Virus record (IMG/VR): IMGVR_UViG_3300035670_000387 | Span: 1 to 45,508 of that record | Origin: a virus | DNA length: 45,508 nt | Strand: one strand, 5' to 3' | In this document: positions 1-45,508 of the stretch, piece by piece | How the letters are laid out: each line of letters starts with the position of its first letter | Numbering within the stretch: position 1 is the first letter of the stretch | Notes under the pieces: model-generated | Databases searched by the model: none | What the model was told of the DNA's origin: nothing | Seen by the model: the letters and a program-made list of their open reading frames with translations, nothing else | Made by a program: the position numbers and the translations under genes

Positions 1-172
1 CCGACCGCGTCCGTGCTGGTGACCGCTCTGCTATTGTCGTACTCAGGAGTGTTATAGTAGTTAGCCCGGGTAGCTCGGGAAGGGGTATGCAAGATCCATG
101 CCATTGAATGGTCGGACCTTCACTGCGGTCTATCGGATGCGCGCTAGGGCGCGCGTGAATGTGATGTGATTG
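1..172. repeat. Terminal direct repeat, left copy
   Basis: Bases 1-172 are repeated at 45337-45508 with a single mismatch (G128 here, C45464 there). The repeat reaches both ends of the window, so it is either an untrimmed overlap of a circular contig or the direct terminal repeat of a linear phage genome. The true repeat could be longer than what is visible. No gene is seen inside it. It carries a GCGCGC-TAGG-GCGCGC hairpin at 139-154 and ends with ATGTGATGTGAT, one arm of an inverted repeat. Confidence 0.95.
139..154. repeat. Short hairpin in the terminal repeat
   Basis: GCGCGC (139-144) and GCGCGC (149-154) pair around a TAGG loop. The stem can be lengthened by a T-G wobble and an A-T pair (137-138 with 155-156). 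It is present in both terminal copies. A role at genome ends, such as cleavage or replication initiation, is only a guess. Confidence 0.6.
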
Positions 173-296
173 CCGTGTCTCGCTTCGCTCGCACGCTGCT
201 GACATCTTATCAGGCTGCGGCCGCATCATGGGCTCCTGCGTCGCCCGTTCAGCGGATGCGGCCTCCGCCCTTGAGGTGAGCACCATCACATCACAT
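159..296. repeat. 12-bp perfect inverted repeat beside the terminal repeat
   Basis: ATGTGATGTGAT at 159-170 is the exact reverse complement of ATCACATCACAT at 285-296. A second inverted repeat, GGCCGCATC at 219-227 with GATGCGGCC at 255-263, is nested inside it. The left arm lies at the very end of the terminal repeat and the right arm in unique sequence. No convincing gene lies in 1-549. An 80-codon frame at 228-470 has no ribosome binding site and runs into the structured element that follows. Confidence 0.6.
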
Positions 297-325
297 CCAA
301 CCAACCGTACATCACGTCTACCTAA

Positions 326-506
326 CCTCTCTCTACTCTCTCTCAAAACTACCTATCTCGGCTGTTTTATTAGTCTTTCCTGTTCAACCCCAACCGGGAA
401 CAATCGCGCCAGCCGAAGCGTCTGTCACGCTTCTTCCCTCTTTTTGGGGCGTGAACAGGAAAGACCATAACAGCCTCGCAGTAGTTTTGATCGTTCGAGA
501 GAGAGG
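326..506. ncRNA. 181-nt rod-like hairpin, candidate structured RNA or origin
   Basis: Five blocks pair in nested order: 326-334 with 498-506 (9 bp), 344-352 with 481-489 (9 bp), 360-366 with 469-475 (7 bp), 373-386 with 452-465 (14 bp) and 388-393 with 444-449 (6 bp). The apical part adds GGGAA 396-400 with TTCCC 434-438 and GAAGCG 415-420 with CGCTTC 428-433, followed by a T-rich stretch. The internal loops differ between the arms, so this is not a fresh inverted duplication. It lies just upstream of the first plus-strand gene. It could be a non-coding RNA, the leader of the early transcript, or a DNA element for replication or packaging. Family unknown; either strand could be the functional one. 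Confidence 0.55.
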
Positions 507-549
507 TTGTGATGGTCATTGCCATAACCAAAAGAAAGGGGCTTCTTCT

Positions 550-774
550 ATGGAACAAAATCAACATGTTAGACAAGCGCGCATTAACGCAGAATTCGGA
601 GGTAAATCGCCAGTGATGGAAGGCACTGGAGGCTGGTTCTTCGTTGATGAAACATGGTGTTACCTCTACGGTCCTTGGAAGTCTGAGGATGAGGCGTGGC
701 AAGCGCTGGATGCGTATTGCGCGATGATGCTGGATGACCCGGCATTCGAACAGAGCATGGCAAACATTTCGTAA
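550..774 (+). CDS. Hypothetical 74-residue early protein
   Basis: First gene of the plus-strand block. I start it at ATG 550 because an AAAGAAAGGGG ribosome binding site precedes it; the frame is open further upstream to 451 but that part overlaps the rod-like hairpin. The product is acidic and Trp-rich (GGWFF near residue 23, WKSEDEAWQAL near 40). I do not recognise a family. It is followed after 15 bp by another small gene with a good binding site, so the two are probably one operon. Confidence 0.7.
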   Translation: MEQNQHVRQARINAEFGGKSPVMEGTGGWFFVDETWCYLYGPWKSEDEAWQALDAYCAMMLDDPAFEQSMANIS

Positions 775-789
775 GAAAGGAGACTGACA

Positions 790-1002
790 ATGCAACGACA
801 TATCTACAACTTGTGCATCGCACTCGGCTACAACGTGGGTGCTGAACTCAACCTGTACCGTCGCAGTAATGACAGTCGGTGGTTCTGGTGGCAACCGGGA
901 ACACCGTATGAGACACACGTGGTTGTTGACCACGTTTGGCAACTACCCATCAAGGGAATCGTCGCATGGTGCCTTGGTTCCCACAACTGCATCACCTTCT
1001 AA
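790..1002 (+). CDS. Hypothetical 70-residue early protein
   Basis: ATG 790 follows AAAGGAG at a good distance. The protein is rich in aromatic residues (RWFWWQPG near residues 29-36) and has no predicted signal peptide or membrane segment. No family recognised. It sits in a tight series of small early genes; such genes in lytic phages often take over host functions, but nothing in this sequence points to a target. Confidence 0.7.
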   Translation: MQRHIYNLCIALGYNVGAELNLYRRSNDSRWFWWQPGTPYETHVVVDHVWQLPIKGIVAWCLGSHNCITF

Positions 1003-1019
1003 CCAATAAGGAGCCCAAC

Positions 1020-1211
1020 GTGATAAACCACATTCAATGGACGTACAACAAGGGTGGAATAACGTGCGAACACAAAGAAAGAGTGCTACGGAAGTATGAA
1101 GTGACAGAGCCTAACGATTGGCTCAAACGTATGGAAACGTACGAAGTTTTCATGTGCGACGAATGTTGGCATGAATATTGCAACGGCGTAAATGGAACGT
1201 ACGACCTATGA
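1020..1211 (+). CDS. Small Cys-rich protein, possible zinc-binding
   Basis: GTG 1020 is preceded by AAGGAG at 1007-1012, which fixes this start over a longer in-frame extension back to 936 that overlaps the preceding gene. The 63-residue product has TCEH near residue 16 and CDEC followed by HEYC near residues 46-53, which could bind a metal ion. Its stop overlaps a possible ATG at 1208 that is in frame with the next gene. Family not recognised. Confidence 0.65.
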   Translation: MINHIQWTYNKGGITCEHKERVLRKYEVTEPNDWLKRMETYEVFMCDECWHEYCNGVNGTYDL

Positions 1212-1277
1212 ACAAAAACAACATCGGAGACGCTGCAGTGCAGGCTATGCAGCTTGGCGCTTCGAGATTGGGGAAGA

Positions 1278-1313
1278 GCGCCTGCGGCGCGGGGGGCGAA
1301 CCCTCCGGGTTCG
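1278..1313. promoter_or_regulatory. Two tandem tri-loop hairpins between genes
   Basis: GCGCC (1278-1282) pairs with GGCGC (1286-1290) around TGC, and CGAACCC (1297-1303) pairs with GGGTTCG (1307-1313) around TCC. They lie in the GC-rich stretch between the end of the small Cys-rich gene and the well-spaced GGAGG site of the next gene. There is no T-run after them, so they are poor terminators. They could be attenuator, RNA-processing or protein-binding hairpins. Confidence 0.45.
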
Positions 1314-1357
1314 AAGACAAAATGATAGATAAAAAACAAACGGAAAATGGAGGCACC

Positions 1358-2080
1358 ATGACCGAAAAAGAGAAGCATAAAGAGGAGACGTTAGGAACGA
1401 CGGCAGAGGAGATGAGGGAACTAACGCACAGGCCTCATGGGGACGGAGGCGCAAGGGAGTTCACGATCACACCCGAGCAGGAGGCGTGCCCGAGAGGGTG
1501 CGCTGGACACCTGTATTGGGTGAAGCGCAGCAGGAACGAGAACGGAGAACTGGAACCTCCAAAGAAGCACTGCTACGAGTGCAACGAAGATTGGCTCGTG
1601 GACGGCGAGAGCGATCTCGAGAAGCTGCAAAGGGACTTTGAGGATGCCATCAACTACGGGCTGCAGGATGCCATCGTGTCAGCCGCGCGAAACAATCTCA
1701 AAGAGGAGTTCGCGCTCGAAGATGACTTCTTCGAACTCAAGCCGTCGCAGGAAGCCATCGAGCAAGCTGCACGGGATGAGCTTGCCTTCACGGACGAAGC
1801 AACGGCTTTCGCCAAGCTACACCCCACAGACAAGAACGTGGAGAACTTCCTCACAAGGCTGCGGCTGCGATACTGCCCCAAGGAGATCGTACAGCAGTTC
1901 ACACGCAACCTACGCATGGAGGACAGCGTTGCAAGGACACGTTCCATCGCATTGATCTGGGCCACGTGGAAGGGCTGGAACAAGATGGTCCACTACGCGG
2001 CAAACAAGCCACAGTCCAAACAGGTAGTGTTCAAGTATCAGCGACGCCGGGAAGAGCGTCAGCCAGAGGCTACCGCGTGA
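1358..2080 (+). CDS. Hypothetical 240-residue protein with N-terminal zinc ribbon
   Basis: I start at ATG 1358, preceded by GGAGG. An in-frame ATG at 1208 overlapping the previous stop is the alternative, but the sequence between holds two hairpins and reads as low-complexity Gly-rich peptide. The protein has CPRGC near residue 44 and CYEC near residue 73, a four-cysteine zinc-ribbon arrangement, then an acidic helical segment (SDLEKLQRDFEDAINYG) and a basic C-terminus. This could be a nucleic-acid-binding protein, but no family is recognised. Confidence 0.65.
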   Translation: MTEKEKHKEETLGTTAEEMRELTHRPHGDGGAREFTITPEQEACPRGCAGHLYWVKRSRNENGELEPPKKHCYECNEDWLVDGESDLEKLQRDFEDAINYGLQDAIVSAARNNLKEEFALEDDFFELKPSQEAIEQAARDELAFTDEATAFAKLHPTDKNVENFLTRLRLRYCPKEIVQQFTRNLRMEDSVARTRSIALIWATWKGWNKMVHYAANKPQSKQVVFKYQRRREERQPEATA

Positions 2081-2148
2081 ACGACGCGGTGCTTTTCGAT
2101 GTTGTCATCTTCATCTTCATGTGCTACGCGCTGGTGACCTCAAACTAG
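2077..2148 (+). CDS. Possible 23-residue membrane micropeptide
   Basis: A GTG at 2077 overlaps the preceding TGA (GTGA), and the frame runs 23 codons to TAG. The product is almost entirely hydrophobic (VLFDVVIFIFMCYALV), long enough for one membrane span. Start-stop coupling and hydrophobicity are the only support; there is no clear binding site. It may be a chance frame. Confidence 0.3.
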   Translation: MNDAVLFDVVIFIFMCYALVTSN

Positions 2149-2170
2149 AAGCTGATGCTGGAATGACACA

Positions 2171-2242
2171 GCCGTGGACGATTGGTCACCGTCCATGGCA
2201 AAAGGTGGGGAGGGCGGCGACTGCCTCCGTCGTCCTCCCCAC
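2171..2242. ncRNA. Tandem stable hairpins in a 126-bp gap
   Basis: Hairpin one pairs 2171-2180 with 2190-2199 (10 bp, one G-T pair, 9-nt loop). Hairpin two pairs GTGGGGAGG (2205-2213) with CCTCCCCAC (2234-2242) and, past a GCG bulge, GCGAC (2217-2221) with GTCGT (2229-2233), closed by a 7-nt loop. They lie between 2148 and the next gene's binding site and are followed by an AT-rich stretch without a real T-tract. They may be a riboregulatory leader, a processing site or a weak terminator. Confidence 0.5.
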
Positions 2243-2274
2243 AACACTTAATTAAAGCCGAATTTGGAGGAATC

Positions 2275-2547
2275 GTGAGACTGTACGACCCGGAAACGAA
2301 GTTCGTAGTCATATGGGACAACCTCTGTTGCGGAGAAAACGTATCAGTCCACAAATCGTGGGCAGATATGAAAAAAACAATTGACGAATACCCAATGACT
2401 ACGGTGCTCGCAATATATAGCGTTGGCATGGTCGTAAACCCGGTCGCGATATATGGAGAACGTAGGACGAGCATGAAGCGTGACCGAAGGCTGAATATGA
2501 TGGATCGAAGAGATGAGCAAGAGACAGACAGGAGACAAACGAAATGA
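2275..2547 (+). CDS. Hypothetical 90-residue early protein
   Basis: GTG 2275 is placed by a strong TGGAGGAATC binding site. An upstream in-frame ATG at 2182 lies in the tandem hairpins and is unlikely. The N-terminus reads as a small beta domain (RLYDPETKFVVIWDN), the middle carries a Cys pair (NLCCGEN) and the C-terminus is very basic and polar (RRLNMMDRRDEQE). No family recognised. The stop overlaps the ATG of the next gene (ATGA), so translation is probably coupled. Confidence 0.65.
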   Translation: MRLYDPETKFVVIWDNLCCGENVSVHKSWADMKKTIDEYPMTTVLAIYSVGMVVNPVAIYGERRTSMKRDRRLNMMDRRDEQETDRRQTK

Positions 2548-2702
2548 ACTTGAAGCAGATGGCACAGGATGATGAACATTTCAAGAAGTGCTGCGATGCA
2601 GCGAACGTGAAGGCGACGCCACGTCAAGCGTCGAAGTTCCTAAACAAGAAAGGCGCCGCATGGAAGGCGCGTAACCGAATCAAAAAGGAGGAAAGCAAAT
2701 GA
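2544..2702 (+). CDS. Short basic 52-residue protein
   Basis: ATG 2544 overlaps the previous stop and follows an AGGAGA site; the TGA at 2700-2702 in turn overlaps the ATG of the next gene. This double ATGA chaining is good evidence for a real gene despite its size. The product is Lys/Arg-rich with CC near residue 16 (FKKCCDAANVK) and is probably helical. It may bind nucleic acid; no family recognised. Confidence 0.6.
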   Translation: MNLKQMAQDDEHFKKCCDAANVKATPRQASKFLNKKGAAWKARNRIKKEESK

Positions 2703-2890
2703 ACATCGACATCCACATCAAAAAGGCATATGCGAAGAACCACCCCATGCGTACCGAAAGAAAAGGCACGCCCATCTGGGTTAAAAACGAATCCCACGCA
2801 ATCCTCAAAGAGCAGAGCAAGGTGTTTGGAATCCCGATGACGCGCATCGTCGAGAAGCTCGTAACCGCTGCATTCGAAAAGGCGAACTAA
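2699..2890 (+). CDS. Ribbon-helix-helix DNA-binding protein
   Basis: A 63-residue protein whose residues 24-60 follow the ribbon-helix-helix (Arc/CopG-type) pattern: a strand (TPIWVKNE), a first helix (SHAILKEQSKVFG) and a second helix (PMTRIVEKLVTAAFE). Family members bind DNA as dimers and usually repress promoters. The gene is in the early operon, start-coupled to its upstream neighbour, so it is a candidate for controlling early or middle transcription. Its target is not known. Confidence 0.65.
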   Translation: MNIDIHIKKAYAKNHPMRTERKGTPIWVKNESHAILKEQSKVFGIPMTRIVEKLVTAAFEKAN

Positions 2891-2891
2891 C

Positions 2892-3080
2892 ATGGTCAAG
2901 CAAGAGCTGCGGATTGTCCACCGGACGACTGGCGAAGTTGTTGAGAAAGTGGACGTGACGGGGATGCCGACGCGCATGATCGAACGCATGGAACGCGGCA
3001 TGGAAATCAACTTGAACCACAAAGAGTTCAGAGTGCACCTGCACATGGGAGAGGAGCATGAAGCCAGCAATCATAATTGA
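2892..3080 (+). CDS. Hypothetical 62-residue protein
   Basis: Begins 2 bp after the ribbon-helix-helix gene with only a weak binding site (AAAGGCG), so translation is probably coupled. It reads as two strands around a helix (ELRIVHRTTGEVVEKVDV, then MPTRMIERMERGMEINL). It overlaps the start of the phosphatase gene by 23 bp. The C-terminus ends in a His-rich tail. No family recognised. Confidence 0.6.
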   Translation: MVKQELRIVHRTTGEVVEKVDVTGMPTRMIERMERGMEINLNHKEFRVHLHMGEEHEASNHN

Positions 3081-3507
3081 CCTCGATGGCACGCTGTCAG
3101 ACTCAAGCAAACGGATTCACCATGTGAGCGGAGCCAAGAAGAACTTCGAAGCGTTCTATGCTGCGGCGAAGTATGACGAGCCGAACAACTGGTGTCGGTG
3201 GATCGTAGACAAGCTTTGCGACCACGTAACCATCATCTTCATGACTGGGCGCCCCATGCGATATCGAGCAGAAACGCGGCAGTGGATCATGGAATACACA
3301 AGACTCAAGGATCCACATTCCTACGAGCTGCTGATGCGAGAAGACGAGGACCACACGAAAGACTCCGAAATGAAGGAAGATCTGTACAGGCAGTACGTGG
3401 CAAAATATTTCAATGTCCTGTTTGCAATCGATGACAGGACGCGCGTGGTCGAAATGTGGCGCAAGCTGGGAATCCCGTGCTTGCAATGTGCGGAAGGTAA
3501 CTTCTAA
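3058..3507 (+). CDS. HAD-superfamily phosphatase, polynucleotide 3'-phosphatase type
   Basis: The 149-residue protein carries the HAD motifs in order: DLDGTL at residues 8-13 (nucleophile Asp8, acid/base Asp10), TGRP at 63-66 (motif II) and IDDR at 124-127 (motif IV), ending with EMWRKLGIPCLQ. This layout matches the phosphatase domain of T4 polynucleotide kinase and many stand-alone phage relatives that remove 3' phosphates from nucleic acids. No kinase P-loop is present. GGGAGAGGAGC precedes ATG 3058. A nucleotidase role is possible. Confidence 0.8.
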   Translation: MKPAIIIDLDGTLSDSSKRIHHVSGAKKNFEAFYAAAKYDEPNNWCRWIVDKLCDHVTIIFMTGRPMRYRAETRQWIMEYTRLKDPHSYELLMREDEDHTKDSEMKEDLYRQYVAKYFNVLFAIDDRTRVVEMWRKLGIPCLQCAEGNF

Positions 3508-4856
3508 TGCCCGAAACAGTTAGCGTGGACGCAGCAAGGCCGAAGCTACCAATACGCATTAACCCAAAGCATTACCGGATTACAATGGAGGTGAATTATC
3601 GACTGGACTCGTACGATTACAACAATCGCGAAGATTACATGGTGCACTGTCGTAGGCGCATCTACGTAATCAATGCATTACGAGAAGCTGCTGCGATCCT
3701 CGAGCGCAAGAAAAGAACTGCAACGCCACAGTTGCGGGATACGGGACTCGTAGGTAGGACTGCGGCCAACATGCGAGACAACATTCGCGAGTTGCGCAGG
3801 TCAATCTCGTCCCAAACAGTAGTCACGCACGCCATAACACACATCAAAACGGGAGCCTGCTGGCGTTACACACCATATACGTCGGAGCTCGAGTTAGGGC
3901 TTTCACGACGATCTTACTGGTTCGACATCCTGTCAGGCCTGCGAGATGCGATTCGAGCAAAGAGGGAGCGGCAAAGGCTAGTTCTGAAGAAAAAGAGCCG
4001 CATCGAGGAATACTACGTGAAGCTGGCTGCAAAAAGACAAAGGCTGTTGGATGCGCCAAAAAGGCCGTTGACGCCAGAGCCGCACGTCGGCATCGAAATC
4101 GAATTCTTCCATCCAAGGGACGTGCGAGTGAAGATCGTCAACGACATTTTCAAGGTGCCTGGGCTACCGGATCGCTTGAGCTTCGTGGGAGATGCGAGCA
4201 TTCAGCCGGATACAGAGCATTACACGCCGCTCGAGATCCGCATCGTTGCTGCGCAGAACGAGTACGAGCAGGTCGTAAAAGATACGTGCGCAATACTGAA
4301 TCGGCATGGTGCACGAATCAACAAGACATGCGGCTTGCATGTGCATTTGGACCAGCGGCAAGTGTGCTCGACGGACAACTTTGGGTACATCGACTATGCA
4401 AAGGCCAAAGCACGTACGTTGCGTTTGATTAAAGCGCAAAGCTTGCTGTTTGACCTCGTGCCCAAGTCGCGAAGATCGAGCACGTACTCGAAGCAGACGT
4501 CAGCAACGTCGTACACAAACGCTGATAGATACTCGGCGATCAACTGGCAAGCCATTCGAGAACACTGCACGGTGGAAGTGCGGCTGCATGCGGGTACGCT
4601 GAATGCACGCAAGATCAACAACTGGGTAAAGCTGCTGATCGCGCTGCAGGATGAGCAAGAAATGGACCAGTTTACTCGGTCACCGACCAGCATGAGAACG
4701 TGGAAAGGGATCCTCGAAAAGCATGGAGAGGATCTTTGGAAGTACATCGAGGAAAGGCGTACGGCGTTCGAGAATGACAGTCGTGACGAAACGGAAGAGT
4801 TGCCGGAGATCCCGATGCAGCTGCGTTCAGCGTCAGAATTTCAACTTAGATATTAG
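3507..4856 (+). CDS. Amidoligase (Amidoligase_2 type, COOH-NH2 ligase)
   Basis: The 449-residue protein shows the pattern of the glutamate-cysteine-ligase-like amidoligase family in its second half: GIEIEFF at residues 195-201, LEIRI near 242-246, CGLHVHLD at 275-282, RYSAINW at 341-347 and TVEVRLHAGTLNA at 355-367. The acidic and His residues in these motifs bind Mg-ATP in the family. Such enzymes join a carboxylate to an amine. Residues 1-190 are basic and helical with no recognised domain. The next gene encodes a glutamine amidotransferase that could supply ammonia. In Iyer and Aravind's survey of amidoligases such pairs were proposed to modify peptides or cell wall. The substrate here is unknown. 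Confidence 0.75.
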   Translation: MPETVSVDAARPKLPIRINPKHYRITMEVNYRLDSYDYNNREDYMVHCRRRIYVINALREAAAILERKKRTATPQLRDTGLVGRTAANMRDNIRELRRSISSQTVVTHAITHIKTGACWRYTPYTSELELGLSRRSYWFDILSGLRDAIRAKRERQRLVLKKKSRIEEYYVKLAAKRQRLLDAPKRPLTPEPHVGIEIEFFHPRDVRVKIVNDIFKVPGLPDRLSFVGDASIQPDTEHYTPLEIRIVAAQNEYEQVVKDTCAILNRHGARINKTCGLHVHLDQRQVCSTDNFGYIDYAKAKARTLRLIKAQSLLFDLVPKSRRSSTYSKQTSATSYTNADRYSAINWQAIREHCTVEVRLHAGTLNARKINNWVKLLIALQDEQEMDQFTRSPTSMRTWKGILEKHGEDLWKYIEERRTAFENDSRDETEELPEIPMQLRSASEFQLRY

Positions 4857-4864
4857 GGGGAAGC

Positions 4865-5851
4865 ATGTGTAAGCTGTATTTGAGACCGTGGGGCGGAAGC
4901 CAGTTCGAGTTGCGTGCGTCGCACGAGATGATCACGGGAAAGCCAGAAGATGACGGATTCGGGTACGTCGCACTCAGTGAGACGGGACCGTTCTCGGAAC
5001 GATGGACCGACCCGGACGACGCATTCAAGGTGCCAAGCAGGGAGACCGAGCTCGAGCGTGCGATATTTGGCCCCGACATGGCAAGCCCGCAAAAGACGTA
5101 CGACTTGCGTGGAGAGAAGACGAGTAAGTTCGAAACGTTCATGGCACACGGGAGGCTTGCAACGTGCCCGGTGACCATCGACAACACGCACCCGTTTGCT
5201 GCGGGAGACATTTGGCTCGTTCACAACGGAATGATCTCAGATGGTACACAGCGCAAGTACCCTGCGGTTGACGGAACCTGCGACTCGGAAAGCATCCTGA
5301 AGGCGTACATGAAGCTCGAAGTGGCAAAGAAGTTCGAGAACATCCAAGAACTCTTTGACGAGATGACGGGATCCTTCGCTTGCGGCGTACTTGCCAAAGA
5401 TGCGAACGAACAGTGGATCATGGACGTGTTCCTCAATGACTCACCTACGTTGTGGGGTGGAGTCAACAAGCGTGGTCCCGTGTACTGCACGAACCCGGAA
5501 GCGCTTCACCGCATCACGAAGTGCCCCAAGTTGTACAAGGTGAAGGGTAACACGGCAATTCGCTTCGACATTGCCAACAAGTGCATCGTCGAGAAGCGAA
5601 ACATCGAAGCGAAGAAGTACTACACGACAACAACCACGAAGCAGCTCGAAACGAGCGGGGCGTCGCCATACGAGCGGAGGTCAGAAAGGCAACGCATCAA
5701 AGACCGTTACTCGAGGTGTGACGAATATGATGTCTACTACGATTCGTACCCTGACAGATTTTTTCTCGATGACAAAGAGAATTTGCCAAAAGAAAAAGAC
5801 CAGACAGCTTACGTTGATATGAACCCGTTCAACGAATACGGAGATGTGTGA
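4865..5851 (+). CDS. Class II glutamine amidotransferase (Ntn hydrolase)
   Basis: The 328-residue protein begins MCKLY, placing Cys2 as the N-terminal nucleophile once Met is removed. It has HGRLAT (95-100), NTHPF (107-111), VHNG (119-122) and CDSE (139-142), all signatures of class II glutaminase domains such as those of GlmS and PurF. No sugar-isomerase or phosphoribosyl domain follows, so it is a stand-alone ammonia source. It starts 8 bp after the amidoligase gene behind GGGGGAAGC. The last 80 residues are polar and Tyr-rich with no recognised fold. Confidence 0.8.
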   Translation: MCKLYLRPWGGSQFELRASHEMITGKPEDDGFGYVALSETGPFSERWTDPDDAFKVPSRETELERAIFGPDMASPQKTYDLRGEKTSKFETFMAHGRLATCPVTIDNTHPFAAGDIWLVHNGMISDGTQRKYPAVDGTCDSESILKAYMKLEVAKKFENIQELFDEMTGSFACGVLAKDANEQWIMDVFLNDSPTLWGGVNKRGPVYCTNPEALHRITKCPKLYKVKGNTAIRFDIANKCIVEKRNIEAKKYYTTTTTKQLETSGASPYERRSERQRIKDRYSRCDEYDVYYDSYPDRFFLDDKENLPKEKDQTAYVDMNPFNEYGDV

Positions 5852-6207
5852 TGTCCGTAGCGACAGGCATAACTCGAATAAACATGCACGAAGAGGCATC
5901 GTGGCTCGAAACCTATGTGTACAGAGGAGAGCCATGCGAAGATGATAAAATCCGTCTCGTGAAGTTAAACAGTAAGCTTCACGTGCGGCGCCTACTTACG
6001 GGTGAAACGCTGGAAGTGACATCAGGAATGGCTGAACGACTTGGCGAAATCTTCGATATATGCCCGGACTGGGACGAAGATGGTGCATGGGATTACCTGT
6101 GGGAAAGCCTCTACGAAAACGTGAACTTAGAGTGCTACAACGAACCAGACAACTTCTTCGACACAAGCGCAGAGGCGGGGTTCCCGAAGGTAATTGAGAG
6201 GGAGTAA
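5851..6207 (+). CDS. Hypothetical acidic protein after the amidotransferase
   Basis: ATG 5851 lies 6 nt after a GGAGA site; GTG 5848 one codon earlier is also possible. The stop of the amidotransferase overlaps the start (GTGATG), so the two are coupled. The 118-residue product is acidic and Trp-rich (CPDWDEDGAWDYLWESLYENV). It may belong with the amidoligase/amidotransferase pair, for instance as a substrate or adaptor, but that is inferred only from position. No family recognised. Confidence 0.6.
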   Translation: MSVATGITRINMHEEASWLETYVYRGEPCEDDKIRLVKLNSKLHVRRLLTGETLEVTSGMAERLGEIFDICPDWDEDGAWDYLWESLYENVNLECYNEPDNFFDTSAEAGFPKVIERE

Positions 6208-6689
6208 TGAAACGATTAAAATACATCGACGGCGGCAAGTGCAGATGCGGAACAAAGCTTCCCAAGGTGCGAGAGGATCGCACACCATACGAATTTTGCT
6301 CGACAAAGTGCTTCTTGGATTGGAGCGCAACGACTGAGGGAAGATCGTGGCCTCTCCCGAAGAAACGTGGTAAGATGCAGGTTTCCAAAAAACATAACCA
6401 CCCGTACCACTGGATCTGCGATGGAACGTGCAACGGGGACGAGGAGTGCGATGCCAAACCATGCGAAGATATTCACTGCCATTGTGAGGGGGACCGAAAG
6501 CGACCTCATTCGGGCCGTAAAGATGCGTCACCTGCAGCTGTTAAAGATTTGCCACGAGTCGCACGGCGAGTGCGTAGCGGTCATAAAGGGACCAAGCGCG
6601 GTCGTCTACGATTGGGAGTGCGAGACTCCCGGCAAATATCCGGGCGAGATCGTCTGGGTAACCGAGGGAAGTCCTCAAAGCGACATTAA
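6207..6689 (+). CDS. Cys-rich zinc-binding protein, C-terminal half doubtful
   Basis: ATG 6207 overlaps the previous stop. The N-terminus carries CRCG near residue 13 and FCSTKC near residues 30-35, typical of a treble-clef or zinc-ribbon fold. A second metal-binding-like segment follows (CDGTCNGDEEC, then CEDIHCHC at residues 71-93). From about residue 95 the frame turns into Arg/Ser/Gly-rich sequence while the +1 frame becomes protein-like. The functional protein may be the first 95 residues, or a frameshift may occur near 6480-6500. Confidence 0.5.
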   Translation: MKRLKYIDGGKCRCGTKLPKVREDRTPYEFCSTKCFLDWSATTEGRSWPLPKKRGKMQVSKKHNHPYHWICDGTCNGDEECDAKPCEDIHCHCEGDRKRPHSGRKDASPAAVKDLPRVARRVRSGHKGTKRGRLRLGVRDSRQISGRDRLGNRGKSSKRH

Positions 6690-6696
6690 CAACTAG
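6451..6696 (+). CDS. Hypothetical 81-residue protein overlapping the Cys-rich gene
   Basis: ATG 6451 follows GAGGAG at a good distance. The frame overlaps the Cys-rich gene by 239 bp in a different phase, and its second half reads as an ordinary beta-rich protein (GECVAVIKGPSAVVYDWE, then PGEIVWVTEG). It is either an embedded gene or the continuation of the upstream protein after a +1 frameshift. No family recognised. Confidence 0.5.
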   Translation: MPNHAKIFTAIVRGTESDLIRAVKMRHLQLLKICHESHGECVAVIKGPSAVVYDWECETPGKYPGEIVWVTEGSPQSDINN

Positions 6697-6710
6697 ACAA
6701 GGAGAACAGC

Positions 6711-6905
6711 ATGAAGCTCTACGAGTACACCGTCACCACGAACGAAAAGGCCGGGGACCTCCACCCGAAGATTCTCGTGCCTACAACTCTCGTCCTCGCA
6801 ATCGACGAGATCAAGGCGCGGGACATCGCGGCCCGTGCCGTGCCCGCCGAGTTCGGCAACAAGATGGAGCAGGTGGATCTTCGGGTCCGCAAGTTCCTTC
6901 CGTAA
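6711..6905 (+). CDS. Hypothetical 64-residue protein
   Basis: ATG 6711 is preceded by CAAGGAGAACAGC, a near-ideal ribosome binding site. The sequence reads as a compact alpha/beta protein (KLYEYTVTTNEKAG, EIKARDIAARAVPAEFG, VDLRVRKFL). Its synonymous sites are more C-rich than those of its immediate neighbours. No family recognised. Confidence 0.65.
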   Translation: MKLYEYTVTTNEKAGDLHPKILVPTTLVLAIDEIKARDIAARAVPAEFGNKMEQVDLRVRKFLP

Positions 6906-6968
6906 CGGTAGGTGAATCGGGCGGCAGGGAGTGAAGGCCTTGCCGCCCAAACACCTGAAGGAGGAACT

Positions 6969-7181
6969 ATGCGAATTATGATTGTAGCCGACAGACATCT
7001 CGAAGCGACAACGAAAGACATGATCTGTACGACCGGCAAGGAAATGTATGACGTCGAAACCGACACCCTCTGGATCTACTGTGGAAAAACTGTTTCAGGC
7101 AAGAAGCACGTATTCAGGGAATGCGTTTTCACCAAAGAATCTTCGGGCCAAGTACAGAGTGCTGAACCCTACCACGCGTGA
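6969..7181 (+). CDS. Hypothetical 70-residue protein
   Basis: ATG 6969 follows GAAGGAGGAAC. Longer starts (6912) lack a binding site. Residues 1-58 look like a real alpha/beta protein (MRIMIVADRH, then DTLWIYCGK and KHVFRECVFTKE). The last 12 residues are polar and overlap another frame that becomes protein-like at 7130. No family recognised. Confidence 0.55.
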   Translation: MRIMIVADRHLEATTKDMICTTGKEMYDVETDTLWIYCGKTVSGKKHVFRECVFTKESSGQVQSAEPYHA

Positions 7182-7320
7182 GTTCATCCGTATCACAACC
7201 GTACCCGGCAGCTTTGACCGTGCTGCCAGCATCCTTCGAATGTACCAAATGATCGTAGACCGCACGGCAGGCATCGGACTCTACCCAAGCGGATACCCGA
7301 AGTCCCCGAGATACCGCTAA
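7048..7320 (+). CDS. Hypothetical protein overlapping the previous gene in another frame
   Basis: The convincing part is the C-terminal two thirds (AKYRVLNPTTREFIRITTVP, then SILRMYQMIVDRTAG). ATG 7048 has AAGGAAATGT just upstream, but its first 30 codons lie inside the previous gene and read as Ser/Thr/Pro-rich filler. A GTG at 7159 or a +1 frameshift from the upstream gene near 7130 are alternatives. No family recognised. Confidence 0.45.
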   Translation: MTSKPTPSGSTVEKLFQARSTYSGNAFSPKNLRAKYRVLNPTTREFIRITTVPGSFDRAASILRMYQMIVDRTAGIGLYPSGYPKSPRYR

Positions 7321-7321
7321 T

Positions 7322-7356
7322 TGCCTCTTACCGGGATTCCCGGTAAAATCGAGGCA
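7322..7356. promoter_or_regulatory. Perfect 8-bp hairpin reaching the next start codon
   Basis: TTACCGGG (7328-7335) pairs with CCCGGTAA (7339-7346) around ATT. The stem continues, past an AATC bulge, with TGCCTC (7322-7327) and GAGGCA (7351-7356). The 3' arm contains the only Shine-Dalgarno-like GAGG and the A of ATG 7356. It could act as an operator, an attenuator or a translation switch. It lacks a downstream T-run. Confidence 0.5.
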
Positions 7357-7601
7357 TGACAGAATCCCAAGCCACGAGTCTGTTGCAGACTTTATCGGAG
7401 AAGTATGGCATCGTTCTTGTGGCGCGCTGGGCCGAATCGGCTGCCCGGGCTCGAGAAAAACGCTTATTAAAGCGCAATTCGGTGGATTTGGAGGCCAGAA
7501 ACCGCCGCAAAGCCGCCACTGAAGCGCTCCGGAGCCTCACTGAGGGGCAGCTGGCGTACATAAGGCAACGTATGGTCACTTTTCCCGCACAAAAGAAGTA
7601 A
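7356..7601 (+). CDS. Small helical protein, 81 residues
   Basis: The product is all-helical and strongly charged (EKYGIVLVARWAESAARARE, then RNRRKAATEALRSL), compatible with a DNA-binding or coiled-coil protein, but I recognise no family. GAGG lies only one base from ATG 7356 and is sequestered in a hairpin, so translation may be weak or controlled. It is the last gene before the non-coding control region, which would suit a regulator. Confidence 0.55.
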   Translation: MTESQATSLLQTLSEKYGIVLVARWAESAARAREKRLLKRNSVDLEARNRRKAATEALRSLTEGQLAYIRQRMVTFPAQKK

Positions 7602-7827
7602 CTTGGCCTGGTGCCAAAGTGACACCACTTGCGAGGCACTTGCATATAATAGTATACCCCCCCACCCCTCCTCGGCGCTGTAAAATCAGTATGTCTGTTA
7701 AAGTATGGGCGTTTTTGTTTTTAAAAAATATATAATAATATATATATATTAAATAAAATACCCCTATTTCTCACCGACCGAAAAACACACTTGACACCGA
7801 GGGGGTGGGTACTATACAACTATATGT
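7602..7827. other. Non-coding control region with AT-rich island
   Basis: No gene is seen here. In order: an imperfect hairpin TTGGC/GCCAA (7603-7617), two direct CACTTGC copies about 7628-7644, a perfect TATAAT at 7645-7650 without a good -35 box, a C-run (7657-7668), then roughly 50 nearly pure A/T bases (about 7712-7760), and a sigma70 promoter (7791-7818). GTATA plus CCACCCC (7652-7668) is complementary to GGGGTGG plus TATAC (7802-7817), flanking the AT island. It may be an origin (easily melted core) or a switch region between early and middle genes. Confidence 0.5.
7791..7818 (+). promoter_or_regulatory. Sigma70-type promoter for the middle genes
   Basis: TTGACA (7791-7796) is a perfect -35 box, with a 16-bp spacer and TATACA (7813-7818) as the -10 box. 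Transcription should begin near 7825, only two or three bases before ATG 7828, so the first mRNA is nearly or fully leaderless. No ribosome binding site is visible before that ATG. Confidence 0.65.
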
Positions 7828-8250
7828 ATGAAAACAATGAACGAGCTTTCGAATCCGCCTCGCTGGGCCACAAGCGTCATCACAATCTCCATCCCAGAAA
7901 ACCTTCTCGCCCTCTGCCGTGAAGAAGCCGTACGCAGAGAAGTCTCCCTCAGCTACGCCATGTCCTGCCTACTCGGAGAACGTCTTGGGATCGACACGTC
8001 CAACTTCCCCAAGCCGCGCAACCGGCTAATCCGTACCAAGGCCGTCTGGACGGCAGCCCAAATCCGGCACCTCGAGAAGAAGAAGCCAGTGCCGCCCAAC
8101 ATCACCGCCTGGACCGAGGACCCCTTCCTGCCCGACATGTACTACTCCGTCTTCCAAAGCGCCCACCACTGGCCCGACGGCACCCCCGTCACGGACGACG
8201 AAAAGGCCACGATCGCAGCCCTCCGGGACTCCTGCAGCTACAAGGTCTAG
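7828..8250 (+). CDS. Ribbon-helix-helix domain protein, 140 residues
   Basis: Residues 17-52 (VITISIPENLLALCREEA, then EVSLSYAMSCLLGERLG) fit the ribbon-helix-helix pattern: one strand and two helices. The C-terminal 85 residues are unlike known repressors (FPKPRNRLIRTKAVWTAAQ, then a Trp/Pro-rich tail). It is directly under the strong promoter and may bind it, as small phage repressors often do. In-frame ATG 7837 is another possible start. There is no binding site; a leaderless start at 7828 is most consistent. Confidence 0.6.
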   Translation: MKTMNELSNPPRWATSVITISIPENLLALCREEAVRREVSLSYAMSCLLGERLGIDTSNFPKPRNRLIRTKAVWTAAQIRHLEKKKPVPPNITAWTEDPFLPDMYYSVFQSAHHWPDGTPVTDDEKATIAALRDSCSYKV

Positions 8251-8256
8251 CCCGCC

Positions 8257-8538
8257 ATGCACAAGCCCCTTACCACCTGCAACGTAGACGAGCTGAGCTC
8301 GTTTACAACCACGCGTAGAACGGCCCGTAAAACGCGTAAAACGCCGCCTGCTGGACGATCCCCCACCCTCGCGGCCATCGCCTCAGCCTGGAAGTGCGAC
8401 GCCGAAAAGCTCATCGACGAACTCCTTGCCCTCACCAAGCCCCTCCCCGCAAATAACCCCTTGACTCCACAGCCCGAAACCCATAAAGTAGAATCCGAGG
8501 AGACACCATGCCCCCCAAAATCACGCGCATCGAACTAG
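8257..8538 (+). CDS. Hypothetical 93-residue protein
   Basis: Begins 6 bp after the ribbon-helix-helix gene and overlaps the nuclease start by 31 bp. Residues 36-60 (PTLAAIASAWKCDAEKLIDELLAL) look like a small helical domain. The flanks are Thr/Arg/Pro-rich and low-complexity. No clear binding site is visible. No family recognised. Confidence 0.45.
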   Translation: MHKPLTTCNVDELSSFTTTRRTARKTRKTPPAGRSPTLAAIASAWKCDAEKLIDELLALTKPLPANNPLTPQPETHKVESEETPCPPKSRASN

Positions 8539-9449
8539 ACTACACCACAGCCAGCAACTACCGCCGCTGCCCCCGCAAAGCCTTCTTCGAAAACTTCCGT
8601 GGTCTCCGGCCCAAAGACTCCACCGACGCCTTGGCCTTCGGCCAAATCCTCCATGCCGGTCTCGAGTCCCTCTACACCACCAACCTCGACACCGCCCTCG
8701 CCCACATCGACACCGAAGCCGCAACAACGCCTCTCCGCAACATCGTACCCACCGAACGCCGCAGCATCGACCACGCCAAACTCCTGCTCACCCGCTACTC
8801 CGAAAACTACTTCCCCGACGTCATCTCACCCACCTTCTTCGAAACCACACACCGCATCAAACTCTCCGTCTTAAACGACGTCGAGATCTGGTACGGTGGC
8901 ACCCTCGACATGTTGGAGTCGCCAGCCACAGGCGAACCCCGTGTCATCGAAACCAAAACCACCTCCTACCTCGGCAGCAGCTTCATGGACCGCTGTCACC
9001 CCAACGACCAAGGCACCGGCTACTGCATCCTCGCCGCCGACAAACTCGCTCGTCCCGTACACACCATCTTATTTAACGGCATCTCCACCAGCGGCTACGG
9101 CCTCAAAAGCGACGCCGCCAAGTGGCCCATCAACTCCGAACCCAGCAAGCTCTTCCTCCGCATGGAGTCCCACCGCACGGACGACGAACTCGAAGACTTC
9201 CGTTTCCGCATGGTCTGCACGGCCAAAGACATCCTCCGCGACTTCCGCGAATTCCTCAACAGCGGCAACGACGCCTACGACTACATCTCCTGCAACCCAC
9301 CCGACGCTTGCACCATGTTCAACACAACCTGCCCCTACATCGACCTCTGCCGTGCCAAGCAAGAAACCCGCGAAACCCTCATCCGCAACACCCTCATTCA
9401 CGAACCGTGGCGCGGCTTCCGCGTCACCCTCGAAGGAGCCGACGCATGA
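8508..9449 (+). CDS. PD-(D/E)XK nuclease, RecB/Cas4-like with Fe-S cysteines
   Basis: The 313-residue protein opens with SNYRRCPRKAFFE (Cys21), has a catalytic-core pattern GTLDML followed by VIETKTTS (the D and ExK of PD-(D/E)XK), and ends with SCNPPDAC and CPYIDLC. One N-terminal and three C-terminal cysteines are the usual ligands of a 4Fe-4S cluster in Cas4- and AddB-type nucleases. Such enzymes resect DNA ends and often work with single-strand annealing proteins like the Sak4-type ATPase encoded later. GAGGAGACACC precedes ATG 8508. Confidence 0.75.
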   Translation: MPPKITRIELDYTTASNYRRCPRKAFFENFRGLRPKDSTDALAFGQILHAGLESLYTTNLDTALAHIDTEAATTPLRNIVPTERRSIDHAKLLLTRYSENYFPDVISPTFFETTHRIKLSVLNDVEIWYGGTLDMLESPATGEPRVIETKTTSYLGSSFMDRCHPNDQGTGYCILAADKLARPVHTILFNGISTSGYGLKSDAAKWPINSEPSKLFLRMESHRTDDELEDFRFRMVCTAKDILRDFREFLNSGNDAYDYISCNPPDACTMFNTTCPYIDLCRAKQETRETLIRNTLIHEPWRGFRVTLEGADA

Positions 9450-10324
9450 GTGACTCTGCATCTACCCCCAGCACCGCCCCGGAAAAGAAAATCATGGTCT
9501 GCACGCCCATGTACGGAGGCCTCTGCTACGGCACCTTCGTCGAGGCGCTCATCCAGCTCTTCATGAAAATGGCCGAGCGCAAAATCCCTGTCGCTTACTC
9601 CTTCCTCTACAACGAATCCCTCATCCAGCGCGGCCGCAACGTCCTCGCTCACACCTTCATGCAGTCCGACGCGACCCACCTGCTCTTCATCGACGCTGAC
9701 ATCCACTTCAACCCCGAAGACGTCTTACGCCTCATCGACTCCAACGAACCCCTGATCGGCGGCTCGTACCCCAAAAAAGGTCTCAACTGGACCGGCATCA
9801 AGCGCGCTATCACCGACTTCGGCATCACGGACCCGCGCCACATCGAACACTGCTCGGGGGATCATGTGGTGCACCTCCCTCGCGGCCAGCACCAGATCAA
9901 CATCCTCCAGCCCTACCCCACGCCTTACCTCGGCACTGGCTTCATGCTCATCGCGAGATCCTGTTTTGAAGCGTTTCAAGCCAAGTGGCCCGACCGCTGG
10001 GTGACGCCACACGTCCACGGCATGTCCGGCAAACTCTGGATCTACTTCGACTGCTGCATCGAACAGAAAGAAGGCTACCCGCGCGAATACCTCTCCGAAG
10101 ACTACTACTTCTGCCACCGCATGGCAGACCTTGGCATCACGCCCAAGTTCATCCCCTGCATCACCCTCAAGCACACCGGCACCTACGTCTTCGGCGGCTG
10201 TAAACTCTGCAGCGAAGGCAGCCTAATCCACAACCTGGGCCAAAAAGAACCGAAGCAGGAACCGACGAACGAGGCTCAGAAGAAGAACGAACCGCAGAAA
10301 AAGGAAGAGGTACCTAGAAAATGA
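9446..10324 (+). CDS. Glycosyltransferase, GT-A fold
   Basis: ATG 9446 overlaps the nuclease stop (ATGA). The 292-residue protein starts its domain at KIMVCTPMYGG and has RGRNVLAHTFM, then FIDADIHF at residues 81-88 with the DAD metal-binding motif, GGSYPKKG, and LSEDYYFCHRM as the likely acceptor loop. Family members transfer sugars from nucleotide-sugars. The acceptor could be phage DNA bases, virion proteins or host surface glycan. The next three enzymes (methyltransferase, radical SAM) suggest a multi-step modification. The tail is Lys/Glu/Gln low-complexity. Confidence 0.75.
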   Translation: MSDSASTPSTAPEKKIMVCTPMYGGLCYGTFVEALIQLFMKMAERKIPVAYSFLYNESLIQRGRNVLAHTFMQSDATHLLFIDADIHFNPEDVLRLIDSNEPLIGGSYPKKGLNWTGIKRAITDFGITDPRHIEHCSGDHVVHLPRGQHQINILQPYPTPYLGTGFMLIARSCFEAFQAKWPDRWVTPHVHGMSGKLWIYFDCCIEQKEGYPREYLSEDYYFCHRMADLGITPKFIPCITLKHTGTYVFGGCKLCSEGSLIHNLGQKEPKQEPTNEAQKKNEPQKKEEVPRK

Positions 10325-10635
10325 AGAAGCCCCCAACCAGCGCAGTGTCCAAGCCTACTCTCGAGGACTTGGAGGCCCTACCAAAATCCTACCACATCAC
10401 CATCCTCTTCAAGCCGCCCTACGGAGACCTCTCCTTCGACGCCAAATCCCAATTCATGGGCGAGCGCTACTTCGAAGTCCAAGAACTCAACGGCGTCTGG
10501 CACTGGATTCCCTGCACGGACATCCACCTCATCACCTTCTCGCCCGAGTTCGACGAACTCATCGAGTTCCGCAAGCGCGTCATGGCCGCCGAACAGGCCA
10601 ACAAGGAGCCCAATGAAAAACCCGTTCAAGCGTAA
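10321..10635 (+). CDS. Small protein paralogous to the product at 26438-26713
   Basis: The 104-residue protein shares a clear pattern with a minus-strand late gene: LPxxYxITI, then GExxFE, VWxW(I/V)P, IxF and a final FxxLI. I do not recognise the family; the pattern suggests a small beta-rich domain followed by a helix. ATG 10321 overlaps the glycosyltransferase stop, and the 3' end overlaps the methyltransferase start by 23 bp, so all three are probably translationally coupled. Confidence 0.6.
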   Translation: MKKPPTSAVSKPTLEDLEALPKSYHITILFKPPYGDLSFDAKSQFMGERYFEVQELNGVWHWIPCTDIHLITFSPEFDELIEFRKRVMAAEQANKEPNEKPVQA

Positions 10636-11347
10636 AGCGTCCAAGCCCTACGATCCGCGCGACCCCATGTCGCACCCGCCCAGCGGCCGGGTCATCAACC
10701 TCCCGCGCGGCATGGAGCCCTTCATCAAGCAAATCTGGAACGGCGGCGGCGAATACGACTCGACCCTCATCCCCCGCATCTCGCAGCCCAGGATCGCCGA
10801 CGTGGGCGCTCACTGGGGCGGCTTCACCGCGTGGGCCCTCTCTCGCTTCCCCGGCTGCACCATCGACGCCTACGAGCCGCACCCCGACAACGCCGCGGGC
10901 TTCCTGTCGAACTTCCCCAACGACCCTTCCGTCCGGTTCCACCCCCTGGCCGTCGTCACCACCCGTGAGCCCGTGGTACCCCTGTTCCTCTCTAACCAAA
11001 ATTCTGGTTCCCATTCGACCTGTGACGCCTTAGCTGGCTCGGCTTCCAATATCGGCGTGAGGACCATCCACGCAGGTGACCTGCCCGACGTCGACATCCT
11101 GAAGCTCGACTGCGAGGGCCCCGAGCTGGACATCATCAAGGCCTACTTCGAGACCCACCCGTGTGGTCCCGAGGTCATCATGTTGGAGTGGCATCCCAAC
11201 ACCACCGCCGCCCAGTACGAAGAACTCCTCTCGCCCGACTACCTCTGCGCGAAAAAAGTCTTGTATCACCCGCTTCAGGGTGTTATGGTCTGGGTGCTCA
11301 AAGGTGCCGCCAACACACAAGGCGACCACGGTGCGCAATCAAAGTGA
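10613..11347 (+). CDS. FkbM-family SAM-dependent methyltransferase
   Basis: The 244-residue protein has the SAM-binding loop DVGAHWGG at residues 63-70, the acidic loop YEPHPDN at 87-93, and ILKLDCEGPELDIIKA, a hallmark of FkbM (Methyltransf_21) enzymes. These usually O-methylate sugars or polyketides. It sits between a glycosyltransferase and a radical SAM enzyme, which supports methylation of a glycan. CAAGGAGCCC precedes ATG 10613. Confidence 0.8.
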   Translation: MKNPFKRKASKPYDPRDPMSHPPSGRVINLPRGMEPFIKQIWNGGGEYDSTLIPRISQPRIADVGAHWGGFTAWALSRFPGCTIDAYEPHPDNAAGFLSNFPNDPSVRFHPLAVVTTREPVVPLFLSNQNSGSHSTCDALAGSASNIGVRTIHAGDLPDVDILKLDCEGPELDIIKAYFETHPCGPEVIMLEWHPNTTAAQYEELLSPDYLCAKKVLYHPLQGVMVWVLKGAANTQGDHGAQSK

Positions 11348-11396
11348 GTACGCTCGTAACCAGTTTGAGGTCATGGGGTGGTGTTGATGTGGCAAA

Positions 11397-12299
11397 ATGG
11401 AACATCAAGTGATTGACGCGAACAAAATCTTTGGCATCGAGATCGAGGCGTCTACGCACTGCAACTGGCGCTGCGTGTACTGCCCGGTCTCCCAAGATCC
11501 CAAGCCGCCGCGCTCGATGGACCCCGTGCTATTCCGCCACATCCTCGACAAGGCGGTGGCCCATCGCCCCATGCGGGGCATCTCGATCAACGCCTATTGC
11601 GAGCCCACCATCGACGTGGGCTTCATGCAACGCCTGGACATGATCGCGAACACCCGCCTCAAGCTCACTCTCTACACGAATGGCACCGGCCTCACCCTCG
11701 AACACATCCAGTTCTTGCGCGACACACACATACTGAACGAGATCTGCTTTAACCTCCCCTCGCTCGATCCGCACGTCCATGCAAAGATGACCCAGAGCCC
11801 GTTCTACGCCAAGTCCATCGCAGCCATCGAGAAGTGCTTGGAGTACAGCTTGCCGGTATCCCTCTCGGTCCAAGGTGACGACGCCGAGATCAAAGCAAAT
11901 TTCCCCGGCATCTTCGAGGCCTACGGACAGCGCGTCGGCTTCTCCCCGGCGCACAAGATGGAGTCCTTGCAGTCCTACTCGTCCGACCGCTGCGGCATCC
12001 TAAAGCACGAGCGCTACTACCGCGGCACGAACCTGCAGTTCCCGCTCATCCCATGTCCCGTTCCCGAGACATGGCTCTACGTGAACGTCGACGGGGACTT
12101 GTTCATCTGCTGCGAGGACTACTACCAAGTCACGAAGTACGCGAACATCCGCGACGGTTCGATTGCTGAGCTGATCGCGCTTCCCGCCCGTGCAGCGCAC
12201 CTGCCCGAGAACTGTGGGCCCGACGCGATCTGCCGCCGTTGCGGTCTCATGAACAAACTCATCAACCGACAAAGGAGCCTCAATGTCATTCCTTCGTAA
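11397..12299 (+). CDS. Radical SAM enzyme with SPASM-like C-terminus
   Basis: The 300-residue protein has HCNWRCVYCP, placing Cys22, Cys26 and Cys29 in the CX3CX2C motif that binds the catalytic 4Fe-4S cluster. After the TIM-barrel half, VDGDLFICCED, YANIRDGS and CRRCGL resemble the cysteine-rich SPASM extension of enzymes that modify peptides or sugars. The target is unknown. A weak GGGGTGG lies upstream of ATG 11397. It is the fourth gene of a cluster that reads like a hypermodification or glycan pathway. Confidence 0.75.
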   Translation: MEHQVIDANKIFGIEIEASTHCNWRCVYCPVSQDPKPPRSMDPVLFRHILDKAVAHRPMRGISINAYCEPTIDVGFMQRLDMIANTRLKLTLYTNGTGLTLEHIQFLRDTHILNEICFNLPSLDPHVHAKMTQSPFYAKSIAAIEKCLEYSLPVSLSVQGDDAEIKANFPGIFEAYGQRVGFSPAHKMESLQSYSSDRCGILKHERYYRGTNLQFPLIPCPVPETWLYVNVDGDLFICCEDYYQVTKYANIRDGSIAELIALPARAAHLPENCGPDAICRRCGLMNKLINRQRSLNVIPS

Positions 12300-12765
12300 C
12301 AGTGTCTGCGTGGTCCTGTTCACCACCGCGGCCTCGGCCCAAGCCGTCATCCCGTACAGCCGCATGGGCCTTACACCTGCGCAGCTCGAGGCAGCGTCCA
12401 ACCTCTTCAGCCGGGATCCCGGTCAGGAGCTCCCCGCTGGCATCGACACCGTAGCCCGGGCCAGCGTCGAGATCTTCTTTCGCGAGGATCTCGAGGACAC
12501 CTTCGACCGTACGCGCATCGAACTCACCGACGACGTTTTCGCCAACGATGGCACCCGCGTTGCAGGACGCTACACCGCACGCGACCGCACTATACGTATG
12601 GTATGGTGGTTCGGCGTCTTCGGCCCCGCCTGGTACTGCGCCACGCTCGCCCACGAATACATCCACGCCGTCAACTTCGACAAGACTGGCGACGTCGACG
12701 CTGCGCACGACTCGCGCGGCTACACCCTCACGGAGCAGGTTTGTAACCTGGCGTACGCGCAGTGA
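12283..12765 (+). CDS. Putative secreted zinc metallopeptidase (HExxH)
   Basis: ATG 12283 follows AAAGGAGCC and overlaps the radical SAM gene by 17 bp. Residues 1-20 (VCVVLFTTAASAQA) form a likely Sec signal peptide with an ASA-Q cleavage site. LAHEYIHAVNF holds the HExxH motif (His124, Glu125, His128), and DAAHD near 139-143 could give the third zinc ligand. It resembles small gluzincin or SprT-like proteases in pattern only. It could act on the cell wall, periplasmic proteins, or a modified substrate made by the upstream enzymes. Confidence 0.6.
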   Translation: MSFLRNSVCVVLFTTAASAQAVIPYSRMGLTPAQLEAASNLFSRDPGQELPAGIDTVARASVEIFFREDLEDTFDRTRIELTDDVFANDGTRVAGRYTARDRTIRMVWWFGVFGPAWYCATLAHEYIHAVNFDKTGDVDAAHDSRGYTLTEQVCNLAYAQ

Positions 12766-12845
12766 GCGAGGTCATCTTCAACGGGATCCTCGTCTTCGTC
12801 CTCATCGTGGGCTTCTTCATCGCCCTGCACTACAGGAAAGACTGA
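12762..12845 (+). CDS. 27-residue single-span membrane micropeptide
   Basis: GTG 12762 overlaps the protease stop (GTGA), and the TGA overlaps the ATG of the next gene (TGATG). The product is a short N-terminus, a hydrophobic span (ILVFVLIVGFFIALHY) and RKD. Coupled starts at both ends and a clean membrane span support a real gene. Phage micropeptides like this can be holin-like or modulate membrane enzymes. Confidence 0.5.
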   Translation: MSEVIFNGILVFVLIVGFFIALHYRKD

Positions 12846-13135
12846 TGTCGACTCCCGTTCCGCGTCCGTCCGACCTCCGCCGCCCTTCGCGCACATTCCT
12901 AGCCCACCTCCTCGTCCTCTGCGCCTGTGGGGCCACGGCCGCCTTATCTACCTATAACTACCATCGTCACAAGCAACTACAACAACGTACCATAGATGAC
13001 AATACATGTAGGGTACAATTCATGGAAGGCTCTCTCGATTTCGATTGCACCCGCTACATTTTTTGTGGTATACCTTTTGTCGTGAGAGACGACGAAGCAG
13101 TCAACCGAATCAACCGCAGACAACAAAGGAGATAA
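12845..13135 (+). CDS. Membrane-anchored 96-residue protein
   Basis: Starts within the preceding stop codon behind AGGAAAG. Residues 17-36 (FLAHLLVLCACGATAALSTY) form one membrane span or an uncleaved signal. The rest (QFMEGSLDFDCTRYIFCG) would lie outside the cytoplasm and has two Cys that could form a disulfide. There is no consensus lipobox. No family recognised; probably works with the secreted protease and micropeptide. Confidence 0.55.
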   Translation: MSTPVPRPSDLRRPSRTFLAHLLVLCACGATAALSTYNYHRHKQLQQRTIDDNTCRVQFMEGSLDFDCTRYIFCGIPFVVRDDEAVNRINRRQQRR

Positions 13136-13136
13136 C

Positions 13137-13625
13137 ATGCCAAACAACAGACGCTCCGGAACGATCCAGATATCCACTGGCCCCACACTCCATTCGGGCA
13201 TCCCGTGGCGGGAGCTCAAGCGCCGCATTCAGGAGGTCGCTTTCGAGAACCTTCTGCGTAACGGCGTTAACCCGGAAGCGCCCGGGTTCAAGTGGACTTA
13301 CTCATTCGTGGACTACGGCCGCCGGATCAACTTCGTGTGGCGCTTCGAGGAACCGCGCAGCGACCCGTCGTGGACCGAGATCGCTGCGTACTTCCGAGCG
13401 GCGATGGAAGATCGCCGGATGGAGCAGCAGGACGTTGCCCAGGAGATGGCCGCGTCGCGCGATGAGGAGATCTACGCGTTCGCAACGTCGTACAACCCGC
13501 ACCATCGGTATGACACGAATCGCACCACGACGATCGCGAACACGTCAGCGTTCCTATCGAATTACGGGCGCTCTGTGGAAATCGCTGGGACAAACAAGAA
13601 CATTCCGCTGGAAGAGAGGGAGTAA
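13137..13625 (+). CDS. Hypothetical 162-residue protein before the Sak4-like gene
   Basis: AGGAGATAAC precedes ATG 13137. The product mixes a beta-rich centre (FKWTYSFVDYGRRINFVWRFEE) with a helical acidic segment (AAMEDRRMEQQDVAQEMAASRDEE). No family is recognised. It sits at the head of the recombination and replication genes, one base after the membrane protein and one base before the P-loop ATPase gene, so an accessory DNA role is possible. Confidence 0.6.
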   Translation: MPNNRRSGTIQISTGPTLHSGIPWRELKRRIQEVAFENLLRNGVNPEAPGFKWTYSFVDYGRRINFVWRFEEPRSDPSWTEIAAYFRAAMEDRRMEQQDVAQEMAASRDEEIYAFATSYNPHHRYDTNRTTTIANTSAFLSNYGRSVEIAGTNKNIPLEERE

Positions 13626-13626
13626 C

Positions 13627-14367
13627 ATGGGAACTGGACTAAAGCTGTTGCAGTATGGTGAAAGCGGCGCAGGTAAGACGGTGCGCGCGTGCAGGTTCGC
13701 GGCGTACGGGCCGCTGTACGTGTTCGACTTTGATGGGAAGTTCGAGCCGACGAAGAAGTTTCTCAAGGCGAAGTTTCCCGATCTGGTGGGTAACATCGCG
13801 CACGATACGTATCGGGGGGCCGACGCGGACGTCATCAACCGAGTTAACACGAAGCTCAAAGAGATTGAGTCTGGTAAGTCGGGGATCGCGACGGTGGTCT
13901 TCGATTCGTGGACGCAGTGGGAGATGACGTACTTCGAGTACCTCATGAGTAAGTTCACGAGCTTCGGCGGTAAGGGATGGGGTGAGTCGCGGGCGACCGT
14001 GCTGCTGTCTCCCGAGCAGAAGATCATCATGCCGGGTACGGCGGATCACCAGCTGAAGAACAAGGCGTTCGCCGAGTTCATCGACCGCGTTACGAGCCTC
14101 CCGGTGAACATCATCATCAACTGCCATCTGCAGGTGCCCGCGAAAGGGCCTGCGACGATTGCGGCGTCGGGCGCGATTGCGCGCACGATCCCGAAGTATT
14201 TCCATGAGTGGCACTACTTGTATAGTAGCGGCGGCTTCTGGAAAGTGCGCGTCCAAGCGAACGACGACTTCCTCGCGAATACTACGAGGACGGACGTCGG
14301 GCCTTCGGGCGTGTTGGACAAAGATGTGCTTGACGTGTACAGCGACCTGCTGTATACCGTGAAGTAA
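13627..14367 (+). CDS. Sak4-like RecA-fold ATPase (AAA_24)
   Basis: ATG 13627 follows GAGGGAGTAAC. The 246-residue protein has a Walker A motif GESGAGKT at residues 11-18, an early strand YVFDFDGK, a Walker B-like strand TVVFDSW, and NIIINCHLQ as a sensor strand. This is the layout of Sak4-type single-strand annealing or recombination ATPases of phages (AAA_24). The next gene encodes a DUF669-like partner, the usual neighbour. The pair likely mediates recombination or loads replication proteins. Confidence 0.75.
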   Translation: MGTGLKLLQYGESGAGKTVRACRFAAYGPLYVFDFDGKFEPTKKFLKAKFPDLVGNIAHDTYRGADADVINRVNTKLKEIESGKSGIATVVFDSWTQWEMTYFEYLMSKFTSFGGKGWGESRATVLLSPEQKIIMPGTADHQLKNKAFAEFIDRVTSLPVNIIINCHLQVPAKGPATIAASGAIARTIPKYFHEWHYLYSSGGFWKVRVQANDDFLANTTRTDVGPSGVLDKDVLDVYSDLLYTVK

Positions 14368-14392
14368 ACAACAAACAGACAAGGAGAACAAG

Positions 14393-14878
14393 ATGGACTT
14401 CATTACACCGACAATCAACGCAGACGAAATCTTCGACGGGAACCACGAGTTCCAGGTTACGGAGCCGGGAACGTACAAGATGGCGGTCGAGAACATCTCG
14501 GTCCGCAAGACGGAGAAGGGTCTGCACAAGCTGGCCGTCTTCCTCGTTCACACCGAAGAGGTGGCGAAGAAGATGTACAAGGGTGTCAACGGCACCGTGA
14601 TGCTCGAGGGCGTTGACAAGAATGGGAAGTCCCTGGCTAGGCAGTTGGGCGACTTCCTCTTCGCGTTGGGCTTCGACAAGGAATCCATCGCGGATGGTAA
14701 GACCAGTGTGCGCATGTTGGGGGATCTCTCCACGGCGGACTGGAAAGGCGTCGGCGCGCAGATCGCGATCGGCGGCGAGGCCGTCGACCTCAAAGGTCGG
14801 CAGGTCATCGTGAAGGTCGAAGCGGACACCTACAAGGGGAAAACCACTTGTAAGGCGACCGGCTTCTACCGAGTCTAG
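14393..14878 (+). CDS. DUF669-like, predicted single-stranded DNA-binding protein
   Basis: ACAAGGAGAACAAG precedes ATG 14393. The 161-residue protein has the order typical of DUF669: an N-terminal segment (FEVTEPGTYK-like, here FQVTEPGTYK), then HKLAVFLVHTEE, a central GDFLFALGFDKE and a C-terminal beta part (GRQVIVKVEADTYKG) followed by FYRV. In many phages it lies beside Sak4 and is thought to bind single-stranded DNA. That role is taken from the family, not shown here. Confidence 0.65.
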   Translation: MDFITPTINADEIFDGNHEFQVTEPGTYKMAVENISVRKTEKGLHKLAVFLVHTEEVAKKMYKGVNGTVMLEGVDKNGKSLARQLGDFLFALGFDKESIADGKTSVRMLGDLSTADWKGVGAQIAIGGEAVDLKGRQVIVKVEADTYKGKTTCKATGFYRV

Positions 14879-14889
14879 GACCCAGTGGT

Positions 14890-14913
14890 CCTCGTGGTCG
14901 AGGGATAACCACG
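14890..14913. promoter_or_regulatory. Mutually exclusive hairpins before the polymerase gene
   Basis: CCTCG (14890-14894) can pair with CGAGG (14899-14903) around TGGT, or CGTGGT (14893-14898) can pair with ACCACG (14908-14913). The two share bases so only one can form. They lie in the 72-bp gap before the polymerase gene. There is no T-tract. A switching leader or attenuator is possible but unproven. Confidence 0.35.
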
Positions 14914-14950
14914 TTAAACACCCTCAGCTTTCTTTCGGCGGGGAGGAGAT

Positions 14951-17326
14951 GTGCCATATGAACTCGATAGGGAAGTGCAAGGGACGGGGCCGGAAGGCGG
15001 CCTCCTCATCCTCGGCGAGGCGCCGGGCGCTGACGAAGTCGTCGGTGGTAAGCCGTTCATCGGAAAAGCAGGCAAACTGCTGCGAGGAACGGCTGCTCGA
15101 GCAGGACTCGATCTATCGCAAGCTCGAATCGAGAATGTTGTCGAACGGCGGCCCAAAGATAATGACATCCACGCCGTGCCACTGCAGGAACTGTGCGAGT
15201 GGAGAGAAGACGCTCTTCAACGTGTGGCGCGTGCCCGACCGAGGGTCATTGTTGCTTGTGGCGATACGGCTCTGCAAACTCTGTGTAGCGGCATTGGAAT
15301 CTCGAGTGGACAGTGCTACATCCTGGATAGCCATCGAAGCGAACTAAGCGGCATCCCGATCGTGCCGGTGTATCACCCGGCCTTCATCTTCCGCCAACCG
15401 GACTACGAGCACTGGCTCCGCTGGGGCCTCCAAAAGGCGAAGCGCTTGCTGGACGGCGCGCAGCGTGACCCTGCGCTGAAGCCGCAAATCGCTCCATCGT
15501 ACGAGGCGGCCATGGAGTACCTGCACTCCGCGCGCGAAGCGCCGCGCGTGGCAATCGACATCGAGGTCGCTCGTAACCAGGAGATCACCTGCATCGCCGT
15601 GGCGAAGTCGCCGAGCGACGTCATGAGCATCCCCTTCGCGAAGGAGCGCCTCGAAGACTATTTCGAGTTCCCCGAAGAGCAGGCCATCTGGTATGCCCTC
15701 GCGGAGCTCATGGAGCATGACAATGAAAAGATCTTCCAGAACTTCATCTTCGATACCATGTATCTTGCGCGATACGGCGTCCGCACTCGGGGCCCTCTTT
15801 ACGATACCCTCGTGGTTGCGAACGTACTCAACCCCGAACTGCCGAAAGGGCTTGACGACCTCGGGCGGCTCCACTGCATGTGCCCCCCGTGGAAGAACAA
15901 CAAAGACTACCAGCTCGACGGAGACCCTCTCAAGTTCTGGGTCTACAACGCGACCGACGCGGCGCGCACCTTCCAGATCGCGGAAGACCAAGAGCGCTGG
16001 CTCACGGCGCGCGGCCTCCAAGCTTTCTATGACGACCGTGTTAAGCCGTTACTCCCGCTCGTTCTCGATACCTGCTCCCGAGGAATGCGAGTCTCCCAGG
16101 AAGCGCGGGCGTCGCTGAATGACCGCATCCGAGGACTACTCGAGCCCGTATACAGTCAGCTGCGTGAGCTTGGCGACCCTCTCGTACCCCCGAAAGAAGT
16201 CAAGCGCAAGCGCAAGACGGGCACGGTCATCGAACTCAAGAAGCAGCCGTTCAATCCCTCGTCCAATAAGCAAATCAAAGAGTGCCTCTCTGCCCTCGGT
16301 TATCGACTACCTACGAAAGACAGCAAAGAGTCTAGCGACCGCAACGCGCTCCTCAAGCTCAACCGGAAGGAACCGTGCGAATTTATACGTCTACTGTTAC
16401 AACATTCAAGACTTGCTAAACTTGAGTCTTCGTACGCGGATGTTGCCCTCGACGAAGATGGGCGTTGCCGTTACACGTTCAACATTGGCGGCACTAAAAG
16501 CGGTCGCTTCAGTTCTTCCGCTACCCCGTGGGAGACGGGACTCAACATCCAAACGATCCCGCGCAAAGACCCGACGTACGACTTGAACTTCCGCCGCGCC
16601 TTTATCGCGGACGAAGGCATGCAGCTCCTGCAGGTGGACCTCTCCCAAGCTGAGCTGCGCGTCGTCGCCTGGGTCGCGCGCGAGGAAAAGCTTACCCGCC
16701 TCTTGGAGGACAAAGAAGATGTTCATGCATATACAGCTCGGGAGGTTGAACGTATTTCTGGGCTTCCTTGCCCACGCCAGCTGGGCAAGCGCATCAACCA
16801 CGCCGCAAACTACGGCATGGGCCCCACCAAATTCGCAGACTCCTGCCTCGTCGAGTCCGACCTCGCCATTACCGAAAACCAAGCAAGACTGCTCTTGGAT
16901 GCCCGCGCCAAAGCGTTCCCGGCCATCCCCATCTGGCACCAACACGTCGAGCGAGAGCTCCGCAAAACCCGACGATTGGTATCGCCACACGGACGGGAAC
17001 GTTACTTTTTTACGCCGATTATCACACCTGCTACCATTCGTGAAGCCCTCTCCTTCATCCCCCAAGCCACCGTCGTAGACACGCTTAACGCGGTGTGGCG
17101 TGACATCTCCCGCATCCCGGGCTATAACGACTTCTACAATGTCCTACAGCAAGGTCACGACTCCTTACTCATCCAAGTCCGATCCGAGAGTATTGACGAT
17201 TTGGTTGCCATCCTCAACAAAGCCTTCGCCGCACAAGAAGTCATCATCCACGGAGTCCCGCGCCTCATCCCATGGGACATCTCCGTCGGGTCGTCTTGGG
17301 GAGACCTCCATGCTTATCAACCGTAA
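14951..17326 (+). CDS. Uracil-DNA glycosylase-like / 3'-5' exonuclease / family A DNA polymerase
   Basis: GTG 14951 follows GGGAGGAG. Residues 1-165 resemble family 4/5 uracil-DNA glycosylase (LGEAPGADE at 21-29, GKPFIGKAG at 33-41, HPAF at 142-145). Residues 195-345 hold a DEDD exonuclease (Asp203, Glu205, Asp268, Tyr332 and Asp336 of YxxxD). The polymerase follows with motif A (DLSQAELR, Asp563), motif B (Arg609, Lys613, Tyr621) and motif C (HD at 736-737). It is the replicative polymerase. The glycosylase part lacks the N-terminal Cys pair that helps bind Fe-S in family 4. The residue matching E. coli Phe762 is His617, which is unusual. All three catalytic HD/D residues are intact. Confidence 0.9.
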   Translation: MPYELDREVQGTGPEGGLLILGEAPGADEVVGGKPFIGKAGKLLRGTAARAGLDLSQARIENVVERRPKDNDIHAVPLQELCEWREDALQRVARARPRVIVACGDTALQTLCSGIGISSGQCYILDSHRSELSGIPIVPVYHPAFIFRQPDYEHWLRWGLQKAKRLLDGAQRDPALKPQIAPSYEAAMEYLHSAREAPRVAIDIEVARNQEITCIAVAKSPSDVMSIPFAKERLEDYFEFPEEQAIWYALAELMEHDNEKIFQNFIFDTMYLARYGVRTRGPLYDTLVVANVLNPELPKGLDDLGRLHCMCPPWKNNKDYQLDGDPLKFWVYNATDAARTFQIAEDQERWLTARGLQAFYDDRVKPLLPLVLDTCSRGMRVSQEARASLNDRIRGLLEPVYSQLRELGDPLVPPKEVKRKRKTGTVIELKKQPFNPSSNKQIKECLSALGYRLPTKDSKESSDRNALLKLNRKEPCEFIRLLLQHSRLAKLESSYADVALDEDGRCRYTFNIGGTKSGRFSSSATPWETGLNIQTIPRKDPTYDLNFRRAFIADEGMQLLQVDLSQAELRVVAWVAREEKLTRLLEDKEDVHAYTAREVERISGLPCPRQLGKRINHAANYGMGPTKFADSCLVESDLAITENQARLLLDARAKAFPAIPIWHQHVERELRKTRRLVSPHGRERYFFTPIITPATIREALSFIPQATVVDTLNAVWRDISRIPGYNDFYNVLQQGHDSLLIQVRSESIDDLVAILNKAFAAQEVIIHGVPRLIPWDISVGSSWGDLHAYQP

Positions 17327-17495
17327 AACCCACTGCATGTTTCCCGGCTGCTCGGGAACGCTCACGCGCAAGCCTGTCAGCAAGAACGACATCTACTTCG
17401 AGGACGTCTGCAGTGTGTGCCGGGGAAAGAAGCTAACCGTCATCGAGACGGGCTACTTCACCTACCAACCCGTTGGAAAGCAACTCCGAGACTAA
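17310..17495 (+). CDS. Zinc-ribbon protein, 61 residues
   Basis: ATG 17310 overlaps the polymerase end by 17 bp, with GGGGAG upstream. HCMFPGC at residues 8-14 and VCSVC at 33-37 give four cysteines in zinc-ribbon spacing. The C-terminus has a short beta part (KKLTVIETGYFTY). It probably works in replication by binding DNA or the polymerase, judged only by its location. Confidence 0.6.
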   Translation: MLINRKTHCMFPGCSGTLTRKPVSKNDIYFEDVCSVCRGKKLTVIETGYFTYQPVGKQLRD

Positions 17496-18759
17496 CTTGG
17501 ACCTACTGGAGCTATACACCGAATATGCCAAACCCCTCAAAGGGAGCGACCGCTTCCACCGTTGGTCATTTGTTACTTGCGTTGCATCGCTACTGGAGAG
17601 GCGGTGCTGGGTTGATCGTGGTCGCCTTGGGATCGTTTTCCCTAATATGTATACTATCCTCGTTGGCCCTCCTGCGACTGGTAAGTCAACAGCCGCAGGC
17701 ATGGCAGTCTCCTTCCTGTCCGCCCTGCGCCCCATCAACCGAGCTCCGCTGCACATCGGTCCCACCAAGATCACACAGGCCGCCCTTTACGCCGAACTTA
17801 AAGATTCCGAGCGAGCCTACGCCGGTTCCTCCAAGCAGTCCCCCGTCTTCATCTACGCCTCCGAGCTTGCCATCAACATGGCGGATTTTGGCGGCGGCAC
17901 CCTCACCAATGAGCTCATCGACTTCTACGACTCCAAGGCGCACGACGTCGTCCTGAACAAGCGTACGATGAGCGGCGGCACGATCAAGTTGTTCAACCCC
18001 TCGCTTACACTCCTCGGCTGCACCACCGACTCCTTCCTGCAAGAGGCCGCGGCCAACAAGCTGATCACGAGCGGCCTTGCCTCGCGCATCGTCTTCTGCG
18101 TGGAGCCCAACCGCGTCCCCAAGCAGCGCCAGCAAATCGAGCTCGACGACGTGGCGCACACCGCGATCCTCGCAGGCTTCGAGCAAGTCTTCGACATGCG
18201 CGGGGAGTTCGTACTCGACCCAGAAGCCAACGAATTGCAGATCGCCATCGCAGAGGCCTCCGACGAGGCCTGCTACACCGCCGACAACGAACTCCACCAA
18301 AACTACTTCGGCCGCAAGCCCGACCACACGATCAAGCTTGGCATGGCGATCGCCGCTTCGCACGGCCGCAAACGCATCAAAGCGCGCGACCTGCAACTCG
18401 GCCTCTCTTGGCTCGAAGAGCTCGAACCCGACATGATCAAAGCCTTCGGCGTCCGCGACATCACCAAGGACGACAACTTCTCAGGTCAAATCGAACGGTC
18501 GATCCCATGGGAGCCCAACTGGATCTCCGTTCGAGACATGCTTGCCAAGCTGCACAAGCGCGGCAAATATGTCACAGCTGGTACGGATCTGAGTGATACA
18601 CTCCACACCCTGTCCATGACAGGTGCAATCAAACGACAAGTCATCGGTAACCAAGAACTCGTAACACGCATAAAGGAGCCACATGGAAAGCTTGAAAATA
18701 AAAACCCGCAAAATGCAGCGCCGCCGGAACCCCACACCGTTGATGGACAGCCCTCGTAA
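17473..18759 (+). CDS. P-loop ATPase, DUF3987-like, putative replicative helicase
   Basis: The frame opens at TTG 17473; TTG 17497, just past the preceding stop, is a plausible alternative, and neither has a good binding site. The protein (up to 428 residues) has Walker A GPPATGKST at 65-73, SPVFIYASELA as a likely Walker B strand, NPSLTLLGCTTDSFL as sensor region and an arginine-rich GLASRIVF. This order is seen in DUF3987 proteins of phages and mobile elements, thought to be helicases. No separate primase is seen. It is the best candidate for the fork helicase. Confidence 0.65.
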   Translation: MESNSETNLDLLELYTEYAKPLKGSDRFHRWSFVTCVASLLERRCWVDRGRLGIVFPNMYTILVGPPATGKSTAAGMAVSFLSALRPINRAPLHIGPTKITQAALYAELKDSERAYAGSSKQSPVFIYASELAINMADFGGGTLTNELIDFYDSKAHDVVLNKRTMSGGTIKLFNPSLTLLGCTTDSFLQEAAANKLITSGLASRIVFCVEPNRVPKQRQQIELDDVAHTAILAGFEQVFDMRGEFVLDPEANELQIAIAEASDEACYTADNELHQNYFGRKPDHTIKLGMAIAASHGRKRIKARDLQLGLSWLEELEPDMIKAFGVRDITKDDNFSGQIERSIPWEPNWISVRDMLAKLHKRGKYVTAGTDLSDTLHTLSMTGAIKRQVIGNQELVTRIKEPHGKLENKNPQNAAPPEPHTVDGQPS

Positions 18760-19009
18760 TGGTATTGTCGACAGTGACTTCGATGCAATCCAAACGCTCA
18801 GCCGGATCAACCTCCCAGCGCCCATCACGCCAGCGGACTACGCCCGCCGCCGCGCGTGGTACACCTTCTTCGAAACGATGGAATCGCTGGACCGAATGCT
18901 CGCTCGGATTGCGCCATTTACAAAGTCTTACAAGGAAACTCTGCGCGAAGCTCAAGCTGAACCGCAACGTACGGATTCGGCACCTGCTGTGGACTCAGAA
19001 TCCGTGTGA
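18683..19009 (+). CDS. Hypothetical 108-residue helical protein
   Basis: ATG 18683 follows AAAGGAGCC and overlaps the end of the ATPase gene by 77 bp. The N-terminus is basic (SLKIKTRKMQRRRN). The centre (YARRRAWYTFFETMESLDRML) is helical and the tail is Ala/Glu/Ser-rich. No family recognised. It overlaps the following metalloprotease gene by about 100 bp. Confidence 0.55.
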   Translation: MESLKIKTRKMQRRRNPTPLMDSPRNGIVDSDFDAIQTLSRINLPAPITPADYARRRAWYTFFETMESLDRMLARIAPFTKSYKETLREAQAEPQRTDSAPAVDSESV

Positions 19010-19202
19010 CATCCTGCACGCCCTATGCAACACGGCCACCAGCGAGATCTACCTCAAACTGAAGCCCACGTACACACGGCGCTTCGTCTACAGCATGCTG
19101 TCCCACGAACTCGCCCACTTCTGGCACATCACACACAGCGACGCACACCGGCGCAAGATGCGCCAAATCAGTCGCACCATACGTAAGCTGGAGCCCCAAT
19201 GA
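18909..19202 (+). CDS. SprT-like zinc metalloprotease, small
   Basis: The C-terminal half carries LSHELAHFWHITHSDAHRRKM, an HExxH motif followed by a His-rich helix, as in SprT/Wss1-type proteases that cleave DNA-bound proteins. Preceding strands (IRHLLWTQNPCDIL, SEIYLKLKP) fit the fold. The frame stays open to 18759, but that part reads as shadow of the preceding gene. TTG 18909 is my choice of start and is uncertain; no good binding site is visible. About 97 residues is short for the family. Confidence 0.5.
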   Translation: MRHLQSLTRKLCAKLKLNRNVRIRHLLWTQNPCDILHALCNTATSEIYLKLKPTYTRRFVYSMLSHELAHFWHITHSDAHRRKMRQISRTIRKLEPQ

Positions 19203-19396
19203 AAAAGCGCCAATGTTATCGTTGCAAGAGGTACTTCCCGACGCGCCAACTCGTGGAGTGGCTCGAAGACTGCGGTGAGCTGTCACCGCGCTTCTGCTTG
19301 CTATGTTATTACTGGATCCTAGACCACTGGGAAGAGGGTCAGGACGTCACGGAGTTTGAGGCGGGGGCGGACACTGATTCAGACGAAGAAGCATAG
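19199..19396 (+). CDS. Zinc-ribbon protein, 65 residues, end of plus block
   Basis: ATG 19199 overlaps the previous stop (ATGA). CYRC at residues 6-9 and CLLC at 33-36 give a four-cysteine zinc ribbon. A Trp-rich helix (YYWILDHWEEG) and a highly acidic tail follow. It is the last plus-strand gene, and its last 50 bp overlap the opposing lipoprotein gene. Confidence 0.6.
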   Translation: MKKRQCYRCKRYFPTRQLVEWLEDCGELSPRFCLLCYYWILDHWEEGQDVTEFEAGADTDSDEEA

Positions 19397-19583
19397 AGCC
19401 CAAGAGATCGTCGCCAATCAGCATGACGTGCTGTAGCTGGTTCGGCGTCAAAGCCGTACATGTACAGCCGAGAAACTCCGGGGTCTGGAGAAGGTCGGAA
19501 GTGGGTTGGAGAAGGAAGGGCCGAGGCTTCGTGCAGGAAACGAGGAGCAGTGGTAGGACGAACGGCAGCAGCTTACGAGTCAT
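19347..19583 (-). CDS. Lipoprotein, outer-membrane spanin candidate
   Basis: I start at the ATG at 19583. MTRKLLPFVLPLLLVSC gives a lipoprotein signal with lipobox LVSC. The rest is Pro-rich and short, as in outer-membrane spanin subunits (Rz1 type), which join with an inner-membrane partner to disrupt the outer membrane at lysis. The start overlaps the end of the upstream membrane/coiled-coil gene by 11 bp, a common spanin arrangement. Its presence argues for a Gram-negative host. Confidence 0.65.
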   Translation of the reverse strand: MTRKLLPFVLPLLLVSCTKPRPFLLQPTSDLLQTPEFLGCTCTALTPNQLQHVMLIGDDLLGSMLLRLNQCPPPPQTP

Positions 19584-19785
19584 CACGCTTCTCACCAACC
19601 TTCACCTTAATGAAATTGCGCACCGCGTCGAGCTTGCGGGCCTCCATGTCCTGCACCGCTTGATCGCCCGCGTCTACGCGAGCCTGGGAAACCTCCTCGG
19701 GCGTCTTCTTTTTGAGCCAATACGGGAGCACCAACGCAACGATGGAAGCCAGCGCGGAAAGCAGCCCGAGGAGATCGGTGAACAT
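19573..19785 (-). CDS. Inner-membrane spanin candidate
   Basis: The 70-residue protein has an N-terminal membrane span (LLGLLSALASIVALVLPYWL) and a charged, helical rest (EEVSQARVDAGDQAVQDMEAR). One span plus a periplasmic coiled coil is the layout of Rz-type inner spanins. It lies between a two-span membrane protein and the lipoprotein gene. The start is coupled to the upstream stop. It could instead be a holin. Confidence 0.55.
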   Translation of the reverse strand: MFTDLLGLLSALASIVALVLPYWLKKKTPEEVSQARVDAGDQAVQDMEARKLDAVRNFIKVKVGEKRDDS

Positions 19786-19982
19786 TACTTCGGGTCTTGG
19801 GCGCTACGGATGCCGAGGTTCGACAGTCCGAGACCAAATGCGCCGGTCGCCAGAGCGTAGTTCTCCGCCGTGGGCGGAATCTTGCCAAAACTGATGGTGA
19901 CGAAGATTCCAAGGCCGAGCACGATGAGAAGCCATGCGCCCAGCTTGCCTCGGGACTTGAGAATATCGATGATTTTCTGCAT
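19785..19982 (-). CDS. Two-span membrane protein, holin candidate
   Basis: The 65-residue protein has two hydrophobic spans, about residues 15-32 (AWLLIVLGLGIFVTISF) and 42-58 (YALATGAFGLGLSN), in the lysis cassette. Holins of this size time lysis by opening the inner membrane. CAAGGAG precedes ATG 19982, and a sigma70 promoter ends about 17 bp upstream of that start, so the cassette can be transcribed on its own. Confidence 0.55.
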   Translation of the reverse strand: MQKIIDILKSRGKLGAWLLIVLGLGIFVTISFGKIPPTAENYALATGAFGLGLSNLGIRSAQDPK

Positions 19983-19999
19983 ACTTACTCCTTGGTTGA

Positions 20000-20029
20000 A
20001 TTATACCACGGCTTGTGGTATGCTTACAA
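20000..20029 (-). promoter_or_regulatory. Sigma70 promoter of the lysis cassette with operator
   Basis: On the minus strand: TTGTAA (20029-20024), 18-bp spacer, perfect TATAAT (20005-20000). The perfect inverted repeat ATACCAC-N5-GTGGTAT (20003-20021) fills the spacer and runs into the -10 box, an ideal position for a repressor. The start codon at 19982 is close enough that the transcript leader would be about 11 nt and includes AAGGAG. Confidence 0.6.
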
Positions 20030-20068
20030 ATGAACCACCACTCGGTGGAGGCGCGTTCTGCGCCGTAA

Positions 20069-20118
20069 AGGCCCCCCTTATCTATCTCCCTCCTCGGTAC
20101 GTTTAACGCGGGGGGCCT
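20069..20118 (-). terminator. Terminator-like stem after the endolysin gene
   Basis: AGGCCCCCC (20069-20077) is the perfect complement of GGGGGGCCT (20110-20118), with a 32-nt loop. Read on the minus strand, the stem ends in GGGGGGCC followed by TTTACGG, a short T-run. It lies 5 bp past the endolysin stop, before the lysis promoter. The loop contains an unused GAGGAGG Shine-Dalgarno sequence. A smaller hairpin GGCGC/GCGCC (20050-20064) follows. Confidence 0.45.
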
Positions 20119-20122
20119 ATCT

Positions 20123-20518
20123 TTAACAGAGCTCGAAGTGCGGTAGGTCGTAGAACTTCTGGTTTTTGAGGTTTCGGTCGCTGTCCCAGTCGCCACCCCA
20201 GCGGATCTTGATGCCGAGACGCTCGGCGGTAGAGAGCACGTAGCCCGCGAGGAAGTAGTAGTCGCGGGCGTCTGCGCTCTTGAAGTCGACCGGGTACTTG
20301 ACGACGTCGCACGCGCGCGATGGGATGCTGTTGTGCTTCGATTCCGGCCACGGAGTTTTGCTGTAGCCGTTCTTGTACGCCTCCTCCTGGCGTTCTTTTC
20401 CCCGGTGCCCTTCCAGTACCGTGCAGTCCACGCTCTTGATCACCTCGTTGAAGAGGCGCTGCAAGTCGGGATGGCAGGTCGCCAGCTTCTCGGCTGACTT
20501 ATCACTGAACGTTGGCAC
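20123..20518 (-). CDS. Endolysin, peptidase M15 type
   Basis: The 131-residue protein has SKHNSIPSRACD at residues 60-71 and LPHFEL at 125-130. His62, Asp71 and His127 are the zinc ligands expected for M15 (VanY / L-alanyl-D-glutamate) peptidases such as the T5 endolysin. It cuts peptidoglycan cross-bridges or stems. There is no signal peptide, so it needs a holin to leave the cytoplasm. It overlaps the end of the large ejection-protein gene by 17 bp. Confidence 0.8.
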   Translation of the reverse strand: MPTFSDKSAEKLATCHPDLQRLFNEVIKSVDCTVLEGHRGKERQEEAYKNGYSKTPWPESKHNSIPSRACDVVKYPVDFKSADARDYYFLAGYVLSTAERLGIKIRWGGDWDSDRNLKNQKFYDLPHFELC

Positions 20519-23500
20519 TGCCAGGACCTATCGTATTGTTGTACATGTTACGCATTGCGTTGTTCTCTTTGGGTTGGCCCTGGTTCGCGATGTGCGCCTG
20601 GCGGGCAGCGGAGATCAGCTTCGAGATCGCGATTGCGGTCGGACGTGCTTCGTGGATGCTCTTGAAGACGCCAGACCGGTAGAGGGCATTCATCATAGGA
20701 ACCGGGTCCTTCATCATGAGCCACCAACGGAACGTGGGCATGATCGCGCCTCTGGCTACGAGGTTGGTCCCGCCCGCAGCTTGAACTGCTGCGGTGACGA
20801 GGGATCCAGATCCAGGTTCCAGTGTGCCCGCAACGAGTCCCGCTTGGATCATGTCCTCAACAAATTCCTTGGTGTTGAGCATCTTGACGAAGCGTTCTGC
20901 GTTGGGGAACTTGGAGCCGAGAATGTCGATTGAGACGGCGAGCGCATCACGAAGTGCGTCGTCAGGGACCATTTCCAACATCGCCTCGACACCTGAGCGC
21001 TTTGACAGGAACTTGGAGCTGAGCAACTGGTAACGGTGTTGGGCGGTGCGCAATGCCGGGCGGAAAGTCTTGTCCCCACGCGCTTTGGCGATGGCGATCA
21101 TCTCGTCGACCGCGGCGGTGTTCCCTCGTAGGGCGTCTTCGATGGCTCCTTTGGGCATGCGCATGAAGTTTTCAAAGGTCGCCGGGAGATTCTTGAGGAC
21201 GCCGTTGGTGTCCAGCAAGAAGAGCAGTTCCCTGATCGAATCCGCGTCCCATGCGTCACCAGACGTCGCCTTGGAGAAGATCCTGTTTCGCAATGCGTCC
21301 AAGCTCTTGAGCCCGGTGGGAATATTCTTCGCGACGTGCTGGAAGATGCGCGTCATCTCTTTGTCGTCATCCTTGCCAACCATTTTGCGGTACGACTCGA
21401 AGAACTTCGACTTGATTCCACCCTTCTCGGCCTCCCTGCCAAAGATTTCCCCGATCTCGTCGATTGCCGCTGAAGTCTTTTCCGACACGCCGTAAGGATT
21501 AACGCGCGTCTTACGACCTGCAGCGTAATTGTTCATGGCGTTGACGAAGCTGGCAAGCACTTGGTGTGTCGCGTGCCAGTCTTCCATTGCGGGTACGAGT
21601 CTGCCTGTCGGATCGTTTTTCCGCAGGGTGTCCTTGAATTTCTCCATGATCTGGGCGGCGGCATGCTTTTCCTTGCCACCCAAGCCTTCATGCGTTAGGG
21701 TGTTCAGCAGCGTGTAGGCCTTCATGGCCTCTTCCATGGTGGCAGTCTTGAACTCTCCCGCGTTTAGCTTGTTGCACAATTTCTGCGCGGCGACAAGCGC
21801 TTCTCCCTGGAGAAGCGAGTTCCGCTGCGGTTCGTAGCGTCCGTTACGTACGGTAATGTACGTATCCGCCAGCGCGTCAAAGACCTGTTGTACATACGAC
21901 GTGTCAACCTTGTCCTCCAGCACTTGTACCTTCGGTGCAGCTGCGGCGACACGTTCACCCGCCGCCTTTGGCGGCTGTTTCGCGGGAGCTGCTGCAGGCT
22001 TCGTGCTTGCTTCCGGTGCGTCGTATACGTACCGACCAGGCTTTACCGGTGGTACCTTGTAGCCCTTCGTAGGCTGCATCCCAAATTCGTCTGCAGCCGC
22101 CGCTAACTGATTCAGCTGCGAGTCAGCGATCTTCTCTGCGATCTTCGCGGGGCGACCCTCCGCTTCCGGCAAATGCATCAGCACGTGCTTCTTGTACGCT
22201 TCACGCTGGGCCGGGGTAGCATTTATGTAGTCTTCTGCGCCCCATTGAGTTTCTGACGGAACCCAACGCTTGGTGGCGCCGGTTGCCGCGGGAGCTGCAG
22301 CTTTGGCTGCGGCGGCGTCTTGCGCGGCCCAGCGAGCATTGATCTCGGCGACGGTTTCGGTCTTCGCGGGGGCAGCCGCAGCAGGTGCTTGGCTGGTTGG
22401 CGTTTCCGGAGCACCTCCGCGGCTAAGGATCTTTGCGCGCTCTTCGAGTACGCGGAGCTTTGTGGAACTGAGACGTATGTCGGAAAGTCGCTTTCGCCCG
22501 ATGAGACGCTTTAAGAACTCGGTGATGGCTTTGTTGTAGTTTGTGCGGAGTTGCTGGGCGCCTTCTTCGATTGCTGGCATGGCGGAATTCAAAGAGTTCC
22601 GTGCGTCGTTCTCGACGGCCTCGCCGAGCTGCCTGGTAAGCCCTTTTGCGGTAGCCACGGTTTCGTCGATTGCAGCCTTAGCGACTTCGGTGACCTCTGT
22701 AATCATCTTGTTCTTTACGGCACCTGGACCGCCAGCGTTTGTGACGGTCAACGCGAGGTCGGGGTTCTCCAGGATCTTGCGAGCCTCTGGTTTAAACCAT
22801 TCGTTTTCGCGCGCGACGCGCATCCATGCGTAGACTGTCTCGTCCCAGGTCTGAGAGACTGCATTTAAAAAGCCACCGATATTAAACCAGTTCTTTACTA
22901 ACCGTAGCGGTGCCAGCATGGCGCCAGCGGTGAGCCCAAGCCCGGGCGCAACGACGCCTCCAATGAGGGAGGTTCCGAGCATTCCCCAATTAGCGCCTTG
23001 CACGGAGCGCTCGCCGGACGGTGTGTCGCCAGCGATTCCGATGTACCCTTGCGCTGCCGCTGCGGCGCCACCCACCGCCGTATCCAGCGCCAAACCATGC
23101 CAGAATGGAACTTTCTCCACGCCGCGAGCGGCGGTGTACATGCCACGGGCGTTGCTCATCGCCATACCGCCCAGCTTCGCAAGCGGACCAGTGAAGGCTC
23201 CGGTAGCTCCGCCGATCCAGTATCCTACGCGGGCGTAAGGGTTTTGGCGGAGCTCTTCCTGTAGTTGGCGGCCCTCTTCGTAGGCTGAGGCGTTTCCCTT
23301 TTGGAAGGCTTCCCACATGGTGTCGCCTTCGGCGCCCATCAAGTTCGCAAGCCCAGCGCCAATAGCCTCGCCGGTGCCACGGGCAATGCCTTTGACTGCA
23401 GTCCCGAAGCTTCCACCACCTGCCCAGTCGGCGAATCCTTGTACGGCGCCAGCGCCAACTTCCAAAAGGTTTGCGGTAGTCATCCCTGCCGTCTGCACCT

Positions 23501-23768
23501 CATCTTCGAGTGTGACGTTTGGGGACGCATGCGTGATCGCCGCAGACGTCTTCTGCGAGATCTTGTTGGCTCCCGGGAGCCTTGACGTGATGACTTTGTT
23601 GATTCCCATGGCGTCGAGTGCCCGCGGGATGTTGCGGTCAAACCAGTTTGCGTCGAGGCTATTACCTTCCAAGTCTGCGTTGGGCGTACGTGGGGTAGCT
23701 CGCTCGCGCAACGCGAGTTCGATCTCGATGAGTTCCAGCTCGTCCAGCTCTGCTTGCGTGAGAGCCAT
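20502..23768 (-). CDS. Large internal virion / DNA-ejection protein
   Basis: At 1088 residues this is the longest gene. Ala/Gly-rich hydrophobic stretches about 100-300 (GAGAVQGFADWAGGG; GGVVAPGLGLTAGAMLA) could insert in membranes. A long Ala/Pro-rich linker (about 460-640) is followed by a helical C-terminus. Size, composition and place after two other core-like proteins match podovirus ejection proteins (T7 gp16 position). I see no transglycosylase or peptidase motif. The assignment is by context. Confidence 0.6.
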   Translation of the reverse strand: MALTQAELDELELIEIELALRERATPRTPNADLEGNSLDANWFDRNIPRALDAMGINKVITSRLPGANKISQKTSAAITHASPNVTLEDEVQTAGMTTANLLEVGAGAVQGFADWAGGGSFGTAVKGIARGTGEAIGAGLANLMGAEGDTMWEAFQKGNASAYEEGRQLQEELRQNPYARVGYWIGGATGAFTGPLAKLGGMAMSNARGMYTAARGVEKVPFWHGLALDTAVGGAAAAAQGYIGIAGDTPSGERSVQGANWGMLGTSLIGGVVAPGLGLTAGAMLAPLRLVKNWFNIGGFLNAVSQTWDETVYAWMRVARENEWFKPEARKILENPDLALTVTNAGGPGAVKNKMITEVTEVAKAAIDETVATAKGLTRQLGEAVENDARNSLNSAMPAIEEGAQQLRTNYNKAITEFLKRLIGRKRLSDIRLSSTKLRVLEERAKILSRGGAPETPTSQAPAAAAPAKTETVAEINARWAAQDAAAAKAAAPAATGATKRWVPSETQWGAEDYINATPAQREAYKKHVLMHLPEAEGRPAKIAEKIADSQLNQLAAAADEFGMQPTKGYKVPPVKPGRYVYDAPEASTKPAAAPAKQPPKAAGERVAAAAPKVQVLEDKVDTSYVQQVFDALADTYITVRNGRYEPQRNSLLQGEALVAAQKLCNKLNAGEFKTATMEEAMKAYTLLNTLTHEGLGGKEKHAAAQIMEKFKDTLRKNDPTGRLVPAMEDWHATHQVLASFVNAMNNYAAGRKTRVNPYGVSEKTSAAIDEIGEIFGREAEKGGIKSKFFESYRKMVGKDDDKEMTRIFQHVAKNIPTGLKSLDALRNRIFSKATSGDAWDADSIRELLFLLDTNGVLKNLPATFENFMRMPKGAIEDALRGNTAAVDEMIAIAKARGDKTFRPALRTAQHRYQLLSSKFLSKRSGVEAMLEMVPDDALRDALAVSIDILGSKFPNAERFVKMLNTKEFVEDMIQAGLVAGTLEPGSGSLVTAAVQAAGGTNLVARGAIMPTFRWWLMMKDPVPMMNALYRSGVFKSIHEARPTAIAISKLISAARQAHIANQGQPKENNAMRNMYNNTIGPGSANVQ

Positions 23769-25063
23769 TATTGCCTACCCGGTGCGCCTTGGTTGCGCCC
23801 CATAACTTCATCTTGACGCCGCTTTATCTCTTCCACCGTCATCCCCTGTAGCTTCTTCTGGATCTCCTTGCGGGCTTCTTGCCTGGCCTTATCTGCTGCC
23901 TGTCCCCCTGACGACCCAGGAGCTGCGGCCTCTTCGGGCATGCCATATGTGTCGTAGAGATCCTGTTGCAGCTTCTCCCGAGGATAATACTTCGACTTGT
24001 TTCCAGAGGCGTACCCCTGAATTTGACGCCGCATGCGTTCCTTCATGACGTCCTCCAAGCCGGTCATCATCAAGGATAGCTCTTCGGCGTCGCCAGGGAG
24101 AGCCTTTCCCTGGAAGGCTTCAAGCAGTAGGCGCTTGAGCTTGTCAGACATTTTGCGGTTGACTTGGACGTAGTCGAAGTCTTCCTTCGTCGGTCGGCCT
24201 CCGTTGAACCCGGACGCGAGCAACTGCTGGACGGATTGCACCGCATTCGGCTTGTCCCCCTGCAGTAACATGGTTTGCGCGTTGCCCAATGTCTTGAGCG
24301 CCTCGAAGTCGGTCTTCACATATGACCTGAACTTATCGCGGACCTGTAACTGGAACTTCTCTTCGGCCATCATTGTGCCGAGAGAAAGCTCCTTCGGGAT
24401 GCGCGTGCCGTAGCGCTTGACGGGCTTCCCTGTCGTGGGGTCGAGAACGTAGGATGCAATTGCGCCCTTGGTCCCGTCAGGGACTGGGTTGAACTCGTTC
24501 AGCCACTTCTCTTCGGTGTAAGTGCGCGCGGCGAGCTTCTTCTGGTTTTCGAGCATCGCTGCGTCGTAGAGGACGTCGCCCATGTCGTTGCGTACGATCT
24601 CGAGCGCGCCAGGGTCTTTCTCTTGGATCTCTTGGGCTACGACGAGTCCGTTGGCAAGGTTTTCGAGCATGGTGGCGCTCTTCGCGCGGCCCGCGAGGGT
24701 CTCTTCATACGCCTTCCACTCGGCCTCGTTCATGGGCAGCGTGTCGAGCGGTAGCCCTGCGATCTTACGCGCGGACTGCCATGGTTTGAAGTTGCTCATG
24801 ATGAACTTGCGGGCGTCGGCAGGGCGCTGCGCCGAGAGGAAGCCGGAAGCCGTGTTGAGAATACGGCGGTTGACCTGGGCGCCGACCTCGAGTTGCTTCT
24901 GCTGGGCCTCCCACATGTCCGCGGAGTGCTTCTCCGCGGCTATCTCGAGCTGCTCCTGGGCACGGCGGGTCTCCTCGCGGAACTGGTCAATCTTGAAACC
25001 GAGGGTAGCGCCTGCCAGCATCCCCTCGAATCCACCCTTTATTCCTTGTCCCCAATTCGGCAT
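23768..25063 (-). CDS. Internal virion protein, helical (T7 gp15 position)
   Basis: The 431-residue protein is almost wholly helical with a long coiled-coil-like segment at 25-65 (DQFREETRRAQEQLEIAAEK) and a charged C-terminus (EIQKKLQGMTVEEIKRRQDE). It is the middle of three adjacent genes of ejection-protein type. No enzymatic motif seen. Its stop and the start of the 1088-residue protein share a base. Confidence 0.55.
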   Translation of the reverse strand: MPNWGQGIKGGFEGMLAGATLGFKIDQFREETRRAQEQLEIAAEKHSADMWEAQQKQLEVGAQVNRRILNTASGFLSAQRPADARKFIMSNFKPWQSARKIAGLPLDTLPMNEAEWKAYEETLAGRAKSATMLENLANGLVVAQEIQEKDPGALEIVRNDMGDVLYDAAMLENQKKLAARTYTEEKWLNEFNPVPDGTKGAIASYVLDPTTGKPVKRYGTRIPKELSLGTMMAEEKFQLQVRDKFRSYVKTDFEALKTLGNAQTMLLQGDKPNAVQSVQQLLASGFNGGRPTKEDFDYVQVNRKMSDKLKRLLLEAFQGKALPGDAEELSLMMTGLEDVMKERMRRQIQGYASGNKSKYYPREKLQQDLYDTYGMPEEAAAPGSSGGQAADKARQEARKEIQKKLQGMTVEEIKRRQDEVMGRNQGAPGRQ

Positions 25064-25066
25064 GGT

Positions 25067-26434
25067 CTATATCCTCTCGTTCTGCTTCCGCCGCGTGGAA
25101 GTCGTATTGCCATATTTGGCTGGCATTGTAGGGCCTGTCGGCCAAAACCGCGGGACCCCAGGCTTTCCTGACGTGGGTGTTTGCGGCCTGGCCCCGGGGC
25201 TGTAAGGGTCTGCCCTTACTCCTCCCGGGCCGACAACAAAGCCACCCGTGGTCCCTTTCTTGTAAGATTGGTAGCCTCCGTAATTTACTTTCGGGGACCC
25301 ATACTTCGACGCCTCGTTCTCCTGCTCACGAATCCAATCTTTGTATGAGCCCATCTCGTTTCTTGACATGCCGGACTGTTCGTAGATGCTTCCGGGGCCG
25401 ACGACGCCAGCCTCGAGCGCCTGTCGCCCCGTCTTCGTTAGATCGTACTTACCCTGCTCGGCGTACATCTGCGCCTCGCGCTGCGAGATCTGCATCCCGA
25501 TCCCGACGAACTGCTGGTTCATCGCGGCTTGCGTGCCAGCGAGGCCAGCCATCGCTGCGATGGTGCTCTGCCCGTACGTCAACCCATTAAGGGCTGAACT
25601 GTACCCTTGCATCGCTTCGTTAAACAAGTTCTGCCGCCCGGCGAGGTAGACATTCGATGCGGCGCCAAGGGCACCGGATGAACCCTGCAACGACTGCGCT
25701 CGCGCTGCAATCTTCGTACTCGCGGTCTGCACTGCGTCATTGATGGCCTGCTGCCGTGTCGAGAACCGCAAGTTCGTGGCTTCGTTCTCAAACTGGCGCA
25801 AAGCGATCTGCCGCTGCGCAGGGCTCACGCCGTCGCGGGCGAGCTGCTGCTCGAGCTGGCGACGCTGTTCCGTTAAGGCTCCCTCCACCCGAGGGTCGGT
25901 GTAGTCAGCAGCTTGTACGGTTTTGATATAATCGAGGTCTTCCTGGTTTGCGTTTGCCATGCCCTCTTCGCGTTGCTCCAGCAAGCCGCTTATTTTTCCG
26001 CTGTACTCATCCAGGAAGCCGAGTTCGTACGCGGCCATCGCGTTCATGCCAAACGAACTTGCGATTTGCATCGCCGTGTTGGTAAGCCCACGCATCATCG
26101 TTTCGTCAGGAAGCGTCCCCTGCGTGTACTCGACAACCATGTTCATTCGTTGGTTGTAGATGTCCTGCATACGAAAGTTTTGATCCAGATAGCCACGGTT
26201 CGTGTCAATGGCACCCTGGTAGTAATCGAGCATCTGCATCTCTTGCTCGGGGGAGAGCTTTAGAGCTCCGCTCTCCTCACCACCGCCACCGAACGCACCG
26301 GCGAAGAAACCACCAACAGCGCCGACACCGGCACCGATCGCGGTTCCCCATCCCGGTAAAATCGCACTCCCTATGCTTGCACCAGCGGAAGCGCCAGAAG
26401 CCGCGCCAGATCCGCCATCACCCATGTCAGCCAT
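25067..26434 (-). CDS. Internal virion protein with glycine-zipper N-terminus
   Basis: Residues 1-55 are Gly/Ala-rich (SGAASGASAGASIGSAILPG, then GAGVGAVGGFFAGAFGGGG), a glycine-zipper membrane segment typical of phage core proteins that enter the host envelope (T7 gp14 position). Residues 60-330 are helical and Gln-rich. The tail is Gly/Pro/Thr-rich and disordered-looking. Role inferred from order and composition. Confidence 0.55.
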   Translation of the reverse strand: MADMGDGGSGAASGASAGASIGSAILPGWGTAIGAGVGAVGGFFAGAFGGGGEESGALKLSPEQEMQMLDYYQGAIDTNRGYLDQNFRMQDIYNQRMNMVVEYTQGTLPDETMMRGLTNTAMQIASSFGMNAMAAYELGFLDEYSGKISGLLEQREEGMANANQEDLDYIKTVQAADYTDPRVEGALTEQRRQLEQQLARDGVSPAQRQIALRQFENEATNLRFSTRQQAINDAVQTASTKIAARAQSLQGSSGALGAASNVYLAGRQNLFNEAMQGYSSALNGLTYGQSTIAAMAGLAGTQAAMNQQFVGIGMQISQREAQMYAEQGKYDLTKTGRQALEAGVVGPGSIYEQSGMSRNEMGSYKDWIREQENEASKYGSPKVNYGGYQSYKKGTTGGFVVGPGGVRADPYSPGARPQTPTSGKPGVPRFWPTGPTMPAKYGNTTSTRRKQNERI

Positions 26435-26437
26435 CTG

Positions 26438-26713
26438 CTACTCCTTCGCCTCGTCAAGACTTTTCTTCTTGGCACTTCTCACCTTCGCGGCGATTAGTTG
26501 CGAAAATCTTTTATCAAACTCAATGCGCTTTACACCAGACAACGGAACCCAGCTCCAAACGTCATCTTTTGTGACAAACTCAAAAACTTTCTCGCCCAAT
26601 ACGTGGTGAGCCAGTTCGAACTCTTCGGAACGCCCATCAAGATACATAATCGTGATCTCATAATGGTCCGGTAAAGTCGCATCGTCTTTGGGGATGAATG
26701 GCATTACGTTCAT
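26438..26713 (-). CDS. Small protein paralogous to the product at 10321-10635
   Basis: ATG 26713 follows GAGGAGTAT; ATG 26704 is an alternative. The 91-residue product shares LPxxYxITI, GExxFE, VWxWVP, IxF and FxxLI in the same order as a plus-strand gene 16 kb away. No family recognised. It lies between a membrane protein and an ejection-type protein. A longer frame back to 26914 is a shadow of the membrane protein gene. Confidence 0.6.
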   Translation of the reverse strand: MNVMPFIPKDDATLPDHYEITIMYLDGRSEEFELAHHVLGEKVFEFVTKDDVWSWVPLSGVKRIEFDKRFSQLIAAKVRSAKKKSLDEAKE

Positions 26714-26964
26714 ATACTCCTCGTTAGATAGAAGAAACCACCCAACACAATACCGCCTGTGGCGTGTTCCAGCAAGTCTCCGAGCTTGTCGTCCCACGTA
26801 GACTTTGCGCTGAAGAAGTATTGCCACACTTCGATGGCGGGCCCGGTGAGCAGGCCCAGGAAGCCCCAGGCACCGAAGTGCGTGACCAGCCACGCGCAGA
26901 CGAGCCCGTCGCACATCGCGTGCGCGAGTCCACGAATCACGGTTCCTTTCTTGGAATAACGCAC
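26710..26964 (-). CDS. Small membrane protein with two to three hydrophobic segments
   Basis: The 84-residue protein has hydrophobic stretches at about 18-32 (CDGLVCAWLVTHFGAWG), 33-50 (FLGLLTGPAIEVWQYFF) and 66-80 (HATGGIVLGGFFYL). It is directly after the tail fibre gene, a place where lytic phages often carry a holin, so it is a second holin candidate. A GGAAC lies upstream. Its end overlaps the start of the next gene (ATGA type). Confidence 0.55.
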   Translation of the reverse strand: MRYSKKGTVIRGLAHAMCDGLVCAWLVTHFGAWGFLGLLTGPAIEVWQYFFSAKSTWDDKLGDLLEHATGGIVLGGFFYLTRSI

Positions 26965-27977
26965 TACTTGATCCTCATAATGAACCGCACCCGTACGGAA
27001 CGTGGTTGGATCGACTGCGTGGCCGAGCCGCCGGAGCCGGTGTTACCAGTTCCACTAGAACTTGTCGTCGAAGTGCTTTGTGAATCTGTTGTTGCGTCAT
27101 CATCAACGCCACCCGTGGAACCTTGGACTTCGGCACCGTTGTTATAGCTATCCCCCGCGGTAACAGAGCCACCTGCGTCATCTGTGACGCTTGCATCCCA
27201 CGCTGTCGTGGATGTTCGTTTAACAGAGATGCCGTCTGAAACTGTACCTGTGCTGTCATTGATCGCAATACAAGCAGCGAGGGTTCCTGCGGAGTGCGTA
27301 TGTGTATGTTCATGCGTATGCGCGAAAGTGTGTGTATGACTTGGTCCGGTGTGCGTGTGTGACAAATCGACCTGATGCAGGGCGGACCCGATAACGTCAA
27401 CGTTCCAGGTAGCCGTGTCGATGTCACCTGCGCCATCGGTTGCGCCGCCGAAGCCTACGAGGTAGCGGCCGGACAGATCCGGCAGCGTGTACGAGTTACC
27501 GTCGATGGTTGCTGCGGAGCCGTCGCAGTAAGCCCAGTAGGTCGTGTTGATGGGAAACACGTTGTCGAAATCGTAGTGCGGGATGATCGACCCCAGCGGA
27601 ACGAGCGCCGTCGCCACATCGACGTTGTTCACGACGATGGCCGTCGAAGCGTTGATGTTCGAGACTGCGATGTTGGTCGCAGTCAAGCTGGCAATGCTGT
27701 TGACGGTCAAGACGTTGATGGTCGCGACGTTGGCGATGAAGTTGCTCACCACGTTCAGCGTGCCGTTGAGCGTGTGAACGCTATTGACGTTGGCCCCAAT
27801 CGTACAGTTCGCCTGAAGGTTCGCCGTACCGTGGACGGTCTCCGAGCCAATGTTGATGTCGACCGTGCCGTCCTTGAGGGCGTTGTGAATGGTATTGAAC
27901 TCGGCGCTCAAATCGGCTGCCGCGAGTTCATCATTCGCCGCCCAGTCGGGACTCATAAATCTTGAAATCAAAGCCAT
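26964..27977 (-). CDS. Tail fibre with collar-like domain and His-rich tip
   Basis: Residues 30-130 show degenerate beta-repeats rich in Asn/Val/Ala (GTLNVVSNFIANVATINVLT). Residues 132-180 (VPLGSIIPHYDF, YWAYCDGS, YTLPDLSGRYLVGFG) match the phage tail collar domain. A run of HTH motifs (SHTHTGPSHTHTFAHTHEHT, about 204-225) resembles the metal-binding receptor-recognising tips of long-tail-fibre proteins such as T4 gp37. It ends SIQPRSVRVRFIMRIK, the typical collar C-terminus. Probably the host-binding fibre. Confidence 0.75.
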   Translation of the reverse strand: MALISRFMSPDWAANDELAAADLSAEFNTIHNALKDGTVDINIGSETVHGTANLQANCTIGANVNSVHTLNGTLNVVSNFIANVATINVLTVNSIASLTATNIAVSNINASTAIVVNNVDVATALVPLGSIIPHYDFDNVFPINTTYWAYCDGSAATIDGNSYTLPDLSGRYLVGFGGATDGAGDIDTATWNVDVIGSALHQVDLSHTHTGPSHTHTFAHTHEHTHTHSAGTLAACIAINDSTGTVSDGISVKRTSTTAWDASVTDDAGGSVTAGDSYNNGAEVQGSTGGVDDDATTDSQSTSTTSSSGTGNTGSGGSATQSIQPRSVRVRFIMRIK

Positions 27978-27986
27978 ATCTTCTCC

Positions 27987-29723
27987 TTAACTCGTTGCCG
28001 AAGCACTCGCCGAGACTTCGCCGCCCGTACCGAGCACTTGGAAGCTCACGAGCACTTTGGCGATGTCAAAATCTTGTGTCGCCTCGTTGTTGTGTAGCAT
28101 GAACCCGAGTCTGCGGCCGATGCCACCAATCTTGATCTTGCGCCGAATGAGCCCACTCGCCGCAAACGTGAACGCCGTCTTGGTCGTGACCGGCGTGAGC
28201 CCATACCCTGTCGTTACGATGGTATTCGTCATGGCCGAACCACCTGCGAGCAGGCCGCCCGTGCCGCCGCAATCGACCGCATATGGTCCCGAGTGATACT
28301 CGCCGTCTATATACAGCGTGATGTATAAGTTGTGCGCACCCTTCGAAGTCATGACAACCTCAAAGTAGTCAAACCGTTTGTCACGGTTTTCGAGTTCCGG
28401 GCTAACCCATGAAAAGTCTGTATCGGGAGTCCGTAGAGACGCCCCGTAACCCGTCGTCGTGTTCACACGAATGCGCGAATCCTGGTCCAACTTATAGACA
28501 TAGCCGTCCGAACCGCCACTCAACACGAGCGAGTACACGTTCTGCGCGATGGGCCTGTAATTCCACGCAGCCTGGAAATACGTTCCGCGCTCTTCAGTCG
28601 CGATGCGAGGCATCTGCGGATTTCGCACGTCAATCACGAGACCGATGTTGTTAATCGTGCCGGAGCCGCCCGTGTAGTACGCAAGCACCTCTTTGCGCTT
28701 CGGATTGTAGATGAGCTTGGCGTGTTTCAGGTACGTCGGGTTGACGTTCTCTTCGAGCCACTGAGTCATGTTCATCTGCCCCGTGATCGAAGCGTCTTTC
28801 AGATCGACGTCCGGGTTCGAAATGGACTCCAACGAATAGATGTGCGCGTCGGACCCAATAAACCATGTGCCCAAGCTGCCCACCTTCGTGATGCCAAGCG
28901 GACCCGCCATGCCGATGTCCTCGCGCACCGTCGTCGTGGGCAGATAGTACGAGGTGATGTTGTCTGTGTCTAAGTAGTAAATCCCAACGGGTGCTTTGAA
29001 CACGAAAAGGCGTGTCGTCCCGATGGAATGACACGCCACGATGCCGTCACCTTTGCCGGGAACAACGTCGAACGTGGGTGGCGGGTAGCCCGTGTTGCCG
29101 GTCTCCGCGTAAAAGTTCGTGTGGTCGTCCAGGTTCGACACATAGATGGCGTGCGGCGCATTCTTGTTGCCCCAGGCGTAGACCCGATGATCGTGAACGA
29201 TACCCGCCGCGGGCTGGTCTGTGCTCGACCAGTCAACGGAACACTGTACGTTCGTCAGGGCGTTCATGGTCGTGCCATCGCCAGTCAAGCAGTATGGGAC
29301 GACATTCTTGCAGAACATCAAAAGCTTCTTGGCGTTGTTGACGTACTCTTGGCCGCACTCGACAAAGACGATGGGCTCGGTTAGAGCGTCTGTGACGTTG
29401 AGCAGCATCACGTTGTCAACGTCGCCGCCGACCTCTTTGTAGACGGTGTAGACCGTGTTCGCATTGACGGTGCGCTGCCACGCGGTAACCTGTTTTTGCG
29501 CGGAAGCGTTGATGTGAAAGTCGATCCCGGCGATGCACGTCGCATTTGGCACGGCGTTCGCATCAAATGGGACCATGCCACCGGCCTTGCGCCAAGCATC
29601 CCCATCGTAGCGGATGTTCTTTGCGATGATGAGATCCGAGTACGGAATCAGCTCTTTGTTCTCTGCGCCGTTGAGGCCTCCGCGGCCCGCAACGAACGGT
29701 GCGATGTATCCGTTATAGGCCAT
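27987..29723 (-). CDS. Tail nozzle / DNA-stabilisation protein candidate
   Basis: The 578-residue protein is beta-rich, beginning VAGRGGLNGAENKELIPY and with repeated strand-turn units (YVSNLDDHTNFYAETGN; WFIGSDAHIYSLES; SGGSDGYVYKLDQDSRIRV) consistent with a beta-propeller. Podovirus tail nozzle proteins (T7 gp12, P22 gp10) have this size, fold and place between adaptor and fibre genes. No catalytic motif seen. Confidence 0.55.
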   Translation of the reverse strand: MAYNGYIAPFVAGRGGLNGAENKELIPYSDLIIAKNIRYDGDAWRKAGGMVPFDANAVPNATCIAGIDFHINASAQKQVTAWQRTVNANTVYTVYKEVGGDVDNVMLLNVTDALTEPIVFVECGQEYVNNAKKLLMFCKNVVPYCLTGDGTTMNALTNVQCSVDWSSTDQPAAGIVHDHRVYAWGNKNAPHAIYVSNLDDHTNFYAETGNTGYPPPTFDVVPGKGDGIVACHSIGTTRLFVFKAPVGIYYLDTDNITSYYLPTTTVREDIGMAGPLGITKVGSLGTWFIGSDAHIYSLESISNPDVDLKDASITGQMNMTQWLEENVNPTYLKHAKLIYNPKRKEVLAYYTGGSGTINNIGLVIDVRNPQMPRIATEERGTYFQAAWNYRPIAQNVYSLVLSGGSDGYVYKLDQDSRIRVNTTTGYGASLRTPDTDFSWVSPELENRDKRFDYFEVVMTSKGAHNLYITLYIDGEYHSGPYAVDCGGTGGLLAGGSAMTNTIVTTGYGLTPVTTKTAFTFAASGLIRRKIKIGGIGRRLGFMLHNNEATQDFDIAKVLVSFQVLGTGGEVSASASATS

Positions 29724-30076
29724 TAGCCTTCAACTCCGTTGACCGTGTAGGTGATTGCGCTACCTGTGCTGGACTTCACTGCGAGCTTGCCGGTCGTGCC
29801 GACCGCCATCGGAAGTCCTGTCTCAAATTCTATCACATACGTCGTGTATGGCGCAATCGGCGTCGACACAAATAGCGCCGTGGTTGCGTCATAGGTTGTC
29901 CCATCGTTGTCTAAGTAAATCGAGAAGGACTCCGCGCTCGCCGTCGTATTGCATACGATGATACTCATGATGACGACCTTGCGCTTGAGCGCCTTCGACA
30001 CAGCGACCAGGGCGTTCGTGTCGGTCGGCCGAACCTGCGCCAGCTGCTTCCCATTCTGAACGATGTATTCGCTCAC
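29723..30076 (-). CDS. Hypothetical beta-rich virion protein, 117 residues
   Basis: A compact beta protein (KVVIMSIIVCNTTASAESFS, YTTYVIEFETGLPMAVG, GSAITYTVNGVEG). Its start and the next gene's start are coupled by short overlaps with neighbours, within the tail gene run. The fold pattern resembles small decoration or tail-accessory proteins. No family recognised. Confidence 0.55.
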   Translation of the reverse strand: MSEYIVQNGKQLAQVRPTDTNALVAVSKALKRKVVIMSIIVCNTTASAESFSIYLDNDGTTYDATTALFVSTPIAPYTTYVIEFETGLPMAVGTTGKLAVKSSTGSAITYTVNGVEG

Positions 30077-30627
30077 TTCTGGTACTCCGTTCTGGACCCA
30101 CCACCGTCAACCGCGTAATGAATGTCGAACATGATCGCGGAAGCCGTGCCCGTGTAGGGGTCCGCGTTGACCAACCCCGTGGCGTTCGTCGTGTCACGTC
30201 CCAACCGGATCTGCACGATGTCCGACAGCGTCGACCCCGCAGGTGGCGTGATGTCAGAGAACTCCGCGATCTGATGGATCGTGCCGCTCGTGTAGGGGAA
30301 CACCGTGCCGGTCGTGATGTTGTTCACCCACGTCGTGGCCTTGACACCACCATCAATCTGCCAGCGATACTGGATGCACCAATTCGGATTCGCGTTTTGA
30401 TCCTGAAACCAGTGCAGATGCGGCGAGATGTTCGCCTTGAGCGCCCGATCATGGTTCAACTGCACATTGAAGTACAAGTAGTCCGTAACGATGTTACAGG
30501 CGTTCGTAAACGTGATCGTGCTCTCGGTATTGCTCTCCACAATGCGCGTGCCAATCGTGCGCTTGCCGATCAGGTCACCAAGCTCATCCTTATAAGCCCA
30601 GTGCGGCGTGTAAAGCTCCATCGTCAT
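30073..30627 (-). CDS. Hypothetical beta-sandwich virion protein, 184 residues
   Basis: Beta-rich with Trp and Asn (HLHWFQDQNANPNWCIQYRW; IVQIRLGRDTTNATG; IMFDIHYAVDGGG). It lies directly after the adaptor gene, so it is likely a structural tail or head-fibre component. No family recognised. It overlaps the next gene by 4 bp. Confidence 0.55.
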   Translation of the reverse strand: MTMELYTPHWAYKDELGDLIGKRTIGTRIVESNTESTITFTNACNIVTDYLYFNVQLNHDRALKANISPHLHWFQDQNANPNWCIQYRWQIDGGVKATTWVNNITTGTVFPYTSGTIHQIAEFSDITPPAGSTLSDIVQIRLGRDTTNATGLVNADPYTGTASAIMFDIHYAVDGGGSRTEYQK

Positions 30628-31610
30628 CAGTCACCCACAGGGCTGTCAACGTAGGGCGTCTTCCCGCCCCCACCAAAGTTGCGACTAATCACGACCCGTC
30701 CGTAGTCCTTGTCGCCCCGGCTCAAGTACCGCGTGTTCCACGCGCTCAGTTCGCGGAACATCTGCTGCGCGATCTGCAGGTGCACGGGAGCCCGGTTGTC
30801 GTCATTCCGAATCTGCATGAAGTAAATCGCGAGATGTCCCAGCATCTCCCGGTACTGCCGGGGCATCGTCGGGTTCACGCTCGCTGACAGAGTGCTCGGC
30901 AGCGGGATGTAGTCGATCTCGGCCCGGTAGTAATCCGTGTCCGGAGCGCTATTGAACATCAGCGTCACCGTCCCGTCACTCTCATTCAGGATTGAGCAGA
31001 ATTCTGGTACTTCGCCGTTCAGTAAACACGGTGGTGTCCGGTCATACATCTCGTCCTTATCGGTGACCGTAATCTTCCAAGACTCGCCCCAGATACGCAC
31101 TGGGCTCAGGATCCCCAGAATGTCGCTGGAGCCGACCGTGTACACGAGCTTGCCCAGGCCCACCTGCTTGGCGGTAACCGACTCGTCCGTGAAGACGTCA
31201 TCAAGTACGGCCGCCGTGGCGCCTGCGGTGTGCGAGGCGATGCGGTAGACCGTGTCGGTATCGAAGACCTGCACGTGCCAACCAGCGACTGAGACGCCCG
31301 AGTTGGGGTCGGAGGAGAAAGTAAGGGCGTTGCTTAAACGGGTGGCAGAGGCGGTGGAAGAAGTGATTAGAGGAAGAAGAGTGAGGACCTTCGGGTAGGT
31401 CGAGCGGGCAAACACGAACTGGACGTCCTCGGAGATCCGTTTGCCGGTCGTCGAGTCGAAGTTCAGGAAGCCGCCGCCCGCGTGCACCATCTTGTTGGCG
31501 CGGTCCAGGTGCGACAGGATGTCGTCGTACTGCGAGGACGATCCCGTGAGCTGGTGGCCGACCTCCTTCTCGACGAAGGTGATCAGCTCGGAAGTGGTCT
31601 CGAACGCCAT
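30627..31610 (-). CDS. Head-tail adaptor candidate
   Basis: The 327-residue protein begins with a helical segment (TSELITFVEKEVGHQL), has a beta-rich centre (RIWGESWKITVTDKD, CSILNESDGTVTLMFN, YYRAEIDYIPLP) and a C-terminal helical region (QYREMLGHLAIYFMQIRN). Adaptors of short-tailed phages (P22 gp4, T7 gp11 type) have this mix. Position upstream of the nozzle candidate supports it; the identification is by context and layout only. Confidence 0.5.
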   Translation of the reverse strand: MAFETTSELITFVEKEVGHQLTGSSSQYDDILSHLDRANKMVHAGGGFLNFDSTTGKRISEDVQFVFARSTYPKVLTLLPLITSSTASATRLSNALTFSSDPNSGVSVAGWHVQVFDTDTVYRIASHTAGATAAVLDDVFTDESVTAKQVGLGKLVYTVGSSDILGILSPVRIWGESWKITVTDKDEMYDRTPPCLLNGEVPEFCSILNESDGTVTLMFNSAPDTDYYRAEIDYIPLPSTLSASVNPTMPRQYREMLGHLAIYFMQIRNDDNRAPVHLQIAQQMFRELSAWNTRYLSRGDKDYGRVVISRNFGGGGKTPYVDSPVGD

Positions 31611-31852
31611 TACTTTCTCCTAAGAAGGCCCGCGTCGCGGAAGAAGCGGAGTACGGTGTTGAGGGCGTGGTGGTTGCGGGCCTGCAAAACCATCTCCCCC
31701 GTCTGTTTGTTCTCGGCGTGCCTGATCCGCAACCCCCGTGGTCTCTTCTCTGCCATGAACCTAGCCAACTTTTCCTCGGCTCCCCGGTTCACCCATATTG
31801 TCTTCCGGGCAATGAGTTGGTCCGGGTTGTGCTCAACGGTGAAGTCGCTCAC
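31610..31852 (-). CDS. Hypothetical basic 80-residue protein
   Basis: A short basic protein (KTIWVNRGAEEKLARFMAEKR, then ALNTVLRFFRDAGLLRRK) with an alpha/beta pattern. It ends one base into the adaptor start. No family recognised. It is translated within the late operon and is probably either a structural accessory or an assembly protein. Confidence 0.5.
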   Translation of the reverse strand: MSDFTVEHNPDQLIARKTIWVNRGAEEKLARFMAEKRPRGLRIRHAENKQTGEMVLQARNHHALNTVLRFFRDAGLLRRK

Positions 31853-31858
31853 TGGTTC

Positions 31859-32179
31859 TTACCTGTGACGGGCGAGCGGGCAGCAGGCGTCGACTCGTTG
31901 TTCGACAGTGTTGAGGCGGACCTCCCTCTTAACCCCATCTCGTATATCTGCCTCGACCGTATTGATGAGTTCTTGGCGTCCTGCGCGAAGTTCGTTGAGA
32001 GACTCCTCAATTCGCTCGACGCTGCCCTTAACCTCTGTGATGGACCCAGATAGAGAAACAGCGAAACCAATAGCCACGCCAAGGGGACCAAGTAGACCGA
32101 GCAGTTGTCGCAGAGGAATTTTGATGCTCCCGTTCCCGTTCCCGTTTGCGGTGATTTTAACGTCATGGTTCACTATCAT
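31859..32179 (-). CDS. Membrane plus coiled-coil protein, 104-106 residues
   Basis: A span at about 30-48 (LLGLLGPLGVAIGFAVSLSG) is followed by a long charged helix (ITEVKGSVERIEESLNELRA). GGGAG is directly against ATG 32179, so GTG 32173, six bases on, may be the true start. One span plus coiled coil resembles inner spanins or tail-associated membrane proteins. A frame at 31849-32166 in another phase is a shadow. Confidence 0.55.
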   Translation of the reverse strand: MIVNHDVKITANGNGNGSIKIPLRQLLGLLGPLGVAIGFAVSLSGSITEVKGSVERIEESLNELRAGRQELINTVEADIRDGVKREVRLNTVEQRVDACCPLARHR

Positions 32180-32188
32180 CTCCCTTCA

Positions 32189-32551
32189 TCACTTTGCGTC
32201 CTTCGCGGTCTTCAGGTCGTCGCCCTTCGACTTGACTTCGAAGTCCTTGTAACCGTCGCCGCACCGGGCGTTGAGTTCCGTGTCGAGGAAGTCCAGTACG
32301 TCTTGTCGTTGCGCGGGGGTGGAGTTCCATGCCATCGCCCATGCAAGCCTGATTTTGTTCTTGTCGGCGAAGATGGCGCACGCCATCGTGCCAGGGATGT
32401 AGAACGGATGCGGCGTAAGGAGCGCGGTGCGGCACGCATTGGTCTCCTTTTTCACTTTCACGCTGTAGTAATAGTCATCGGGAATCGGTGTAGGTGTTTG
32501 TCCATAGGCGATACTCGTGAAGAGTAAGATTGCGAGAAGTGTTTTCATCAT
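32189..32551 (-). CDS. Secreted 120-residue protein
   Basis: MMKTLLAILLFTSIAYGQ is a clear Sec signal peptide with cleavage near residue 17-18. The mature part (YYSVKVKKETNACRTALLT, CAIFADKN, ELNARCGDGYKDF) has three Cys and no recognised family. It overlaps the end of the LamG-like gene by 4 bp. Sec-secreted products are odd inside a virion gene run and this is one of three in a row. Confidence 0.6.
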   Translation of the reverse strand: MMKTLLAILLFTSIAYGQTPTPIPDDYYYSVKVKKETNACRTALLTPHPFYIPGTMACAIFADKNKIRLAWAMAWNSTPAQRQDVLDFLDTELNARCGDGYKDFEVKSKGDDLKTAKDAK

Positions 32552-34140
32552 CCGCCTCCCGGCCCACCGTCGTTCACGTTGAGAACCGCCGCGTTCGTTC
32601 CCTTGTCGATTTTTACCGAGTAGATCGTTCCCGTGAACGGTCCACCGCCGCCAAGGTCAGCTCCAAATATCATCTCGGTGGGGCTGATTGCGCTCGTAAT
32701 TGCGGATATGTCCAGCTCCCCAACAGACTCTCCGTTTTCGTACACGTTGAGCTTGCCCGTCGTGCGGTTGAAGACGGTTCTGATTTTCAACATTTTTCCG
32801 GCAGCGTATGTCATGGTTCTGTTGTAGTAGAACGCTGCGAAGTGATCGTCGTCGTCAATCATCCCGGCGTACCCTGTCGTTGTGTCAGCTCCGGTGACGT
32901 AATCTGACGCAAATTCTGATTGGTCCAAGGCTTTTCTCCCCTGCGCTACAGCAGCTTGATACGCATCCGTACCTGTAACCTTGATCAACTTCTGCACGAC
33001 AGCGTGTTCGTTTGCAGCGAGTACAAGCGGCGTAATCGCTCCCGTGCCTTTGTTGAAGTAGTTGCCGGAAGACAGGGCGGTTCCCGTGAAGTTCGCAGCG
33101 AACGCTCCCGGTGCGGCTTGCGAGTAGACGGGCGTTCCGACGGGGCTGGCCGTAATGGAGTTTACCGAGTCCACGATGTTGCCGGAACCCATGCTGAAGT
33201 TCCAAAGGCCAACGGTGTAGGTTCCCGCCGTCCATGCCGCATAGTCTGTCAGGCTGTTCTTCTGCTTGTAGAAGTAGAATGTTTGGTCAGAGGCGTAGAA
33301 GTTTTCGCCGATACGGAATAGCGCAGTTGTTGACACGGGATGCGTACTGAGTCCGGTGGTGTCGCAATGTGATCCTGAAAAAACGGACCCGTCAACTGTT
33401 ACCCACATGACGCGCGCGTCGCGGTCTAGAAAGAATCCGTAATCGTATGCGTTCGATGTGTTGCCCCACAAAGCGGAGATGTCTCCGTGGTTGCAAGTGA
33501 CGAAATCTCCGTTGGTGTTCCCGGTCTGCGTGTAAAGTGCGGCTCCACCGCTGACGAAAATATCGTACCCTGTTCCGCCACCGTTGTATGCCTGAGTTCC
33601 GCCGAGGACGACACGAGTTGCTGCAGGAGTCGGCACGTTGTTTTTTACGACAACGTGAACTTCCATGTTTCCGGTCCCGATGTTAAGCGGATGCACGGTA
33701 GGCGTCGGGATGGCGACAGAGAACGTTGAACCGGGAAAGTCGGGAATCGTGCGGATTCCTGTGTCATACCCGGTGCTGCCTGTTTGACCGTAGACGTTTG
33801 GATTGCCTCCTACGTTTGCAGTGAGGGTCAAATCGTTTCCTGAGTAGTCTGCGATTCCGCTCGTGCCGTCAGTCTCGTTCAGTTTCCAGCATCCGGCGGT
33901 CCCGGTACAGACCTCTGCGAAGTCGGTCGGCGTAGGTGTGGCTGTCGGAGTCGGCGTCGCGGTAGGCGTAGGCGTAGCCGTAGGTGTCGGCGTAGGCGTG
34001 GGCGTTACCGCTACAGCGAGCAGGTAGTTGTTGTTGAACGGTTGCTGGGCTTGGTGGTTGTTCCAGGGGTTCGCGGAGGCGCGATACCCTAAGAAGCTAC
34101 AAAACGCCGCCCAAGCAAGGATCGCAGCGACGCGGCGCAT
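32548..34140 (-). CDS. Secreted lectin-like protein with Pro-Thr repeat linker
   Basis: The 530-residue protein has a signal-like N-terminus (AAILAWAAFCSFLGYRASA), a Pro-Thr-Ala repeat linker at 46-72, then two beta-rich, Trp/Asn/Gly-rich halves about 80-300 and 310-525 (CWKLNETDGTSGIADYSGN; YTVGLWNFSMGSG; VFNRTTGKLNVYENG) that read like LamG/concanavalin A-type carbohydrate-binding domains. Such domains occur in bacterial secreted proteins. It may be exported to the host envelope or be a virion adhesin. The linker and signal suggest acquisition from a bacterial gene. Confidence 0.65.
   Translation of the reverse strand: MRRVAAILAWAAFCSFLGYRASANPWNNHQAQQPFNNNYLLAVAVTPTPTPTPTATPTPTATPTPTATPTPTDFAEVCTGTAGCWKLNETDGTSGIADYSGNDLTLTANVGGNPNVYGQTGSTGYDTGIRTIPDFPGSTFSVAIPTPTVHPLNIGTGNMEVHVVVKNNVPTPAATRVVLGGTQAYNGGGTGYDIFVSGGAALYTQTGNTNGDFVTCNHGDISALWGNTSNAYDYGFFLDRDARVMWVTVDGSVFSGSHCDTTGLSTHPVSTTALFRIGENFYASDQTFYFYKQKNSLTDYAAWTAGTYTVGLWNFSMGSGNIVDSVNSITASPVGTPVYSQAAPGAFAANFTGTALSSGNYFNKGTGAITPLVLAANEHAVVQKLIKVTGTDAYQAAVAQGRKALDQSEFASDYVTGADTTTGYAGMIDDDDHFAAFYYNRTMTYAAGKMLKIRTVFNRTTGKLNVYENGESVGELDISAITSAISPTEMIFGADLGGGGPFTGTIYSVKIDKGTNAAVLNVNDGGPGGG
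33925..34005 (-). repeat. Pro-Thr(-Ala) tandem repeat in the lectin-like gene
   Basis: About 80 bp coding for residues 46-72, made of TPTPTA and TPTP units, 18-bp periods in DNA. It is a coding repeat separating the signal region from the beta domains, probably an extended, flexible linker. Slippage here could vary linker length. Confidence 0.75.
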
Positions 34141-34143
34141 AGT

Positions 34144-34554
34144 TTAGAAGTCTTCCAGGGGACAGACGTCAAAGTAGCCCGAGCCGGAAGCCGTCTGACA
34201 TGAGATGTAATCTGAGTTCGAGCCGAAGTACCAGACGACATGCGAGCCCGCCGGGATCTTCGTGCCGACCTTTTCGTGTACCGTGACGGTGGCGTCAGCG
34301 CCTTGGAGGCACTCGATGCCGACGCCCGTGAAGTCGGTCGCAGATGTGTAGCCGTAGATCTCGTTCCAGCCCGTGAATGGGATGGGCGTTCCCGACGCTG
34401 CGGGGACGTTCGCGTTCGTGGCGTCGACGGCCGTCGCGATGCAGACGCTACGGTGCGCCGAGTAGACGGTCGAAAGCACCTTGTCCGCGCTGGTGTACTG
34501 TGCGAGTACGGCCGTCGTGAACAGGAGCAAGGGAAGGAGTAAGAACTTTTTCAT
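34144..34554 (-). CDS. Secreted 136-residue protein
   Basis: MKKFLLLPLLLFTTAVLAQ is a textbook Sec signal peptide (VLA-Q cleavage). The mature part is beta-rich (ATVTVHEKVGTKIPAGS, HVVWYFGSNSDYISC) with four Cys that may form disulfides. No family recognised. First of three adjacent secreted genes, starting behind AGAGGTAACC. Confidence 0.6.
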   Translation of the reverse strand: MKKFLLLPLLLFTTAVLAQYTSADKVLSTVYSAHRSVCIATAVDATNANVPAASGTPIPFTGWNEIYGYTSATDFTGVGIECLQGADATVTVHEKVGTKIPAGSHVVWYFGSNSDYISCQTASGSGYFDVCPLEDF

Positions 34555-34565
34555 GGTTACCTCTT

Positions 34566-35015
34566 TTAGACTTTCCCGATTGTCGAGCGGTTGACGCGGG
34601 AAATCATTTTATCCAACGGATTGATCGTAGCGAGCCGCTCTTTGATGTGCGCGGGCGGTTCCATCGGACCCGGCATCGTCTTTTCGTACAACTCCTGCTG
34701 CTTCACGGTCGTCCCTGCCTTGAGCGCTGCTTCGAGCAACTTGCGGCGCTTTGTTTCGAGTTCCAGCGGTACGGGCAATCCAAGCTGTTGGATCTCGGCG
34801 TCCGTGAAGGGGTTCTCAAACTTCGCGTCTTTGAAGTAGGCGTTCCGCTTCGCGGCGTAGAAGACCTTGGGCTGGCCGAGGGCTTCAAGCAGCATGCAAA
34901 TCTCAGAGGCGTCTTCGTCGACGATCTGATAGTTGTACTTGTCCTTCTTCATCTTGTGCGGCGTGAGGAAGGAGGGTGTAAATTTCTCTTCGACTACGTT
35001 CAATTCTTTTTTCAC
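34566..35015 (-). CDS. Hypothetical 149-residue late protein
   Basis: GTG 35015 follows GGGAGAAAAAA. The product is basic and helical (ICMLLEALGQPKVFYAAKRN, then TKRRKLLEAALKAGTTVKQQ). No signal or membrane segment. No family recognised. It lies between fibre-like and secreted genes; a tail assembly or virion role is likely. Confidence 0.55.
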   Translation of the reverse strand: MKKELNVVEEKFTPSFLTPHKMKKDKYNYQIVDEDASEICMLLEALGQPKVFYAAKRNAYFKDAKFENPFTDAEIQQLGLPVPLELETKRRKLLEAALKAGTTVKQQELYEKTMPGPMEPPAHIKERLATINPLDKMISRVNRSTIGKV

Positions 35016-35036
35016 TTTTTTCTCCCGGTTCTGGCC

Positions 35037-35056
35037 GGGAGGGCTTTCGCCCTCCC
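35037..35056 (-). promoter_or_regulatory. GNRA-capped 8-bp hairpin between late genes
   Basis: On the minus strand GGGAGGGC-GAAA-GCCCTCCC is a perfect 8-bp stem with a GAAA tetraloop. It overlaps a second possible stem (CCCGG/CCGGG) and is followed by an A-rich stretch, not T, so it is not a standard terminator. It sits just before the ribosome binding site of the next gene. It may protect or process the mRNA. Confidence 0.5.
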
Positions 35057-35082
35057 AGCTTCCAGTTAATAATGACTTCTAC

Positions 35083-35823
35083 TTAGTACCCGATGCACTC
35101 GACCTGAAGCACGAAGGCCGCAGGAGCCGCAGACGAGATGGAGCCGATGCTCACGCTTCCCGTAAACGTATGAGTGTGTGTCGCCAGCGCGTTGCCCGCA
35201 AACGTGGGCGCTGCGATGGTGAGGTGCGAGTTCGCGACGTTCCCCGTCGCGGCTTGCAGTGTAACGTGCCCGTTCGAGATGTTTCCCGTGGGGGCCGAGA
35301 TCCCGCCGTTCACAACGACGTTGGCGACGTTGTGATAGAACCCAGTCGCGTTCGCCATAATTGACGCATTGGCGTCCGCGTCAGCGCCAGAGTTCGTGAT
35401 GTTGATCGTCGGGGCCGCGATTGTGAGGCCGAGGGCCGTCACGTTGCCGGTCGCAGCTTCCATCGTCAAAGTCTTTGACGTCAGGTTGCCTGTGGGCGCG
35501 GAAACGGTTCCCGCAGGAGTCCCGGCGCTTGTCGCGGAGATCGTTCCCGACTCGGCAGAAGCGCCGCAGAGAGCGAGCTTCTGGGCCGAAACGTCCCATT
35601 CAAACTTGTAGCCTTTGAGATTGGTTTCAATGACGTTGAGCGAGCGGATGATGACTTTGAAGCCCATCTTCCCCTTGTCCAACGCAAGGCCCGTGGCGGG
35701 CCAAGTGAGCGAGCCGTTCCCGCCCGCGATGGAGCCGTAGGCTCGGTAGCCCTGACGGCCTAAGAACTGACGATCCCGTGTTAAGAACGTGTACGTCAGG
35801 TCTGAATTAGCAATATCTGTCAT
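35083..35823 (-). CDS. Fibre-like or decoration protein with duplicated unit
   Basis: Of 246 residues, two stretches of about 33 (107-141 and 175-209) share SAPTGN, then AATGNV and LTIAAPT, a tandem duplication of a beta-rich unit. ATHTHTF at 214-220 resembles the His motifs of fibre tips. The N-terminus (YTFLTRDRQFLGRQGYRAYG) could anchor to the capsid. Probably a head or collar fibre. No family recognised. Confidence 0.5.
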   Translation of the reverse strand: MTDIANSDLTYTFLTRDRQFLGRQGYRAYGSIAGGNGSLTWPATGLALDKGKMGFKVIIRSLNVIETNLKGYKFEWDVSAQKLALCGASAESGTISATSAGTPAGTVSAPTGNLTSKTLTMEAATGNVTALGLTIAAPTINITNSGADADANASIMANATGFYHNVANVVVNGGISAPTGNISNGHVTLQAATGNVANSHLTIAAPTFAGNALATHTHTFTGSVSIGSISSAAPAAFVLQVECIGY

Positions 35824-35864
35824 GTGATTCTCTCTTGCTCACCGATATTGGAAGAAAGGACTCG

Positions 35865-35889
35865 GGGGCGGCTCGGTGAAAGCCGCCCC
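35865..35889 (-). terminator. Strong GC hairpin after the 136-residue gene
   Basis: GGGGCGGC (35865-35872) pairs perfectly with GCCGCCCC (35882-35889). On the minus strand it is followed by a C/T-rich stretch (GAGTCCTTTCTTCC), a weak T-tract. It lies just before the next gene and may lower downstream transcription relative to the capsid gene. Confidence 0.45.
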
Positions 35890-35927
35890 TCCGTCCGCAA
35901 CACATTAGTGTTTGTTGTTCAACGTTG

Positions 35928-36338
35928 TTACGCGGTGACGGTCACGAGGGTCTGGTTTTCCGGCGTCTCCGGCAAATGCTCAATGAGCAGTTTGCAGAAG
36001 CCCTTCTCACCACTGTCCCCGGCCTCGTCAACCTGCACGAGAACCTGCGACCCAGCGTTGAGCACAACACCCTGACCTGCCTCATCAACCACAACGCGAT
36101 TCGCACCTGTGGAATCGGGAACAACGACGTTCCCAACATCCGCAGCGCCCTGCGTCGAAAAGTCATACGAGTCCGCAGACACCGTAAAACTGTTCGCGAC
36201 CGCAGTGTTCGAGTACACGCTGAAGTTGACTACAGCACATTTGAACGGGATATTAAAAGTGGCGACATTGGCTCCCGTGTTGCCAATATCAAAGCCATTC
36301 CCTGCATCGGGAAGTAGAACGGATACAACTTCTCTCAT
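35928..36338 (-). CDS. Hypothetical virion protein after the capsid gene
   Basis: The 136-residue beta-rich protein (NIPFKCAVVNFSVYSNTAV, VVVPDSTGANRVVVDEAGQG, SQVLVQVDEAG) sits immediately downstream of the major capsid gene, a usual place for a decoration or capsid-stabilising protein. No family recognised. Its start follows GGAGGAAAAGT. Confidence 0.55.
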   Translation of the reverse strand: MREVVSVLLPDAGNGFDIGNTGANVATFNIPFKCAVVNFSVYSNTAVANSFTVSADSYDFSTQGAADVGNVVVPDSTGANRVVVDEAGQGVVLNAGSQVLVQVDEAGDSGEKGFCKLLIEHLPETPENQTLVTVTA

Positions 36339-36352
36339 TTTACTTTTCCTCC

Positions 36353-37294
36353 TTACGTCTGCGAGGTGAAGTGAATGAGCCGAGCGAACCCAGCGTTCGC
36401 ACTATCCGTGGAGGTTCCTGCGCCCCAATCACCGTACCATGCGATGGACACATAACGACCGTGGTCGTGCGTGGCATCGTAGTGGATCGACGGCTCATCG
36501 AGCACCGCGTAGTACACTGCCTCGTCAGCAATGAACACGCCCTCGCCAACGTCGTTGCCAGTTCCCAGCGCATCGTCAAGAGCGTTGGAGTTCTGGTTTT
36601 CGACGATTTCCACGCCCGCGATGGTCCCAACGGAGTTACCCGTGAAGGTTCCCGCGTTCCCGTACTTGTTGATTTCGAGGAACTCAGGGTCATCGAGGAT
36701 TCCGCGAATGGCCGTGGTCGTCCCGATGAACGTATAAAGACCGTTCGCCCGAGTCGGCATGGTGTAGGTCTGGAAGGCCAGATCCCGCATTTTGCGGATG
36801 TGGTAGAAGTTCGGATTGGTCGTAGCGTTCGTGGTACACGTTCCCGCAGTCGCCAGCGTATAAGCAGCCGGTCCCGTCGCGGTGTACTTCAGTTGGCCGC
36901 TCGTGAAAGCGTCCGCCAGAAGAATGTCCATATCGTGGGCCATCTGCTTTGCGATGGCGTCACGGTGAATCGCCAGAAGATCAATCGGACTCCGGCTCAT
37001 GGCCTTCTTGGACACCATTGTCCCCCGGCCACGTTCGTACATGGTGATGGTTTTGGATGTGATTGTGAGTTTGTCGAGCGGGATCGAGACGTTCTCGTCC
37101 AGCAAGCTCGACGTAGGCTGTGCCAACGTTCCCGAGATCGGAACCGTGATGGCTTCCCCACTCGAAATGTTCACTTTCTTCGCATACGGAAGAAAGAGAA
37201 TCTTCGGCACGGCCTCTTTGAATACTTCGATGACCTCGTGCGACTTGTACGCACCGGTCGACGGAGCATCAGCCCAGCCTTGAAACTGACCCAT
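36353..37294 (-). CDS. Major capsid protein (HK97-fold, N4-gp56-like)
   Basis: The 313-residue protein starts with a helical arm (SHEVIEVFKEAVPKILFL), followed by SGEAITVPISGTL, LDENVSIPLDKL, KTITMYERGRGTMVSK, a spine-helix-like DLLAIHRDAIAKQMAHDMDI, and SVGTIAGVEIVENQNSN near the C-terminus. This order matches N4-gp56 family coat proteins. Its position after the scaffold and its strong binding site (AAAGGAGAAC) agree with a highly expressed capsid protein. Confidence 0.75.
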   Translation of the reverse strand: MGQFQGWADAPSTGAYKSHEVIEVFKEAVPKILFLPYAKKVNISSGEAITVPISGTLAQPTSSLLDENVSIPLDKLTITSKTITMYERGRGTMVSKKAMSRSPIDLLAIHRDAIAKQMAHDMDILLADAFTSGQLKYTATGPAAYTLATAGTCTTNATTNPNFYHIRKMRDLAFQTYTMPTRANGLYTFIGTTTAIRGILDDPEFLEINKYGNAGTFTGNSVGTIAGVEIVENQNSNALDDALGTGNDVGEGVFIADEAVYYAVLDEPSIHYDATHDHGRYVSIAWYGDWGAGTSTDSANAGFARLIHFTSQT

Positions 37295-37340
37295 GGTAGT
37301 TCTCCTTTGTAGGTCGGTTTCGCGAGAACGCTAGTTTCGA

Positions 37341-37355
37341 AGCAGCTACGCTGCT
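37341..37355. promoter_or_regulatory. Tri-loop hairpin between scaffold and capsid genes
   Basis: AGCAGC (37341-37346) pairs with GCTGCT (37350-37355) around TAC. It lies in the 67-bp gap between the scaffold stop and the capsid start. It is small and has no T-run, so it may be a processing or stability element. Confidence 0.35.
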
Positions 37356-37361
37356 GCGCGC

Positions 37362-38090
37362 TTAACGTTTGCTGAACTTGGTGTGATACGCATTGAGCAC
37401 GTCGTCAATCGATTCCGATTTGGCGACAGGTGCTGCGCTGGGAGCCGGTCTAGCCGGTCCACCTGACAGCGATGCCGGTGGAGTCTCTTCTCGCGGTTTG
37501 GGTTGCGCTTGGGGATCAGAGGATTTGGGTACCAGCATGTCAACGCGAGGTCTCCAGTAGTCGTCGAGAGTCTTGAACGGATTCTCGTCGTCTAGGATTC
37601 CCAGCGCCTTCTCGCTGACTGTCCTCACCTTGTCCTTGCCAAACAGCTTAACCACTTCTGGCCGTGAGTCAAAGTACGTTTCCCACGTCCGGTCGTTTTC
37701 GCGTTCCAGGGCCAGCTTTCTGTCTGCTGCAACTTTTTGCTCTTGCGTAAAGTTGAGCATCAACCGATCAGCGGCCTTGTGTTCACCCGAGTCCCGCAGC
37801 TCCGAGGCTTTTTCAAGTACCTCTTCATAGCTTTTTGGGACCTGGTCGCGTTCGCTTTTGAACTTACGCAGCGCGCCGATCTCAGTCGATTGCTTCCCGA
37901 CCAGGGTACTCATAGCCTCAGACCACGTCTGGGCCTGCAACATACCCTGCTCTGTTGAAACGTCGAACTCCCGTCCGTACACCTTCAGCAACTTCGGTGC
38001 CGCCTGCTGCGGCTGTTCCTGAGCTTGTGACCCAGTAACCGGTGGCGTAGCGCCACCTTCCGTCGTCCCTACATTCGTTTCTTCGCTCAT
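37362..38090 (-). CDS. Scaffolding protein
   Basis: The 242-residue protein is highly charged and mostly helical, with a disordered Gln/Pro/Thr-rich N-terminus (QAQEQPQQAAPK), long acidic-basic helices (KSYEEVLEKASELRDSGEHK; QKVAADRKLALEREND) and a C-terminal segment ending YHTKFSKR that could bind the coat protein. It lies directly before the capsid gene, the usual place for scaffold. It matches that class by layout, not by sequence. Confidence 0.7.
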   Translation of the reverse strand: MSEETNVGTTEGGATPPVTGSQAQEQPQQAAPKLLKVYGREFDVSTEQGMLQAQTWSEAMSTLVGKQSTEIGALRKFKSERDQVPKSYEEVLEKASELRDSGEHKAADRLMLNFTQEQKVAADRKLALERENDRTWETYFDSRPEVVKLFGKDKVRTVSEKALGILDDENPFKTLDDYWRPRVDMLVPKSSDPQAQPKPREETPPASLSGGPARPAPSAAPVAKSESIDDVLNAYHTKFSKR

Positions 38091-38124
38091 TGGATCCTCG
38101 GTTCTATCTGCCGTCGCAGGGCCG

Positions 38125-38158
38125 TTTACCGTAAGAGGTAAAGTTAACCGTCGTTAAC
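38125..38158. promoter_or_regulatory. Palindrome cluster upstream of the scaffold gene
   Basis: TTTACC (38125-38130) pairs with GGTAAA (38137-38142) around GTAAGA. It is followed directly by two GTTAAC palindromes (38143-38148 and 38153-38158) four bases apart. It lies between the preceding stop and the scaffold start. It could be a protein-binding site or an RNA hairpin controlling capsid gene expression. Confidence 0.4.
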
Positions 38159-38372
38159 CCTGTTTATCCTGCAAAGCCCTCTTAGTTTTCTGCAGGAAAT
38201 CTATTACGTTACTGATCTTAACACAGATTGCCATATATGGCAATACATTATCATGCGTTGCATGGATATGCGATATCGTACATGCAGCTCGAATGGCGTC
38301 CTCGAGCTGACTCAGCGCCACTTGACGCAGGTCCTCCGGGACGCCATCCAACTCTTTCCTTAAGAACTCCAC
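38154..38372 (-). CDS. Small helical 72-residue protein
   Basis: GTG 38372 shares a base with the preceding TAG stop (TAGTG), with GAGGAAG upstream, so it is translated by coupling. It is helical (RKELDGVPEDLRQVALSQLE, then ISNVIDFLQKTKRALQDK). No family recognised. It might be a capsid-assembly helper, being between the GGRV-repeat protein and the scaffold. Confidence 0.55.
   Translation of the reverse strand: MEFLRKELDGVPEDLRQVALSQLEDAIRAACTISHIHATHDNVLPYMAICVKISNVIDFLQKTKRALQDKQG
38202..38244 (-). promoter_or_regulatory. Palindrome overlapping a possible promoter for scaffold and capsid
   Basis: ATTGCCATATATGGCAAT (38227-38244) is a perfect 18-bp palindrome. On the minus strand its TTGCCA could serve as a -35 box with TAAGAT 17 bp downstream as the -10. 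It lies within the 72-residue gene, upstream of the scaffold. A palindrome on a -35 box suggests a regulated promoter. The match is moderate. Confidence 0.4.
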
Positions 38373-40000
38373 TACTTCCTCTTCCCGCGTTTCACCTTAC
38401 CGCCGCAAGCCATCTTCTTTGCACCGTTGTAATTAACCGACTCCAATAACGCGTTGAACGTCTGTGGCGACGTCATCTTCGCCATCTGCTTTCGCATGTC
38501 ACTGGTCACCGATGCAACCGTCGGCACCTTACCGCCGCTGCTCATATAGCGCAGCTTCGAGAAGTCGATCTGGTTCTTGAATCCGCCCGACGACGCGGTC
38601 TGCTGCACAGGCGCCTTCCGCTTCTTTTCAAATAGCTTGGACAGCGAGCTCAATCCTTGCGCCACCTTATCCATACGCTGGTCCATCGTAGGCTTATTCG
38701 AAGGCGTGCTCGCAATCGTGCTGGAATTCACGCTGACTTTTACTGCAGGATTGTCTTTGGATCCCATCTTCGGCGTTGCGGCAAGAACCTTTGGCTCCGG
38801 CCACGACGGAGCGGGGCCCGTCATCGAATCCGGCCCTGAGCTGAACGGGTTCACGAGCGTGACCTCGTTATTCGTGACAACGCCGCCCGCCTGGTACTTG
38901 TTCATCTTCCCGGTGTCGTTCTTACTCCGCTTGCTTCCACCGCGGAACACCTTACTCAAAAACTTCACGGAACGATCCATGCTCTTCGCGGACGTCCTCG
39001 GCACGACAATCTCCCCCGGGCTCAGCAGCGCCGGAACGACGTCATTCTTCGTCGAATCCCCGCGCACACGCGCCTTCCCCGGCACCTTGCCGGACACCCT
39101 TCCGCCCTTCTTGAACGCCCGGTACGCAAAATTCTGATATTGCGGGCGGTTCATAAACGGATTCACGGCACCGCCAATTCCGGCACCAGCACCATACTTA
39201 ACAGAAACAGAACCCAACAGACTGCCGAACGACCCGCCAGCCGTACCGCCCACAGGCGCGGGCTGGCCCACAAACGGATTCGAAACCGGTGGTTTCGTAT
39301 ACGTTGGTGCGAGAGCCGCAGGTGCAACCGGCGGAAGATCCTTCACGGCTCCCGGCGCGGGCCTCCGCGTCTTCATCGCGGACCCAAGCGCATTGCCCAG
39401 CGCACTCCCAACACGTCCGCCCCAGGCCATCTTCTTCGGAGATTTAGGCGGTCCCAGGCGTTCACGCTTCATAGACTTGACCCTGCGATCCAAAGCTTCC
39501 ATGCTCGTCGCTCGAATCGTTGTACTCCGGTTAATTAATGGAAAATCCGGCTCGTAATCATTTGGGTTGTCAGGTGTAAACGACGCGGGATTCTTTGATC
39601 GCACAGAACCCTTGGTAATGCCAGCACCAAAAACCTTTTCATCCATTGTGGCATCGTAATCGGGTTTCTTTGGTTTCATACGCTCGTCAAAAATTGCGTT
39701 CAATCTCGCAACTCGCGCGGCGCGCCCTGTATCTGCATCACCAACACGACCACCCTCGGCGTACTTCTTGCGCTTCTTACCCTTGCACGGCATAACCCTG
39801 CCTCCTTGACTTGCTCGTAAGCGACCCTTCGTTCTCATGGGAGACCCCTCTGGAATCTCCTCCCTATTGTAGATGCCCTCTTTGCCCCAATTCGGGACGC
39901 CACCGCCACGCTTCAACATCTCATCGAAGAGATACTTCTGGCGTACCTCGGCCTCTTCGTTCATCTGATCGATAACCGACTTCTCTTTGCGTTTTGGCAT
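38372..40000 (-). CDS. Basic virion protein with repeated GGRV/GGKV motifs
   Basis: The 542-residue protein is very basic. A short motif of an aromatic or polar residue then GGRV, GGVV or GGKV recurs about seven times along it (for example YAEGGRV, AWGGRV, KKGGRV, YQAGGVV, SSGGKV, ACGGKV). Near residue 318 NDVVPALLSPGEIVVP matches a short motif common in phage virion and tape-measure-like proteins. It is next to the portal and may be a head-internal or ejected protein that binds DNA. Function unknown. Confidence 0.55.
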   Translation of the reverse strand: MPKRKEKSVIDQMNEEAEVRQKYLFDEMLKRGGGVPNWGKEGIYNREEIPEGSPMRTKGRLRASQGGRVMPCKGKKRKKYAEGGRVGDADTGRAARVARLNAIFDERMKPKKPDYDATMDEKVFGAGITKGSVRSKNPASFTPDNPNDYEPDFPLINRSTTIRATSMEALDRRVKSMKRERLGPPKSPKKMAWGGRVGSALGNALGSAMKTRRPAPGAVKDLPPVAPAALAPTYTKPPVSNPFVGQPAPVGGTAGGSFGSLLGSVSVKYGAGAGIGGAVNPFMNRPQYQNFAYRAFKKGGRVSGKVPGKARVRGDSTKNDVVPALLSPGEIVVPRTSAKSMDRSVKFLSKVFRGGSKRSKNDTGKMNKYQAGGVVTNNEVTLVNPFSSGPDSMTGPAPSWPEPKVLAATPKMGSKDNPAVKVSVNSSTIASTPSNKPTMDQRMDKVAQGLSSLSKLFEKKRKAPVQQTASSGGFKNQIDFSKLRYMSSGGKVPTVASVTSDMRKQMAKMTSPQTFNALLESVNYNGAKKMACGGKVKRGKRK

Positions 40001-41913
40001 TACATCCCCTGCTGTGGACCGGGTTGCGGCATGGAGCCGACGCCCGTCTGTGACGGAGTACCAGCGCGCCCTTGATTGGGCCCGCCACCGCCGCCTTCCA
40101 ACTCGGCCTGCGCGAGGGCCTGTTCCCGGATCGCCTGCTTTTGGTCGATGAGCGCCCGCTCCTGCGCGTCCGGCTGGATCTCTTCGAGATCGAGGCCGAG
40201 ACCGCGTGCGATGACAAGCCCGATCTTGGCGACCGAGATCTGGCTCTCGACTTGCTGCGCGGTGATCGGATTCGCTGTCAGCGTGCTCATGTAGTTGATC
40301 GCGGCCTGGGCCTTCGCAGCGTTCGCCATGAGACCCTTCATTCCACGACCGTAGAACTTGAACGACCCCTCGATGTCAGCGAAGCGATCCTTCGTCGACA
40401 TCTTCAAAAACTGTTCCGCCTTCCCTTGATCCGTACCAAACCACGACCGAACCTCGTCGGGGTCCATGTCGTCGACATGCTGCATGATCTCGTAGAACGC
40501 CTCGATCGCCAGCTTCTCGATGAAGATGTCCTCGATGTCCGCGGCCATACTATCGAACACGTCGCTGATCGCCGAGTTCGCCGTAATGATCTCCGTGCTC
40601 CGTACCTGCTTTCCAGGCATGTTGCCGGAGAGGTCGAGCTGGTTCGAAATCACGTTCTCCGCGAACGCCCGCTCCAGCGTCTGGAACATCATCATGGCGT
40701 CTTGCGGCACCTCACCCGTCTTTAGCACGCCCATCGGTACCGCGCCTGCGGGTGCACTCGAATCGATGGCGATCTGGTCGCCGTCCTTGATTCCGCCGCT
40801 CGCCTGCTTTTTATCCGCGAACCAGTCTTCGCGGTACCACGTCACGTTGTGCGCAGCCTTGATGCCACCCGTAATGAGCAGCGTGAAGAACTCGTCTGCG
40901 GCTTCGTTCAGATCCACGCCTGCGTCGAGCAGGGCTTTGCGACCGGTCCCAGGCGACCGAATGGGGTCCGCCGTGACGAACGGCGCTTTGCCCGACCAGC
41001 GCGTCACACGCTTCGGATCAACCAGTAACTCGCTCTCGTTGCCAACGACGCACATCACATTGCGCAAGGGGATCTCGGTTCCGTCTTCGGTCTTCCACAT
41101 GTAGACCTTGCCGTCGTTGTCGAGGATCGTCCCATAGAAGTTCTGGATCAGGTTCTGCACCCGCTTCCGGTTCGTCTGTCTCTTCTCCGGATTTCCCTCG
41201 GCAATCTTCTTCTCTTCCTCCGCCTCGTGATGCCCGAAGTCCTTCATGGCATCCACCGCCTCAAGCCGATACGGCTTGTCCGCGGTCTGCTCCTCGCTCG
41301 CCAGATCCCGCACGAGGTAGTGGTCCGTCATGAACTCTTCAATCTCGAACAACTTCCGCTTCGGGTCGAACGTATCGCACAGGTAGTTCTCGAACGGCAG
41401 ATTCGTCAGGTCGAGAGACCAGTAGGTCTTCTCCTCCTTGACCAGCTTGCCGTCCTTCGACGTGAACCGGGGCTTCGTGACCTGCTTGCCGCCGATCTTC
41501 AAACTCATGCGGCTTTCGACGCCGCCGCACAGGATCGCGTCCGAGATCACGGTCTTCGCATCGCAGCCTTCGAATTGGCTCACCAGCGCGTTCTTCGCAA
41601 CATACTCGTTCACGATCGCGTCCGGTTTCTGCGCGATGCGCTGAACCGCGATCCAGTTGTCGTACTTCATCAACGCGCTCTTGAACTTCGCGCGCATGCG
41701 CTCGGCTGCGACGCCGAACTTGTGGAGGTGAATCCGAGGGTCTCCCTCGCGCTTGTGCGACCAGTCAACCTGCCCGTGGTAATACTGCCAATTCTTCTGA
41801 TTCTGCGGTCTCCGCTTGTCCTTCTCGTTTGTGCGGGACTCTTCGGCGCATTGCAGAACCCAATCTACAACGTCCTTCCGCTGCTTATCCAAAATCTGCT
41901 TATATTCGGGCAT
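40000..41913 (-). CDS. Portal protein
   Basis: ATG 41913 follows GAGGGGATAAA. The 637-residue protein has the expected portal layout: an N-terminal charged helix region (DVVDWVLQCAEESRTNEKDK), a beta-rich wing (SLDLTNLPFENYLCDTFDPK), the long C-terminal helical part with a stem/crown (NEAADEFFTLLITGG; SGNMPGKQVRSTEIITANS) and an acidic and Gly/Pro/Gln-rich tail. Portals form the dodecameric entry for DNA at one vertex and dock with terminase. Its place after terminase is typical. Confidence 0.8.
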   Translation of the reverse strand: MPEYKQILDKQRKDVVDWVLQCAEESRTNEKDKRRPQNQKNWQYYHGQVDWSHKREGDPRIHLHKFGVAAERMRAKFKSALMKYDNWIAVQRIAQKPDAIVNEYVAKNALVSQFEGCDAKTVISDAILCGGVESRMSLKIGGKQVTKPRFTSKDGKLVKEEKTYWSLDLTNLPFENYLCDTFDPKRKLFEIEEFMTDHYLVRDLASEEQTADKPYRLEAVDAMKDFGHHEAEEEKKIAEGNPEKRQTNRKRVQNLIQNFYGTILDNDGKVYMWKTEDGTEIPLRNVMCVVGNESELLVDPKRVTRWSGKAPFVTADPIRSPGTGRKALLDAGVDLNEAADEFFTLLITGGIKAAHNVTWYREDWFADKKQASGGIKDGDQIAIDSSAPAGAVPMGVLKTGEVPQDAMMMFQTLERAFAENVISNQLDLSGNMPGKQVRSTEIITANSAISDVFDSMAADIEDIFIEKLAIEAFYEIMQHVDDMDPDEVRSWFGTDQGKAEQFLKMSTKDRFADIEGSFKFYGRGMKGLMANAAKAQAAINYMSTLTANPITAQQVESQISVAKIGLVIARGLGLDLEEIQPDAQERALIDQKQAIREQALAQAELEGGGGGPNQGRAGTPSQTGVGSMPQPGPQQGM

Positions 41914-41914
41914 T

Positions 41915-42133
41915 TTATCCCCTCGTAAATGAATATCTCGGACGCCGTATCCGAGGAGCGCCTTGTCGAGATGCTTTGCGGCAAGTATAGCACAATCCGA
42001 TCAATCGTTCCAATTCGCTCAGCTGCTGGATGTGGCACCGCTTGCACACGCTTTGCAATCTCAACACCGGATGTTGATAATACGACGAGTCCGACTCAAT
42101 GCGGTCCACCCGCATGTCGTTCTTCTCAGCCAT
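41915..42133 (-). CDS. Zinc-ribbon protein between terminase and portal
   Basis: ATG 42133 overlaps the terminase stop. The 72-residue product has VCKRC and CYTC 17 residues apart (about 29-51), a zinc-ribbon or treble-clef arrangement, and a basic C-terminus (RKASRQGAPRIRRPRY). No Shine-Dalgarno is seen; translation is probably coupled. It may be a packaging cofactor. An HNH nuclease is unlikely, because no His-Asn-His pattern follows. Confidence 0.5.
   Translation of the reverse strand: MAEKNDMRVDRIESDSSYYQHPVLRLQSVCKRCHIQQLSELERLIGLCYTCRKASRQGAPRIRRPRYSFTRG
41984..42013 (-). promoter_or_regulatory. Candidate promoter for portal and following genes
   Basis: On the minus strand: TTGGAA (42013-42008), 18-bp spacer, TATACT (41989-41984), with TG one base before the -10 (extended -10). 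It lies inside the Zn-ribbon gene, about 70 bp before the portal start. Being within coding sequence lowers confidence. Confidence 0.4.
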
Positions 42134-43019
42134 TGAACTTGTACCGCGGAAGTACGAGACTACGTTCGTAGTCCTCGTCCTCGCTACGGCCCCGCTTCGT
42201 GTGCACCTGCATCCGCAGCGCCACATATTGCAGCGCATCGTGAATATGCGAATACAAGTTCTTCACGGGCCGGTCCGACTTCTTGCTCTGGGTCGGCTTT
42301 TCCGGCAAGTGGTACCCACCCTCGAACCCCTTGATGAGCATCGTGCAGTGCGGGTTAATCAGGAGGCACGGCTTGCCATCTGAGTCCAGCCGCATCAGCA
42401 GCCGAATAACCGCATCCACACGCTTTTCCGGGTCGTTCGACGAAGCAGCAATGGGGTGTAAACCTTCGTCCCGCATAACGTCGGTGCACGCCTTCCCCTC
42501 AGCCGTCTTTCCTTCCCAGGCCGCAGAAGGATCCACCACGTCGATGTAATGAAAATCAGCACCAAAATTAGAGTTGCAATACGCAATCACCTCCGGGGCG
42601 AACTTCCTCGTGTTCTGTCCCCCGTTTGGAATCTCATCAAGCACCCACAACCTCTGCCCGATCACCTGACAAATCACCGTCGACTGGTTCCCACCGAAGT
42701 CCCAGCCCCGAAAGATCGGGTAACTCGGGTTCACAGGTACCGCACGCGCAAGCAGGTGCAGATGCCGATGGTACGCCCCGTCATACACAGGCTTCCCTGC
42801 AAACGTCTCCCAGGACCGCTCCATCTCGATCGCCCACTGCTTGGGCGGCATTCCCTGCTTCTCATTCTCGATCCACTTCGGATCCCTCTTTCGCGGGTCC
42901 GCGATGAAATCCAGCTCCACAACCACGAACCCGTTCTTCGGGTTCCGCCGAATCGAGAACCCCGTCGGATCCTCCGGCACGAACCTCTGAAACTCATCTA
43001 CGACTTTAGTGTGCTGCAC
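42126..43019 (-). CDS. terL: Large terminase, C-terminal nuclease part (split)
   Basis: The 297-residue frame has RGWDFGG (first Asp of the RNase H-like nuclease), DVVDPSA in the middle and HIHDALQY at the C-terminus, the acidic triad of terminase nuclease domains. It begins in the linker between ATPase and nuclease. In-frame TAA at 43032-43034 closes it upstream, and its first codon is GTG without a Shine-Dalgarno. The ATPase half is the next upstream gene in another frame. Joining the two at shared GAT GAG codons would give about 508 residues, a normal terminase length. Confidence 0.8.
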   Translation of the reverse strand: MQHTKVVDEFQRFVPEDPTGFSIRRNPKNGFVVVELDFIADPRKRDPKWIENEKQGMPPKQWAIEMERSWETFAGKPVYDGAYHRHLHLLARAVPVNPSYPIFRGWDFGGNQSTVICQVIGQRLWVLDEIPNGGQNTRKFAPEVIAYCNSNFGADFHYIDVVDPSAAWEGKTAEGKACTDVMRDEGLHPIAASSNDPEKRVDAVIRLLMRLDSDGKPCLLINPHCTMLIKGFEGGYHLPEKPTQSKKSDRPVKNLYSHIHDALQYVALRMQVHTKRGRSEDEDYERSLVLPRYKFNG

Positions 43020-43116
43020 GGGCTTGGTTGGTTAGGAAACGAATGGAAGGGGGCGGAGAAGGGGGGTGGGAGGAAGGACGGACGCGGAAGTGCGGTGGCG
43101 CAGCTCAGCGTTACAG
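42999..43116 (-). other. Segment interrupting the large terminase gene
   Basis: The codons GAT GAG occur at the end of the ATPase half (43122-43117) and at residues 8-9 of the nuclease half (42998-42993). Between them lie 118 bases, 124 with one repeat copy, that contain stops in both frames and a 13-nt direct-repeat pair (TGAGCTG twice) next to the first stop. The coding strand is polypyrimidine through the middle (43038-43080). It could be a bypassed region like T4 gene 60, a spliced or deleted element, or true gene fission. It is too short for a normal group I or II intron. Confidence 0.5.
43030..43078. repeat. Polypurine element, copy in the terminase gap
   Basis: On the plus strand GGTTAG (43030-43035), then 13 bases, GGGGGCGGAGA (43049-43059), a 7-base insert and TGGGAGGAAGGA (43067-43078). 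The same three blocks in the same order, without the 7-base insert and with a 12-base first gap, occur at 45156-45196. G-run density allows quadruplex or triplex structures. Confidence 0.5.
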
Positions 43117-43776
43117 CTCATCGTTCACGAGCCTCTTGTAGAAGGAGTCGACGCCGCTTTCTTGCATGGCGTGCGTCGAGACGATCGTGAGCCCGCCCCC
43201 TCCCTGCAGGGTGGGCTTTGCGGCGCTGTAGGTCGCTTCGGCCTCGGGCCAGAAGTCGAGCTCATCGAAGAAAAGCTTAGAGAAACCATATTGGCGTGTC
43301 TGGTCCGGGCCCATAGCCAGCGCATGTACTGTGGACTCGATTTCGTCAAAGAACATGAATCCTTCTTTGACTCGCAGGGTTGGTCGGGCTTCTTTGGGCC
43401 AGATGTCTTGGGGGATATGTTCATAGATGAATCCCATGTTGCGGAGGTGTGCGCATGCGTCCTCGAATTTCTTGGAAACGATGCCGACACGACGGTTCGT
43501 GTTCGTGAAGGCGTAATGGAGGTGGAGGGCCAGGAAGAGCCACGAGATCCACATGCGGCGGCTCTTGTCAACGATGAGTTTGTCGGTGCTCTGCCAGATG
43601 CGGACGATGGGAGCGAGGTAGGGCTTGTACTGGGGCTGATCCGCACGCGTGGGAGAGGGCTTTACGGGGCGCTTCGAATCCACTTCGTCTTGCGTGTAGA
43701 CGCAGTGGTCGAGGAAGGTGAGCGGATCTTGGAGTTGGATGAGCCGCTCAGCGAGATTGGCGGAGAGCTCGGCCAC
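43111..43776 (-). CDS. terL: Large terminase, N-terminal ATPase part (split)
   Basis: The 221-residue frame has DKSRRMWISW as the Walker A-type motif of terminases (about residues 70-79), LFFDELDFWPEAEA as Walker B, and GGGGLTIVSTHAMQE as motif III/C. It pumps DNA into the head. The frame stops after SFYKRLVNDEL, exactly before where the nuclease linker should follow. GTG 43776 is the first start after the small terminase stop; no Shine-Dalgarno is seen, and both halves share the start context AGCCCGTG. Confidence 0.8.
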   Translation of the reverse strand: MAELSANLAERLIQLQDPLTFLDHCVYTQDEVDSKRPVKPSPTRADQPQYKPYLAPIVRIWQSTDKLIVDKSRRMWISWLFLALHLHYAFTNTNRRVGIVSKKFEDACAHLRNMGFIYEHIPQDIWPKEARPTLRVKEGFMFFDEIESTVHALAMGPDQTRQYGFSKLFFDELDFWPEAEATYSAAKPTLQGGGGLTIVSTHAMQESGVDSFYKRLVNDEL

Positions 43777-43779
43777 GGG

Positions 43780-44457
43780 CTAGGAGGAACCCATTTTGGG
43801 GAGGAGGCCCTTGGCTTCGGCGTACTTGTCGTCCTCGCCGAAGTCGGGGACGATGGCCCGGGTGCGCTCTTCACGGAGCTTCATGAGCTGCTCGGTGAGC
43901 TCGCGGACGTTCATGCCGGTGATTTCTCGGGATTCCTTGGGCTTGCCGTGCTTTTGCTCGTAGAACCACTTGGCGACGTCTGCGCGGGTGCTGGCGGAGA
44001 CGGTGGGGTCGTCGCGGATCGTGCGGAGGACGTCGATGGCGCTGTATTGCTCGCGGTCAATGAGTTCCTTGGAATCCTTCTGACCAATGTGGAAATTGAA
44101 CGCCGCAATGAACTCGACTGAGACTTCTTCCTCCAACCAGCGCTTAACCGTTTTGACGTTGCGGCCGCTGGCGAGCGCGATTTTTGTTTGCGGCCAGCCA
44201 AGGCAGTGAGCGACACAAAATGTGCGCTGTTCCGGCGTGAGGTTGAACTTCGCGGCAAGATGCGCCGGGAATTTGACCTTTGCGACATCCTTTAAGTGCT
44301 CCCAGTCGGACTTGGCGTCCTCTTCCTCGGGCGTTTCGGGGCCGTCGTAGGCGGGATTTGCGGCTTTGGCCTCGTTGATGACCTTTTGACGAGTCTTTTT
44401 GCGCTCTTCCTCGGCCCAAATGACGCGCGGATCACGATTGTCGACGTATTTCGGCAT
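43780..44457 (-). CDS. terS: Small terminase subunit
   Basis: The 225-residue protein has a helix-turn-helix-like region about 72-112 (LTPEQRTFCVAHCLGWPQTK, ASGRNVKTVKRWLEEE) and a helical C-terminal half (STRADVAKWFYEQKHGKPKE; VRELTEQLMKLREERTR), as in small terminases that recognise the packaging site and recruit the large subunit. It directly precedes the terminase ATPase and follows a promoter. GAGGACC precedes ATG 44457. Confidence 0.75.
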   Translation of the reverse strand: MPKYVDNRDPRVIWAEEERKKTRQKVINEAKAANPAYDGPETPEEEDAKSDWEHLKDVAKVKFPAHLAAKFNLTPEQRTFCVAHCLGWPQTKIALASGRNVKTVKRWLEEEVSVEFIAAFNFHIGQKDSKELIDREQYSAIDVLRTIRDDPTVSASTRADVAKWFYEQKHGKPKESREITGMNVRELTEQLMKLREERTRAIVPDFGEDDKYAEAKGLLPKMGSS

Positions 44458-44469
44458 GGTCCTCGATGT

Positions 44470-44497
44470 ATTGTACCATATTGTAGTGTATGGTCAA
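44470..44497 (-). promoter_or_regulatory. Sigma70 promoter of the late operon with operator in spacer
   Basis: On the minus strand: TTGACC (44497-44492), 16-bp spacer, TACAAT (44475-44470). An inverted repeat ACCATA-N8-TATGGT occupies the spacer. The predicted start site is about 6 bp before ATG 44457, so the leader is very short. This is the likely main promoter for packaging and structural genes. Confidence 0.6.
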
Positions 44498-44535
44498 GGC
44501 ATACGATTGACTGGTGTGGACATACACGGGCATTT

Positions 44536-45096
44536 TTAGCGTTTGGAGATGGTCTGGATGCGACTTTTTACGCGGTTGTAGACTTGCTCGGTGACCGCGA
44601 GGTCCATTTTGTTGTGATGGATGATTTCGTCGAAATTTTTGTGCGTTTTGAAGCCGGTGCGGGCCTCGACTTCGGCGCATTTCCAGGTGTTGATGTCGAG
44701 CGGAGTCTTCTTGGAGGCACAACCGAGGACGCGAGAGGCCCAATCGAGGCGCGATGAGGTGAAGGTGCTCTTGCCCATGCGTACCATGTACATGATGTCG
44801 CTGTGGAACTTCTTTGAGAGCTGATTTTGGTGTGTGAGAAGTAGGCGGTCGTTGATGTAAGGAATGTCAAACATGATCCCGTTCCAGGTGATCAGGTAGT
44901 CGTACGAGTCGAGGACGTTGCGAACGTTCTCCATGAGACGCTTGTCGATGTGGAGAGGGTCTTTGCTGGGCGAGGGGTAGTCGCGGAGGCTGAGAATGAG
45001 CGGCGGACGCCCGAGCTCTTTGATGCCGCAGCAGAGCATGAAGCCCGCGTCTGCTTTTAATGTCGTGCACTCGATGTCTACGATGCAGGTTCTCAT
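44536..45096 (-). CDS. RNase H-fold 3'-5' exonuclease (DEDD)
   Basis: The 186-residue protein has CIVDIECTT (Asp and Glu of motif I), ITWNGIMFDIPYINDR (motif II), KFHSDIMYMVR and IIHHNKMDLAVTEQVY (motif III, HxxxD), the pattern of YprB-like / RNase_H_2 and related DEDD exonucleases. It probably degrades or trims nucleic acid, possibly RNA. It is the first minus-strand gene after the non-coding hub and starts right at a promoter, suggesting early expression apart from the late genes. Confidence 0.75.
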   Translation of the reverse strand: MRTCIVDIECTTLKADAGFMLCCGIKELGRPPLILSLRDYPSPSKDPLHIDKRLMENVRNVLDSYDYLITWNGIMFDIPYINDRLLLTHQNQLSKKFHSDIMYMVRMGKSTFTSSRLDWASRVLGCASKKTPLDINTWKCAEVEARTGFKTHKNFDEIIHHNKMDLAVTEQVYNRVKSRIQTISKR

Positions 45097-45102
45097 ATGG
45101 CT

Positions 45103-45132
45103 ATGCTATGGCGGAAGCGAGGGAAGTTGCAA
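45103..45132 (-). promoter_or_regulatory. Promoter giving a leaderless exonuclease mRNA
   Basis: On the minus strand: TTGCAA (45132-45127), 18-bp spacer, TAGCAT (45108-45103). Only 6 bp separate the -10 box from ATG 45096, so transcription would start at or next to the A of the start codon. No Shine-Dalgarno is possible in the transcript. Confidence 0.45.
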
Positions 45133-45135
45133 GGG

Positions 45136-45336
45136 TCGGGCTCCGCCCGAAGGGCGGTTAGAGTGTGACGGTGGGGGGCGGAGATGGGAGGAAGGAGGTG
45201 GAATGAAAACGGAAGGAATATCAGGGACTTAGGGAAAGTGAAAATTTTGTATATATTTCGGGGGGATGGTCCTGTTGGTTGGGAGGCTGTGGAAGGTAGG
45301 TGCACCCGGGGCGGGGTAGCTGAGGTATTTCGCGCT
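45136..45336. other. Non-coding hub between exonuclease promoter and terminal repeat
   Basis: No gene is seen here. It starts with hairpin TCGGGC-TCC-GCCCGA (45136-45150), followed by the polypurine element (45156-45196), a purine-rich stretch, a short AT-rich block (about 45240-45258, AAAATTTTGTATATATTT) and a G-rich stretch running into the right terminal repeat. Together with 1-549 it makes about 0.8 kb of non-coding DNA in circular form, a natural place for the packaging and replication signals. Confidence 0.5.
45156..45196. repeat. Polypurine element, copy near the right end
   Basis: GGTTAG (45156-45161), 12 bases, then GGGGGCGGAGA (45174-45184) directly followed by TGGGAGGAAGGA (45185-45196). 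The same blocks occur in the interrupted terminase gene at 43030-43078. A shared binding site, for example for small terminase or a replication protein, is one possible explanation. Confidence 0.5.
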
Positions 45337-45508
45337 CCGACCGCGTCCGTGCTGGTGACCGCTCTGCTATTGTCGTACTCAGGAGTGTTATAGTAGTTAG
45401 CCCGGGTAGCTCGGGAAGGGGTATGCAAGATCCATGCCATTGAATGGTCGGACCTTCACTGCGCTCTATCGGATGCGCGCTAGGGCGCGCGTGAATGTGA
45501 TGTGATTG
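45337..45508. repeat. Terminal direct repeat, right copy
   Basis: Identical to bases 1-172 except C45464 in place of G128. It ends exactly at the window end. See the left copy for the two possible explanations (contig overlap or genuine direct terminal repeat). Confidence 0.95.

Follow-up and report, generated by a model that had tools for sequence, protein, structure and literature searches.

The mitochondrial origin OriL is a hairpin with a T-stretch in its loop, on which POLRMT begins primers, while the stem keeps mtSSB off (PMC4256270); the herpes simplex virus origin OriS has inverted binding boxes on both sides of an AT-rich spacer and can take the form of a hairpin (PMC12543377). The window analysed here (the whole 45,508-nt stretch of DNA, from a virus record) contains near its left end a long imperfect inverted repeat that folds into a rod-like hairpin, and its distant relatives carry comparable hairpins, hereafter called rods. 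Like OriL, rods are stem–loops, often with a T-stretch at the tip, but OriL is short, whereas the arms of the 46 rods described below mostly measure about 40–145 nt; moreover, the tract in the relatives is 8–26 nt long and occurs on either strand, and priming at rods is proposed by analogy. With the herpesvirus origins OriS and OriL, rods share a hairpin form and inverted arms that enclose an AT-rich spacer, but the herpesvirus boxes are conserved binding sites whereas rod arms have no common sequence. As in lambda-type iteron origins, repeats and an AT-rich stretch are combined in or near the early and replication genes, roughly half of the rods showing an enrichment in iteron-like short direct repeats (the window's own does not); unlike these origins, rods have no common iteron, do not lie within an initiator gene and are palindromic, where lambda-type repeats are direct. 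Finally, 6S RNA and the structured phage RNAs of Rfam resemble rods in size (near 180–250 nt) and outline, but rods show neither an Rfam match nor a G-U signature. A literature search of partial coverage returned no phage precedent for such a hairpin.

The hairpin of the window occupies positions 323–509 and is real, far beyond chance. Its minimum-energy fold (Table 1) contains the five nested blocks of 9, 9, 7, 14 and 6 bp that an earlier note had read directly from the letters, the two outer ones being slightly longer (12 and 10 bp), as well as two small tip stems. As RNA, the stretch 300–530 folds with −91.6 kcal/mol on the + strand (z −9.5) and −108 kcal/mol on the − strand (z −11.05), a stability that none of 200 shuffles equalled; as DNA, the stretch 318–514 gives a z of −9.9. 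In a BLAST comparison of the rod region with its own record, the sole match besides self was its own reverse complement (324–508, 68%, E 5e-9). Scanning the whole window for rods gave 323–509 a score of 46, as compared to 33 for the next-best place in the 45-kb contig and 33 for the best place in 40 dinucleotide shuffles of the whole window. Rods were detected with a single scoring scheme throughout; sliding-window minimum free energies were dropped as a detector, being too noisy and with windows seldom fitting the rod.

Table 1. Positions of the rod, its helices and neighbouring features in the window
Feature	Positions	Strand	Remarks
Terminal direct repeat, left copy	1–172		repeat comparison
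Left arm	323–400	+	pyrimidine-rich; C over G skew 0.66 in aligned part; pairs with right arm
Apex	401–433	+	contains small stems 406–413 and 415–433
Right arm	434–509	+	purine-rich
Pyrimidine run TTCTTCCCTCTTTTT	431–445	+	near apex; ends in T5 (441–445)
Helix 1 (outermost)	323–334/498–509		12 bp; minimum-energy fold
Helix 2	343–352/481–490		10 bp; minimum-energy fold
Helix 3	360–366/469–475		7 bp; minimum-energy fold
Helix 4	373–386/452–465		14 bp; minimum-energy fold
Helix 5	388–393/444–449		6 bp; minimum-energy fold
Helix 6	396–400/434–438		5 bp; minimum-energy fold
Tip stem	415–421/427–433		7 bp; minimum-energy fold
Further tip stem	406–407/412–413		2 bp; minimum-energy fold
First good early gene	550–774	+	74 aa; purine-rich ribosome-site-like stretch before start
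UDG–DNA polymerase A fusion	14951–17326	+	used to find relatives
DNA polymerase exonuclease-like gene	44536–45096	−	late-strand side of the gap; first gene recognised there
Terminal direct repeat, right copy	45337–45508		1 mismatch, at position 128 of the repeat

The rod lies in the non-coding, divergent gap between the late genes, which run leftward (split terminase, head–tail adaptor-like protein, capsid), and the early genes, which run rightward (small genes, polynucleotide kinase, amidoligase, Sak4-like protein, UDG–PolA polymerase, primase). The location given in the earlier note, a gene-free gap after the 172-nt terminal repeat and before the gene at 550, is correct in these respects, but the window is a metagenomic contig, a circular or terminally redundant assembly, and the 'genome end' beside which the rod had been placed may not be a physical end. 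Genes were called as simple ORFs, which makes the spacing to the first early gene an approximation.

Searches for near relatives of the window by megablast or blastn in phages, by single-protein scans with the exonuclease, the first gene or the polymerase, by a scan with the rod DNA pattern and by polymerase pair alignment returned none from the collections searched. The closest relative, G001 (polymerase about 41%), is a contig that ends at the gap, hiding any rod, and a genome scan with the polymerase as query matched mostly the UDG part in bacterial genomes and found no host. Using polymerase matches in GenBank phages and IMG/VR, we assembled a first set of 36 genomes linked by the UDG–PolA fusion polymerase (28 IMG/VR contigs taken whole, 7 GenBank records and the window), which were all rotated so that the polymerase came to lie at 25 kb. 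A second set of 80 more loci, with only a few contigs in common with the first, was collected via the terminase (TerL) of one subgroup (the L003 clade). Altogether, the two sets provided 46 non-redundant rods.

In most rotated genomes, the strongest long inverted repeat is found at 7.7–15.8 kb, which corresponds to the start of the early region, and 27 of the 30 rods scoring 41 or more fall inside a zone covering 21% of the 36 genomes (p 1.7e-15), a zone that was chosen after the first examples had been viewed, the enrichment being nonetheless very large. The TerL-based set agrees: where the contig extends far enough upstream of TerL, many loci of that set show the same pattern of a rod with a homopolymer tract, 1.1–5.3 kb upstream of TerL. 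About two thirds of the distant relatives have a hairpin of the same size class in the corresponding position, and the polymerases of rod-bearing phages share as little as 26–30% identity with that of the window. Rods have a median span of 235 nt, and a genome usually has a single one, close to where early and late genes diverge. In Microcystis phage Mel-JY34, a culturable relative, the rod lies at 44129–44291 (DNA z −5.6). No rod above score 36 was found in T7, lambda, Gordonia Margaret, Serbin, PMBT14 and Mwe-JY08.

Near their midpoint, 34 of the 46 rods contain an A/T homopolymer at least 8 nt long (median distance 9 nt), with T on the early strand in 27 cases and A in 7. Within 60 nt of rod centres, the density of runs of this length is 260 times that of the remaining sequence, and in GC-rich genomes the rod tract is often the only one in the genome. 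About a quarter of the rods, including that of the window, have no tract of 8 nt or more, and in some genomes a tract is present without a rod. The window is assigned to this class of elements by position, size and shape, the long homopolymer being absent; its run TTCTTCCCTCTTTTT with T5 may be a weak counterpart of the T8–T25 tracts of the relatives, and our best guess is that it carries a divergent copy of the element, in which the left arm is rich in C and T and the tip has no more than T5. Note that a T run by itself was not taken for the element, some being ordinary terminators (G014 at 11866, G040, VS-ABTNL-3 at 42033); that the hairpin of VS-ABTNL-3 at 40665–40790 is a weak case (z −2.1); and that the rods of G002 and G027, which are AT-rich and of low complexity, may not belong to the element.

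Arm sequences are unrelated between phages, even where the polymerases are 70–77% identical, and comparison across the relatives yielded no sequence common to the rods, hence no conserved initiator-binding sequence. Recurrence at the same place, usually with an apical A/T tract, supports an element that is conserved while its sequence turns over. Only two rods, L179 and L182, can be clearly aligned (73% identity); about 35 nt around their apical T9 tract are identical while the arms differ, and a scan with the apex pattern recovered only these two again. When one of them was folded and the fate of its pairs followed in the other, 57 of the 100 base pairs tested were unchanged, 12 were kept as wobble pairs, 2 were compensatory and 29 were broken, the same as in a shuffled null and with no excess of compensation, the power of the comparison being limited by its resting on one pair of rods. 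RNAalifold had hinted at zero broken pairs, a circular result that the unbiased count reversed. Selection on the rod at the level of base pairs is therefore not demonstrated, and the earlier note's proposal that the pairing is under selection gains no support here; the pattern that it had named as refuting, uncompensated changes in one arm, is seen in L179/L182, a single pair that does not include the rod of the window. The overall shape may be under stabilising selection, strand switching may regenerate the rods repeatedly, or both may apply.

This turnover could also be that of a mutational by-product, the gap holding a fork-stalling or priming hotspot at which fold-back synthesis would make inverted duplications that decay, with arms devoid of function. 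The absence of arm similarity between phages with 70–77% identical polymerases and the changes in L179/L182, which are those expected without selection on pairing, fit this explanation, and insect mitochondrial control regions, where palindromes are abundant and their expansion and curing have been proposed, offer a precedent (PMC1762429). However, fresh, near-perfect long copies are absent (among the 46 rods, arm pairs at least 60 nt long never exceed about 85% identity), although such copies may be unstable or fail to be assembled, and an element that usually occurs once per genome, at a fixed place and with a central tract, needs a site-specific cause. Altogether, we consider a by-product unlikely.

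A structure that works as RNA tolerates G-U pairs but not A-C pairs. In Watson–Crick-only alignments of the 46 rods, mismatches of the G-U type number 141 and those of the A-C type 125 on the early strand (p 0.36), and neither strand shows an excess of G-U over A-C; in the rod of the window, G-U types number 0 on the early strand and 2 on the opposite strand, which is also the strand that folds better. These counts bear on the possibility that transcription of the rod yields a small non-coding RNA or an early leader, acting for instance as an RNase III target, a decoy for a host factor, or a 6S-like or antitermination element. Such an RNA would be well placed at the start of the early operon, the rods are very stable (z −5 to −11), T lies on the early strand in 27 of the 34 tracts, and the pyrimidine-rich left arm of some rods might avoid misfolding during transcription. 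Against these points, besides the balance of mismatches and the better fold of the opposite strand, the strand of the tract differs in 7 of 34 cases, no sigma-70-like promoter was found in positions 1–2300 of the window, and Rfam gave no notable match even at lax thresholds, in agreement with the earlier note, which had named no phage RNA family of this outline. Since there is no G-U excess, Rfam is silent and the strand of the tract can flip, RNA is not favoured, contrary to the RNA roles that the note had considered, and a DNA-level feature fits better; we regard an early RNA as unlikely, about as much as a by-product.

Could the rod instead be a packaging or genome-end signal, such as a pac/cos-like site or a hairpin end? 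In the window it is 150 nt from the terminal repeat, and in the TerL clade contigs often stop close to the rod, 6 of the 19 that bear a tract doing so no more than 170 nt from it; however, poor sequencing would also be expected to leave contig ends at hairpins and homopolymers, and contigs closed by end repeats (e.g. G005, G010, G025, G034 and G041) run through the rod, which is thus not a break in all molecules. We consider a packaging or end signal very unlikely. The IMG/VR contigs L184, L187, L189, L214, L220 and L238, loci of the TerL clade, end 20–170 nt from the rod tract, which suggests either that hairpins break assemblies or that these ends are real.

The reading that we prefer, with somewhat less than even confidence, is that rods are hairpins acting at the DNA level in an origin-like way, in a large group of 39–51 kb tailed phages with a UDG–PolA polymerase. 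It builds on the A/T tip, the inverted arms and the location beside the early region, usually in a single copy, in phages that have their own polymerase and primase; the lack of wobble asymmetry is as expected if Watson–Crick DNA pairing matters. The A/T-rich centre is an origin-type trait, displayed by the window only weakly (T5). Of the options offered by the earlier note, the cruciform origin comes nearest. In the proposed mechanism, (i) the duplex would open through supercoiling, early transcription or strand displacement; (ii) the opened strand would fold into the rod, keeping single-strand-binding protein off; (iii) the rod would expose or melt the A/T tip; (iv) the phage primase or the host RNA polymerase would lay a primer at the tip; and (v) the PolA-type polymerase would extend it. 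GC skew has its extremes elsewhere than at the rod and gives no consistent signal, and no initiator protein was identified for the candidate origin. The broader proposal, that a giant hairpin free of conserved sequence but conserved in shape and position, with an A/T tip, forms an undescribed class of tailed-phage initiator replacing a sequence-specific origin, is more doubtful. If confirmed, it would allow the start of replication to be located by shape across a large group of environmental phages, and would add an origin of the hairpin-with-T-tip type outside mitochondria; in most metagenomic phages the origin has escaped recognition, there being no shared sequence to go by. Should the arms be no more than by-products, rods would still mark a recurrent site of replication or strand switching.

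Several minor observations concern the vicinity of the rods and the window itself. A short motif, roughly TGCCC..TAAACA.CCCC...TTGACCCACCCCC, is found about 250–400 nt upstream of the rod centre in L220, L223, L240, L245, L247, L251 and L252, whose rod arms are unrelated; it is possibly a promoter, a terminator or a binding site. At the record junction of BcepC6B (L010; 42411 to 103), a phage otherwise different, a separate and shorter palindrome of 108 nt (81% identity), with inverted GGGACGATA repeats, lies beside the polymerase/primase gene. In the window, the large terminase is divided between two ORFs (42126–43019 and 43111–43776, − strand, 91-nt gap), the N part being Terminase_6N-like and the C part TerL-like; a frameshift, an insertion or an assembly error are possible causes. 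The early region (3507–5851 and 11397–12299, +) encodes an amidoligase, a glutamine amidotransferase-like protein and a radical SAM/SPASM protein, possibly a small modification or cell-wall module. In the polymerase gene, the uracil-DNA glycosylase domain lies N-terminal to the family A DNA polymerase, a fusion common to many relatives. Finally, a second strong GC-rich hairpin cluster is located between early genes at 2170–2260, the 200-nt stretch starting at 2051 having the lowest GC-corrected fold energy of the window scan; this cluster is probably a terminator or attenuator.
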